From NCBI GenBank assembly GCA_028708075.1, contig JAQVZS010000001.1, positions 81,319-145,318 of the forward strand: a stretch of 64,000 bases of DNA, given 5' to 3'. Position 1 is the stretch's first letter. Each line of letters starts with the position of its first letter. The DNA is from Massilibacteroides sp. (GTDB lineage: Bacteria > Bacteroidota > Bacteroidia > Bacteroidales > Tannerellaceae). Shown here piece after piece: positions 1 through 64,000 of this stretch. The notes beneath the pieces are model-generated. The model was not told the DNA's origin and searched no databases. It saw nothing but the letters and a program-made list of their open reading frames with translations. The translations under genes and the position numbers were made by a program.

Positions 1-2
1 TC

Positions 3-65
3 TTGACTGCCGAAGAATTCGATGCCTGGGTACGGCCGGAAGACATGGTTCACGGGTTGAAATGA
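3..65 (+). CDS. fumC: Class II fumarate hydratase, C-terminal fragment (truncated by window start)
   Basis: Frame 3 reads LTAEEFDAWVRPEDMVHGLK*, matching the FumC C-terminal pattern (xFDxWVRPExMV). Only 20 codons visible. Confidence 0.7.
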   Translation: MTAEEFDAWVRPEDMVHGLK

Positions 66-71
66 ATTCCG

Positions 72-98
72 GATCGGGATGAATCCTTCGTCCCGATC
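72..98. terminator. Stem-loop after fumC
   Basis: GATCGGGATGAA-TCC-TTCGTCCCGATC, 12-bp stem with one G:T wobble; no strong T-run. Confidence 0.4.
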
Positions 99-626
99 AC
101 TTAAAACAGATCTAAAAATCATCCCGACGTGAAAAAAAGAACCTTTGATCGTTGATTTTCAAGCTTACCTAAGGATTGAAAAATTCATATCGAACGTTTT
201 AAAAAAAGATCCCGAAGATTTTTTAAAAACATAGGTATCTTTTTTTAAAATCATAGGTATGAATTTTCCATATGATAATCAATACAAAATGCTTCACTAT
301 GGAGGCTTTTAAAAACGAAAAATCATCTCGATGGAGGTTTTTTAGGAAAATGCTGCGTAAAACAGGCGACAAAAGAATTTGTTTTGCGGGGGAAGGCTTA
401 TTGTACTTTATAAGAAATAAAACGGTGATTTGAGAAAGCGTCGGCATGTTTGTTTTTTATTATCTTTGTCCTGCTGAAAGACGTATTTGACGATTTTTCC
501 TTCCCTGAAAGAGAAAACGCTAACGAGCTAAAAAAGGCGTTAAATGCTTTTATAGTAAACGGAAAAGCGTTACCTTAGTGCACTTTTTTGAGGGTTGGAT
601 ATTGATAGTAATTAATAAAAAACTAA

Positions 627-3209
627 ATGGTTGATCAAGACAGGATTATAAAGATTAACATTGAGGAAGAAATGAAGTCGGCTTACATTGATTATTCAAT
701 GTCGGTGATTGTTTCGCGTGCGCTTCCTGATGTAAGGGATGGTTTTAAACCGGTTCATCGCCGTGTATTATTCGGTATGAATGAATTGGGAAATACCTCC
801 GATAAACCTTATAAAAAATCCGCAAGAATTGTTGGTGAAGTTTTAGGAAAATATCACCCGCACGGAGATTCGTCTGTGTATTTTTCGATGGTACGTATGG
901 CCCAAGTATGGTCTTTGCGTTATCCTTTGGTAGATGGACAGGGAAACTTTGGTTCCGTAGACGGCGACAGCCCTGCGGCAATGCGTTATACCGAAGCCCG
1001 TTTGAGTAAGTTGGCGGAAGAAATGCTTCGCGATATTGATAAGGATACGGTAGATTTTCAATTGAACTTTGATGATACATTGAAAGAACCGACCGTATTG
1101 CCTACGCGTATTCCGAATTTGTTGGTAAATGGTGCGTCCGGTATTGCCGTTGGTATGGCGACAAATATGCCGCCTCATAATATGAACGAAGTGCTCGACG
1201 CTTCGATGGCCTATATTGATACTCACGGCGATATTTCGATTGAAGAGTTAATGGTGTATGTGAAAGCGCCGGATTTCCCTACAGGAGCTACCATATATGG
1301 TTATGCAGGTGTAAAAGAGGCTTTCGAAACCGGACGCGGACGAATTGTGTTGCGCGGAAAAGCCGAGATCGAAACAGAAAACAGTCATGAAAAGATTATT
1401 ATAACAGAAATTCCCTATTTAGTTAACAAAGCTGAATTGATCAAATCGATCGCGGATCTGGTAAACGAAAAGCGTATTGATGGAATATCTAATGTTAACG
1501 ACGAGTCCGATCGTAATGGTATGCGTATTGTGGTGGATGTGAAACGCGACGCAAATTCCGGTGTTGTTCTGAATAAATTGTATAAACTGACGGCGCTGCA
1601 ATCTTCGTTCAGTGTAAATAATATTGCATTAGTCAACGGACGGCCACGCCAACTGAACTTGAAAGATCTGATTAAAGCTTTTGTCGACCATAGGCAGGAA
1701 GTTGTCCTTCGTCGTACACGCTACGAATTGAAGAAGGCTGAAGAGCGGGCGCATATCTTGGAAGGACTGATTATTGCTTCGGACAATATCGACGAGGTCA
1801 TTGCCATAATTAAGGCGTCTTCCAGTCCACAGGAGGCGATCGACCGATTGATCGAACGTTTCAGTCTGACAGATGTGCAAGCGCGTGCGATCGTAGAAAT
1901 GCGTTTACGTCAGTTGACTGGTCTTGAACAAAGCAAGCTGCATGCGGAATACGAAGAAATAGAAAAATTGATCGCTTATTTGAATGAAATTCTCGCGAAT
2001 GAAGATGTTTGTATGAAGGTGATCAAAGATGAATTGCAGGAAATAAAAGATAAATACGGCGACAAACGGAAAACAGATATTGTTTACGCTTCGGAAGAAT
2101 TAAATCCTGAGGATTTCTATGCGGACGACGAAATGATTATCACGATTTCGCATATGGGATATATTAAACGTACGCCACTCAGTGAATTCCGTGCGCAAGG
2201 CCGGGGTGGAGTAGGTGCGAAAGGTTCTGTAACCCGGGACGAAGATTTTGTTGAGTACATTTATCCGGCGTCCATGCATGCAATCTTGTTGATCTTTACC
2301 GCGAAAGGAAAATGTTATTGGTTGAAGGTGTATGAAATACCCGAAGGAGCAAAGAATTCGAAGGGCAGGGCGATTCAAAATCTGTTGAATATCGAACCGG
2401 GTGATAAGGTGAATGCCTTTATCCGTGTTAAGAGATTGACCACAGATAAAGAGTTTATCAATTCGCATTATTTGTTGTTCTGTACCCGCAAAGGTGTTAT
2501 TAAGAAAACGTTGCTTGAAGCTTATTCCCGTCCGCGCCAGAACGGAGTAAATGCGATTACGTTGAGGGAAGATGATGGGTTGATTGAAGTCTGTATGACG
2601 AATGGCAATAACGAAGTTTTGATCGCTAGTCGCAGTGGACGTGCCATCCGATTCCAAGAAAGTGCGGTTCGCGTAATGGGTCGTACGGCGGCAGGGGTTC
2701 GCGGAATGACATTATCGGACGATCCGGAAGACGAAGTTGTCGGAATGGTTTGCGTGAAGAAAAAAGAAGGGAAAGAACCGGATACCATATTGGTCGTTTC
2801 CGAGTTGGGCTATGGAAAACGTACGGCCTTGGACGATGAAAACGGCGAACCTATTTATAGAATTACCAGTCGTGGCGGTAAAGGGGTTAAAACCCTTAAT
2901 ATTACGGAAAAGACGGGTAAACTTGTAGCGATCAAAAATGTTACGGATGAAAACGACTTGATGATTATTAATAAATCGGGGATTACCATCCGGGTTAGTG
3001 TTTCGGATTTGAATGTGATTGGACGTGCGACACAAGGCGTAAGACTGATCAACTTGGAAAAACGGAACGACGAGATCGCGTCGGTATGTAAGGTGTTATC
3101 CGAACCGAATGAGCCGGAATCCAATAGCGGAGAGCTGGAAACCGATCCTTCAGACGATAAGAATACGATCTCTGAAATTTTTATGGAGAAACCGGAAACA
3201 ACGGAATAA
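627..3209 (+). CDS. gyrA: DNA gyrase subunit A
   Basis: 860 aa; [34 protein letters not shown] and [18 protein letters not shown] are GyrA signatures. Confidence 0.97.
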
Positions 3210-3242
3210 TTTAAACAAATCGAAAATTATTAATTCAAATTT

Positions 3243-4466
3243 ATGATTCTAATGAAACAAGTATTACTTACAGTTGCTTTTTGTGTTGCCGCAACAGCAA
3301 CTTTTGCCCAAAAGAAAGCCGTGAAAGAAGCCGAAAGCCTAGCAAAAGGGAATAAAGATTTTGCAGAGGCAAGAACTCTTATAAAAGGAGCTTTGGATAA
3401 TCCGGAAACAAACAATGATCCGAAGACTTGGTTTGTGGCTGGTTTCGTTGAAGACCAACAGTTCAGTGCCGAAAGAGCAAAACAAATTTTGGGACAACAA
3501 CCGAACGAACCTGTCATGTACGAATCATTAGGAAGTATTCTTCCTTACTTCTTAAAAGCTTATGAATTAGATCAACAGCCGGACGGAAAAGGAAAAGTGA
3601 AACCAAAATATACGAAAGATATCAAAAGTATATTAAGTGCGAATCATGTGTATTATATAAATGGTGGTGCTTATTATTTTGATCAGAGAGATTATAAGAA
3701 AGCATACGACTTTTTTGAACAGTATTTGCAAATTTCGGATTTGCCTATGTTTCAGGGAGAAAAAGTGGCTGAAAGGGATTCGAATTTTATGACTGTTCAG
3801 TTCTTTTCTGCTGTCGCTGCTACGCAATTGGGCGATTCTCAAAAAGCTGTTGCTGCTTTGGAACGTGCGAAAAATACGGAATACAGACAAAATGATGTTT
3901 ATCAATATTTGTGTTATGAATACGAGCAGGCTAAAGACTCGGTTAATTTTGAAAAAACACTGGAAGAAGGATTAGCTAAATTTCCGGAAGAAAAGTATTA
4001 TTTATTAAGCTTGATTAATACTTATATTTATTCAAACCGGAATGAAAAGGCGATTGAGTTTTTGAGTACGGCTATTAGTAAAGAACCGGACAATGCACAA
4101 TTGTATGATGTAATGGGACGTGTATATGAAACGGGGTTGAAAGACTATGTGGGCGCGGAAAAATATTTTGTTAAAGCGAGCGAACTGGATCCGGAAAATG
4201 CCGATATTCTTTCCAATCTTGGACGTGTTTATTATAACCAGGGGGTAAACAAGCAAGGTGAAGCAAACCTGATTAATGATAATAAACTGTATCAGGAAGA
4301 ATTGGCTAAGGCAAAAGATTATTTCAAAAAGGCATTGCCTTATTTTGAAAAGGCGCATCAATTGAAACCTGAAAATACGGAATTTATGACGGCATTGCGT
4401 GGCATTTATTATAATTTGGATATGGGTAAGGAATTTGAAGAAATGGATGCTAAACTGAATAAATAA
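3243..4466 (+). CDS. TPR-repeat protein, exported
   Basis: N-terminal signal peptide (LLTVAFCVAATATFAQ) and repeated TPR-like segments; directly downstream of gyrA. Confidence 0.8.
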   Translation: MILMKQVLLTVAFCVAATATFAQKKAVKEAESLAKGNKDFAEARTLIKGALDNPETNNDPKTWFVAGFVEDQQFSAERAKQILGQQPNEPVMYESLGSILPYFLKAYELDQQPDGKGKVKPKYTKDIKSILSANHVYYINGGAYYFDQRDYKKAYDFFEQYLQISDLPMFQGEKVAERDSNFMTVQFFSAVAATQLGDSQKAVAALERAKNTEYRQNDVYQYLCYEYEQAKDSVNFEKTLEEGLAKFPEEKYYLLSLINTYIYSNRNEKAIEFLSTAISKEPDNAQLYDVMGRVYETGLKDYVGAEKYFVKASELDPENADILSNLGRVYYNQGVNKQGEANLINDNKLYQEELAKAKDYFKKALPYFEKAHQLKPENTEFMTALRGIYYNLDMGKEFEEMDAKLNK

Positions 4467-4486
4467 GTAATACAAGATCATATATG

Positions 4487-4520
4487 AAAGCCTTTGCGAT
4501 ATTTGCAAAGGCTTTTTTTT
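4487..4520 (+). terminator. Rho-independent terminator of gyrA-TPR unit
   Basis: AAAGCCTTTGC-loop-GCAAAGGC followed by TTTTTTTT. Confidence 0.85.
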
Positions 4521-4585
4521 GTTTTTGCCACAATAACGTGCAGCGTTTACCGTTTTAAACGTATCTCTATAAACAGAGAATCAAA

Positions 4586-4810
4586 TTGAGATATAATATG
4601 AAAGCGTTAATAGTTTCTTTTTTCTGTATTCTTTGGGGCTATTCTTTGTTCTTTGATAAGAAAGAAACAAAAGAGAACATACCTGTTCGAGTATCGGAAA
4701 TTCCGGTATCTAATCCTGAGACAGTCAGAGGAAATATCTATATGGTTGATACGATGGGATATTATGCGAAAAAGAATGATGCTTTTGTCCGTTTTGAAGA
4801 TACGTTTTGA
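4586..4810 (+). CDS. Small membrane-anchored/exported protein, 74 aa, unknown
   Basis: ORF with hydrophobic N-terminus (ALIVSFFCILWGYSLFF); no recognised domain. Confidence 0.5.
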   Translation: MRYNMKALIVSFFCILWGYSLFFDKKETKENIPVRVSEIPVSNPETVRGNIYMVDTMGYYAKKNDAFVRFEDTF

Positions 4811-4812
4811 CT

Positions 4813-5262
4813 TTAAAGTTTTGTGAAATCGGGAATTTCAGTCAAAAAACAATAACAGTCCTTTTCATAGTTTATTTGACAACAAAAATGCTGCAATCCG
4901 TTACTAACGATTAAATACTTTGCACGTAAAACCATGTTGTAACGAACGATCTGGTCGAAAACCCGGTCGGTAATTTCCACAGAAGGAGCTTTATACTCAA
5001 TAATAACTAAGGGTTCTAAAAGCGTATTGAACACGACCGTGTCGCATCTTTTTTGTGTGTTATTTAGTTTGATCCCAATTTCGTTAGCAATTAAGCTTTC
5101 TGGATAGTGTTTTTCGGAAAGCAGGAAATGAACAAAATGTTGTCTTACCCATTCTTCGGGCGTAGCCGCCACATATTTTCTGCGTAGCCTGTCGAAAATT
5201 ACCGGCTTTCCGTTTTGAACAGCAAGTTTAACATCGAATTTCGGTAGATTTAATGGCTGCAT
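4813..5262 (-). CDS. HsdR N-terminal-like PD-(D/E)XK domain protein
   Basis: 149 aa; RCDTVVFN...PLVIIEYKAPSVEIT matches a D-x(n)-ExK core as in HSDR_N_2 proteins. Confidence 0.75.
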   Translation of the reverse strand: MQPLNLPKFDVKLAVQNGKPVIFDRLRRKYVAATPEEWVRQHFVHFLLSEKHYPESLIANEIGIKLNNTQKRCDTVVFNTLLEPLVIIEYKAPSVEITDRVFDQIVRYNMVLRAKYLIVSNGLQHFCCQINYEKDCYCFLTEIPDFTKL

Positions 5263-5308
5263 TTCCTTATATTTGTCCTTGAATAATCCTGTTCAAAGGT
5301 AGTTATAA

Positions 5309-6085
5309 ATGAAGACAAAACAAGAAATCGTAGAAAATTGGCTTCCGCGTTACACTGAGCGTAAATTGGAAGATTTCGGTCAATATATTCTACTTACTAA
5401 TTTTACAAAGTACGTCGAACTGTTTGCGGAATATTTCGATGTTCCGATATTAGGGTTGAAAGCTTCTATGCCTAATGCTTCGGCAAAAGGAATGACGATT
5501 ATTAATTTTGGTATGGGAAGCGCCAATGCGGCTACTATCATGGATCTTTTATCGGCCGTTATGCCCAAGGCCGTTTTGTTTCTCGGTAAATGTGGCGGGT
5601 TGAAAAAGGCGAATAACTTGGGCGATTATTTGCTCCCGATTGCAGCGATCCGTGGCGAAGGGACATCGAATGCCTATCTTCCACCAGAAGTTCCCTCTTT
5701 ACCTGCATTTTCCATGTTGCGCGCCATTTCCTCCGCAATACGGGACGCCGGGAAAGATTACTGGACCGGTACGGTTTATACGACTAACAGACGAGTATGG
5801 GAATATGATAATAGTTTCAAGGATTATTTAGTGAAGACACATGCGACTGGAATTGATATGGAAACGGCAACGTTGTTGACGGCAGGTTTTGCAAATAAAA
5901 TTCCGACGGGTGCTTTGTTGATGATTTCTGATATGCCGATGATCGAAGCTGGTGTCAAAACGGAAGAGAGTGATCGTCAGGTAACGCATAAATTTGTGAA
6001 TGAGCATGTTACTTTAGGAGTTAATGCTCTTCTCCAGATTATTGAAGGGAAGAAGACAATCCGGCATATTCGGTTTAGTTGGTAG
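5309..6085 (+). CDS. amn: AMP nucleosidase
   Basis: 258 aa; phosphorylase-fold motifs (GKCGGLKKANNLGDYLLPIAAIRGEGTS, GIDMETATLLTAGF). Confidence 0.85.
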   Translation: MKTKQEIVENWLPRYTERKLEDFGQYILLTNFTKYVELFAEYFDVPILGLKASMPNASAKGMTIINFGMGSANAATIMDLLSAVMPKAVLFLGKCGGLKKANNLGDYLLPIAAIRGEGTSNAYLPPEVPSLPAFSMLRAISSAIRDAGKDYWTGTVYTTNRRVWEYDNSFKDYLVKTHATGIDMETATLLTAGFANKIPTGALLMISDMPMIEAGVKTEESDRQVTHKFVNEHVTLGVNALLQIIEGKKTIRHIRFSW

Positions 6086-6090
6086 TCGAT

Positions 6091-7113
6091 ATGGCAAAAA
6101 ACACACATACATACGAAAGTATTTTCGCGGATATTAAGGCGGGACAATTTAGCCCTGTTTATGTTTTAATGGGTGATGAACCGTTTTTTATCGACCAGAT
6201 TACGGATTTATTGATTAATTCGGTTGTTGAAGAATCTGCGCGCGATTTTAATCAACTGATTTTATATGGCGCGGATACGGATGCTGCAACTATTCTCAAT
6301 GCTGCTCGGCGTTTTCCGATGATGTCCAATCATCAGTTGATCGTTGTTCGCGAGGCACAACTGATTCGTGATTTGGAATTATTGACTAATTACATAAAAA
6401 ATCCGTTGCAATCGACGGTTCTTGTATTGAATTATAAATACAAAACGCTTGATCGCAGAAAACAACTTGCCGGAGCTGTCGAGAAGGTGGGGGTTCTTTT
6501 TGAGTCGCAGAAGATCCCGGATTATAAGTTGCCCACCTTTATTACTGGTTTTCTTCAGCAAAAAAATAAGGATATTGATCCCAAAGCGTCTCAAATGTTG
6601 TCCGATTTTATCGGGAGTGATTTGAGCAGGCTCGTAAAAGAGTTGGAGAAATTAGCTATTCTTCTTTCAGACAAAGGATCGAAACGGATTACCCCCGAGC
6701 TTGTAGAGCAAAATATCGGGATTAGTAAAGAATACAATAACTTTGAATTAGTCAAAGCGATAGCAACTAAAGATGTTTTGAAGGCAAATCGAATAGCCAA
6801 TTATTTTGCTCAGAATCCCAAAAATAATCCTCTGCAAATGACGCTTCCTGTTCTTTTTAATTATTTTACAAATTTGTTTATTTGCTATTATTTAAAGGAC
6901 AAGTCTGACAATGGGCTAATGGCTGCTTTGGGGTTGCGAAATGTCTTTTTTGTAAAAGATTACTCACTCGGTTTACGAAATTATTCGGCTATGAAAGTTT
7001 TCCGAACGATTAGTTCGATCCGGGAAACTGATGCGAAGTCGAAAGGAGTAGGTAATGTTTCGGTTTCCGATTCGGAACTATTGAAAGAACTTGTATATAA
7101 AATTCTGCATTAA
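6091..7113 (+). CDS. holA: DNA polymerase III subunit delta
   Basis: SPVYVLMGDEPFFIDQITDLL N-terminus and HolA-like organisation; ATG at 6091 preferred over the upstream TTG at 6079. Confidence 0.88.
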   Translation: MAKNTHTYESIFADIKAGQFSPVYVLMGDEPFFIDQITDLLINSVVEESARDFNQLILYGADTDAATILNAARRFPMMSNHQLIVVREAQLIRDLELLTNYIKNPLQSTVLVLNYKYKTLDRRKQLAGAVEKVGVLFESQKIPDYKLPTFITGFLQQKNKDIDPKASQMLSDFIGSDLSRLVKELEKLAILLSDKGSKRITPELVEQNIGISKEYNNFELVKAIATKDVLKANRIANYFAQNPKNNPLQMTLPVLFNYFTNLFICYYLKDKSDNGLMAALGLRNVFFVKDYSLGLRNYSAMKVFRTISSIRETDAKSKGVGNVSVSDSELLKELVYKILH

Positions 7114-7132
7114 GCATAGAAAATAAACTCTT

Positions 7133-9964
7133 ATGAAGAAATTAATTTCGTTACCCTCCAATCTTGTTCAGTCTGTTTATCAGGTGTTTCATTTAGACCG
7201 GAAGGAATGGTTTTGTTCTTCGGATCCGGACGACAGGCAGCTGGGCTCCGGTGGAGGAACGGCTTGGTTACTGAACGCTTGTCGATTGTCTGAAGCGCCG
7301 GCGTTGCCAATGGCTGATTGGCTCAAAAAAGAAAAACGGATTATTCTTCATGCTGGTGGGCAGAGTCGGCGTTTGCCTTCATACGCAACCAGTGGGAAAG
7401 TGTTTACGCCTGTTCCTGTTTTTCGTTGGGAGAGGGGGCAGCGGTTGAATCAAAATTTGCTTTCCCTACAGATTCCGCTTTATGAGAAAATAATGGCAAA
7501 AGCACCGGATAGTTTGAGAACGCTGATTGCGAGTGGCGACGTATATATCCGGACGAATGAGGAATTGCAGTCTGTTCCGAAGGCGGACGTAGTTTGTTAT
7601 GGCTTGTGGGTAGATGCCTCGTTGGCTAAAAATCATGGAGTGTTTGTTTCGAACCGGAATAATCCGGATGAACTGGATTTTATGTTGCAGAAACCTTCCA
7701 TCGAACAGTTGGGCGATTTGAACCGGACACATTTTTTTTTGATGGATATTGGCATTTGGCTGTTAAGTGACCGGGCTATGGCGCTTTTGATGCAACGTTC
7801 GGGTATTGATGACGGTTTTGTGAAATATGATTTATACGCAGAATTCGGACTTGCTTTAGGAAAATATCCGCGGATAAAAGATGAAGAAGTGAACCGTTTG
7901 ACTGTGGCGATTCGTAACTTGCCCGGTGGCGAATTTTACCATTACGGAACGAGCCGGGAATTGATATCTTCTACGTTGGCCATTCAGAATCGCGTGCGCG
8001 ATCAACGTGCGATTATGCATCGAAAAGTGAAGCCACATCCGGCTATGTTTGTGCAAAATGCTTTGGTGGATGTGAGATTAACCGCCGAGAATGCTGAGTT
8101 GTGGATTGAAAATAGCCAAATCGGTAAAAACTGGAAATTGAATGGCAAACATATTCTAACCGGCGTACCCGAAAACAATTGGACATTGGATGTACCTTCC
8201 GGTGCTTGTATCGATATTACTCCTTACGGTTCAACAGCGTATGCCGTACGTCCGTATGGTTTTGAGGATGCCTTTCGCGGGGTTTCGAACGATAAACGTA
8301 CCACATTTTTGGGGAAATCGGTCGAGGATTGGTTTCGTGAGCGTAATCTTCCGGAGATTTTCTTTGACGATATACAAGATGCCGCGCTTTTCCCGCTTTT
8401 GGAAAAGGTGGACGAAATCGGAATCGTCTTGCGTTGGATGCTGAATGAACCGGATTGTGAAGTCGGTGCCCGTTTGTGGCTTCAGGCAGAAAAAGTATCT
8501 GCAAATCAAATTCTCATGAATGCCGATATGAAACGCCTGATTGCTCAACGCGAAATGTTTTGCGCCCGCAATTGGCCGGCTTTAGCGGCGAATCATGAGA
8601 AAAGCGTTTTTTATCAACTCGATCTGAAAGATGCGGCCGGCGCATTTGTTCGTCATCAATTGGATCTGCCTGCTCCCTTGCCTGTCGATGTCGATTTAAT
8701 GAAACGTATTCATGACAACATGTTTCGGGCAGAGGTGTTGCATTTGCGAAACGAAGATTTTTCTTTTTTTGAAGAGCAAGCATTTAAGCTTTTGCGCGAA
8801 GGGTTGGCTGCTTTCTTGAAAAATAAAAAACAAAGTCCTCATTTGGATGTTTATCGTGATCAAATCGTCTGGTCGAGAAGTCCGGTACGGATTGATCTTG
8901 CTGGAGGATGGACGGATACGCCGCCCTATTGTTTATATGTCGGTGGTAATGTCGTGAATCTTGCGATCGAGTTGAACGGTCAGCCGCCTCTGCAGGTGTA
9001 TGTGAAACCCTCGAAAGAACCGATAATTATTTTGCGTTCGATTGATATGGGAGCAATGGATGTTATTTCCACTTGGGGAGAATTACGTGATTTTAATCGG
9101 GTAGGGTCGCCTTTTTCCATTCCGAAAGCTGCGCTGGCTTTGGCGGGATTTCTTCCGGAATTCGCGGAAGAACAACATAAATCCTTAGAAGAACATTTAA
9201 AAGTGTTCGGAGCCGGCATTGAACTGACTCTTTTGTCGGCTATTCCCGCTGGTTCGGGTTTGGGAACTAGTTCTATTTTGGCTGCGACGGTATTGGGGGC
9301 TCTTTCTGATTTTTGCGGATTGAAATGGGACAAAAACGAGATTGGGAAACGCACCTTGATCCTCGAACAGCTGTTAACGACAGGTGGCGGATGGCAAGAT
9401 CAGTATGGCGGACTTTTGCATGGTCTAAAGCTTTTGCAAACAACAGAGGGGTTCGATCAAAATCCATCGGTACGCTGGTTGCCCGAATACTTGTTTACGA
9501 ATGTGGAATATGCTTCGTGTCATTTGTTATATTATACCGGAATCACTCGTACAGCAAAAAATATTTTGGCGGAGATCGTTAGGGGAATGTTTTTAAACAG
9601 TTCTCAACATCTTGGCTTGCTCGTGGATATGAAAGCTCATGCTCTGGACATGTTTGATACCATTCAACGCGGAGATTTCCAGTCTTATGGACAATTGATT
9701 AAACGAACCTGGGAATTGAATAAGTCATTGGACAGTGGAACAAATCCCCTTGTGATAGAACAATTGATCGAACGGATTGAAGATTACGCGCTGGGTTGCA
9801 AACTTCCGGGAGCGGGTGGAGGAGGTTATTTATATATTGTAGCTAAAGATCCAGATTCTGCATTGAAAATTAAACAACTATTGAACGATTTCGGACAAAC
9901 ACCGAATGCCCGTTTTGTCGAAATGAGTTTGTCGCAAACAGGCTTGCAGGTAAGTCGTTCATAA
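7133..9964 (+). CDS. fkp: Bifunctional L-fucokinase/GDP-fucose pyrophosphorylase
   Basis: 943 aa; N-terminal nucleotidyltransferase region (HAGGQSRRLPSYATSGKVFTPVPV), C-terminal GHMP kinase (SPVRIDLAGGWTDTPPYC, IPAGSGLGTSSILAA, KLPGAGGGGYL). Confidence 0.93.
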   Translation: MKKLISLPSNLVQSVYQVFHLDRKEWFCSSDPDDRQLGSGGGTAWLLNACRLSEAPALPMADWLKKEKRIILHAGGQSRRLPSYATSGKVFTPVPVFRWERGQRLNQNLLSLQIPLYEKIMAKAPDSLRTLIASGDVYIRTNEELQSVPKADVVCYGLWVDASLAKNHGVFVSNRNNPDELDFMLQKPSIEQLGDLNRTHFFLMDIGIWLLSDRAMALLMQRSGIDDGFVKYDLYAEFGLALGKYPRIKDEEVNRLTVAIRNLPGGEFYHYGTSRELISSTLAIQNRVRDQRAIMHRKVKPHPAMFVQNALVDVRLTAENAELWIENSQIGKNWKLNGKHILTGVPENNWTLDVPSGACIDITPYGSTAYAVRPYGFEDAFRGVSNDKRTTFLGKSVEDWFRERNLPEIFFDDIQDAALFPLLEKVDEIGIVLRWMLNEPDCEVGARLWLQAEKVSANQILMNADMKRLIAQREMFCARNWPALAANHEKSVFYQLDLKDAAGAFVRHQLDLPAPLPVDVDLMKRIHDNMFRAEVLHLRNEDFSFFEEQAFKLLREGLAAFLKNKKQSPHLDVYRDQIVWSRSPVRIDLAGGWTDTPPYCLYVGGNVVNLAIELNGQPPLQVYVKPSKEPIIILRSIDMGAMDVISTWGELRDFNRVGSPFSIPKAALALAGFLPEFAEEQHKSLEEHLKVFGAGIELTLLSAIPAGSGLGTSSILAATVLGALSDFCGLKWDKNEIGKRTLILEQLLTTGGGWQDQYGGLLHGLKLLQTTEGFDQNPSVRWLPEYLFTNVEYASCHLLYYTGITRTAKNILAEIVRGMFLNSSQHLGLLVDMKAHALDMFDTIQRGDFQSYGQLIKRTWELNKSLDSGTNPLVIEQLIERIEDYALGCKLPGAGGGGYLYIVAKDPDSALKIKQLLNDFGQTPNARFVEMSLSQTGLQVSRS

Positions 9965-10085
9965 AAAACTTTTTATTCTTTCCGTTTGTTATTATACATT
10001 CTAAAAGGGATAATTTGTGCTTAATTGGACACAAATCCGTCCGGATAGATTGTCATATATTTGCTCTTATAATTATTAGTCTTGG

Positions 10086-12632
10086 ATGTTGAATAAGATT
10101 GTAGGTGTTTTGCTTTTGGTTTGTATCTGTCCGGTGCTTGCTTTTTCGCAAAATACGCGGATAAAGGGAATAGTCACCGATTCGATTACGGGAGAGAAGT
10201 TACCGTATGTGTCGGTTTTATTAGGGGGTACAACTATTGGTACTACGACAAATGACAATGGAGAGTTTAGTTTGAACACATCTTCAAAAGGGATTACGCT
10301 GCAATTTTATTATCTTGGCTATGCGGAGAAGCGTACGAAGATTATTCCTGGCAAAAACTATAATTTAGAGATAAAGTTGGCTCCGTCTTCCTTTACGTTG
10401 GCCGAAGTGGAGGTAAAGCCAAAAAAAGAAAAATATCGAAAAAAGGACAATCCGGCTGTACTGTTTGTGCGGAAAGCAATTGAGGCCCGGGAGAGTTCTG
10501 ATCCGAAAAATCATGATTTTTTTTCGTACAAAAGATATGAGAATGTTGTATTAGCGTTGAACCAATTTGAAGCAAAGTCGCAAAGAAAAGGTTCTAAATT
10601 CGGTTTTTTATCTGAATTTGTAGATACAGTAGCTGTTAATCATACTATCCTTCCCTTGTCGGAAAAGGAGAAATTGGAAACGGTTTATTTCCGGAAAGAG
10701 CCAAAATCGGAGAAAAGAGTGATAAAAGGAATGAAGGCGAATGGTGTCGACGAGATGTTTACCCAGGATGGAATGCAGCAAATTCTGGATGAAGTCTTTC
10801 GTGAAGTGGATATTTTTCAGAACGATATCCCTCTTTTTCTGAATCGATTCGTCAGTCCGCTATCTTCTATCGGTCCGAATTTTTATAAGTATTATTTGTT
10901 GGATACGGTCGAAATCAATAGTCACCCCTGTGTGGATTTGGGTTTTGTTCCTTTCAATTCGGAATCGTTCGGTTTTACAGGACATTTGTATATTACACTT
11001 GATTCAACCTACTTTGTTCAACGAGTGATGCTGAACGTGCCCAAAGATATTAACCTTAATTTTGTGAATCATATGCGTATCGAACAGACATTCGAACGAA
11101 TGACAGACGGTACCCGGTTGATCACGAAGGATGATATCCAAGCTGTGTTGAATTTAACTTCCGGGGAAAAAGGAATTTTCGCGCGGCGTTTGAACAGTTA
11201 TTCGGATTATTCATTTGCAGGGCCGGAAGATTTGAGTGTATTCGATTTTTTGGGTCCTGTGATTACAGAAAAAGACGCCGCTGTTCAAAAAGATGACTTT
11301 TGGATGGACGTTCGTCCGTCCGAACTACAGGGGAAAGGAACAAATCGTGTCGCCCTATTGATGCGGCGGCTTCGGGAGATTCCGGTCTTTTATGTGACGG
11401 AAAAGATCCTTTCGGTTTTGGTCGCTGGTTACATTCCAACACATGTGGATCCGAAAAAAAGTAAATTCGAAATAGGGCCCATGAATACGATGATCAGCGG
11501 TAATGCGATTGAAGGAACCCGTTTCCGTTTGGGTGGGACGACGATGACGTCATTAAATAAACGTTTTTTTCTGGACGGTTATGCCGCTTATGGGACAAGG
11601 GATAAAGAATTAAAGTACGATTTGATCGCGGAATATTCGTTTATCGATAAGACAGAGTTCAGAAAAGAATTTCCGGTACATTCACTTCGCTTCGAATATA
11701 ATTATGATATCAACCAGTTGGGACAGCATTATCTCTACACCAATAAGGATAATATTTTCTTAGCTCTGAAACGTCAGAAAGATGATCGAGCGACATATCT
11801 CCGTAATGCGGAACTGACGTATACTCGTGAGTATTATAATAACTTATCGTATGGAGTTGTCCTACGTCATCAGAAAGAATATAGCACGCCCTATGCCGAA
11901 TTTAATGAAATCGGATCAGATGGTTCGGTAGAACCTATGGCCGATTATAGGATGAGTGAAGTGGAGCTTCGTTTCCGGTATGCACCGAACGAAAAGTTCT
12001 ATCAAACCCGGAATTACCGCTATCCGATTACTTTTGACGCTCCGGTTTTTAGCTTTTCGCATATATTTGCCGGGAAAGATGTTTTAGGTTCCGCCTATAC
12101 GTATAACCGGACGGATATCGCCATTCAAAAACGCTTTTGGTTTTCGGCTTTCGGATACTTGGATATTATCGGCAAGGCCGGGAAAGTATGGAATAAGGTT
12201 CCTTATCCGTTACTCATTTTGCCCAACGCCAATTTATCGTATACCATTCAGCCGGAGTCGTATACGAATATGAATGCGATCGAATTCATCAATGATGAAT
12301 ACATTTCGTGGGATGTGACCTATTATATGAATGGTTTTATGTTAAACCGGATCCCACTACTGAAGAAGATGAAATTACGTGAAGTTTTTTCATTCCGGGG
12401 GTTGTACGGTAATTTGACGGATAAAAACAATCCGTGGGAAAAACCGGAAGGATTGTTTGCTTTCCCGGAACGCTCGTATGTCATGGGGCGTGATCCTTAT
12501 TTGGAAGCCGGAATAGGTGTAGAGAACATTCTTAAATTTTTCCGACTAGATTATGTTTGGCGTATGACGTATTTGGATCATCCTGGTATAGATAGGCAAG
12601 GTGTCCGTTTCAGTTTTGAATTCAAATTTTAA
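10086..12632 (+). CDS. DUF5686 / carboxypeptidase-regulatory-like domain protein, outer membrane
   Basis: Signal peptide, CarboxypepD_reg-like module (IKGIVTDSITGEKLPYVSVLLGGTTIGTTTNDNGEF), long beta-rich C-terminus ending in F. Confidence 0.82.
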   Translation: MLNKIVGVLLLVCICPVLAFSQNTRIKGIVTDSITGEKLPYVSVLLGGTTIGTTTNDNGEFSLNTSSKGITLQFYYLGYAEKRTKIIPGKNYNLEIKLAPSSFTLAEVEVKPKKEKYRKKDNPAVLFVRKAIEARESSDPKNHDFFSYKRYENVVLALNQFEAKSQRKGSKFGFLSEFVDTVAVNHTILPLSEKEKLETVYFRKEPKSEKRVIKGMKANGVDEMFTQDGMQQILDEVFREVDIFQNDIPLFLNRFVSPLSSIGPNFYKYYLLDTVEINSHPCVDLGFVPFNSESFGFTGHLYITLDSTYFVQRVMLNVPKDINLNFVNHMRIEQTFERMTDGTRLITKDDIQAVLNLTSGEKGIFARRLNSYSDYSFAGPEDLSVFDFLGPVITEKDAAVQKDDFWMDVRPSELQGKGTNRVALLMRRLREIPVFYVTEKILSVLVAGYIPTHVDPKKSKFEIGPMNTMISGNAIEGTRFRLGGTTMTSLNKRFFLDGYAAYGTRDKELKYDLIAEYSFIDKTEFRKEFPVHSLRFEYNYDINQLGQHYLYTNKDNIFLALKRQKDDRATYLRNAELTYTREYYNNLSYGVVLRHQKEYSTPYAEFNEIGSDGSVEPMADYRMSEVELRFRYAPNEKFYQTRNYRYPITFDAPVFSFSHIFAGKDVLGSAYTYNRTDIAIQKRFWFSAFGYLDIIGKAGKVWNKVPYPLLILPNANLSYTIQPESYTNMNAIEFINDEYISWDVTYYMNGFMLNRIPLLKKMKLREVFSFRGLYGNLTDKNNPWEKPEGLFAFPERSYVMGRDPYLEAGIGVENILKFFRLDYVWRMTYLDHPGIDRQGVRFSFEFKF

Positions 12633-12662
12633 ATCTTCTATTTATCATCGTCTTGTTTTTTC

Positions 12663-12692
12663 TTTGATTCATGTTTGAAATACTTATATTTG
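12663..12692 (+). promoter_or_regulatory. Bacteroidota-type promoter of DPP-IV gene
   Basis: TTTG (12663-12666), 18 nt, TATATTTG (12685-12692), 25 nt before ATG 12718. Confidence 0.7.
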
Positions 12693-12717
12693 TTGAATAA
12701 AATTTAACACAAAAAAC

Positions 12718-14958
12718 ATGAAAATAAAAAAAGCAGGTATAGTTGTATCTTTTTTGTTTTTTATTGCGGCACAAGTGTCCGCTCAACATTCGGGAGGACT
12801 GGATCTTAAGCAAGTACTTTCCGGGAAGATGATCGAAACCAAAGGTTTCGGCAGAGTGAATTGGCTGAAAGATGGAGAATCATACAGCCGTATTGAGAAA
12901 AACAAGGAAACAGGCGAGATGGAACTGGTTTCCTATCGTGCGAAAGATAATGTCCGTCAGGTATTGATTCCTTCTTCGATGTTGAAAGATCCTTTTTCGG
13001 GGAAACAGGTGGGAATACGCAGTGTTTCGTGGAGCGATGATAACACAAAAGTGCTGATCTACACGAACACAAAGCGTGTATGGCGTTACGATACGCGAGG
13101 GGATTACTGGGTTCTTTCTCTTGTAACCGGACAATTGAGACAATTAGGCAAAGAAATGTCGGAAGCGTCGTTGATGTTTGCCAAATTTTCTCCAGATGCT
13201 TCTAAAGTGGCCTACGTTTCTGGAAATAATATCTATGTAGAGGATGTGGAAACAGGAAAGATCACGCCATTGACAACAGACGGGAACCTGACGGTTGTCA
13301 ATGGTACCTTTGACTGGGTGTATGAAGAAGAATTCGGTTGCCGAGATGGTTTCCGTTGGAGTCCGGACGGGACGTATATTGCTTATTGGCAGAGCGATAC
13401 GGAAGGTACAGGGGTGTTCGATATTATAAATAATGTGGATTCAATTTATCCTTCAATTGTGCATTTCCCTTATCCGAAAGCTGGTACCACCAATTCAGCA
13501 GTGAGAGTCGGCACAGTTCCGATAACCGGAGGTAAAACAATCTGGATTGCTATTCCGGGTGATCCGCGGAATCATTATATCCCCCGCATGGAGTTTATTC
13601 CGGATAGTCGGGAACTTTTTATACAACAAATGAATCGTGAACAAAACACGAACAAGGTCTGGATTGCTGAAGCAGGGGCTGAAATGCCGGCTCATCTCTT
13701 TACCGATTCGGATGCCGCATGGGTGGAAACGAACGATCATATTACCTGGTTGAAAGATAATCGTTATTTCACTTGGGAAAGCGAACGTAACGGTTGGAGG
13801 CATCTTTATCGTGTCAGTCGTGACGGTAAGGAATTCGTGCCGATAACACAAGGAGAGTTTGATTTTATCCGCCAGGTGGGGATTGATAAAGAAAAGGGGT
13901 TGGTTTATTTTACCGCTTCACCCGAAAATTATACACAACGTTATTTATATAGCGCCCGACTGTTTGGTAAAGGGGAAGTGAAAAGGTTGAGCTCCTCCAA
14001 TCAGGCAGGGCAACATAATTATGATATGTCGCCAACAGGTAAATGGGCGGTGCATACATTCAGCAATGCTGTTACGCCCTCTGTAATCGATATGGTTTCT
14101 TTTCCCGGACATTGTTCCGTTCGTGTGATTGAAGAAAACAAATTGGCTGCGGAGCAATATAAAACGTTAGGGCTTTCCCCGAAAGTTTTTTTGAAAGTTC
14201 GTTCGGGAGATCTTCTTTTGGACGCTTGGATGATTAAACCAAAGGATTTTGATGCGACAAAGAAATATCCGGTAATTGTCGAAGTCTATGGAGAGCCGGC
14301 AAGTGCTACCGTACAGGATGTATGGGGAGGAGGCGATCTTTGGAATCAATACATGGCGAATCTAGGCTATATTGTGGTAAGTATAGAAAACCGGGGAGCA
14401 AATACGCCGCGCGGACGTGAATGGCGTAAATGTATTTATGGTGAAGTAGGCACATTTGCCTCGGAAGATCAGGCGCAGGGCATTCAGGATTTGGCGCGGC
14501 AATATCCGTTCATCGACGCGTCCCGCGTGGGAATTACCGGATGGAGTGGAGGAGGTAGTCAGACGTTGAACTGTATGTTCCGTTATCCGGATGTATTTCA
14601 TACCGGAATAGCTATAGCCTTTGTTGCAGACCAGCGTTTGTATGACACGATTTATCAGGAGCGTTATATGAATACGCCACAAAATAATCCGGATGGTTAC
14701 CGGAAAGGTTCGCCGATTACCTATGCCGGAGGTCTAAAAGGGAATCTTCTCTTAATTCATGGGACAGGAGACGACAATGTTCATTATCAGAATTGTGAAA
14801 TGTTGGTTAACGAATTGATCCGGCAGGGTAAGTTGTTCAGTCAGATTTCTTATCCGATGCGTACCCATGGCATCTATGAACGGGAAGGGACTACATACCA
14901 TTTGCGGAAAAGTATGGCTGCTTATTGGATAAAGAATTTAAAGCCGGGCGGTAAATAA
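12718..14958 (+). CDS. S9 family peptidase, dipeptidyl peptidase IV
   Basis: 746 aa; DPPIV N-terminal propeller (DWVYEEEFG) and catalytic GWSGGGSQ, HGTGDDNVH, RTHGI. Confidence 0.92.
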   Translation: MKIKKAGIVVSFLFFIAAQVSAQHSGGLDLKQVLSGKMIETKGFGRVNWLKDGESYSRIEKNKETGEMELVSYRAKDNVRQVLIPSSMLKDPFSGKQVGIRSVSWSDDNTKVLIYTNTKRVWRYDTRGDYWVLSLVTGQLRQLGKEMSEASLMFAKFSPDASKVAYVSGNNIYVEDVETGKITPLTTDGNLTVVNGTFDWVYEEEFGCRDGFRWSPDGTYIAYWQSDTEGTGVFDIINNVDSIYPSIVHFPYPKAGTTNSAVRVGTVPITGGKTIWIAIPGDPRNHYIPRMEFIPDSRELFIQQMNREQNTNKVWIAEAGAEMPAHLFTDSDAAWVETNDHITWLKDNRYFTWESERNGWRHLYRVSRDGKEFVPITQGEFDFIRQVGIDKEKGLVYFTASPENYTQRYLYSARLFGKGEVKRLSSSNQAGQHNYDMSPTGKWAVHTFSNAVTPSVIDMVSFPGHCSVRVIEENKLAAEQYKTLGLSPKVFLKVRSGDLLLDAWMIKPKDFDATKKYPVIVEVYGEPASATVQDVWGGGDLWNQYMANLGYIVVSIENRGANTPRGREWRKCIYGEVGTFASEDQAQGIQDLARQYPFIDASRVGITGWSGGGSQTLNCMFRYPDVFHTGIAIAFVADQRLYDTIYQERYMNTPQNNPDGYRKGSPITYAGGLKGNLLLIHGTGDDNVHYQNCEMLVNELIRQGKLFSQISYPMRTHGIYEREGTTYHLRKSMAAYWIKNLKPGGK

Positions 14959-14965
14959 AGCGTTA

Positions 14966-15011
14966 AAAAACGAGAGAAAGCTGATAAGTTATACAGAGTT
15001 CTCTCGTTTTT
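14966..15011. terminator. Terminator after DPP-IV
   Basis: AAAAACGAGAGA ... TCTCTCGTTTTT inverted repeat. Confidence 0.7.
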
Positions 15012-15102
15012 ATATTAGAAGTAGAGGTGATGATTTGGCGCTGTGCGTATTTTAGCAATTGCCTTTTGCATCTCTTCAAATTATCGGGACACATGAATCA
15101 AA

Positions 15103-16329
15103 TTAAAAGCAGTATTTTGCTTTGATAAAAACTTCAGAGTTATCTCTATACATAAAAAAAGTTCCCTTGTTTGCATTAAACCAATCATATCCGCCTGAAA
15201 TGGCCAACTGGTCTGAAAGTTGGTAATCTGCATTAAATCGAATGAAGAACGCACCGTTATTCGCACAGTCAAAACGACCAAAAGCGGATAGTTTAAGCAA
15301 GTTCCGCATTAAATCTTTTTTAATGTTGACGGTCGCCATTCCGTAATTTCTATAATTACTTAATGTATTCTCGTAGTCGGAAATGGTATTATGATTATAC
15401 TGTAGCATAAGGGTCCAATCTTTACCTGGATACCAATCTACCCCTATTAAAGCAGTTGTTTGATTTTTTTTTATGGGTCGGTTTCCTGTCATGGGCGATG
15501 ATTGAAGTGCTTTAAAGTATTCAGCAGCCTCTCCTCTGATTATTATTTTTCCGAATGGTACAGAAAAATCTGCCCCAATCATATCCATTCGTGCATATTC
15601 GGCATCTGTCAGGAGCTGGTTCTTGTCATTCATCCCGAGTATGCACAATGCTGGCATTTTGTTGAAAGTCCTCAACGCTGATAAGGAGAAATCAAACCCA
15701 CTAAAATAGAACGAAGCCCGTAAGCCATATTCACTATTTGCTAAAGTTCGGTTAGGTCTCTTTTCATTCATAAGACACGACTTCTCATTTATTCTGATGG
15801 ACCATGGATTGATTGTGTCCGTTGGGAGAATGAAAAATTCAGGGATCGGTGAAAAAACACCTTCGATATGAAAATTTTGATTGCCGTATCCCAATCGTAA
15901 GGCTGTCACGGGAACGCGTATATCGTCATAATCCTGTGCCAGGAATTCGGTGTAATCCATAGGCGAAATTATGTCGGTTAGTTGTAAGCCATCTGCTATT
16001 CCCCAGGTGATAATTTGTTTCCCAAATTTCATGTCAAATCCATTTTGTTGATACCCAACGTATGCCTCCCGTAAAAAAAAACCGGTTTGATCCTTTAACA
16101 AAGGATTATAGATGACATTGAGAGATGCAAAAGCAGTAATACCATTTTTCCCCAGATTACCTTCTAAGCGGACTCTTGTTCGGCTGGACATATATTTACC
16201 ATCTAATTGCGTTCTGGCTGCGTGATAGGTATCCACAAATCCTTTGCCGTTAAACGTTAAATTTTCATCTGTTTCCTGGCCGAATGCGGCATAAGTGAAG
16301 AATATCATCAATACTATTAGATATTTCAT
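15103..16329 (-). CDS. Outer membrane beta-barrel (porin-like, DUF1302-type organisation)
   Basis: Signal peptide, FGKQIITWGIADGLQLTDIISPMDYTEF motif, alternating beta strands, C-terminal aromatic (AKYCF). Confidence 0.65.
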   Translation of the reverse strand: MKYLIVLMIFFTYAAFGQETDENLTFNGKGFVDTYHAARTQLDGKYMSSRTRVRLEGNLGKNGITAFASLNVIYNPLLKDQTGFFLREAYVGYQQNGFDMKFGKQIITWGIADGLQLTDIISPMDYTEFLAQDYDDIRVPVTALRLGYGNQNFHIEGVFSPIPEFFILPTDTINPWSIRINEKSCLMNEKRPNRTLANSEYGLRASFYFSGFDFSLSALRTFNKMPALCILGMNDKNQLLTDAEYARMDMIGADFSVPFGKIIIRGEAAEYFKALQSSPMTGNRPIKKNQTTALIGVDWYPGKDWTLMLQYNHNTISDYENTLSNYRNYGMATVNIKKDLMRNLLKLSAFGRFDCANNGAFFIRFNADYQLSDQLAISGGYDWFNANKGTFFMYRDNSEVFIKAKYCF

Positions 16330-16399
16330 ATAATTCTATTTTGGAGTTCAATGAATGCATCGCAAAATTTGATAAAGCTGTGTAAAAACATTTTCGTTA

Positions 16400-17182
16400 T
16401 TATAATCCTTTTTCTAACCGTGTAACAGTGAATATGGCTTTGTCAATCTTTTCATTGTACTTATAGTTTTTAAGTATGATAACAGTTTGATGACCGGATT
16501 GAACATTTTTCATAAGCATGTGATTAATTGTCCAAATATCATCAATTTTGCGAATGTCGCTATTGGTCAGCAGACGATGGAGTTTATTTAGTTTATCGTA
16601 ATACTCTATTTTCTCCGCAATAAGACAGTCTTGACGAATCCAAGCAATCTTTTTACTGTAGATTTCTCCTGACGTTTTAGGAATGGACTCCAGTACCCAG
16701 CATTTATGTCCGTTGAAGTTTTCTTCTCTAAGAAGGTTGTGCGAATCTTCATCCACATTTCTATCACCCATGTCATCGTAGGTAAAGTCTGTACCCATAA
16801 AATAGTCTGTTTTTGAAGAAGAACCGCTAATTCGGCGAGTCTTCTTCATGGCGGGTAGATAGAGCCATTTATCATCATCCTTTCCAATCTGGTCGTATTC
16901 CCAAGTTAGAAATCCAGTTCCTTTTACATCACCGGGATAAAGGAAAAACATAATCTTTTTATGATCTTTCATGTTCGTGCCGAAATCTTGTGCATAAGAC
17001 TTCAATTGTCGTTCCCGTTTGCTTCCGTTTTTATTAATCAACGTCAGTGTCATTTCACTATAACGAGTGTCACCATCGGGACGGTTGTCAACTTTTACCG
17101 CAATATCTCTACCAGATAATGATTGTGCATTCAATTCACTTGAAGCAAAAAATAGTGCAACTATTAAAACTAAATTTTTCAT
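16400..17182 (-). CDS. Outer membrane lipoprotein-sorting protein (LolA-like fold)
   Basis: Signal peptide; R..S..MTL.L.NKNGS...R and [33 protein letters not shown] typical of the LolA-like family. Confidence 0.8.
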
Positions 17183-17196
17183 TTTACTTTATTTTG

Positions 17197-19545
17197 TTAT
17201 TTGTTTTCTTTTCCAAAGACATGTAAGTACTTAAATAAAACAGGAGTTATAAAAAGATCGGCAGCTAGCGCAGTCAGCATTCCTACTACAGCCAATAATC
17301 CGAAGTTTCGGAACTGAATAGCAGAACATGATATAAATCCTGAGAAAACTGCTGAAATAATTACAGTTGACATTACGATTGAGTAGCCTACAACATTAAA
17401 TGTCTTTTGAATAGCATGTGTGTAGTTCCTTTCTTTATCAAATTCTAGATGACCATGATTGATAAAGTGAATCGTATCGTCCACAGCAATACCAAGAACC
17501 ATTGGAATAATACAAGCAGTCATCATATCCAACGGATAGTTGAGCCATCCCATTAAGCCGCCGACAAAGAGAGCTGGTGCCAAGTTAGGAATCATCCCTA
17601 TTAGCCCTAATTTCCAATTCTCAAAGACTATCATTAATAAAATGCCTATGACTATAACAGATAGTAACATGGACCACATTTGCCCTTTTTCTATATATTG
17701 TTGCATGACTGTAAATTGAGGTAAGTTACCGACAGCAGAGACTTGTGAGCCCGGAAATAATTGCTGAGCTTTTTCTTGAATATCTTTCATTTCATATTCT
17801 GCTTCATTCGAGTTGAAACTATTTAATTCAATCTGAAGTCGCAATCGCTGATAATCATAATCCATCCAATACTCGCTTTCTGATCCTCCAGCATTTTCGT
17901 AGAGTAAGAGTAATTGCGCAACCATATTGGGGCTTTCTGGGATACTGTAAAAAGCTTCATTGTTGCCATTAAGCGTACAGTTCATATCTTTTATGATATC
18001 AAGTACTGAATTATGGCGTTTGGTGAGTTTATAGCCTTCAGAAATATGTTCCAATTGATCTAGCTTTTTTAGATTCTCCGGTTTTTTTGCATCATTATTA
18101 TGAGGCAACACGATCATAATATCATAGGAATACATAGAGCCCAATTCTGTCCGGCATAATTCAAGAAAATCTCGTACATATTTAACCTTGTCTCCCATAG
18201 TGCGTTCAACATCGAAAGCAGGTTCGATTCGATACAAACCTATGCTACTAAGTACTGTTAAGATAATGGTTATAATGGTAACCGCTTTGTGCTTTTTTAA
18301 CACCCAGAGCCCTAAACGACTAAACATGTTGCCAACTTTGCTTTCAAAGGTGTCGTGATACTCTTTTTTTAGTTTTTTGTTTTTTCCGAATGAGAAAATA
18401 ATGGGAGTAATTATTATGCTCGACAAGAGTACGCAAAGAATACTTATAGCGGCATTGATCCCCATAGCTTTCATCGGAACAATATTCATTGTTAGGAAAG
18501 TCATCATAGCTGCTAATGTGGTCAGGCCTGAGAAAAAAATAGGCCATCCTGTTTCAGCTATAGATTCAATAACGGCCTGTCTTCTGTTTCCTGTTAGGAC
18601 TAACCGAGAGCGGAACGAGTTATAGAGGTGAATATTATAGGCTACAGATACAGCAAAAGAGAGTAGGATAATTACCATTGATGTAGATTGGTCGAGATAT
18701 AATCCTAGCCATCCTATGATCCCAAAAGCGATAAGAATGCTGCTGATTGAAGTAAAAATAGGAGTTACAACTCCACGAAATGAGCGTGTCATAACCAGCA
18801 TAATAACTAAACAAGCAATGATTGCAATAATCATCATTTGTTTCATCGCACTATTTATGTATTCCGATTTCGAATTGCTCATATAAGGCATCCCTGCTGC
18901 TTTTAGATTAAGCGAAGCATATTTCTCCTTTTCGATGATGTGCTTTGTTTCTTTACCGGTTAGTATTTCAGGAGCGATAGAGCTTTCTGCCTGCCAAATA
19001 CTGTCTTCAGGGAACGGACGAAGTTTTAGCATAATCCAGGACATGGTTCCATCTTTGGAAATGAGTTTTTTGGCCACATAAGGCTTACTGTATGCTTTTT
19101 CTTTAATAGCATTTAAACCCTCATTATCTGTTGGGATTGTTTCCGGGACAATTTGTTCGAGCGACATGCCGTCTTCGGTTCCAACCATAAATTCCAGATC
19201 TGTTAAAGATGTAATTTTTTCCGAATACGAAATACTGTCCTTTAATTCGTTGCTAAGCTCTCGAATAAGTTCCAAATTTTTTTTTGTGAATAGTCCATTA
19301 CTGTCTTGCGCTAAAACAGCAACGTAATAATCATTCCCAAAAATTGATTTGAACTCATCTGTTTTCTGCAACATAGGGTCTCCCGAAACAAAATAGGAAT
19401 CCCAAGATGTCTGGAAATAAATTTTTTTTGTGCCTATAAATGCAGTAGCCAATAGCGCTGCAAATGCAATAAGGAAGGTAATGCGATGATATACAATTTT
19501 AGCTGCAATCACCTTAAACCAATTGTTGATTCTTTCAATTTTCAT
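17197..19545 (-). CDS. MMPL/RND-family transporter
   Basis: 782 aa; two TM-bundle repeats, GIAVDDTIHFINHGH and NLAPALFVGGLMGWL motifs. Confidence 0.88.
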   Translation of the reverse strand: MKIERINNWFKVIAAKIVYHRITFLIAFAALLATAFIGTKKIYFQTSWDSYFVSGDPMLQKTDEFKSIFGNDYYVAVLAQDSNGLFTKKNLELIRELSNELKDSISYSEKITSLTDLEFMVGTEDGMSLEQIVPETIPTDNEGLNAIKEKAYSKPYVAKKLISKDGTMSWIMLKLRPFPEDSIWQAESSIAPEILTGKETKHIIEKEKYASLNLKAAGMPYMSNSKSEYINSAMKQMMIIAIIACLVIMLVMTRSFRGVVTPIFTSISSILIAFGIIGWLGLYLDQSTSMVIILLSFAVSVAYNIHLYNSFRSRLVLTGNRRQAVIESIAETGWPIFFSGLTTLAAMMTFLTMNIVPMKAMGINAAISILCVLLSSIIITPIIFSFGKNKKLKKEYHDTFESKVGNMFSRLGLWVLKKHKAVTIITIILTVLSSIGLYRIEPAFDVERTMGDKVKYVRDFLELCRTELGSMYSYDIMIVLPHNNDAKKPENLKKLDQLEHISEGYKLTKRHNSVLDIIKDMNCTLNGNNEAFYSIPESPNMVAQLLLLYENAGGSESEYWMDYDYQRLRLQIELNSFNSNEAEYEMKDIQEKAQQLFPGSQVSAVGNLPQFTVMQQYIEKGQMWSMLLSVIVIGILLMIVFENWKLGLIGMIPNLAPALFVGGLMGWLNYPLDMMTACIIPMVLGIAVDDTIHFINHGHLEFDKERNYTHAIQKTFNVVGYSIVMSTVIISAVFSGFISCSAIQFRNFGLLAVVGMLTALAADLFITPVLFKYLHVFGKENK

Positions 19546-19652
19546 TTGTGCATTATTTATATTTATTTTAATCTGTCAGGAATAACTCATCGTTATTTTC
19601 TTTTCTACCATTCAAAAACGAACAGTGTTCCATGTTGTTCAAAAAAAAGAGC

Positions 19653-20264
19653 TTATATTCCTATAAGCTCTTTCCATCCTTTCGTCTCAAAGACGATGTA
19701 TTCTTGTATTACTTTTTTCATTTCCTCTTCCCCAATATCATGCATGACAAGTTCTCTTAATAATGAAAATTGCCATACCGTATGGATATGTATTAAGAAA
19801 TCAGAAAAGTTAGTATTGATTTCCGGGTGCCTCTTCTTATTTTCAATGAACCAAGCTTTAATAATTAGAGTTGCTTGATCTGTAAAAGTTTCACTGAAAT
19901 TTTCTAATGAAGAACCTTGTGCTTTGAAGAAAAGAATATCTAGTAGTTCTTTGTTCCCGTTGATAAAAGAGAATAGTTCATTGGACATGTTTTGAATATT
20001 CTCTTCTTTATTTTTGTACAGGACTTCAAGCCCATTCTCGCCATGATGCTTTAATAGCATTTTTTCCAAAATGTTGGTAACCGGTTTAACAACACAATGA
20101 AATAGTTCATCTTTATTGTGGAAATAGTTATAGATGTTTCCGACACCAATATTTACTTCTTTGGCAATATCACGCATGGAAGCCTTGATGAATCCCTTTT
20201 GCTTAAACTGCTTACGGGCAACATCTATGATCCTTTCTTTTATGTCGTCTTTAAGAATTTGCAT
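19653..20264 (-). CDS. TetR/AcrR family transcriptional regulator
   Basis: IIDVARKQFKQKGFIKASMRDIAKEVNIGVGNIYNYFHNKDELF HTH. ATG at 20264 (MQILKDD) preferred over ORF-track start 20330. Confidence 0.85.
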   Translation of the reverse strand: MQILKDDIKERIIDVARKQFKQKGFIKASMRDIAKEVNIGVGNIYNYFHNKDELFHCVVKPVTNILEKMLLKHHGENGLEVLYKNKEENIQNMSNELFSFINGNKELLDILFFKAQGSSLENFSETFTDQATLIIKAWFIENKKRHPEINTNFSDFLIHIHTVWQFSLLRELVMHDIGEEEMKKVIQEYIVFETKGWKELIGI

Positions 20265-20315
20265 AAGATCATTCTTCCAATTCTGTATTTTTAATAATGA
20301 ACGTCGTTTATTAAT

Positions 20316-20331
20316 GTTGCAATAATACAAC
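20316..20331. promoter_or_regulatory. Imperfect palindrome overlapping the tetR -7 box (putative operator)
   Basis: GTTGCAATAATACAAC; minus strand carries TATTATTG (close to TAnnTTTG) at 20320-20327. Confidence 0.45.
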
Positions 20332-20599
20332 TTAATATTTATTTAATGACTAAATTCAATAAAATTAACTATACCTAATTCTATATATCTGCCGTTGTTG
20401 CCTATATTTAGTAGTTATTTTTCAGCGTAAATCCTAAAAATAATTGTCTTTTTTTGGCAGACATCAAATGCCGAAAAACAAAAGACATACATGCTTCCCT
20501 GATAGAATATAGAAGAAACCGAGGAAGAAAGTAGGACGATAAAACAGAAAGAATGAGGCGATAAGTATTTTTCCCCCTTGAAAAGTTTTATGATTGTAT

Positions 20600-20633
20600 A
20601 AAAAAGGAAGGCTTTTAGATTGTGCCTTCCTTC
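20600..20633 (-). terminator. Terminator of C1 peptidase gene
   Basis: AAGGAAGGC ... GCCTTCCTT stem with A-run on + (T-run on - strand). Confidence 0.7.
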
Positions 20634-20654
20634 TCTCTCTATATATAGCTGATA

Positions 20655-21839
20655 TTAAAGTCCTAATTTATTCTTGATCGTTGTTGGTATCGCATTTTTG
20701 TGAACTACGATATTCATGGTCTTGTAAGCAACAAATGCTTCCGAAGCATACCACGTTCCTTTGTATTTATTGTCCGTTCCCCAGGAATTTTTTACCATAT
20801 AGTATTTTTTGCCGTTCTGATCTTTGGCTGTTCCGTAAATTTGCATACCATGATCGTCTGTGGTTTGGTAATTGTCGAAAGCCGTTTGGCGCAGTTCCTG
20901 TGTGATCTTCAACTCCTGGCAGGGACTTTCGAGTAATTTGGCTATTTTCTCCTCTTTTTCTTTTTTACTTAACCCTACCCATTTGTCTTGATCAGAGCCG
21001 GATGTTTCCATGGCTTCGATATCCGGAACAACTGCTATTCCGTTGCGGGTAAACCCTTTTTCGCTTACATCCGATCCCCATGCGATTGTATAGCCGGTAT
21101 TAATGGCATTTTCAAAAACTTGCATAAATTCGTCGAGTGGTAAGTTATAAGAGTTCGCCCAACGCCAGTTGTCTGGAATTTCTAAAGCAAAACTAGAATA
21201 AAATGGATGATGCGTATAAGATGTCAGCGAGACATAATCGTCCGGATTGATTCCTAATTCTGCGACAAAACTTTTTGGCGTATATTCTTTTCCGTTGTAG
21301 GTAAATTTTTTCGGAAGTTCTCCAAGGTAAGCATCCAGTATTGCATGGAATCCTTTTTCCCAGGCAGTGGAAAGTTTCCCGTTCTTGTTGCTTGTCACTG
21401 CCTTCAAATAGGCGGAAGTAACCGCTTCCATTTCGCCGTGGACATGGTTGTCTTCTCCGTATTCTAATCCTTTCATAACAGATTCGGGAACAATTCCGTA
21501 ATGTTTCAATACATATAATACATCATGAAACGAACCTCCTTGCGAATAAGGAGAAACGCCGTGCGTACGTACGTATTTATCTCCCTTGTCACGGTAAGAA
21601 TGGCTGACAACAAACATTTCAGACAGGTCGTGTTCGCTTTTTCCCATACGAATCAATTCCGATTCTATAAAACCAATTCCGGAATAAGACCAGCAAGTTC
21701 CCGTTCGATTCTGGTTCTCTACGGGAGTAATTTTCAACTCTTTTACGGGAGTAAAAACATAATCTTCTTTTTCCTGAGCAGTAGCCGTGGCGAAAGCAAT
21801 AGCGCATAAAAATGCCGCAGATACGATAATTTTCTTCAT
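20655..21839 (-). CDS. C1 family (aminopeptidase C/bleomycin hydrolase-like) cysteine peptidase, exported
   Basis: Signal peptide; ENQNRTGTCWSYSGIGFIESEL catalytic Cys, DDHGMQIYG catalytic His, VKNSWGTD Asn. Confidence 0.9.
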   Translation of the reverse strand: MKKIIVSAAFLCAIAFATATAQEKEDYVFTPVKELKITPVENQNRTGTCWSYSGIGFIESELIRMGKSEHDLSEMFVVSHSYRDKGDKYVRTHGVSPYSQGGSFHDVLYVLKHYGIVPESVMKGLEYGEDNHVHGEMEAVTSAYLKAVTSNKNGKLSTAWEKGFHAILDAYLGELPKKFTYNGKEYTPKSFVAELGINPDDYVSLTSYTHHPFYSSFALEIPDNWRWANSYNLPLDEFMQVFENAINTGYTIAWGSDVSEKGFTRNGIAVVPDIEAMETSGSDQDKWVGLSKKEKEEKIAKLLESPCQELKITQELRQTAFDNYQTTDDHGMQIYGTAKDQNGKKYYMVKNSWGTDNKYKGTWYASEAFVAYKTMNIVVHKNAIPTTIKNKLGL

Positions 21840-21953
21840 TCTATTATTGTGTTAATGGTTATTTGTCACAAATATACAACAAGGATAGCTTTCCTTCCTG
21901 TATTTTTTTGTTTACTTTTGTCTGCGTTCTCGAATTAATTAAAAAATAAACAG

Positions 21954-22757
21954 ATGAAAATAACCATTATAGGTGCCGGAAATATAGGTTCTGCTATTGC
22001 ACGGGGATTTGCAAAAGGGAGGTTGGTGAGTTCTTCGGATATAACTTGTACAGTTCATACAGAAGATACTTTCGGTCGATTGAAAGATGCTAATTTTAGT
22101 TTTAGACTATTGCGGGATAATGTTGCTGCGGTAAAAGAAGCGGATATTATCATTCTTGCTGTAAAGCCCTGGAGAATCCAAGAGGTGATCGACGAGATTC
22201 GTCATGTGTTGCATTATGACAAACAATTGATTGTTTCTGTGGCGGCCGGAATAACGTTCGAACAACTGAATACTTTTTTAACGCGTAATATCGATTCTGA
22301 CAGTCTCGCTTTGCCGACTGTTTTCCGTGTGATGCCGAATACGGCAGTAGAAGTGATGAGCAGTATGACGTTTATTGCCGCCAGCAATGCTTCAGAGGAA
22401 CAGACGGAACAAGTATTGACGCTTTTCCGTGAGTTGGGAAATGTTATGTTGGTGGAAGAACGATTGATTGGCCCCGGAACTGCACTTGCTTCCAGTGGAA
22501 TTGCTTTTGCCATGCGGTATATTCGTGCGGCGATAGAAGGTGGAGTAGAATTGGGGTTTTATCCGAAGGAAGCTCAGGAGATTGTTGTGCATACGGTCAA
22601 AGGGGCTGTTGATCTTTTAATTGAAAATAAATCAAATCCGGAAACGGAAATTGATAAAGTAACAACTCCTGGTGGTGTAACAATTCGGGGATTGAATGAA
22701 ATGGAATTATCCGGTTTTACTTCTTCTGTGATCCGTGGGTTGAAAGCCAGTAAATAA
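21954..22757 (+). CDS. proC: Pyrroline-5-carboxylate reductase
   Basis: 267 aa; ITIIGAGNIGSAIARG Rossmann motif, VMPNTAVEV, TTPGGVTIRGLNEME. Confidence 0.93.
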   Translation: MKITIIGAGNIGSAIARGFAKGRLVSSSDITCTVHTEDTFGRLKDANFSFRLLRDNVAAVKEADIIILAVKPWRIQEVIDEIRHVLHYDKQLIVSVAAGITFEQLNTFLTRNIDSDSLALPTVFRVMPNTAVEVMSSMTFIAASNASEEQTEQVLTLFRELGNVMLVEERLIGPGTALASSGIAFAMRYIRAAIEGGVELGFYPKEAQEIVVHTVKGAVDLLIENKSNPETEIDKVTTPGGVTIRGLNEMELSGFTSSVIRGLKASK

Positions 22758-22818
22758 CCGAATTTTAATATATCGTACTTTTGAAATTGATTTTTTAGGT
22801 GAACTATGTTTCGCTAAT

Positions 22819-22867
22819 AAATAAAAAATCTGCTTTATGACTTGTTCATTGAGCAGATTTTTTATTT
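22819..22867. terminator. Bidirectional terminator between convergent proC and argD
   Basis: AAATAAAAAATCTGCT ... AGCAGATTTTTTATTT, 16-bp perfect arms. Confidence 0.85.
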
Positions 22868-22902
22868 AGAAGGATATATAATCTTTTTTTTGATTTCTTC
22901 GT

Positions 22903-24030
22903 TTATTGATTAAGCACTTTCTTGAAGCGGTGGATGAATTCTTTTGCTTCTTCCAACGTTAAGCAGAGTGGGGGAAGCAGGCGGATTGTGTTGGTGCCCG
23001 CTACACCGGTAAATACTTTTTCTTCAAATAGGAGTTTGTTTCGTACTTCTTTGATCGAATCATGAAATTCCACTCCGATCATCAGCCCTCGTCCGCGAAT
23101 TTCCTTTATCCCGGAAATGTGTTTTAATTCCTCGATTAAATATTTGCCAACTTTTTCTGCATTTTCGATTAAATGTTCTTTTTCCATAATCTCTAATACG
23201 GCGATTGCACCGGCACAAGCTAAATGGTTTCCGCCAAACGTTGTTCCTAACATTCCATACACCGGTTTGAACTCCGGACTGATGAGTACGGCGCTCATCG
23301 GAAAGCCGTTCGCAATTCCTTTCGCAACGGTTATCATATCTGGACGTATATCCGCGTATTGGTGTGCGAAAAATTTTCCGCTTCGTCCGTAACCGGACTG
23401 GATTTCGTCTAAAATCAGAACGGCTCCGTACTGGGTACATATTTTGCGAAGGTCGCGTAGGAACTGATCTTGTGGCAACTGAATGCCTCCAACGCCTAAT
23501 ATTCCTTCAATAATAACGGAAGAGACATCTCCTTTTTCCAGCTCAGCTTTAACCTGGTTGATATCATTGAGGGGCAGAAAGGTCACCGGCATGCTATCAT
23601 TAATGGGAGCAACGATTTTGGGGTTGTCTGTTACGCGTACAGCGGCTGATGTTCGCCCATGAAACGAATGCTGGAAGGCGATTACCCGGCGTTTATTGTT
23701 GTGAAATGAAGCCAACTTCATGGCGTTTTCATTGGCTTCGGCTCCTGTGTTGACTAAAAACAGGGCGTAATCGTCGTAACCGCTGATTTTTCCCAGCTTG
23801 TCTGCATATTTTTGTTGCAGACTGTTGATTACGGAATTAGAATAGAACCCCAGTTTACTTACTTGGTCGGTGATGGCTGCCACGTAGTCCGGATGGCTGT
23901 GCCCTACCGAAATAACCGCGTGTCCGCCGTACAGGTCTAAGTATTCCGTTCCTTCCGAGTCCCACACGTGGGCTCCTTTTCCTTTGACTATTTCAATATT
24001 GAATAGCGGGTATACATCGAATAATTTCAT
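22903..24030 (-). CDS. argD: Acetyl/succinylornithine aminotransferase (class III PLP)
   Basis: LILDEIQSGYGRSGKFFAHQ and AKGIANGFPMSAVL PLP-lysine region; adjacent to argC/argG. Confidence 0.9.
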   Translation of the reverse strand: MKLFDVYPLFNIEIVKGKGAHVWDSEGTEYLDLYGGHAVISVGHSHPDYVAAITDQVSKLGFYSNSVINSLQQKYADKLGKISGYDDYALFLVNTGAEANENAMKLASFHNNKRRVIAFQHSFHGRTSAAVRVTDNPKIVAPINDSMPVTFLPLNDINQVKAELEKGDVSSVIIEGILGVGGIQLPQDQFLRDLRKICTQYGAVLILDEIQSGYGRSGKFFAHQYADIRPDMITVAKGIANGFPMSAVLISPEFKPVYGMLGTTFGGNHLACAGAIAVLEIMEKEHLIENAEKVGKYLIEELKHISGIKEIRGRGLMIGVEFHDSIKEVRNKLLFEEKVFTGVAGTNTIRLLPPLCLTLEEAKEFIHRFKKVLNQ

Positions 24031-24063
24031 GTTTTCTTTGAGTTTAAGTGTTAGTGGCTTTCG

Positions 24064-25032
24064 CTAAAAAGCCGAAGGTTTTAAATGTAAGCCGACAGTC
24101 TCTTCAAATCCGAACATCAGGTTCATATTGTGAACCGCCTGTCCGCTGGCGCCTTTCAGTAAATTGTCGATCATGGAAATGATCAGTAGTTTGTCTCCGT
24201 ACTTTTCCAGATGAAGAAGACATTTGTTTGTATTGACCACTTGTTTTAAATCCGGATTTTTGTCGGTGATGTACGTGAACGAATGATCATTGTAATATTC
24301 TTCGTAGATGCGTTTGATCTCATTCAGTTCTATTTTGCTATCCAAATAGATCGAGGCAAATATTCCACGTGAAAAATTACCGCGTACCGGAATGAAATTA
24401 ATATTCACGTCGAAACTGTTTTGCAGTTGTTTCAGGCTTTGCGTGATTTCGGCCAAATGTTGATGTGTAAACGGCTTGTAGATCGATATATTATCGTTAC
24501 GCCAACTGAAATGTGAGGTAGCCGACGGTTTTACGCCCGAACCGGTTGAGCCGGTGATGGCGTTCACGTGCAGTTCGTTATTCAGCATTAACTGTTTGGC
24601 AAGGGGCAAAACGCCTAATTCAATACAGGTCGCGAAGCAACCCGGATTGGCCACATGTTGAGCGCAACAAATTTGGCGACGGTTAAGCTCCGGCAAACCG
24701 TATACAAAGTCATTCCCTTCCGACGCGATACGATAATCGGTCGAAAGGTCAATGATCTTGACGCTTTCCGGTACGGTATGCGAATCCATAAACTTTTTTG
24801 TGTCACCATGCGCCGTACAAAAGAACAATAAATCGATTGCATCCAACGGAAGTTCATTCGTAAATACCAGATCGGTTTCACCGTAAAGTCCGTTGTGTAC
24901 ATCCGTTATTTTATTTCCGGCATTGCTGGAACTGTTGATAAATGTGATCTCAGCGTCCGGATGGTTCAATAAAAGACGAATCAATTCGCCCGCCGTATAA
25001 CCTGCTCCTCCGACAATTCCAATCTTAATCAT
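24064..25032 (-). CDS. argC: N-acetyl-gamma-glutamyl-phosphate reductase
   Basis: IGIVGGAGYTAGELIRLL, NPGCFATCIELG catalytic Cys. Confidence 0.95.
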   Translation of the reverse strand: MIKIGIVGGAGYTAGELIRLLLNHPDAEITFINSSSNAGNKITDVHNGLYGETDLVFTNELPLDAIDLLFFCTAHGDTKKFMDSHTVPESVKIIDLSTDYRIASEGNDFVYGLPELNRRQICCAQHVANPGCFATCIELGVLPLAKQLMLNNELHVNAITGSTGSGVKPSATSHFSWRNDNISIYKPFTHQHLAEITQSLKQLQNSFDVNINFIPVRGNFSRGIFASIYLDSKIELNEIKRIYEEYYNDHSFTYITDKNPDLKQVVNTNKCLLHLEKYGDKLLIISMIDNLLKGASGQAVHNMNLMFGFEETVGLHLKPSAF

Positions 25033-26237
25033 GCCTTTTTATTCTTGTTTTGTACTGAGTAATAAATCTTCATTTGGTTGCCCAGGATACGAGTAAACCC
25101 TTTCACATCGTCTGCCGACCAGGCTTTTTGTTCTTCACCGTAAACGCCGAAATCGCTTTTCATCAAATCAAAGTCGCTTTCAATGCCTACCAACGTATAC
25201 GTATACGGGCGTAACGTAATGATGACGCGACCGGTCACATTCTTTTGCGTACTTTGCAGAAACGCTTCCATATCTCGCATTACCGGTTCGAGGTATTGCG
25301 CCTCATGTAGGAACATACCGTACCAGTTACCGATTTGGTCTTTCCAGTATTGTTGCCATTTGGTCAATGTGTGTTTTTCCAGTAGTTTGTGTGCGTTGAT
25401 AATCAATAGCGGGCCGGCAGCTTCGAAGCCTACGCGTCCTTTAATGCCGATGATCGTATCTCCGACGTGCATATCGCGACCGATCGCCCAAGGAGCGCCT
25501 AATTCTTCCACAGCGCGGATTGCGTCGACTTTATTTTTGTAGGTTACGCCGTTCACTCCGCTTATTTCACCGTTTACGAAGTCGATAAACATATCTTCTT
25601 CTGCTTCTTCCGCTTCCATTTGGGAAGGATAGGCGGTTTCCGGTAGTGTGAGGTTGGATTGCAATGTCTCCTTGCCCCCTATACTCGTCCCCCACAAACC
25701 TTTATTAATGGAATATTCCATTTTTTTGAAATCGGCCTCGTAACCATGTTGTTTCAGGTAGTTGATCTCATACTCACGGCTCAGGTTCATGTCACGGGTT
25801 GGCGTGATGATTTCTATTCCCGGGGCTAAAACCTCGAAGGTAAGGTCGAAACGTACCTGATCATTCCCGGCGCCCGTACTTCCGTGCGCTACAGCATGTG
25901 CGCCAATCTCTTTAGCATAATTAATGATTGCTATTGCCTGGAATATTCGTTCCGAACTGACGGAAATAGGATAAGTTCCGTTTCTCAGCACGTTTCCAAA
26001 TACCATGTATTTGATACTTTTTTCGTAGTATTCTTGTTCTACGTTCAGGGTAATGTGTTTAACAGCCCCCAGTTTATAGGCCCGTTCTTCGATAAGTTTG
26101 CATTCTACTTCGTTAAAACCACCCGTATTGGCAATTGCTGTATATACATCGTATCCTTTTTCTTCCGACAGGTATTTTGCGCAGAACGACGTATCTAATC
26201 CTCCGCTGAAAGCCAATACTACTTTTTTCTTTTCCAT
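25029..26237 (-). CDS. argG: Argininosuccinate synthase
   Basis: VVLAFSGGLDTSFCAKYL, HGSTGAGNDQVRFD. Confidence 0.96.
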   Translation of the reverse strand: MEKKKVVLAFSGGLDTSFCAKYLSEEKGYDVYTAIANTGGFNEVECKLIEERAYKLGAVKHITLNVEQEYYEKSIKYMVFGNVLRNGTYPISVSSERIFQAIAIINYAKEIGAHAVAHGSTGAGNDQVRFDLTFEVLAPGIEIITPTRDMNLSREYEINYLKQHGYEADFKKMEYSINKGLWGTSIGGKETLQSNLTLPETAYPSQMEAEEAEEDMFIDFVNGEISGVNGVTYKNKVDAIRAVEELGAPWAIGRDMHVGDTIIGIKGRVGFEAAGPLLIINAHKLLEKHTLTKWQQYWKDQIGNWYGMFLHEAQYLEPVMRDMEAFLQSTQKNVTGRVIITLRPYTYTLVGIESDFDLMKSDFGVYGEEQKAWSADDVKGFTRILGNQMKIYYSVQNKNKKA

Positions 26238-26258
26238 TATTTTATTTTGTATTTGTTT

Positions 26259-26945
26259 TTATTCGTTATTCTGTTCTTTTCTTTGTTTTTCTTCGTGTTC
26301 TTCCGCTTTCATTTCCTGCTCTTTTTGGAGCGTTTTTTTGCGTAGTATGTCATACATTTCTTCATGTATCAGACAGCGCGGATCCTTTGGGTCGAAGATC
26401 ATCGCTGTACAGATACAATATTTTCTCTTCGTACGTATTAGTACATCGTGGTTTACACAGCCTTCGCAGCCTTTCCAAAAGGCTTCATCGTCAGTCAGGT
26501 CGGCAAATGTTACCGGAACGTATCCCAATTCCGTATTCATCTTCATGACAGCACTACCCGATGTGAGGCTGAACAGTTTTGCTTTTGGCCATCGTAGCCT
26601 TGCGAGTGTAAAGGAAGCTTTTTTTATGCGTTTTGCCAACCCTCTGTTTCGAAATTTATCCGCAACAATTAATCCGGAGGTAGCGACATATTGTTTATTC
26701 CCCCATGATTCGATGTAAGTAAATCCGGCAAATTCTTCACCCACAAGAGCGATAATGACCTTACCTTCCCTCATTTTTTGCGAGACGTATTCGTGCGTTC
26801 GTTTGGCAATACCTGTTCCGCGGACTTTTGCTGCGGCTTCGATCGTTTCTAATATGACATCAACATACTTTTCGTGGCTTTCGTCAGCCACCATTACATC
26901 AATTTCTACTTCTTTTTCCATTTCCAATGCTGGAATTAACAACAA
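26259..26945 (-). CDS. GNAT family N-acetyltransferase in arginine operon
   Basis: GNAT core (GLIVADKFRNRGLAKRIKKASFTLAR), between argG and argR. Confidence 0.85.
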   Translation of the reverse strand: MLLIPALEMEKEVEIDVMVADESHEKYVDVILETIEAAAKVRGTGIAKRTHEYVSQKMREGKVIIALVGEEFAGFTYIESWGNKQYVATSGLIVADKFRNRGLAKRIKKASFTLARLRWPKAKLFSLTSGSAVMKMNTELGYVPVTFADLTDDEAFWKGCEGCVNHDVLIRTKRKYCICTAMIFDPKDPRCLIHEEMYDILRKKTLQKEQEMKAEEHEEKQRKEQNNE

Positions 26946-26953
26946 TCTTTTAT

Positions 26954-27397
26954 CTATTTAATAAATCGCGCGAGGGCATTCGTTATCTGTTCTCTATTGT
27001 ATCCTTCTCGGGGAATAATCAGGATCGTGTCATCTCCGGCTATGGTACCGAGGATTTCCGCCGGCGCGTGCCGGTCGATATCGCTGGCTATACCCATGGC
27101 GTAGCCTGGAGGTGTTTTTACGACGGCTAAATTGCCCGAAAATTCGAGGAGGCGAGACGATTGTGTTTGCCTGTTTTGTGCTTGCTGTGCAACAACATTT
27201 CCGGGGAAACGATATACATAATTCCCGTTTTCATGTGTCTTTACAATTTTTAATTGCCTGATGTCTCGAGATAAGGTCGCCTGCGTAGTCAAATATCCTT
27301 TTTCATTTAGCAGGCGGAGCAACTCTTCCTGACTTTCTATTGAGTGTGTACGGATGATTTCCCGGACAGCATTCAAGCGTTCTTTTTTTAATCTCAT
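26954..27397 (-). CDS. argR: Arginine repressor
   Basis: 147 aa; N-terminal wHTH (TQATLSRDIRQLKIVK) and C-terminal GTIAGDDTILIIPREG. Confidence 0.93.
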   Translation of the reverse strand: MRLKKERLNAVREIIRTHSIESQEELLRLLNEKGYLTTQATLSRDIRQLKIVKTHENGNYVYRFPGNVVAQQAQNRQTQSSRLLEFSGNLAVVKTPPGYAMGIASDIDRHAPAEILGTIAGDDTILIIPREGYNREQITNALARFIK

Positions 27398-27399
27398 AT

Positions 27400-27484
27400 T
27401 GAATATTTATACAAACAGACGACAAATATATCCTATTTTATTGAATAAATATACTTTTGATAAAATATTTTGCATAAAAATACG
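27400..27484. promoter_or_regulatory. argR promoter region with three ARG-box-like sites
   Basis: TGAATATTTATACA (27400-27413), TGAATAAATATACT (27442-27455), TGCATAAAAATACG (27471-27484); minus-strand -7 box TATATTTG at 27423-27430. Confidence 0.6.
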
Positions 27485-27530
27485 TATCGCCTGTATTTTT
27501 TATCTTTTTATTGAAGAAAACCTTCCGGTT

Positions 27531-28898
27531 TTACGGAATTAAAATTCCCGAAAACGCTTGCGGGGGTTGGGGTACAATTCGTAAAAGGGAATTTTCTGCG
27601 GATTTTAAAGACTTGGAAACATTTCCGGCTAAAATCAGATCCAGGGTTTGACTTAACATATACTCGTTGGTTTCTCCCAGCGTGCCTAAATCACCATCAT
27701 AATAGGTTTCATCAATTGGATAGTCCGGGGTGAATCCATCTGTGTAATCTGAAAATTTTTCGGAATTGGTAACCAAGCAAGTAATGGGATGAAGAACCCA
27801 GGAATGACTGGTTTTATCGGAAAATTCGTTCGAACCGACGTTTTTCCCCTCCGTTGTATTGCCGACAAGAATTAAATTGTCTTTAAAATAAGGTCGTAAG
27901 CCATTAATGATGAGTTCGGATGAAGAAGCCGTATTCCTTTCTGTCAGAATATATAGCCGGTTCAGGCCGAGATTTTGCCCGTTGCCAATTACGCTTTTGT
28001 CTAATGTATATTCAACAGTTTTGTTTAATGATTCATTATAAATAAGTTTGCAAAATGTTTGTCCCAACGCGTTCTGTGGGGCTAGCATGGTTGCCAGTAA
28101 TTGTGCTGAAGTAATGACTCCTCCCGAATTGTATCGAAGGTCGAGGATGAATTCGTCCGGATTTTGTGCGGCAAATTCGGCAAAAACCGATTGTAATTGG
28201 TTGTCGTATGTTTTGTCATCGTATCCGGAAGGTCCCGATCTAAAACTGTTGTACATTAAATACGCGATTTTTTTGTTCCCGACTAAAAACGTTGTATCGA
28301 TGTAAATAGGGTTGATCTCCATTTGTATCGCTTCACCTACCTCAACCTCTTTAGTTTTTACGAATGTATTGCCATCCTTTTTTCCGACAGTCAACGTCAT
28401 TTTTCCGGTATAGTTGTGAAACTCGAGATAGTTATTTGTTGTAAGTGTCAGGTTATTGTAAGCGAATATCCAGTCGCTTCGTTTCAGTCCTGTTTTTTCC
28501 GCCGGCGAATCCGGGTCAACATAATTTATTCTTGCAAGAATTTTGTTATCGTTTAAAGAATAATAGGTTACATGAAGTCCATGTGTCGTCGTAATGGTTC
28601 CACTGCTTTTAGTCGTTACGTCTTCTTCGATTGTAGAATAAAAATAATCATATATATCTGTATGTTTTCCGTCTTTTTGCGACAGTAAAGATTCGAAGAA
28701 AACTTCAGGTTTTGCGTTTGCGTTTATCTGACTTAATTCTGGGATCTCGTCGTTCCATAGATAATTTTTTTGCATGGTTTCGTATATCCATTCGTTGACC
28801 GACAACTTGTCCAGGCTGGTGTCTTTTTCGCAGGATATCATGAAAAGTAATCCGCATAGGATGGAAAAGAGTGTAAAACGGTATGTTACTGCATTCAT
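27531..28898 (-). CDS. S41 family peptidase (C-terminal processing protease-like) lipoprotein
   Basis: Lipobox LLFMISC, PDZ-like region, catalytic RNTASSSELIINGLRPYF. ATG 28898 preferred: -7 box TATCTTTG (minus) at 28926-28933 lies inside the longer ORF. Confidence 0.88.
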   Translation of the reverse strand: MNAVTYRFTLFSILCGLLFMISCEKDTSLDKLSVNEWIYETMQKNYLWNDEIPELSQINANAKPEVFFESLLSQKDGKHTDIYDYFYSTIEEDVTTKSSGTITTTHGLHVTYYSLNDNKILARINYVDPDSPAEKTGLKRSDWIFAYNNLTLTTNNYLEFHNYTGKMTLTVGKKDGNTFVKTKEVEVGEAIQMEINPIYIDTTFLVGNKKIAYLMYNSFRSGPSGYDDKTYDNQLQSVFAEFAAQNPDEFILDLRYNSGGVITSAQLLATMLAPQNALGQTFCKLIYNESLNKTVEYTLDKSVIGNGQNLGLNRLYILTERNTASSSELIINGLRPYFKDNLILVGNTTEGKNVGSNEFSDKTSHSWVLHPITCLVTNSEKFSDYTDGFTPDYPIDETYYDGDLGTLGETNEYMLSQTLDLILAGNVSKSLKSAENSLLRIVPQPPQAFSGILIP

Positions 28899-29059
28899 TA
28901 TAATTTCCCCAATTAATCTAACATACAAAGATAGGATTATTTCTTTTTTTGAGTGCATTTTTCCGGATTTAGACGAATTGCTGAAGATTTTGTACGTTTT
29001 TTGCTATTTATATTAGGTTAATTCTTTTATTTTTGTTAATAAATAAATAATAAACGCAT

Positions 29060-29935
29060 ATGAAAGAAACAAAAAATGCATTTTTAGGTGTTATTCTGTC
29101 GTTGCTGGTGTTCTCGTGTACCCAACCAGCAGCCGTTAAGCCGGAAGTTGCGGCAGACGACGAAGTGGTTATAGCGATGCTGGTAGATACCCCTCAGATT
29201 ACAGCTCCTCCTGTGGAATTGAAATTGGATCCGTTTTATAAAAAATACATGAACGTGAACGGAGTTCATGTCGTCAGTTCCTGGCGGGTTCCGGATTCTT
29301 GCTTTTACGCAGCGTATATTACGATTAAGGCAATGACGGATGCTTTGTCGAAGGAAGTGATGGATACGCTGGTGGCTAAGAACACGCGTATCGGTATTAT
29401 GGCGCGTTACGAAGGAACGACGGATATACCGGAACATGCCTTTTTAGTCAATGATACGACGTTGAATTGGGATCTTCGTGCCCGTGGATTGGGGGGCTCG
29501 AGAGACCATCCGTTTTCCACTTGCGCGGAAGAAAATATTCTTGCCTATCAGATTGATAAATATCATGCGGAAGATATTCTGATCCATGAGTTTGCACATA
29601 CAATTCACGGCGCAGGTATTTTGGCGGTCGATACGGCTTTTAACGAAGAATTGCAAGCATCGTTGGATGCGGCCGTTGCTAAGGGACGTTGGGAAAATGT
29701 CTACGCGGCGACGAATGTGGAAGAGTATTGGGCCGAAGGTGTGCAAAATTGGTTTGATGTTAATGCGGAAGTCGACAACGATCATGGCGACGGCAAGCAT
29801 AACAAGATTAATACGCGGGAAGAAATGAAATGTTACGATCCGGGGTTATATCACATTATTTCGCGTTTCTTTCCGGAAGTAAAAGAACAAATCAGTCGGC
29901 ATAAAAAAGTGAATTTGTATAACTGGACAGAATAA
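29060..29935 (+). CDS. Putative zinc metallopeptidase lipoprotein (HExxH)
   Basis: Lipobox LLVFSC; DILIHEFAHTIHGAGI zincin motif and downstream EEYWAEGVQNWFD as possible glutamate ligand. -7 box TATTTTTG at 29028-29035. Confidence 0.65.
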   Translation: MKETKNAFLGVILSLLVFSCTQPAAVKPEVAADDEVVIAMLVDTPQITAPPVELKLDPFYKKYMNVNGVHVVSSWRVPDSCFYAAYITIKAMTDALSKEVMDTLVAKNTRIGIMARYEGTTDIPEHAFLVNDTTLNWDLRARGLGGSRDHPFSTCAEENILAYQIDKYHAEDILIHEFAHTIHGAGILAVDTAFNEELQASLDAAVAKGRWENVYAATNVEEYWAEGVQNWFDVNAEVDNDHGDGKHNKINTREEMKCYDPGLYHIISRFFPEVKEQISRHKKVNLYNWTE

Positions 29936-29950
29936 GTTCTTTCTATAAAC

Positions 29951-29994
29951 AGAGTTGAGTAATAACTTTTTTTACTTACTGACAACTCTTTTTT
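29951..29994 (+). terminator. Terminator of the metallopeptidase gene
   Basis: AGAGTTG ... CAACTCT followed by TTTTT. Confidence 0.65.
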
Positions 29995-30040
29995 CCGTTC
30001 GGGAACATTCTTTTTTTACTTCCTATGATTCATCATTTTT

Positions 30041-30070
30041 ACAGTTGTCGTAATAATTTATGACAACTGT
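30041..30070. repeat. Inverted repeat ACAGTTGTC-(12)-GACAACTGT between convergent genes
   Basis: 9-bp perfect arms in a convergent intergenic region. Confidence 0.6.
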
Positions 30071-30143
30071 GGAAATAATAATTGATCGATATCTTAAAAA
30101 TTTTTCGTCGTATTGTTTTTATTTTTTGATCGGGAAGTTTTTT

Positions 30144-34952
<4,809 letters not shown>

Positions 34953-34964
34953 TTACACCTCCTT

Positions 34965-35933
34965 TTAATCTTCTCGGCCGGCTATCGTTTTTATGGAACC
35001 GTCGGGCAGATATTCTAACTCCACGACCTTTAAGCTGCGTAGCCAGGTTTTTCCGTTTGAAGGTACGCAATCATGGTGAAACAAATACCATTTTCCTTTA
35101 AATTCTACAATTGCGTGGTGCGTTGTCCACCCCACAACCGGTGTTAAGATAACACCCTGATATGTAAATGGCCCGTACGGATTATCACCCGTTGCGTAAC
35201 AAAGCAGGTGGGTGTCTCCTGTGGAATAGGAATAATAGTATTTCCCCTTGTATTGATGCATCCAGGAAGCTTCAAAAAAACGACGTTTCGTATCATCGGC
35301 CGTCAAAGGTTTACCGTTTTTGTCCAAGATCAGCACATCGTGCGGTTCCTCCGCGAACTCCAGCATATTCTCGCTGAGTTTGACTATCTTTCCGCAAAGT
35401 GCGGGTTCTTCTCCTTCTGGTAGAATTGCGCATTCCAGTGCTTTATTGTTCCGGTAGCGTTGCAACTGACCGCCCCACAAACCTCCGAAATACATATAAT
35501 ATTCTCCGTTTTCTTCTACTATTGCCGGGTCGATGCTGTAACTGCCTCTGATCGGATCCGGCATCGGGACAAACGGGCCTTCCGGGCGGTCGCTTACCGC
35601 TACACCGATGCGGAAAATATCCGTTTTGTCTTTTAAGGGAAAATACATGTAATACTTTCCGTTTTTACAAGCCACATCACAATCCCAGAGTTGGCGTCCT
35701 GCCCAGGGAATATCTTTAACCTCGAGAACAACTCCATGATCCGTGACTTCCCCGTCGATTTCATCTAAGGAAAAAACATGATAGTCCTTCATGTTAAAAT
35801 GGTCTCCATTATCATTTTCCGGAATACCGCTTTCCCAGTCGTGCGACGGATAAATATACAATCTGTCGTTAAACACATGTACGGCAGGATCTGCCATATA
35901 ATCACCCGGAACTAAATATCTTGCTTTTTTCAT
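34965..35933 (-). CDS. GH43 family enzyme, no signal peptide (xylosidase/arabinofuranosidase)
   Basis: MADPAVHVFNDRLYIYPSHDWES ... AGRQLWDCDVACKNGKYYMYFP ... SIDPAIVEENGEYYMYFGG. Confidence 0.9.
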   Translation of the reverse strand: MKKARYLVPGDYMADPAVHVFNDRLYIYPSHDWESGIPENDNGDHFNMKDYHVFSLDEIDGEVTDHGVVLEVKDIPWAGRQLWDCDVACKNGKYYMYFPLKDKTDIFRIGVAVSDRPEGPFVPMPDPIRGSYSIDPAIVEENGEYYMYFGGLWGGQLQRYRNNKALECAILPEGEEPALCGKIVKLSENMLEFAEEPHDVLILDKNGKPLTADDTKRRFFEASWMHQYKGKYYYSYSTGDTHLLCYATGDNPYGPFTYQGVILTPVVGWTTHHAIVEFKGKWYLFHHDCVPSNGKTWLRSLKVVELEYLPDGSIKTIAGRED

Positions 35934-37072
35934 TTTTGATTTTTTTTTGATTGAGCTATCGTTATAATTTTATTCACAACCACTTTCGGCTGATTGTTTC
36001 TGTCGAAAAGCAATGGATAATCCGTTCGCCCGAATACAGGAAAATTATTTTTCCACGAGTCTTTGTCCGAAATTCCCCACATGGTTACACGTGAGACTTT
36101 ATCCGCGTGTTTCAGGAATAAGCTAAAGAAACCCAGCATGCGTTCGTTCCATTGTTTCTGAACGGAATCCGGAACACCCTCAACATACGGATCCAGTTCG
36201 GCACGATACTTGAAATTTTCCGCAATATCGGCACCCACTCCGGCTTTTGGTGTCGGCAGAATCGATAAATCGAATTCGGTGATCATCACTTTAACCCCTT
36301 CTGAGGCATAGTCTGAAATGGCCGCTTCGTATTCTTCCAGCGAAGGGTTGTCCATACCCACGTGTCCCTGTATACCGATCGCGTCGATACGAATGCCTTT
36401 CTCTTTCAACGAACGGATTAAGCGGACAATTCCTTCCCGCTTACCCGGATACCATTCGTTGTAATCATTGTAATACAATTCGGCTTCCGGATCCGTTTCG
36501 TGTGCGTATTGAAAAGCTAAAGGTATAAATTCTTCTCCCAGAATTTCGTAAAATTTGCTTTTGCGGTAGGACCCATCTTCCATTATCGCCTCGTTTACGA
36601 CATCCCAGCCTTTGATCCGACCTTTATAACGTCCAACAATGCTACTGATATGCTTTTTCATGCGCGCTTTCAGGACTTCGGGCGAAACATTTCCGCCCTT
36701 TTCGTCCACACAAAACCAACGGGACAATTGACTGTGCCAGATCAGGGCATGTCCGACGATAAACATCCCGTTTTGTTCGCCGACTTCGACGAACTTGTCG
36801 GCAAGTGAGAAGTCGAATTCTCCCTCTTCCGGATGAATGACCTCACTCTTCATGCAATTCTCTGCGACAATCGAATTGAATTGTGTTTTTAAGATGCGCA
36901 ATCCCGTCGTGTTTTTTCCTGTAATCAGGTTAGTGTTCAGTGCGGCTCCAATATAAAAACTGTCGCTTAAAGACTCTTTTAATGTTTCTTCTTGTTTCGC
37001 GGTCGAGGGCGAACAAGCGGTGAGCATGGCGGTGGAGCCTACTAAAATCAGTGTGCAAAATTTAAGTTTCAC
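35930..37072 (-). CDS. Endo-1,4-beta-xylanase, GH10, lipoprotein
   Basis: Lipobox MLTAC; GHALIWHSQLSRWF, GWDVVNEAIMEDGSYR acid/base, VMITEFDLSILP nucleophile. Confidence 0.95.
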   Translation of the reverse strand: MKLKFCTLILVGSTAMLTACSPSTAKQEETLKESLSDSFYIGAALNTNLITGKNTTGLRILKTQFNSIVAENCMKSEVIHPEEGEFDFSLADKFVEVGEQNGMFIVGHALIWHSQLSRWFCVDEKGGNVSPEVLKARMKKHISSIVGRYKGRIKGWDVVNEAIMEDGSYRKSKFYEILGEEFIPLAFQYAHETDPEAELYYNDYNEWYPGKREGIVRLIRSLKEKGIRIDAIGIQGHVGMDNPSLEEYEAAISDYASEGVKVMITEFDLSILPTPKAGVGADIAENFKYRAELDPYVEGVPDSVQKQWNERMLGFFSLFLKHADKVSRVTMWGISDKDSWKNNFPVFGRTDYPLLFDRNNQPKVVVNKIITIAQSKKNQK

Positions 37073-37089
37073 AATTTTTATTTTTTTTG

Positions 37090-38580
37090 TTATTCACTTT
37101 TTGACCGTCGTTCGGCTAATTCCAGTTGAATTTTCTCATTTTTCTTTTTGGTGATCGGATAAAAGAACAGGGCGATCATGCTGACAAGGAAAGTCGCCGC
37201 GGGGATAATACCCGAAGTTAATTTGATGCCCATGATTGCCTCTGGAGTTTGAACCGTATTGGCTACGAAGCCAAACGCGTCGATAATCGCTCCGCAAATC
37301 GCTCCTCCCAGTCCCAATCCGGTTTTTAGCGCAAAGACAATGCCTGCAAATACGAATCCTGTCGCTCGGCGAAAGTTCAACCATTCCGAATAGTCTGCCA
37401 CATCGCCCATCATCGCCCAAAGCAAAGGAACAGTAGGCGCGTAAGCTAAACTTTTTAAAATGTTCAGCACGAATAAACCTTCGATATTGGAGGGAGAAAT
37501 CCAGAAGAACAATCCGGTAAAGACTGCCGTTAACGTGAGGCAAACAATGAAGACATCCCGTTTGCCGAAAATACCCGATAAAAAGCCCGATAGTAGGATT
37601 ACACCCAGCAACTGGATGATGGAACCGACCATATTAAAGAGGCTGAATCCGACGGCAAAGACGTTTTCCGGCTGGTAGACGATCAGTCCGAATGCATCCA
37701 GGATTTTTCCACCCAACCCTAAATTACCGACACTTCCCGTTAATCCGATTTGTTTCAGGAAAGCAAATAGAGATTCTTTTTCGACTACATAATTGAAATA
37801 ATAAGACATACTGCTTCCCCACATGGCCAATGTGGTAAATAAAAATAGGGTCAGTATGAACATGGCTTTCCAGGAACGGCTTGATAAAATATCCTTAAAG
37901 TCTTGTTTTATAGATGTTTTTTGATTAGGCGGTGGGGCAATCCGTTCTTTTGTGGTGAAAAACGTGATAATCATCAGAACGACTCCGAGTGCTGCAAATA
38001 TGACAATCGTCCATAACCAGCCTGAAGAAGAATTCGGACTGCCGCCGAACTTTGTTACCAACGGCAATGTTAGTCCCTGTACAATAAATGTTGCGATGGT
38101 TGCCGTCACGAAACGGACGGACGCGATACTTGTCCGTTCTTTGATGTCGCTTGTCATTACGCCGCCCAGCGAAGCATAGGGGGTATTGTTAAACGAATAA
38201 ATTGTCATTAACAAAGTGTAGGTAATCCCGGCATAAATGATCTTTCCCCTTTCGCCCAAGTCTGGTGTTGTAAACGCCAGAACGAAGAATACGGCGAAAG
38301 GAAGCGCTGTCCATAATAGCCAAGGACGGTATTTTCCCCATTTTGTTTGGGTACGGTCGGCAAGAATGCCCACCATCGGATCGACAAACGCGTCGAAGAA
38401 ACGGGCGAACAATAAAATCATTCCGGCAGCTGTTGCTTTAATTCCGAACACATCTGTGTAGAAGAAAAGCTGGAACATCATCATCATCTGAAAGATCAGA
38501 TTCGCGGTTCCGTCTCCTAAACTATAGCCTACTTTTTCGCCGAAGGAGACTTTTTGCGAAGCAATTGTTTTCATGGTCAT
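37090..38580 (-). CDS. GPH/MFS-type glycoside:cation symporter
   Basis: 12-TM protein; EKVGYSLGDGTANLIFQ, DAFVDPMVGILADRTQTKWGKYRPWLL. Confidence 0.92.
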   Translation of the reverse strand: MTMKTIASQKVSFGEKVGYSLGDGTANLIFQMMMMFQLFFYTDVFGIKATAAGMILLFARFFDAFVDPMVGILADRTQTKWGKYRPWLLWTALPFAVFFVLAFTTPDLGERGKIIYAGITYTLLMTIYSFNNTPYASLGGVMTSDIKERTSIASVRFVTATIATFIVQGLTLPLVTKFGGSPNSSSGWLWTIVIFAALGVVLMIITFFTTKERIAPPPNQKTSIKQDFKDILSSRSWKAMFILTLFLFTTLAMWGSSMSYYFNYVVEKESLFAFLKQIGLTGSVGNLGLGGKILDAFGLIVYQPENVFAVGFSLFNMVGSIIQLLGVILLSGFLSGIFGKRDVFIVCLTLTAVFTGLFFWISPSNIEGLFVLNILKSLAYAPTVPLLWAMMGDVADYSEWLNFRRATGFVFAGIVFALKTGLGLGGAICGAIIDAFGFVANTVQTPEAIMGIKLTSGIIPAATFLVSMIALFFYPITKKKNEKIQLELAERRSKSE

Positions 38581-38595
38581 ATTTTAAAAATTTTA

Positions 38596-40527
38596 TTATT
38601 CGGTTTGAAAAGGAGACGCGGGAAGCCCAACATTATTTTTTAAGTTGGCTCCTTCCGGATTGTCTCCCCATGCGTAGCGTACTTTTACAGGTTCGTCGAT
38701 ATCTTCGTTCCACACAATTACGTGCTTGTTTTCTATCCGGGCTTTTGCCCATTTGTATTGGTTGTCTTTACCCGCAATCGCGAATCCTTTCAGTTCGTCG
38801 ATTGGTGCGAAGTTGTCTGTACCTTCCCGAAAAGAAAGAATCACCCGGTTGCCTTCAATCCGCATGGATTGATAAATAGGCCCGTCTGCAACGACTGTTT
38901 TATCACCGTAAACAATCCGTTGAGCTTGTAAGGATAGCCGTTTACCGACATCTTTTTTGTTTAGCGGATGAATGTCGTTCCATTCGCCGAGATCGATGGC
39001 TACCGCTAATCCGGTATTTGGCGTGTCCTGAACGACTCGTTTTTGCTCGTTTCTCAGTTCCGCCCAATTACTATTCTGCGGTTGAGCGGATACTTTCATA
39101 AAATTGGGAAGTTGTACGATGAGAAAAGGTAATTTTGGATTGTTCCAAAAACATCTCCAATCTCGAATCAGGGAAGTCAGTAGTGAATAGTATTCGTGTG
39201 GCCGGCCGGTATTTGTTTCACCCTGATACCAGATGACTCCTTTAAAGGTGTTATTTCGGAGCGGTGCGATCATCGCGTTGTAAAAGCCTGTTGGCCGTTG
39301 TTGATAAGTCCCGACACCTTGCAAAGCCGGCATGCGAGTTCCTATCGAATATTTCCAGTCTTTTCTTAGGTCGATCTCACTGTTTTTAAGAATAAGTTTA
39401 TACAATTTGTCGTCTACAAACTCCGGAAATCCGGAATAGCTGATTAAACGGATGGTAATTGTATTTTTGCCGGGTTTCAGCAACTCTTTGGAAACCGTAT
39501 AAATTCGTGGCGGGTATTGGTAAGCCACCGTTCCGACAAAAGAGCCGTTGACAAAGACGGAATCGGCGTCCACAATGCATCCCAGACGTAGGATGGCGTC
39601 TTCTTCCACTTGCTCGACCGATAATTCTATGGTTTTGCGGAACCAGAACGAGCCGTTTACAAACCCCGATGCGTCGTGTGCCCAAGTTTTGTCCGACAGA
39701 TCGGTTTCTTTCCACAAATGGTCGTCGTACTTTGGATCATACCATTGGGGAGTCTCGCGCAGTCCTGGATCTTCTTTATATAAGATGGTATTCCATAAAT
39801 CCCTACGTTCCCCATCTAATTTTCGGGTGTTTTCGACATACGTGTCGAAGCGGTGTAAATCGCGGTCATGCAGATATTGTGGAAAATCTTTCAGCCCGTT
39901 TTCGCTGATCCAGGATTCGATAGGGGATCCGCCGACGGATGAGTTGATGATTCCAACCGGGACTTTTGTTTTTTCATATAGGTCTTTTGCAAAAAAATAA
40001 CAGACCGCGGAAAAAGAAAGTGCGTTTTCAGGTGTTAATTGTTGCCAGGCAACTTCTTTTATCTCGCGTTGCGGTTGATGATAGTTTTCTGCAATGGGTG
40101 TTTTGACATAGCGGATGTTAGAGTTGGTATATTCTTCAACTTCCGAAGCATAAAGATCCAGAACCCGTTTGATAGGTAATTCCATATTCGATTGCCCCGA
40201 GCACAGCCATAGGTCGCCAACCAAAATATCTTTTATCCGAAGGTCGTTGACCGACATGTCGTATGGTCCTCCCGCTTCCGTCGGTGACAAGGTCAGTTTC
40301 CATTCACCACCGGCGTCAGCAATGGTCTGATACGTTTTGTTCAGGAATTTAATAAGAACAATTTCCCCGGCATCTGCCGTACCCCAAATTATGATGTCTT
40401 GATTCCGTTGAAGAACCATTCCGTCGGAAATCAAAACAGGTAGTTTAACCTCTGCTTCGCACCAATGTGCAAAGCAAAAGAGTAAACTAACATTTAAAAC
40501 TAATCTATAAAAAAAGGAATTTTTCAT
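38596..40527 (-). CDS. Sialate O-acetylesterase-like SGNH esterase (probable acetylxylan esterase)
   Basis: LICSDGMVLQRN-type N-terminus (LISDGMVLQRNQDIIIWG), GDLWLCSGQSNMELPI, FKGVIWYQGETNTGRPHEY, NDIHPLNK. Confidence 0.9.
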   Translation of the reverse strand: MKNSFFYRLVLNVSLLFCFAHWCEAEVKLPVLISDGMVLQRNQDIIIWGTADAGEIVLIKFLNKTYQTIADAGGEWKLTLSPTEAGGPYDMSVNDLRIKDILVGDLWLCSGQSNMELPIKRVLDLYASEVEEYTNSNIRYVKTPIAENYHQPQREIKEVAWQQLTPENALSFSAVCYFFAKDLYEKTKVPVGIINSSVGGSPIESWISENGLKDFPQYLHDRDLHRFDTYVENTRKLDGERRDLWNTILYKEDPGLRETPQWYDPKYDDHLWKETDLSDKTWAHDASGFVNGSFWFRKTIELSVEQVEEDAILRLGCIVDADSVFVNGSFVGTVAYQYPPRIYTVSKELLKPGKNTITIRLISYSGFPEFVDDKLYKLILKNSEIDLRKDWKYSIGTRMPALQGVGTYQQRPTGFYNAMIAPLRNNTFKGVIWYQGETNTGRPHEYYSLLTSLIRDWRCFWNNPKLPFLIVQLPNFMKVSAQPQNSNWAELRNEQKRVVQDTPNTGLAVAIDLGEWNDIHPLNKKDVGKRLSLQAQRIVYGDKTVVADGPIYQSMRIEGNRVILSFREGTDNFAPIDELKGFAIAGKDNQYKWAKARIENKHVIVWNEDIDEPVKVRYAWGDNPEGANLKNNVGLPASPFQTE

Positions 40528-40540
40528 GAGCTATGATGCG

Positions 40541-43042
40541 TTAATTTTTTAATCCACTCTCAGGAGGCCCTAAATATGAAGGTTTTACACCGCCGGTATC
40601 GATCACGATTTTTTGCAATACGATTCCCGGATCAAGCGGTCTGAAACGTAGAGTCCATTTGCCTGACGACAGAATATGATGTTTCGTTGCTGTTCGGATG
40701 ATACTTTCCGCCTGCCATTGTCCTAGTTCTCCCCGGTAATGTCCGTTGAAGTTGACTGTTTGTTCTTTCCCGCCAGCTAAAGAAACGGCATAGCTTAATC
40801 CTTTGTTCCCATTGAAGTTTAGAGTAGGCGAGACATATATCTCGATCGAAACTTCACCTGCAGAAGAAAATTCGATGTCGTATTCTAAATAGGTGTTTTC
40901 GTCCGGGATTTTTATAACGGGCGTAGTTGTTACTGCTGAAACTGTTTTCCCCAGATCCGGGATAACCATCCAGCGCGTTTCACCCGGCTGACTTTTTCTT
41001 GAAAAATGAGCAGCTTCGATGGAAATGTAATTGTCTTTTTCCAAGAAAAGAGGAGAGGAGGTCTTTGGGGGTTCAGGAACATAAAAGACTTCCGGCATCA
41101 CATTGAAAGGTGGTTGTTGCCAATACGTATATCCGATATGTGTTTGCGACATCATGTGATTCCATTTTCCGTTTGCGATAGCAGTATGGTAATGTTCCGT
41201 GAGAAGAGAATCTCTTTTAAAATACGCTTTTGCCCGGTCTGCCCACTGATTGGCATTCGGATCGTTCTTTTTTGCCAGATCTCGATTCATCGCAACGGCA
41301 TAATATAGGTCGTACAGATTCGAACAGGCTTGTACGGGATATAAAACCAATTGGTCGTATGCCTCTTTTACGTCGTCAGGCAAGAAGTAATTCAACTTCA
41401 TCGCGTCAAATAATAAGTCGCTGTATTCATTTCGGACACGTTCGAATTCATTGTAATGATGCAGACTGTATGTTTTTGAGTTCAACAGTTCCGGAGTAAC
41501 CCGCCTGTTGTATTTTGTGTATAAATTGATTAGACGGGCAGCTTCTTTTGCATAAACTTCGCCGAACTGACGTGCGCAGAAAGCTTCCGTATGTTTCAGT
41601 AGATTGGTTTCATTAAAACGATCCGGATCCCAAGCCATATCCAGGAAAAACTGAATTGGATATTCCATCGGCTTCAAATCTCCTACATTAACAACCCACA
41701 ATTCCTTTACTCCATAACGATAAGTCAGATTCATCTGTTCCCAGATACGGGGCACCTGAGAAACGTTCAGCCATTTATAATTGCGCGGTCCGCCTACATA
41801 ATCGAAATGATAATACATGCCGTAGCCTCCTTTCCGAGGTTTTGTATTCGGATCAGGCAGTTTGCGCACATTCCCCCAATTATCGTCGCAAAGAAGCAAC
41901 GTTACATCGTCCGGCACGCGCATCCCTTTATCATAATAATCCTGAACTTCTTTATATAGCGCCCAGACCTGAGGTGTTTCCGTTATTTTTTTCTGTGTGA
42001 CATTGGCAATGATTCGGCGTTGATCTTTTACGATTCTTTCCAGTAATGAGATGTTGGCTTCTTCGCTCATCGGCTCGTCACCATCTCCACGCATACCGAT
42101 AGTCACCACCGTTTCATGATCTTTCATGCGTTCCATTCCGTCTGTCCAAAACTTTTTCAAGGTTGTGGCGTTTTTTGTATAATCCCATGTGCCACTGCCA
42201 TAGCGTCTCCATTCATCGTGCGCTCTTCCCAGCGGTTCATGGTGAGAGGTGCCGATGACAATCCCCATTTCGTCCGCCAGCGATCCATTCAACGGATCGT
42301 CGTCATAAAAGGCGCTTCCCCACATGGCCGGCCAAAGAAAATTTCCTTTCAGGCGAAGAATTAATTCGAAGACTTTTTCATAAAACGAATGATTGAAACC
42401 ACCGAAAGTTTCGCTTGCCCAACTGCTTAGCGCCGGCGCCTCGTCGTTTAAAAAAATACCCCGGAATCTTATTGCAGGTTCACCGGCCGTATAGGATCCT
42501 TTTTGAAAGTAAAGATTCTCCTGCTTTCGTATGGGAACATCCGCCCAATAATACCAAGGCGATACCCCGATCTGGTTGGATAATTCATAAATACCGTAGA
42601 TTGTGCCACGTTTGTCACTTCCGGCAATGACCAGTGCCTCGTCTATGCCTGAAAATGGTTTCGACACACATTGGATTAAAAATTTTTCCTTTTTGTTTTC
42701 TAATGCGTTTTTATTTATTTTTTTTTCTTTAATCAATTGGTCGATCCATTGGTTTTTACCGACTGTCCCAATCAATAATACGCGTTTATCCGGGGATAAA
42801 ATCGTATCATAGAGAACCGGTTCGTTTCCGGTCACTTGTTTAAAATCATTTCTTAATGTGTTGATAGCCCGGATGACGCCCGGAAAATCATTTTGGTCAA
42901 TATAAATAGGAATAGTCAACGTGTTTTGGGTTAACACAAACGTTTCGTTTGTCTTTTGGGGGACAATGAATCGTGCTGTTTGTCCGAAAAGACAAACAGA
43001 TAATAATAAAAAAAGAAAGAAAGTCAATATCGTTCTGTTCAT
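40541..43042 (-). CDS. Alpha-glucuronidase, GH115
   Basis: 833 aa; RGIFLNDEAPALSSWASETFGG, LKGNFLWPAMWGSAFYDDDPLNGSLADEMGIVIGTSHHEPLGRAHDEWRR, TIGMRGDGDEPM. Confidence 0.94.
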   Translation of the reverse strand: MNRTILTFFLFLLLSVCLFGQTARFIVPQKTNETFVLTQNTLTIPIYIDQNDFPGVIRAINTLRNDFKQVTGNEPVLYDTILSPDKRVLLIGTVGKNQWIDQLIKEKKINKNALENKKEKFLIQCVSKPFSGIDEALVIAGSDKRGTIYGIYELSNQIGVSPWYYWADVPIRKQENLYFQKGSYTAGEPAIRFRGIFLNDEAPALSSWASETFGGFNHSFYEKVFELILRLKGNFLWPAMWGSAFYDDDPLNGSLADEMGIVIGTSHHEPLGRAHDEWRRYGSGTWDYTKNATTLKKFWTDGMERMKDHETVVTIGMRGDGDEPMSEEANISLLERIVKDQRRIIANVTQKKITETPQVWALYKEVQDYYDKGMRVPDDVTLLLCDDNWGNVRKLPDPNTKPRKGGYGMYYHFDYVGGPRNYKWLNVSQVPRIWEQMNLTYRYGVKELWVVNVGDLKPMEYPIQFFLDMAWDPDRFNETNLLKHTEAFCARQFGEVYAKEAARLINLYTKYNRRVTPELLNSKTYSLHHYNEFERVRNEYSDLLFDAMKLNYFLPDDVKEAYDQLVLYPVQACSNLYDLYYAVAMNRDLAKKNDPNANQWADRAKAYFKRDSLLTEHYHTAIANGKWNHMMSQTHIGYTYWQQPPFNVMPEVFYVPEPPKTSSPLFLEKDNYISIEAAHFSRKSQPGETRWMVIPDLGKTVSAVTTTPVIKIPDENTYLEYDIEFSSAGEVSIEIYVSPTLNFNGNKGLSYAVSLAGGKEQTVNFNGHYRGELGQWQAESIIRTATKHHILSSGKWTLRFRPLDPGIVLQKIVIDTGGVKPSYLGPPESGLKN

Positions 43043-43126
43043 AAATGTGATTGCTTAGATTGGGCTTTTGCTAAACCGGACAAATTCACCACTCTAAAGA
43101 ATTGTTTTTATAAGAAAAACTGTTTA

Positions 43127-43163
43127 AATACGAGACAAAAGTGATCCACTTTTGTCTCGTATT
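43127..43163. terminator. Perfect 17-bp stem, 3-nt loop hairpin
   Basis: AATACGAGACAAAAGTG-ATC-CACTTTTGTCTCGTATT. Confidence 0.75.
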
Positions 43164-43187
43164 GGTAATTAAATCAAAAAACAGACA

Positions 43188-43247
43188 TTAATTATAGCCT
43201 GGATTTTGATAAGCATCTTTTTCGTTTTCCGTCATTTCCAACGATAC
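43188..43247 (-). pseudogene. Relic of a SusD/RagB-family C-terminus
   Basis: Minus-strand frame encodes VSLEMTENEKDAYQNPGYN* preceded by an in-frame TAA; QNPGY near the stop is typical of SusD-family C-termini. Confidence 0.6.
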
Positions 43248-43271
43248 ATTTTAATTGTTACAAATTGTTTA

Positions 43272-45008
43272 TTAATGATTGGTTTTTACAGCATAAAGTC
43301 CGATAGTAGAACCCGTGAAACCACCGGCCACAGCTGTCGACAGAGGTTTTGCGTCGATTGAATCGCATAACATTTCCCATTCTCCTTCCCCACAGCGGTA
43401 ATAAAAGCTGTAAAAAGTTCCGGAAGAAATCACTTTCAGATAAACAGGCGCTCCTTTGGGGGCTTTGATTATTCTTTCTGTTTCAGGGATAGATTTGGAG
43501 CCGACTGTTTGATTTAAACCTACAATCTTTTGCCCATCTTTTTGTCCGATTGAAAAGAAATACTGATTTTTTTCGTTTTTAAAGAGTAAGATCCCGGCTT
43601 TTTCTTGTTCTGTTTCCGGATCGAATTCGATGCTGGTCGTACATTCGAATTGATGATGTTGCATACGTCGCGTGACAAACGCCGGTGTTTTTTTCTCTGT
43701 AGCTGATATATCCGAACATACTAATTGCAGAAAGCCCGGCTCGTTTGTTAACGAATATAAATCGGAAGCAGGAGCTCTCAGGGTGAGCCATTCCATGCCC
43801 AGCGCAGTTTTGTCGAAATCGTCTTTCCATATGAAGTTCCCGAAAGTTACGTTCTCGTTTCGTTTTACGCCGTCTCTTTTTAGTACTAAAGGAATCAGAT
43901 CATCTCCCTGTGTCATATACGGAAATCCGTCGTCGCTCCACTTTACGGGCATCATGAATGTCTCCCTCCCCAAGTTCTCAAATTCATTATTTATCGGTCT
44001 ACAGGCTAGAAAAACAGCCCACCAATCTCCTTCTTTGGTTTGGATCAAATCCGCATGTCCGGCGCACGTAATTGGGTCGGGACGATCCGGTGCAAGATGT
44101 TTTTGCGTCAGAATTGGATTTTTTTCCCACGGTGTAAAGTCACCCATAGGAGCGTTTCCGCTGAAAATAACTTCCGTATGATTTGTTCCTGTTCCGCCTT
44201 CGGCCGCCATCAAATAATACTTGCCATTGATTTTATACATGTGCGGACCTTCGATCCAGATTGGTTTTTCCGCTAGATTTACGCCTCCGTTCACTAACAT
44301 TTTCCACGAACCTTTCGTTTGGTCTGTTTCCACGTCGAATTCGCGGATGCGAATCGAACGATGACCGTCGTACAACTCTTTGCCGTCCATGCCGTCGTTG
44401 TTAATAATATAGGCGCGTCCGTCTTCATCAAAGAAAAACGACGGATCGATACCACCGACTTCCGGTAAGAAAATCGGATCTGACCAGGAATCGAACGGGT
44501 CTTTTGTTTTAACAAAGAAGTTCCCGGCTCCTACATTCGTGGTTATCATATAATATGTTTGGTTGTGGGGATTGTAGCTGATGGCCGGGGCAAAAATTCC
44601 ACCGCTTATATGCTGTCCTTCCATGTTAAGCAGTTGAGACGGACGGTCTAAAACATACCCTATTTGTTCCCAGTTTACCAAATCCGTGCTGTGGAATATC
44701 GGAACTCCCGGATAGTATGTAAAAGTAGAAGTAACTAAGAAATAGTCTGTCCCGTTTGTACATATACTCGGATCTGAATACCAGCCCGGCAGGATGGGAT
44801 TGTAAAACTGATCCTCTTCTGTCAAAGGATGGTTATTATAGTAATTGTCGTTTCCGACATACGCGAAATAATCGAAGTAAGCGACGGATTCTCCATTCTC
44901 GTTTACCTGTTTTTTCGAGTTTTGGTTTACAGAACACCCAGGTAAAATGAGTGATAAAACGAGCAAACTAAAAAAAAAGTTTATGCGAAAACTGTGTTTC
45001 TTTTTCAT
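43272..45008 (-). CDS. GH43 family lipoprotein
   Basis: Lipobox LILPGC; FYNPILPGWYSDPSICTNGTDYFLVTSTFTYYPGVPIFHSTDLVNWE. Confidence 0.92.
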   Translation of the reverse strand: MKKKHSFRINFFFSLLVLSLILPGCSVNQNSKKQVNENGESVAYFDYFAYVGNDNYYNNHPLTEEDQFYNPILPGWYSDPSICTNGTDYFLVTSTFTYYPGVPIFHSTDLVNWEQIGYVLDRPSQLLNMEGQHISGGIFAPAISYNPHNQTYYMITTNVGAGNFFVKTKDPFDSWSDPIFLPEVGGIDPSFFFDEDGRAYIINNDGMDGKELYDGHRSIRIREFDVETDQTKGSWKMLVNGGVNLAEKPIWIEGPHMYKINGKYYLMAAEGGTGTNHTEVIFSGNAPMGDFTPWEKNPILTQKHLAPDRPDPITCAGHADLIQTKEGDWWAVFLACRPINNEFENLGRETFMMPVKWSDDGFPYMTQGDDLIPLVLKRDGVKRNENVTFGNFIWKDDFDKTALGMEWLTLRAPASDLYSLTNEPGFLQLVCSDISATEKKTPAFVTRRMQHHQFECTTSIEFDPETEQEKAGILLFKNEKNQYFFSIGQKDGQKIVGLNQTVGSKSIPETERIIKAPKGAPVYLKVISSGTFYSFYYRCGEGEWEMLCDSIDAKPLSTAVAGGFTGSTIGLYAVKTNH

Positions 45009-45051
45009 GATAGTTTAAATTTTCAGATAAGTATAAATCGTATGACTTTTG

Positions 45052-45059
45052 CAAATATA
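45052..45059 (-). promoter_or_regulatory. -7 box of the nine-gene xylan operon
   Basis: CAAATATA on + (TATATTTG on -), 43 bp upstream of the GH43 ATG. Confidence 0.55.
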
Positions 45060-45294
45060 CCGAGGCTGTATTCTCTCTGTATGGGTTTTTGATACTGATG
45101 TTTTATTTCGTGAAACATATTGCTTCGAATTTGTAACAAAAAATTATATATATAGTACAATAATTATCATAGTTCCTTGATTTATTGTGAGTTTTCCGTT
45201 TCGGAGGATGGATCGTGTCTTGAAAAGTTTACTTAAAGAAAGTGTTTTTTCTACGTAACCGCTCAGATGTTATTCTTTATTTAAATATAATCGC

Positions 45295-45302
45295 TATATT
45301 TG
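45295..45302 (+). promoter_or_regulatory. -7 box of the HTCS gene
   Basis: TATATTTG, 55 bp upstream of ATG 45358. Confidence 0.5.
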
Positions 45303-45357
45303 TGTTTTACAGAATTAGCGGTAGATTTACACTCAATATTATGAAAATCCACTGGTT

Positions 45358-48300
45358 ATGAGAATCATATTTGTCCTATTTGTTCTGAATATTTTCGTGT
45401 TTGCTCATTTAAAAGCAGAATCCGGAAGAATGTTTTCGGCAGACAAAGAGCTATCGAACAGTCTTCTTTACGATATGCATCAGGATTGTTATGGGGTGAT
45501 TTGGATTGCTACCGAAGATGGGTTGAATCGATACGATGGGTCTAAATTTACCATATACAGGCACGATAATAAAAATCCGAAATCGTTACAACATAATTAC
45601 GTTCGTGTTCTTTTTGAGGATAGCCAAAAGCGTTATTTTATCGGTTTATTGAACGGACTTCAACTTTACGATCATGCTACGGATACGTTTGAAAAGGTTC
45701 TTATGCTCAATAAATCAGGGATAGAACTTAGCCCTCATGTGTTTAGCATATTAGAACGAAAAAATCATGAAATTTTAATCGGAACTTCCGGACAGGGGAT
45801 TTTTAAACTTGTCCAAGATAAAGATAGATTTTTTGCGCTTCAAGTTTACAATGATGAAATTAGCTATTTTATCAGTTGTTTGTATGAAGACCAGAAAGGA
45901 AATCTGTGGGTAGCGACTCAGGATAAAGGCCTTTTTCGCTTGAACCATAACTATGTGTTGAAGAGCTTCTTAAAAAATGGAGACGTAGGGTTGAATAGCA
46001 TTTCCAGTATTTGCGAAGATGAAGAAGGACATGTTCTGGTGGGCAGTTTGACGAAAGGCCTTTTTATGCATGATGAAAAAACAGATTCTTTTTTGCCGGT
46101 AGATTATTCGGGGGGGCGCAATCTGCCGATTAAAACTTTGTTTATTAATTCGCCCGAAGAAATTTTTCTGGGAACCGATGGATTGGGCATGAAAATATAC
46201 AAAACAAAAGAACGGGCAATTGTCGACACAACTTTCAATATTTCCAGTTTTAATTTTGAAAAATCCAAAGTTCATTCCATTTTACGGGATAACGCAGGAA
46301 ATACGTGGCTGGGTATCTTTCAGAAAGGGGTGATCCTTATCCCGGAACAGACGAATAAGTTCAATTATATTGGGTATAAATCGGTCCGCTACAATACAAT
46401 CGGAACAAATTGTGTTATGTCACTTTGTGAAGACCGGAACGGGATCGTGTGGGTTGGGGCGGATAACGATGGAATATACGGGGTACATCTGAAAGGTGGG
46501 CAGTATGCTCATTTTTATCCAACAGGCAAACCTAATTCTGTGCCTTCTACGCTCATGGCTATTTTTGAAGATTCGAACCAGGATTTGTGGCTTGGGTCTT
46601 ATCTGAATGGAATGGGACGGTTTGACAGGAATAACGGACGGTATGAGCAGGTAAAAGAATTGGTCGATGATAACGGCAGTCCCATTGAGCGGGTGTACTG
46701 TTTTGCGGAAGACTGGGAAAAGAATTTGTGGGTTGGCACGCATGGAGGTGGACTTTATCGGATGGATTTGCGTACGCGCAAAATCACGAATTTTAACCGG
46801 CCTGCGGATATGGGGTATGGCAATGAACAGAATGTTCTGGCGAATTATTGGATTAATTGTTTGTTACTTTCGTCCGACAGTACAAAATTGTATATCGGGA
46901 CGTATGATGGTTTACTTTGTCTGGATATCCCGAAGAATGATTACGGATCTACTTTTGGTACGGTGCAGTTGCTCAAAACCCGTGTGATTTATTCTATTTA
47001 TGAAGATAAACCGGGGAATATCTGGTTAGGAACGTCTGAAGGATTAATACGCGTGGATAAAGATACGCATGCGCTATCATCTTATTCGACGGAAGATGGT
47101 TTGTCAAGCAAAGTGATTTGTGCGATCCGCGGTGATCAGGCGGGTAATTTATGGATCAGTACGCATTATGGTATTTCCCAGTTTAATCCTGAAAGAGAAG
47201 ATTTTATCAATTATTATGCCAGCGACGGACTGCAAGGAAACGAGTTTAGTAAATGTGTTTCGTTTATTGATCATAACGATAATATCATTTTCGGAGGGAT
47301 CAACGGCATTACTTATTTTGATCCCAGCGAAATAAAATTTCAGAAAAAAAAGCTCGATGTACGTATTTCTGATTTTTATATTCATGATCAGCCTGTCCGA
47401 AAGGGGACGAAATCCGGTTCGAAGTCTGTGATAGATACGACGGTGGTAGATGCGAATGTTTTTCATCTGTCGCAAAAGGATAATTCGTTTAGTATCGAAT
47501 TTACGGTAATGGAATTTAATACGCCCGAGCGGATTGTTTATTCGTATAAGGTTAACGATGAGAACTGGATTAGTCTACATCCTGGCACGAACCGTGTTTC
47601 GTTTAGTAATCTTACGCCCGGAAATTATTATTTCAAAGTGAAAGCGAAAGATTATAATTCTTATTCCGACGAAAAAAGTATATCTGTAATTATATCTCCC
47701 GTATGGTATTTCTCTACGTGGGCGAAATTAGTTTATTTCTTATTGTTTCTCTCAATGCTCTATTTGATTGTCTTGCAGGTACGACAGCGTTATCGCTCAC
47801 GACAACGATTATTGCAACATCGGCATGAACAGGAAATTAATGAAGCTAAGTTACAGTTTTTTATGAATATCGCCCATGAAATACGAACACCTATGTCGCT
47901 GATCATTAGTCCCCTGAAAAAACTGATGACGACGGATACGGACAAAGAAAGACGGAAAAGTTATGGAATGATCAATCGGAATGCCGAACGGATTTTAAAC
48001 TTGATCAATCAATTGATGGATATCCGGAAAATCGATAAAGGTTTGATGACTTTAAAATTTCAAGAGGTAGAAATGGTTTCCTTTTTAAAGGAATTATGTC
48101 ATTATTTCGAATACCAGAGTAAAACGAAAAATATCCGTTTTTCTTGCAGTTCTGTTTTTGAACGGTTGGACGTGTGGGTAGATCCGAAAAACTTCGACAA
48201 AATTATCATGAATGTGCTTTCGAATGCATTTAAATATACACCTGAAGGAGGCGAAATCAATATTTGTGTAGACGTCAGCGAGGTTCGCAAAAAAAAATAT

Positions 48301-49455
48301 TGCCGGATTATTATTTCGGACACGGGGATCGGCATCCGGGAAGACGAACTGGAACTTATCTTCGAACGTTTTTATCAGATACGCAACAGCTGTAACAACT
48401 CAAATGTCAGTACTGGTATCGGACTACATTTGACCCGTTCGCTGGTCGAATTGCATCATGGCGAGATCAAGGCGGAAAGTCGGGTGAACGAAGGTACGCG
48501 TTTTATTATTCAATTACCTTTGGGTTGTGAGCACTTGAAGACAGAAGAAATTGAAGAAAATCCGGATTTGAAAATGGAATGCCCGGCTTCGTCAGAAGCC
48601 TTTTCTAGACCGTTTGAAGATGAGGATACGAAGATTCGGTCGAAGAGTAAACGTCGAGTTATGATAATTGACGATGAAGAAGAAATACGGAAATATGTGG
48701 CTGGAGAATTAGCGGGAGAATATCACATGATTGAATGTTCGGATGGGAAAGATGCTTTGCCGATGATTCTGAAAATAAAACCAGATTTGGTGATCAGCGA
48801 TATTATGATGCCCGGAATGGACGGAATCGCCCTTTGCCGGAAAATTAAACAAAATGTGAATATCAATTATATTCCGGTTATTCTTCTGACGGCTAAAACC
48901 AAAGAAGAAGACAATTTGGAGGGTTTGAGCATCGGAGCTGACGCTTATATCGTAAAGCCCTTTTATATCGAACTATTGAAGAAGACGGTGGAAAACCTTA
49001 TTCGTAACCGTGAAATCCTTCGGAACACGTATAAGGGTAGCCAACAGCAAGAGGATAAAATCACGAAGATACAGATTAAATCGGCGGATGAAAAATTGAT
49101 GGAAAGGGTGATGAAAGTGATTAACGCGAATCTGGCGAATCCGAAATTGAATGTGGAAATGATTGCAGAGGAAGTTGGAATCAGTCGGGTACATTTACAT
49201 CGTAAGTTAAAGGAACTGACTAATCAATCAACGCGCGATTTAATTCGGAATATTCGCTTGAAACAGGGGGCAGATTTGTTGGCGGATAAGAATTTGACCA
49301 TTTCCGAAGTGGCGGAAGCGACAGGTTTTACCAATCTGGGTTATTTCTCCAATGCCTTTAAAGATCTTTACGGCGTTCCCCCAAGTAGTTATATGGAAGA
49401 ACACCGTAAACATTCTACGGGATCCGGCTCTTCAACAGAAAACGAATCGGTATAA
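45358..49455 (+). CDS. Hybrid two-component system regulator (Reg_prop sensor, Y_Y_Y, HisKA, HATPase, REC, AraC HTH)
   Basis: 1365 aa; NIAHEIRTPMSLI, NVLSNAFKYTPEGG, VISDIMMPGMDGIALC, C-terminal AraC HTH (ISEVAEATGFTNLGYFSNAFKDLYGVPPSSY). Confidence 0.97.
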   Translation: MRIIFVLFVLNIFVFAHLKAESGRMFSADKELSNSLLYDMHQDCYGVIWIATEDGLNRYDGSKFTIYRHDNKNPKSLQHNYVRVLFEDSQKRYFIGLLNGLQLYDHATDTFEKVLMLNKSGIELSPHVFSILERKNHEILIGTSGQGIFKLVQDKDRFFALQVYNDEISYFISCLYEDQKGNLWVATQDKGLFRLNHNYVLKSFLKNGDVGLNSISSICEDEEGHVLVGSLTKGLFMHDEKTDSFLPVDYSGGRNLPIKTLFINSPEEIFLGTDGLGMKIYKTKERAIVDTTFNISSFNFEKSKVHSILRDNAGNTWLGIFQKGVILIPEQTNKFNYIGYKSVRYNTIGTNCVMSLCEDRNGIVWVGADNDGIYGVHLKGGQYAHFYPTGKPNSVPSTLMAIFEDSNQDLWLGSYLNGMGRFDRNNGRYEQVKELVDDNGSPIERVYCFAEDWEKNLWVGTHGGGLYRMDLRTRKITNFNRPADMGYGNEQNVLANYWINCLLLSSDSTKLYIGTYDGLLCLDIPKNDYGSTFGTVQLLKTRVIYSIYEDKPGNIWLGTSEGLIRVDKDTHALSSYSTEDGLSSKVICAIRGDQAGNLWISTHYGISQFNPEREDFINYYASDGLQGNEFSKCVSFIDHNDNIIFGGINGITYFDPSEIKFQKKKLDVRISDFYIHDQPVRKGTKSGSKSVIDTTVVDANVFHLSQKDNSFSIEFTVMEFNTPERIVYSYKVNDENWISLHPGTNRVSFSNLTPGNYYFKVKAKDYNSYSDEKSISVIISPVWYFSTWAKLVYFLLFLSMLYLIVLQVRQRYRSRQRLLQHRHEQEINEAKLQFFMNIAHEIRTPMSLIISPLKKLMTTDTDKERRKSYGMINRNAERILNLINQLMDIRKIDKGLMTLKFQEVEMVSFLKELCHYFEYQSKTKNIRFSCSSVFERLDVWVDPKNFDKIIMNVLSNAFKYTPEGGEINICVDVSEVRKKKYCRIIISDTGIGIREDELELIFERFYQIRNSCNNSNVSTGIGLHLTRSLVELHHGEIKAESRVNEGTRFIIQLPLGCEHLKTEEIEENPDLKMECPASSEAFSRPFEDEDTKIRSKSKRRVMIIDDEEEIRKYVAGELAGEYHMIECSDGKDALPMILKIKPDLVISDIMMPGMDGIALCRKIKQNVNINYIPVILLTAKTKEEDNLEGLSIGADAYIVKPFYIELLKKTVENLIRNREILRNTYKGSQQQEDKITKIQIKSADEKLMERVMKVINANLANPKLNVEMIAEEVGISRVHLHRKLKELTNQSTRDLIRNIRLKQGADLLADKNLTISEVAEATGFTNLGYFSNAFKDLYGVPPSSYMEEHRKHSTGSGSSTENESV

Positions 49456-49460
49456 TTCGG

Positions 49461-51911
49461 CTATTTTCGTTGGATAATATACGTTTTACCGGCTTCTGTC
49501 AGTATGTCGTATTCATAGACTTTATACAGTAGCGGCCATTGTGGAGTAATCTCCTGGCTGATCAACGGCGTTTTAATTTCCGGATTGCAAAATAGAGGGT
49601 TTGTATTTTCTCCGTTGGCTTTATTTAGTCCTTCACCTTTCAGTGGAATGTAGGAGCGGACGCGTAGATTGCCTCCCAGCCTCGAAAGAATTTTTGCTTT
49701 GGTTAGTTGTCCGTCGTTCCAGAAAATGTCGACGACAAAATCGCCACGGCTGACAAGTCCGCTTACGCTTCCTTTATTCCATACATCCGGTAAGGCGGGT
49801 AAAAGATGTACGGCACCGTCATGACTTTGCATTAGCATTTCCGCGATGCCGGCTGTGTAACCGAAATTGCCGTCGATTTGGAAAGGCGGATGAGCATCAA
49901 ATAAATTCGGATAGGTACGCCCATTTGGATTACGAACTTCATTATGTTCTTCCGATTCCAAAAGCACCAACATGTTTTGGATAATTTTATATGCGTGATT
50001 TCCGTCCAACAGTCTCGCCCAAAGATTTAATTTCCAGCCGATAGACCACCCTGTTGCTTCGTCGCCACGATAGATTAACGATCTTTTGGCGGCCTGAAAT
50101 AATTCGGGCTGGGAGTAAGGGGAGATTTGTTTTCCGGGATAAAGTCCGTATAAATGCGATACATGCCGGTGTTGATCTTGCGGGTTGTCTACATCCTCGA
50201 TCCATTCCTGCAGTTGATTATACTTGCCGATTTGCATAGGTGGCAGACGGTCTATTGTCTTTTTCAGGCGTTCCGAATAATTGGGGTCTTCACCTAGAAT
50301 TCGGTTTGCCATAAGCGTATTGGACAACAGCTCGAATGCAAGTTGATTGTCCATGGTTGATCCGCAGACGATAGATGAACCGCTTTCACCTTCCGGGCCG
50401 TGTTCCGGCGAAATGGAAGGCGAGGTGACCAGCCATTTGTACTTGGGGTGTTCGACTAAAAAATCTAAGAAAAAATCGGCAGCTCCTTTTAACGCAGGAT
50501 AAATTTCGTGAAGGTAGTTTTTATCTCCGTTGTATAAATAGCGTTCCCAAAGATGTTGACATAGCCAGGCACCTCCGTTCGGCCACATACCCCAGAACGG
50601 ACCGTCTATTACACCCGTAATTCGCCAAAGATCGGTATTGTGATGCGTTACCCAGCCATTGCAGCCATACATATCGAGCGCTGTTTGACGTCCGCTTTCA
50701 GATAGTTCTTTAACCATTTGAATCAATGGTTCGTGGGTTTCACTCAGATTGGTTACTTCTGCCGGCCAGTAGTTCATTTCTGTATTGATATTGATCGTGT
50801 ATTTAGAATCCCAAGGAGGTAAGAGTTTGTCATTCCAAATGCCTTGCAATGTAGCCGGTTGACCGCCGGGTTGCGACGACGAGATCAAAAGATAACGTCC
50901 GTATTGAAACAGTAATGCCGCCAAAGATGGGTCTTTTCCTTCGTGGAAGTTTTTTACCCGGATGTGTGTTTCCGCTTTAGATTCTTCGGATGTTCCCAGA
51001 TCCAGCTTGACACGATTGAAGAGGCGTTGGTAGTAGTCGATATGTTCTTTACGGGCCTGTTTATATTCCTTTTTGATGGCGGAATTCAGGAAGCCTGAAG
51101 CTTTTTTATGCTCATTTCCGTCAATCGTTTTATAGTCGACGAAGTTTGTTGCTGCTGAAAGATAGATGGTTGCCAGACTTGCACCGCTCACGGAAATACA
51201 TCGGTTTGAAACTGTTGTTTTGCCGTCGTTTGTTTTTACATAGACCTGATTTTCCAATCGCAATTTACCGGGGACAGATTCATGATCCGTCCCGCGGGCT
51301 TTCATTATCAAGCGGTCGCCTTTGGCTGTCACCGTGTTTTTAAGTGGTGAGTCATAGCTGATTGTGAAATTTAGTTTTTGAGGCTGGTCTGCCGTTATTC
51401 GTAAAATAAGAACGTTGTCGGTGAACGAAGTAAATACTTCACGGGTATAGGTGACGCCGTCTACTTGATAGGATGTCGTAGCTATGGCGTTCTCCAGATT
51501 TAAGTCCCGGTAGTAATTGGTATAGTTCTCGTGTCCCGGAAAAAGAAGATGAAGGCATCCTGCGGTCAAGTAGGGCATTCCGTTAGATGTTCCCATGAAA
51601 TTCGCCTGGATGAGGTTTTGTGCTTCTTCATTCTTTTCTTCAAAAATTAAACGGCGCACTTCCGGCAGTGTGGTTAATGCATTTTTACTATCGCATTGAT
51701 GGGGACTTCCTGCCCAGAAGGTTTCTTCATTGAATTGAAGTTTTTCTTCTGCCGGATTTCCATAGACCATAGCTCCGAGCCGTGAATTCCCGATCGGTAA
51801 GGCCTCTACCCATTCCGTTGCCGGCGATGCATACCATAATTTCAATTCATCTGCTTTTGCAGAACAAAAAAACAACAGAATAACGAATAACGGCAGACCA
51901 GTTTTTTGCAT
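49461..51911 (-). CDS. GH95 family (alpha-L-fucosidase/alpha-L-galactosidase)
   Basis: [68 protein letters not shown]. Confidence 0.94.
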
Positions 51912-51922
51912 AATTCTTAAGG

Positions 51923-53470
51923 TTACAATTCGATTTCCAATAAAACGACGGATTTAGAGGGTAAATTTACAGATAAATTTCCGTCGACAATCTTCGCGTC
52001 TTTAAAATCTTTTAGTTTGACTGTTTCCGGTGCATCGAACGTATTATGATCGTTTATTTTTGCTGAGCTAAGCAGTTTGCCTGTAATTTTCTTTGCCTTG
52101 ATTCCATTCAATACTGTTTTGAGGGATTGACTGTTGTCCGGATCGATATTCACTAATGTAATATGGATTTTCCCGTCCGCACTTTTTGAAGCGGACGCAC
52201 TGATGGCGTTCATTTTTATCCCCCGGTGCTCGATTGTGTTTCCGGTAAAATGAAGGGGAATCATTGTCGCTTCCTGATGGACTTTATACAGGTAATATAC
52301 CCAATAAGTCGGGGTCAATACCATTTTATCTTCTTGGGTCAAGATAACGGCTTGCAAAACATTGATTGTTTGCGCGATATTTGCCATATGAACACGGTCA
52401 CAGTGATTGTTGAAAATGTTTAACGTCACTCCGGCGACAATGGCGTCGCGCAAGGTGTTTTGTTGGTATAAAAAACCGGGATTGGTGCCGGGTTCCACAT
52501 CGTACCAGGTACCCCATTCGTCTGGGATAAGGGAGATTTTTTTCTCCGGATCGTATTTGTCCATGATGGTGGCGTGCTTCTGTACCAGTTCTCCCATGAA
52601 GTGCGCTTTTTCAATTGTGGTTAAATATTCTTCCTTGTCGAATTGCGTGGCAGATCCTTTTTGATTCCATGAACGTGGTACAGTATAATAATGTAAAGAA
52701 AGTCCTTGCATTTGTCGGCCGATCTTTTTCATTAGTGTTTCCGTCCAATAATAATCGTCCGAATTAGCTCCGCCGGCTATTTTATAAAGCCGGTTGTCTC
52801 CGTAATTTCGGCAGTAAGTCGCATATCGACGGTATTGATCCGTGTAAAAATCGGCCGTCATGTTTCCTCCGCATCCCCAGTTTTCGTTGCCAACTCCCCA
52901 GAACTTGACTTTCCAGGGTCTTTCCCTACCGTTTTTGCGACGCAAGTTGGACATGGGACTTTCGCCGTCAAAAGTCAGGTATTCTACCCATTTAGACATT
53001 TCTTCCACCGAGCCACTGCCTACATTTCCACAGATGTAAGGTTCGCATTCCAACTGTTCGCAAAGATCCATGAATTCATGTGTTCCAAAAGCATTATCTT
53101 CGACGACTCCCCCCCAATGTGTGTTGACCATTTTCGGACGTTCGCTTCTGGGGCCTATTCCGTCCCTCCAGTGATATTCATCGGCAAAACAACCTCCCGG
53201 CCAGCGTAAGTTGGGGATTTGAATGTCTTTTAACGCTTTTACGACATCGTTACGGATACCTCTCGTGTTTGGAATCGGCGAATCTTCGCCTACCCAAAAA
53301 CCTCCGTAAATACAGTGGCCTAGGTGTTCTGAGAAATGGCCGTAAATGTGTTTGCTGATCGTTTGATTCCCTTGATCTGCATTTAAAATCAACGTGTTGT
53401 CCTGTCCGCTTATTGACGAGACAAGTCCTGAGGCTATGCAAAGCGTAGCTAACGTTTTTTTTAGTTTCAT
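51923..53470 (-). CDS. Alpha-L-arabinofuranosidase, GH51
   Basis: [42 protein letters not shown] acid/base, [15 protein letters not shown] nucleophile. Confidence 0.95.
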
Positions 53471-53670
53471 GGTTAGAATAAATTTAAATGATTAAAACTA
53501 TATATGATGATTTGTACGGGTTATTATACTTCTGGTTCTCTCTTTTGCAAAAATAGAAATTTGTTGTTTTTGCTACACTGAATTATGATACATATATTTA
53601 TTTGTACGTAACATTTGCGCGATATTGATTGAAAATAAATGTTTATGATGCTAACTTATTGCTGAAAATA

Positions 53671-53708
53671 AAAAAACCAGTCGTTTTTTGAAAGACGACT
53701 GGTTTTTT
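53671..53708. terminator. Terminator downstream of ABC-2 permease gene
   Basis: AAAAAACCAGTCGT ... ACGACTGGTTTTTT, 14-bp perfect arms. Confidence 0.85.
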
Positions 53709-53727
53709 GAAAAAGTAAAAAATGGTT

Positions 53728-54702
53728 CTATCTGGATCGGATTTCTCTTTTCATGAATAAAACATAAGATAGAGCAAAACAAATCACTGTCGCCGCAATC
53801 AGACCCGTTAGTTGCGGCCAGACGACCATCAAGCTCTGTCCCAACGGAAGCGGACTGGGTAAAGAACCATATACTTGTTCCATCGTAAGCGGGCCGATAC
53901 TACGTACGGATGGTATGAGTAACGCTGTTGTCGCTTCATTGAACAGGTGCGCCGGATCGACGCGAAGCAGATCGAGTATAAATCGCTGGTAATTGATAAT
54001 CTGATGAGAGGATGCCATTTCTGATGGAGCCATACCTTTAGCAATTAGATTGACCAGCATATTGTAAAAAACGCTGAAGAATAACCAGACAGCAATCGCG
54101 GCGAGAGCAGATGTCGCTGCCTGCCTGCATTGTACCGACAGTAAGATTGATAAGTTTAACCAGAAGGCGACATATACACAGGCCAACAGTAAAAAAAAGA
54201 TGACGCGGAAAAATTCTTCAACTGTAGGCGGTATCCCGATAATGACTAATCCTAATCCCATCATGAGAAAACCTAAAGAAAAGAATAAGACGCTGATTAC
54301 AATAAAGGCACCCGTAAATTTGGCATTAATCAGGTAGTCTCTCGGTATTGGCTGTGAAAGCATAAAACTGAGTGTTCCTCTGTTTATTTCCGAATTGATG
54401 GCGTCGAATCCCATGCATATCCCCAGAACTGGACCTAAGAATGTGATGAAGACCAAAAAGGATGGCATTGTTCCATCTGAGAGAGTAAAGAGTTTCAGAA
54501 AAAAGAAACTGCCTTCCGGATCGTTTGGTTTGACGCTGTCGGCGATGCTGATTAAGGTCGTGTACATCGATCCTGCGCAAGTGAGGACAATGATTGCTAG
54601 CATAATAATAAAACGCCAACTGCGTACCTGATCCGAAATTTCCTTTTGTACGATTACATTAAAGGGGTTTGGTTTTGTTCTTTTATGTTTAGTTTGAGTC
54701 AT
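53728..54702 (-). CDS. ABC-2 type transporter permease
   Basis: Six-TM-like protein; INSEINRGTLSFMLSQPIPRDYLINAKF motif. Confidence 0.88.
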   Translation of the reverse strand: MTQTKHKRTKPNPFNVIVQKEISDQVRSWRFIIMLAIIVLTCAGSMYTTLISIADSVKPNDPEGSFFFLKLFTLSDGTMPSFLVFITFLGPVLGICMGFDAINSEINRGTLSFMLSQPIPRDYLINAKFTGAFIVISVLFFSLGFLMMGLGLVIIGIPPTVEEFFRVIFFLLLACVYVAFWLNLSILLSVQCRQAATSALAAIAVWLFFSVFYNMLVNLIAKGMAPSEMASSHQIINYQRFILDLLRVDPAHLFNEATTALLIPSVRSIGPLTMEQVYGSLPSPLPLGQSLMVVWPQLTGLIAATVICFALSYVLFMKREIRSR

Positions 54703-55666
54703 TTTTCTCTCCTCCTTCGAAATAAAGGTTATAGATATCGTCCAAGCCGTATTCTTTTCTTACCAAATGATTTAGGGGAAGGCCTGACGCAATGAAAAGG
54801 CTAGCAATTTCAGCGGTTATGTCGTGAGAACATGTCAAAATGAATTTCCCCTCTTTGAATTGCATATTGTTTACACCATTGATTTTTCGCAGTTGGTTTT
54901 CTATTTTGAAAAAGGCTTCCGTTTCTTTTTTCTCCTCGAATGCGTCGGAACCTGCGGTCACAATCACTGGCTTATCAGCAAAAAGCCGTTTGGACAGGGA
55001 TTGGATATCTCCTTCGTCCAACAATTTCCCTTTGACAAACAAACCTACCCGGTCGCATACCCGTTGAACTTGATGAAGGTGATGCGAAGAAAAAAGAACC
55101 GTGATTCTGTCTTCCCGGCTTAACTGAACAATCAGATCGAGCAATTCCTGAATTCCTGACGGGTCGAGCCCCAGCGTCGGTTCGTCTAAAATAATTACCT
55201 GCGGATTTTTAATTAGTACATTAGCTAAACCAAGCCGTTGCCGCATGCCGCGTGAATATTTTCCTGTCAGCTTTTGGGCTTCTCCTGTCATGCCAACGCG
55301 CCCTAAAACATCCAGTGCTTTATCCTCAGCTTCCCGGTTGTTCAATCCATTTAGTTTTGCGGTGTAAATTAAATTGTCCAAACCGGAACGATCTTCGTAA
55401 AAGCCCACATTTTCCGGCAAATAACCGGCAACTTTTTTAACTTCTATCGGTTGTGATTCCGAATTATAACCACATACGGTAACGTTTCCCTCTGTCGGTT
55501 CGCTAAGCCCCAATAACATCAGAATTGTGGTCGATTTTCCTGCACCGTTAGGCCCTAACAAGCCGAATACTTCTCCCTTACCGATTGTGAGGTTTAAATG
55601 ATCGACCGCCGTAAAATTGCCGTATTTTTTGGTCAGCCCGACAATTTCAATAATCGGTTCTTTCAT
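54689..55666 (-). CDS. ABC transporter ATP-binding protein
   Basis: GLLGPNGAGKSTTILML Walker A, YSRGMRQRLGLANVLI signature, VIILDEPTLGLDP Walker B. Confidence 0.96.
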   Translation of the reverse strand: MKEPIIEIVGLTKKYGNFTAVDHLNLTIGKGEVFGLLGPNGAGKSTTILMLLGLSEPTEGNVTVCGYNSESQPIEVKKVAGYLPENVGFYEDRSGLDNLIYTAKLNGLNNREAEDKALDVLGRVGMTGEAQKLTGKYSRGMRQRLGLANVLIKNPQVIILDEPTLGLDPSGIQELLDLIVQLSREDRITVLFSSHHLHQVQRVCDRVGLFVKGKLLDEGDIQSLSKRLFADKPVIVTAGSDAFEEKKETEAFFKIENQLRKINGVNNMQFKEGKFILTCSHDITAEIASLFIASGLPLNHLVRKEYGLDDIYNLYFEGGEKNDSN

Positions 55667-55668
55667 TG

Positions 55669-56820
55669 TTACCTCCTTCCGTATTTCCGAAACAGGTAAT
55701 AAACGCTACCCAGGGCAACTAGGATAATCAGTACTCCCAGCCATCCGGCCAATATAGACGCTTTTACAGAAATCCGGAATTCGGCGTTGGCGGTTGCTTC
55801 GGGTGTTTTAGCTTCCATTCTGGTTATGTAATCTCCGACAATCGCCTTGGAAGAAGCTTTGACGGAAGCAATCACACGCATACTTTCGCCTGCGTTCAAC
55901 CGAGCGATCTGAGATGGTTCGAACGTGACTGACCAGTCGACGGGCGAAGTGGCGTTTAATTTGATGTCTTTTAATTCGGCGGAACCGGTGTTTTTCACTT
56001 CTAGTTCGATCTTTTTGTTTTCCCCGGCGGTCAGACTGGTACTTAAAAGTCCTTTGGGCGTTGTTAGTTCCATGTTATAAGTCCCGGTAATGACAGCTTC
56101 GATGGCCAGTTCGGCAGAAGTTGTGGATGTGGATGCCCGAAGCGGGATTTTATAGCTTCCTGCGGCAACAGTTGCTGGGGCTGTAACTTCAATCGTTACA
56201 TTTTTCGTGGCATTCGCTGCAACACTTACGGAAGTCGCTTGTTTATAATCCGGCTTGAAATTCACATTCCAGCCTCTTGGCGTTTCAGCAGTAAGGGCGT
56301 ATAATTGTTCTTCTGCCGTTTGGTTTTTTAATATGGCGTTGTAGGTGAAGGTTGATTTGGAATTGCCCTGCATATTGATCTGGTCGCAGCTGAATTCCGA
56401 TTTGTTCGTTCCCTGTTCCGAAACTCGAATGTTGAGATGTAACGTATCGCATCCCTGCGCAATAATACGGAATGGATAATTCCCTTTGTTTACCTGATGA
56501 GGAACTTTTATATTCAACGAGACGCTCTTTTTCTCTCCTGCCAAAACAGATAATTGATTGATCGTCCAGTTCCCGGATTTTAAAGAATATTCCCAACTAT
56601 GCGGCAATCCGGTAATGGAAATATCGGTGGTTTGCTTCTCCTCACTTTGATTGATTAGGTCGATGCTGAAATTGACCGATTCTCCCGGGGGGACAGAAAT
56701 TTTAGTAAACGGGGTGTACAATTTTGTGTTTTTCTCCGATGCTGAAGCCTGATTAACAGAACAAATAATGGCTCCTAAAATGCTAAGCAAAAAAATAAAA
56801 GTTTTCGTTCGCATTGACAT
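55669..56820 (-). CDS. NEW3/NPCBM-associated domain membrane-anchored protein
   Basis: Signal peptide, repeated NEW3-like modules (NTGSAELKDIKLNATSPVDWSVTFEPSQIARLNAGES), C-terminal TM anchor. Confidence 0.8.
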   Translation of the reverse strand: MSMRTKTFIFLLSILGAIICSVNQASASEKNTKLYTPFTKISVPPGESVNFSIDLINQSEEKQTTDISITGLPHSWEYSLKSGNWTINQLSVLAGEKKSVSLNIKVPHQVNKGNYPFRIIAQGCDTLHLNIRVSEQGTNKSEFSCDQINMQGNSKSTFTYNAILKNQTAEEQLYALTAETPRGWNVNFKPDYKQATSVSVAANATKNVTIEVTAPATVAAGSYKIPLRASTSTTSAELAIEAVITGTYNMELTTPKGLLSTSLTAGENKKIELEVKNTGSAELKDIKLNATSPVDWSVTFEPSQIARLNAGESMRVIASVKASSKAIVGDYITRMEAKTPEATANAEFRISVKASILAGWLGVLIILVALGSVYYLFRKYGRR

Positions 56821-56952
56821 AAAAAATTCCTCCTAAATTTTAAATGATTAACAATACGAGGTCCAAAAGTAAAGCGTTATAGAAATACTTTTTCCTAAAT
56901 GATTTTAAAAAAAGTGAAAAGTGACGAGAATTTTTTTCTTCTCGAAGAATCT

Positions 56953-56990
56953 TTTTCTTGTTCGAGATAAACTATTTTCTTGTTCGAGAT
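56953..56990. repeat. Tandem direct repeat TTTTCTTGTTCGAGAT x2, 22-bp period
   Basis: Copies at 56953-56968 and 56975-56990. Confidence 0.85.
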
Positions 56991-57006
56991 TAATTGTTAT
57001 TTTGAT

Positions 57007-57043
57007 AGTTGTGGTAATTATTTTTCACAGTTGTGGTAATTAT
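57007..57043. repeat. Direct repeat AGTTGTGGTAATTAT x2, 22-bp period
   Basis: Copies at 57007-57021 and 57029-57043; third, inverted partial copy inside the palindrome's right arm. Confidence 0.85.
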
Positions 57044-57083
57044 ATTTGACAATTGTCAAATATAATTACCACAACTGTGAAAA
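57022..57083. repeat. Perfect 62-bp palindrome (31-bp arms, no spacer)
   Basis: TTTTCACAGTTGTGGTAATTATATTTGACAA|TTGTCAAATATAATTACCACAACTGTGAAAA. Confidence 0.95.
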
Positions 57084-57292
57084 TAAAGAATTGTCTTGAA
57101 GAGAAAAAAAGATGGTAGAGATGTTTTTATTTATTTGTCGGGAAGAATAAAGAGCCCCCGTCTTGATCGTTTTTATTAAGTCGATTCCAATCTGTTTTTT
57201 TACAAGAACAAAAACACGCGAGAATAAGAAGTGAATACATTCGTCTTTTCATCCGGATATAATTTTTCAGGAAGGTTAAAAACTTTTTTTAA

Positions 57293-58189
57293 TTATTCCG
57301 CTGGTTGGTAATTTTCGTTAGCGTTTGTTTCAAGTGAACTTTCAGGCGCCTGTTCGATCAAATCCATAAATTGGTCCAATTTCGGGGTGATGATGATTTG
57401 CGTCCGGCGGTTACGTGCTTTTCCTTCCGAGGTCTCATTATCGGTAATCGGATTGTATTCACCACGTCCGGCAGCTGTTAGCCGTTTGGGGTCAATGCCG
57501 TAATCGTTCTGTAAGGCCTGAACAACTGATGAAGCGCGCAACGCACTTAAATCCCAGTTGTTACGAATGTTTGGCCGGGAAATCGGAACAGTGTCTGTGT
57601 TTCCTTCCACTAAAACATCGTATTCGTTGTAATCCAAGATAATTTTGGCTATTTTGGCGAGGATTTCGCCTGCTTTGTTACTTATTTCGTAACTTCCGGA
57701 TTTATATAGCATGTTGTCTGCCAACGAAATATATACAACCCCTTTTAAGACTTTAATATCCAAATCGCTCATTTCTTCACGCGTGAGGGAACGGGTCAGG
57801 TTGTTTACCATGACGAGATTCAACGAGTCGGATTTATTTTTCTCTTGAACCAAATGTTGGATAAAACGATTGGAAGCATTTATTTCATCTACTAATTTAC
57901 TGATATTCACGTTTCCCTGGGAACTTTGAGCGAGGCTTTTATTCAATAGGATTTGCATGTCGGCTAATGATGCCCGTAATTCCTTGTTGTGATCTTGAGC
58001 CTCCTTTAACCGCTCTTCAAGTCCTGTTGAACGCGTATTACACTCTCTTAATTGCAATAAATTATCCTGGTGCTCTGCCTGCAATTGCGAATAATTTGTT
58101 TTCAGACTGTCAAATTGTTTCTGACTTACACATCCAGTGAGAGATAAACCTGCTGTCAAAATAAACAATGGAAGAAAAATTTTATTCAT
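57293..58189 (-). CDS. OmpA-family lipoprotein (peptidoglycan-binding)
   Basis: Lipobox SLTGC, coiled-coil region, OmpA C-terminal domain (VEGNTDTVPI...NWDLSALRASSVVQAL, RLTAAGRGEYNPI, NRRTQIIITP). Confidence 0.9.
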   Translation of the reverse strand: MNKIFLPLFILTAGLSLTGCVSQKQFDSLKTNYSQLQAEHQDNLLQLRECNTRSTGLEERLKEAQDHNKELRASLADMQILLNKSLAQSSQGNVNISKLVDEINASNRFIQHLVQEKNKSDSLNLVMVNNLTRSLTREEMSDLDIKVLKGVVYISLADNMLYKSGSYEISNKAGEILAKIAKIILDYNEYDVLVEGNTDTVPISRPNIRNNWDLSALRASSVVQALQNDYGIDPKRLTAAGRGEYNPITDNETSEGKARNRRTQIIITPKLDQFMDLIEQAPESSLETNANENYQPAE

Positions 58190-58332
58190 AACATGTGTTT
58201 TTATTTTTATATAACATTATTCGTAATAAAATGTTTAGTTTTCAATGGATTGACTTATTCCAAATAAACTTCGGGAAAAAGTTAATTTATGTTATAATGG
58301 AGATTTTATAATTAGGGTTTCATTAATATGTT

Positions 58333-58353
58333 TATATTTGACGCATATGTCAA
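58333..58353 (+). promoter_or_regulatory. -7 box overlapped by palindromic operator upstream of tetR
   Basis: TATATTTG (58333-58340) overlapping TTGACGCATATGTCAA (58338-58353). Confidence 0.6.
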
Positions 58354-58392
58354 ACACTATTGTCAGATATATTAATTTACTTACTTATAATA

Positions 58393-59022
58393 ATGGAACA
58401 GGAAGAAAAAAAAGATGTAGAAAGCCGTATTATTGAAGCGGCTAAACAAGTTTTTGTTCGGAAAGGATTTGAATCGGCAACAATGGGGGATATTGCGGCA
58501 GAAGCCGGAATTGGAAGGACTTCTTTGAATTATTATTTCCGCAATAAGGAAATGTTGTTCGAAGCCATATTAGGAAATTTGATGGGAATGATTTTGCCCA
58601 ATATCGATCAGATTGCGGAAGCTAACTCATCGTATCCGGAAAAAGTTAAGAAGATCGTTGAATTATATTTGCAAATGATCCGCGCGAATGAACTTGTTCC
58701 ATTATTTGTAGTGAATGAGTTTCAGCGGGATCCTCAGCATTTATTTCGAGCTGTATTGAAAGATCCTCAACGTATACAACCAATCATAAAACTTCGAAGA
58801 TTTGTGGAGGATGAAATGGAGAAAGGAAATGTACGTAAGATGCCGATTGTCGATTTGGTCTCTACTTTTATCAGTCTGGTTATCTTTCCTTTTTTGATAC
58901 GCCGTCCCCTGACGGATATATTTTTGGAAGGAAAGGATTCCGAATTTGACGCTTTTTTGGATCGGAGAGCTGAATTTGTTTATGGAATCGTTGTACATTT
59001 ACTCAATCCTGAAAATGAATAG
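58393..59022 (+). CDS. TetR/AcrR family regulator of exporter operon
   Basis: RIIEAAKQVFVRKGFESATMGDIAAEAGIGRTSLNYYFRNKEMLF; ATG 58393 preferred over TTG 58360. Confidence 0.9.
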   Translation: MEQEEKKDVESRIIEAAKQVFVRKGFESATMGDIAAEAGIGRTSLNYYFRNKEMLFEAILGNLMGMILPNIDQIAEANSSYPEKVKKIVELYLQMIRANELVPLFVVNEFQRDPQHLFRAVLKDPQRIQPIIKLRRFVEDEMEKGNVRKMPIVDLVSTFISLVIFPFLIRRPLTDIFLEGKDSEFDAFLDRRAEFVYGIVVHLLNPENE

Positions 59023-60319
59023 TCCTATTATTCGCAGTTCGACAAAATATGTTGTTCTGCCCCTGTTGTTTTCTGTTTTTTTTACTTTATTGAATGCTCA
59101 ACAAACGGTTACGATTCAGGAATGCTATCGTTTGGCGGAAGAGAATTATCCGCAGATTCGTCAATATGACTTGATCCGCAAGGCAGAACAATACGATCTT
59201 TCTAATGCCGGCAAGTCTTGGCTTCCTCAGTTTGTTCTGAATGCGAAAGCGACTTATCAGAGTGATGTGACGAAGTTACCCGTTGATTTTAGTCAATTAC
59301 CAGTCGAAATTACGGTTCCAACATTAAGTAAAGATCAATACCAGGTCATGGCCGAACTGAATCAAACCATTTGGGACGGGGGAGCATCTTCTTCGGCAAA
59401 ACAGTTGACTAAATCGGCGGCGGAAACCGAACGCAAGCAACTGGAAAGTGATTTGTATTCATTGAGGGAACGAATTAATCAACTTTATTTCGGTTGTCTT
59501 TTACAAGCAGATTTGTTACTTCAGAACCGGCTGTTGCAAAAGGAATTGCAGATTAATTTAGAGCGGGTTCAGGCATTTATCGCGAACGGAATGGCGAATG
59601 AGTCTGATAAAGAACTTTTAGAGGTCGAGTTATTGAACGCTTCTCAGCGGGAAACGGAAATTGATGCTTCTCGGTTGGCTTATCTTAGGATGCTTTCTTA
59701 TTTTATCGGGTATAAAGAGCCGGGAAAAATACAACTCGAAAAACTCGTAGTTCCGGCTGTGGATTTTTCATGGTCGATCAAGCGTCCGGAGTTGTCTGTT
59801 TTTGAAGCCAAAAGTATTTACGCAGATTTACAACTGAAAGCGATAACGGCAGGTTTGATGCCACGTTTTGGGGCTTTTGTACAAGCGGGCTACGGGCGTC
59901 CGGGATTGAATATGCTGGAAGACGAATTTAGCCCTTTTTATGTGGCGGGTGTTCGGATGAGTTGGAATTTGGGACGTTTATACACGCAGAAGAATGATCG
60001 TCGAAAAGTGGGAACCCTTCAACGGCAAATTGATGTGGGACGGGAGACTTTTCTTTTTAATACGCACATGCAATTGATTCAACAGCAGGAGGAGGTACAA
60101 AAAATGGTTCGGATTATGCAATCGGACGATGAGATTATCCGTCTGCGTACAAATGTGAAAAAGGCCGCTGAAGTGAAATTGTCGAATGGGGTCATAGCGG
60201 TTTCCGATCTTATCCGTGAAATGAATGCGGAAGATATGGCGCGTCAAGCAGCGATGATCCACCGGACACAATATTTAATGGCAATTTATCAGATCAGGTA
60301 TATAACGAATAATGAATAA
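59015..60319 (+). CDS. TolC-family outer membrane efflux protein
   Basis: Signal peptide, TolC-type helices; ATG at 59015 overlaps the tetR stop by 8 bp; ORF-track start 58946 is inside tetR. Confidence 0.88.
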   Translation: MNSPIIRSSTKYVVLPLLFSVFFTLLNAQQTVTIQECYRLAEENYPQIRQYDLIRKAEQYDLSNAGKSWLPQFVLNAKATYQSDVTKLPVDFSQLPVEITVPTLSKDQYQVMAELNQTIWDGGASSSAKQLTKSAAETERKQLESDLYSLRERINQLYFGCLLQADLLLQNRLLQKELQINLERVQAFIANGMANESDKELLEVELLNASQRETEIDASRLAYLRMLSYFIGYKEPGKIQLEKLVVPAVDFSWSIKRPELSVFEAKSIYADLQLKAITAGLMPRFGAFVQAGYGRPGLNMLEDEFSPFYVAGVRMSWNLGRLYTQKNDRRKVGTLQRQIDVGRETFLFNTHMQLIQQQEEVQKMVRIMQSDDEIIRLRTNVKKAAEVKLSNGVIAVSDLIREMNAEDMARQAAMIHRTQYLMAIYQIRYITNNE

Positions 60320-60324
60320 CGAAT

Positions 60325-61218
60325 ATGAATAAATGGATTTATACGGTGTGTGTAGCCGTGTCGCTGCTTTGTTCCTGTGGAGACAATGAGGAAGATTATG
60401 ATGCGATGGGAGCTTTTGAGGCTACGGAAGTGATTGTATCTTCCGAAGTCGCCGGAAAAATTCTTTGGTTGAATATATTGGAAGGCGACCGTCTTAAAGC
60501 CGGACAGGAGGTTGGTTGTGTCGATAGTTTACAGTTGTATTATAAAAAAGAGCAATTACGTGCCGGACTTCGGGCGGTGGATGTGGCTAAGCCGGATATC
60601 CGTAAGCAGATTGCTGTCCTTGAACAGCAAATTACGACAGTGGAATCGGAACGCCAGCGGATGGAAAACTTGGTTAAGGCGAAAGCTGGTAATCAGAAAA
60701 GCCTGGATGATCTGGTGAATCAACTCGGCTATTTGAGAAAACAATTGGACGCGCAATATTCTTCTTTGTCTAAAACGACCGGTAGAGCGGATGCTGAAGC
60801 GGAAGGCTTGGTTTTTCAGGTGATGCAACTCGACGACATGATCGCGAAATGCAGAGTTATTAATCCATTGACGGGTACCGTTTTGATAAAATATGCCGAG
60901 GCAGGAGAAGTGACGGCAGCCGGGAAACCGCTTTATAAAATAGCCGACACGGATCTTCTTTTTCTTCGTGCTTACATTACGGCTGATCAGCTTTCGCTCA
61001 TCAAAAAGGGACAGTCCGTTTCTGTTTATTCGGATTTTGGGAAAAACGAGCAGCGGGAATACATCGGTACGGTGGCTTGGATCGCGGATCAGTCGGAATT
61101 TACCCCCAAGGGAATACAATCGAAAAACGAACGGACGAATCTGGTATATGCCGTCAAAGTGGCGGTGAAGAATGATGGTTATCTGAAGATCGGTCAATAC
61201 GGTGAATTGAAATTCTGA
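60325..61218 (+). CDS. HlyD/membrane fusion protein (YbhG-like)
   Basis: Lipobox LLCSC; biotinyl-lipoyl-like GKILWLNILEGDRLKAGQEVGCVD, NPLTGTVLIKYAEAGEVTAAGKPLYKIAD. Confidence 0.9.
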   Translation: MNKWIYTVCVAVSLLCSCGDNEEDYDAMGAFEATEVIVSSEVAGKILWLNILEGDRLKAGQEVGCVDSLQLYYKKEQLRAGLRAVDVAKPDIRKQIAVLEQQITTVESERQRMENLVKAKAGNQKSLDDLVNQLGYLRKQLDAQYSSLSKTTGRADAEAEGLVFQVMQLDDMIAKCRVINPLTGTVLIKYAEAGEVTAAGKPLYKIADTDLLFLRAYITADQLSLIKKGQSVSVYSDFGKNEQREYIGTVAWIADQSEFTPKGIQSKNERTNLVYAVKVAVKNDGYLKIGQYGELKF

Positions 61219-62138
61219 TGAATAACGTGCAACTCAATCATATCACTCGTTCATACGGAACGATACATGCCGTCCGCGATGTCTCTCTCGACATTCGTTC
61301 CGGCGAATTGTTTGGTCTGATCGGACCGGACGGTGCAGGAAAGACGACGTTGTTCCGGATTCTTACAACCTTGCTTTTACCAGATAGTGGGGAGGCGAAG
61401 GTTTGCGGGCTGGATGTTCGAAAAGATTGGAAGGAAATCAGGGGAATAGCAGGTTATATGCCCGGACGATTTTCTCTTTATCAAGATTTATCGGTCGAAG
61501 AAAACCTGCGCTTTTTTGCGACGGTCTTTAAGACTACGGTAAAAGAAAACTACGATCTGATACACGATATATATGTTCAGATAGAACCTTTTGCTAAAAG
61601 GCGTGCCGGGAAACTGTCCGGTGGGATGAAACAGAAGCTGGCTCTTTGTTGCGCGTTGATTCATCGTCCGCGGGTTTTGTTTCTGGACGAACCGACAACG
61701 GGTGTCGACCCTGTTTCCCGAAAAGAGTTTTGGGATATTCTTTCCCGCATAAAGAAGCAGGGGATTACAATTATTGTGTCGACCCCCTATATGGACGAGG
61801 CGTCATTATGCGACCGTATTGCCCTGATGAAGAACGGTGTTTGCCTACGTACAGATCATCCCGCTACGATTTCCGCGTCTTACCCGCACCTACTTTGGGC
61901 GGTTTGTGGGGCGGATATGTATTCGTTGCTTTTAGATATAAGGGCGTATCCGGAAACCTATTCTTGCCATGCGTTCGGCGATCGTCATCATCTGGCGCTG
62001 AAAAGTGGAAAGCATGAGATGAACGATTTGAAACATTTTTTACAGGGGCGAGGGCATTCGAATGTGACGATTGAGCCGCTTGTCCCTTCCGTAGAAGATT
62101 ATTTTATGAATTTTGAGGAGGATAAGCTATGTATGTGA
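61218..62138 (+). CDS. ABC transporter ATP-binding protein
   Basis: GLIGPDGAGKTTLFRIL, LSGGMKQKLALCCALI, VLFLDEPTTGVDP. Confidence 0.95.
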   Translation: MNNVQLNHITRSYGTIHAVRDVSLDIRSGELFGLIGPDGAGKTTLFRILTTLLLPDSGEAKVCGLDVRKDWKEIRGIAGYMPGRFSLYQDLSVEENLRFFATVFKTTVKENYDLIHDIYVQIEPFAKRRAGKLSGGMKQKLALCCALIHRPRVLFLDEPTTGVDPVSRKEFWDILSRIKKQGITIIVSTPYMDEASLCDRIALMKNGVCLRTDHPATISASYPHLLWAVCGADMYSLLLDIRAYPETYSCHAFGDRHHLALKSGKHEMNDLKHFLQGRGHSNVTIEPLVPSVEDYFMNFEEDKLCM

Positions 62139-62863
62139 TCGAAGCAGAAAAACTGACAAAACGGTTTGGCAATTTTACGGCGGTAGATCAAATCAGTTTT
62201 GAAGTGAGTGAGGGTGAAATATTCGGTTTTCTTGGGGCGAATGGTGCCGGAAAGACTACCGCTATGCGTATATTATGTGGCCTGTCAAAACCTACTTCCG
62301 GCAAAGTGCGTGTGGCAGGGTTCGATATTTATAAACAGACGGAGCAGGTTAAACAGCATATCGGTTATATGAGTCAGAAGTTTTCTTTGTATGGCGATTT
62401 AAAGGTTTGGGAGAATATTCGCCTTTTTGGAGGCATTTACGGCTTATCGGAAGTGCAATTGAAAGAAAAAACAGACCGGATATTGGGGCTTTTGGATATG
62501 GAAGATAAACGGGATGCACTGGTCGACTCTCTTCCGCTGGGGTGGAAGCAGAAACTGGCTTTTTCGGTTGCGATTGTTCATGAGCCCCGGATCGTTTTTT
62601 TAGATGAACCGACCGGTGGTGTGGATCCGGTGACGAGACGGCAATTCTGGGAATTGATTTATCAGGCGGCCCGCCGGGGAATCACGATTTTTGTGACAAC
62701 GCATTATATGGACGAGGCGGAATATTGTGACCGTGTTTCGATTATGGTCGACGGACGAATTGAAGCACTTGATACCCCGCTGGAGTTGAAACGGAAGTTC
62801 TGTGTAGAAAATATGAATGATGTGTTCTATTCCCTGGCACGTAAAGCACAAAGAGGAGAGTAA
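62129..62863 (+). CDS. ABC transporter ATP-binding protein
   Basis: GFLGANGAGKTTAMRIL, IVFLDEPTGGVDP. Confidence 0.95.
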   Translation: MYVIEAEKLTKRFGNFTAVDQISFEVSEGEIFGFLGANGAGKTTAMRILCGLSKPTSGKVRVAGFDIYKQTEQVKQHIGYMSQKFSLYGDLKVWENIRLFGGIYGLSEVQLKEKTDRILGLLDMEDKRDALVDSLPLGWKQKLAFSVAIVHEPRIVFLDEPTGGVDPVTRRQFWELIYQAARRGITIFVTTHYMDEAEYCDRVSIMVDGRIEALDTPLELKRKFCVENMNDVFYSLARKAQRGE

Positions 62864-62866
62864 GCG

Positions 62867-63961
62867 ATGAAACAATTCCTGTCATTTTTGCAGAAAGAAT
62901 TTTATCATATTTTCAGGGATTTGCGGACAACTCTGATTATGATAGTCATCCCCATTGTTTTAGTCGTTTTGTTTGGTTATGCTATTACTACGGAAATAAA
63001 GAACGCGCGTTTTGTCGTATTGGATCAAAGCCGGGATGTGACTACGCGCCATCTGATCGACCGTTTGGATGCCAATGCCTATTTCGATTTTTATAAACAG
63101 GTTGAAAACTTTGATGAGATTGAAACGCTATTCCGCCAAAATAAAATTAAAATGGCAGTTGTCTTTCCTCCGGATTTTTCGAAAAATCGTGAGATAAAGA
63201 CAGAGATCCAACTATTGGCGGATGCTTCTGATCCGAATGAATCGACTGTCTTAATTGAATATGCGACGTCTATTTTCCAATCGGAATTACGGAGAAATTC
63301 TGATTTTACCTCAGTCGGAATCGTTCCGGTTGTCCGACTGTTGTATAATCCGCAAATGAAAGACGCGTATAATTTTGTTCCCGGCGTGATGGGGATGATC
63401 CTGATTTTGATTTGTTCGCTGATGACTTCTGTCGGGATTGTCCGTGAAAAAGAATACGGTAGTATGGAGGTTTTGTTGGTCTCGCCTTTGAAATCTGTCT
63501 ATATTATTTTAGCCAAAGCGACGCCTTATTTACTGATTAGTTTTGTAAATATTCTTCTGATTTTAGGACTGTCTTATTTTTTGTTGGATGTCCCGATTGT
63601 CGGAAGTTTATGGGTTGTTATTTTTCTCTCTTTAGTCTATGCGTTGGTTGCTTTAAGTTTGGGTTTACTTATTTCAACCATTGCGAACACACAGCAATCC
63701 GCTATGTTAATTTGTGGAATGGCGTTGATGCTACCAGTGATTCTATTAAGTGGCATGATCTTTCCGATCGAAAATATGCCCTGGATTTTGCAAGTCCTAT
63801 CTAATTTGATTCCCGCGCGGTGGTATATTGTCGCCTTGCGGGATGTCATGATTAAAGGGTTGGGTATTATCGATATCCTTCCCGAATTGACGATTCTACT
63901 TTTGATGACTTTCTTTTTGATCTTGTTAAGTGTGAAACGATTTAAAACCAGGTTAGAATAG
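62867..63961 (+). CDS. ABC-2 permease (YbhS/YbhR-like)
   Basis: FVPGVMGMILILICSLMTSVGIVREKEYGSMEVLLVSPL ABC-2 signature. Confidence 0.92.
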   Translation: MKQFLSFLQKEFYHIFRDLRTTLIMIVIPIVLVVLFGYAITTEIKNARFVVLDQSRDVTTRHLIDRLDANAYFDFYKQVENFDEIETLFRQNKIKMAVVFPPDFSKNREIKTEIQLLADASDPNESTVLIEYATSIFQSELRRNSDFTSVGIVPVVRLLYNPQMKDAYNFVPGVMGMILILICSLMTSVGIVREKEYGSMEVLLVSPLKSVYIILAKATPYLLISFVNILLILGLSYFLLDVPIVGSLWVVIFLSLVYALVALSLGLLISTIANTQQSAMLICGMALMLPVILLSGMIFPIENMPWILQVLSNLIPARWYIVALRDVMIKGLGIIDILPELTILLLMTFFLILLSVKRFKTRLE

Positions 63962-64000
63962 ATGATGAATAAACTGAGAATACTGCGTTTTTTGTTGGAG
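63962..64000 (+). CDS. Start of next gene, likely second ABC-2 permease (truncated by window end)
   Basis: ATG immediately after the previous stop: MMNKLRILRFLLE; position matches the usual paired permeases. Confidence 0.5.
   Translation, partial: MMNKLRILRFLLE

Follow-up and report, generated by a model that had tools for sequence, protein, structure and literature searches.

SusCD pairs are used as markers for calling PULs. The XOS PUL BVU_0037-BVU_0043 of Bacteroides vulgatus ATCC 8482 has a metagenomic copy, F5, whose SusD-like protein is the one in PDB entry 7NEK and is 99.4% identical to BVU_0037; in a recombinant system, growth on XOS was found to require the SusD of the F5 PUL (PMC9599597). 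PULs that have lost such a pair have also been described. Of 23 strains belonging to B. ovatus and B. xylanisolvens, 11 are without the surface GH10, SusC, SusD, and HTCS of PUL-XylS, and the GH67-GH43-GH10 core is kept (PMC4491172). In B. xylanisolvens XB1A the remnant of PUL-XylS, rPUL 70, has no susC/D and is induced by xylan via the HTCS of another PUL; this strain retains a second xylan PUL (PUL 43, with two tandem susC/D pairs) that cross-regulates rPUL 70 (PMC4855328).

Here we describe a xylan locus in Massilibacteroides sp. (contig JAQVZS010000001.1) from which susC and nearly all of susD have almost certainly been deleted, leaving a scar at 43241-43188. Positions refer to the window, which is the whole stretch of 64,000 nucleotides that was analyzed. 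The features of the locus are as follows.

30144..31724, minus strand, third GH43
31721..32872, minus strand, putative esterase (PF00756)
32880..34952, minus strand, GH67 alpha-glucuronidase, a separate gene of 690 aa
34965..35933, minus strand, second core GH43, with no obvious signal peptide
35930..37072, minus strand, GH10 xylanase with a lipobox-like signal, the sole GH10 in the genome
37090..38580, minus strand, MFS_2 inner-membrane sugar symporter
38596..40527, minus strand, SASA-type carbohydrate esterase, also in Massilibacteroides sp. STF2_31 and absent here in Parabacteroides sp. PM6-13 and PFB2-10
40541..43042, minus strand, GH115 alpha-glucuronidase with its start at 43042, right flank of the proposed deletion
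43127..43163, minus strand, hairpin with a 17-bp stem and a 3-nt loop, 3' of the former susD stop
43188..43241, minus strand, putative susD remnant, the last 17 sense codons and TAA of a BVU_0037-type susD (LEMTENEKDAYQNPGYN and stop)
43242..43271, minus strand, A+T-rich spacer of 30 nt from the GH43 stop to the susD remnant, with the junction at its inner end
43272..45008, minus strand, GH43 of the beta-xylosidase/arabinofuranosidase type with a GH43_C2 domain, left flank of the proposed deletion
45358..49455, plus strand, HTCS hybrid two-component regulator, divergent from the GH43 gene

All of the protein-coding genes in this list, from the HTCS to the third GH43, are open frames. The CAZymes and linked regulator of a PUL are present (GH43, GH115, GH10, GH67, and the HTCS), and the adjacent susC and susD that characterize a canonical PUL are not, as no PF07980 SusD was found in the window and the 17-codon remnant is all that is left. 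By gene content, with a syntenic core retained and the SusCD of a complete PUL gone, the locus belongs with PUL remnants of the rPUL 70 type. Two further observations concern its enzyme families. In two Parabacteroides loci (L063:361-3594 and L065:11255-14551) the GH67 forms the C-terminal part of a frame of ~1,080-1,100 aa, in which it is preceded by about 400 additional residues, compared with the separate GH67 of the window. Additionally, a relative of GH43 lies in pieces elsewhere in the same genome (G000:C22:45446-46864, outside the window), spread over several frames with one internal TGA; the pieces have 49%, 36%, 40%, and 33% identity and possibly represent another GH43 copy that has decayed or was mis-sequenced.

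When the window is read directly, the minus strand from 43247 to 43188 encodes VSLEMTENEKDAYQNPGYN followed by TAA. The homology to SusD begins at the Leu codon at 43241, and the residues N-V-S on its 5' side cannot be aligned, so that the remnant comprises 54 bp (43241-43188; TTG GAA ATG ACG GAA AAC GAA AAA GAT GCT TAT CAA AAT CCA GGC TAT AAT TAA) encoding LEMTENEKDAYQNPGYN and a stop. The TAA of the GH43 gene occupies 43274-43272 and an in-frame TAA follows at 43253-43251, 18 nt past it. The first-pass annotation, which was made from the sequence alone, had reported a minus-strand peptide with its stop between GH43 and GH115 and an in-frame stop about 20 bp after that of GH43, and both are read as it described.

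It had also taken this peptide for the C-terminus of a SusD/RagB protein. Scanned on its own, the 20-mer gave no Pfam match, since the peptide is too short, and for the same reason the QNPGY-stop ending by itself is weak evidence. The identity is instead decided by the orthologue-specific part, LEMTxxEKxAY, together with synteny. The orthologous SusD occurs in 17 genomes of the same family. In most of them its C-terminus is (L/M)EMTxxEKxAYQNPGY, with the three most divergent (L092-L094) retaining part of it only. The remnant is identical to each of these 17 C-termini at 7-14 of 16 residues, and it scores 50.9 bits on a profile (PSSM) built from them; its conservation equals that of the working orthologues. 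The closest characterized relative is PDB 7NEK, whose tail MEMTEEEKDAYQNPGY is near the LEMTENEKDAYQNPGY of the remnant. SusD homologues thus do align with the peptide, and the profile, the identities, and the 7NEK tail agree in supporting the original assignment. Judged by sequence, 43241-43188 is the C-terminus of an XOS-PUL SusD of the BVU_0037/PDB 7NEK type. The SusD paralogues of the same genome that have readable C-termini share at most the QNPGY end with it and not LEMTxxEKxAY. Another candidate for the lost gene, the SusD of the tandem xylan SusCD that other GH43 loci carry, was rejected, as its C-terminus (DVTIYPEFTQNPGW) does not fit and the genome contains no close copy of it either (best 33%).

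The intact counterpart was found in Parabacteroides sp. PM6-13. When the intergenic DNA was compared with 61 related genomes, the single strong outside match was G031:C9:45998-46050 in this strain, with 83% identity over 53 bp (window 43240-43188, E 1e-8), and it ends at the same TAA. The GH43 orthologue lies 5.2 kb from this match on the same contig. The gene order in PM6-13 is GH43-susC-susD-GH115-MFS-GH10-GH43-GH67, all on one strand, with a SusC of 1029 aa and a SusD of 647 aa that Pfam confirmed as SusC (plug and barrel) and SusD_RagB. The genes that this locus has in common with the window are in the same order, and their proteins have 68-86% identity. Its SusD tail is MEMTKEEKEAYQNPGYK, compared with LEMTENEKDAYQNPGYN in the window, and the remnant has the position and the orientation of susD in this intact syntenic locus. 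The distance from the GH43 stop to the segment that matches the remnant is 5.1 kb in PM6-13 (susC and susD minus 54 bp), and the corresponding distance in the window is 30 nt. The window therefore has ~5.1 kb fewer at this point, and it has an extra esterase gene; because PM6-13 belongs to a different genus, other gene changes such as the gain of the esterase are superimposed near the locus. The order GH43-susC-susD was also found in Cesiribacteraceae YIM B00369 and in Sinomicrobium pectinilyticum.

A search of the window's own genome found no orthologue of this SusD (best 34%, over part of the length) and none of this SusC (best 35%), and a translocation of the pair was rejected on these grounds. 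The first-pass annotation had proposed that susC and most of susD were deleted from a canonical PUL, and had suggested aligning sister strains to look for the order GH43-susC-susD-GH115. That order with a matching susD tail is what PM6-13 contains, so that at least one relative has the pair in place, and the deletion is supported by homology, by synteny, and by the finding that the pair does not occur anywhere else in the genome. One deletion of ~5.1 kb, reaching from the GH43 gene to codon -17 of susD, would have taken susC and the body of susD. The lost pair would have been the outer-membrane XOS importer (BVU_0037 type, PDB 7NEK) of an HTCS-controlled xylan locus. This was probably one illegitimate event. 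A long repeat was not seen, in a comparison with other lineages and not with the genome's own ancestral sequence. The right breakpoint lies at ~43241/43242, give or take a few nucleotides because the N-V-S codons cannot be matched to Q-L-(D/N)-(G/A). Alignment of the spacer with the GH43 3' flanks of several relatives, with orthologous susC leaders, and with 20 susC leaders of the same genome did not locate the left breakpoint. The score of the spacer against the GH43 3' flank of Massilibacteroides sp. STF2_31 was attained in 15 of 2,000 and 8 of 1,000 shuffles, that against the susC leader of L176 in 6 of 500, and one unrelated susC leader of the same genome was equally good (5 of 500). After so many comparisons the resemblance of the spacer sequence to either the GH43 flank or a susC leader appears unconvincing. 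Deletion-scar homology at 43248-43272, which had been suggested earlier, could accordingly not be established beyond this weak likeness, and because unrelated leaders score alike no microhomology or finer mechanism is claimed.

Two relatives are also without susCD at this locus, and neither has a scar. In Parabacteroides sp. PFB2-10, which is of the same genus as PM6-13, GH43 is followed directly by GH115-MFS-GH10-GH43-GH67 with no susCD and no susD remnant. It resembles the window in having GH43, GH115, MFS, GH10, GH43, and GH67 without susCD, but the endpoints differ, since the stretch that PFB2-10 is missing reaches almost to the start of GH115. Only a few tens of bases (L065:4933-4985) separate GH43 and GH115 in this strain, and the flanks resemble those of PM6-13 on both sides. 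In the congener STF2_31, GH43 is followed by a GH35-like gene and no susCD; the protein (L064:12017-13738) is GH35/GH42-like with DUF5597 (Pfam matches to DUF5597, GH42, and GH35) and stands in the place of GH115. The order susC-susD-GH35-like was found in three other genomes (L184, L186, and L187), where this same gene comes after the orthologous susD.

Downstream of the former susD stop the window retains the hairpin at 43127-43163. In ~14 of the 17 loci where the orthologue is intact, a strong hairpin lies within 130 nt past the susD stop, and its stability exceeds that of all or nearly all resampled controls; the folding z-scores are -4.9 in the window and -5.4 in PM6-13. The hairpin sequences are unrelated between loci and the location is the same, which supports that the remnant retained its native downstream context. 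A terminator scan at 43127-43163 called no canonical terminator because no T-run directly follows the stem. The hairpin could act as an attenuator between susD and the gene that follows it, or could protect a 3' end; a literature search on a stem-loop downstream of susD found none.

Several other explanations of the 54 bp were weighed. That a frame of 19 aa resembles SusD tails by chance might be entertained for a short peptide that Pfam does not recognize and that ends in QNPGY-stop, an ending widespread in SusD generally. On the same profile, however, the runner-up among 127,906 six-frame 16-mers of the window reached 4.0 bits and first-order resampling of the intergenic sequence (2,000 times) gave at most 1.4 bits, and the DNA match to PM6-13 has the same stop in the correct place and orientation; profile score and synteny together refute chance, the probability of which is vanishingly small. 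An assembly artefact, in which the cell carries susCD and GH43 was misjoined to the tail of susD during assembly, draws some plausibility from a draft assembly in 112 contigs and from susC genes that are repetitive in these genomes (81 matches listed). The junction is nevertheless internal to a 276-kb contig, and apart from the arms of its own hairpin the intergenic DNA matches nothing else in the genome strongly, so there is no repeat to explain a misjoin. Moreover, the missing orthologues occur on no contig despite a completeness of 99.75%, and an artefact is highly improbable.

The remnant might also have been retained for a function, either as a short ORF or as an RNA element such as a hairpin spacer that sets the expression of GH115, and both the retained hairpin and the undisturbed reading frame would fit this. 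SusD ancestry already accounts for the conserved peptide, though; a young scar requires no function, and no start signal was identified. We consider a retained function very unlikely, and the remnant itself to be non-functional. A further proposal is a variant on the timing of the deletion and not an alternative to it: the loss may be older, having occurred in an ancestor or a donor, with the deleted locus inherited or acquired as a block, in which case STF2_31 and this genome may share it. This draws on the absence of susCD after the same GH43 in STF2_31 and on the part of its GH43 3' flank that resembles the spacer, with the shuffle counts given above. Against it, STF2_31 has no susD remnant and has the GH35-like gene instead of GH115, and a remnant conserved like working orthologues fits a fairly young loss. 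An older origin is rather unlikely.

Among genomes of the same family that have this GH67 (n = 27), the SusD orthologue was found in 14 and was absent from 13; when only genomes with a completeness of 90% or more and a contamination of 5% or less were counted (n = 13), it was found in eight and absent from five. These counts cross-tabulate the presence of SusD and GH67 with contig breaks and non-acquisition mixed in, and for that reason they suggest repeated loss and do not prove it. Tentatively, loss of the XOS SusCD might be recurrent in the family, as a repeated shift from surface import of XOS to short XOS or xylose entering otherwise, with the HTCS, the enzymes, and the MFS symporter kept. 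The genome of the window has 39 PF07980 matches and seven strong PF12771 matches to other SusD-like genes, and because so many remain, import of XOS by an unrelated SusCD pair may occur. The locus probably remains active on short XOS taken up through another SusCD pair or through porins and then passed on by the MFS symporter.

Since SusCD pairs are the calling marker, loci like this one are missed by PUL predictors, though the enzymes and the regulator remain. The readable scar provides direct proof of loss rather than of non-acquisition, and it names XOS as the likely lost substrate. It also raises the testable question of whether a xylan locus with an HTCS, enzymes, and an MFS symporter is functional without its own outer-membrane importer; the significance of the case would increase only if repeated loss and continued importer-less use of the locus were shown.

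The window can be compared with two known systems. It shares with BVU_0037-BVU_0043/F5 the SusD type of the remnant, and that system combines a SusC/D pair with an MFS symporter for XOS. The window differs in having no susC and a susD cut to 17 codons, and it also carries GH115, GH43, and HTCS genes. With rPUL 70 it shares a xylan core of GH10, GH43, and GH67 together with a sugar transporter, and the SusCD pair is lost in both. XB1A has PUL 43, whereas in the genome of the window the best match to the tandem xylan SusD is 33%, GH10 is single-copy, and a further SusCD pair for xylan was not recognized; unlike rPUL 70, the window keeps its HTCS and a readable scar. It is well supported that this is the same kind of event as in B. 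ovatus and B. xylanisolvens, in another family and with another type of SusCD. It differs from these precedents in that no second xylan SusCD is recognized, that the HTCS is kept, and that the scar can still be read.
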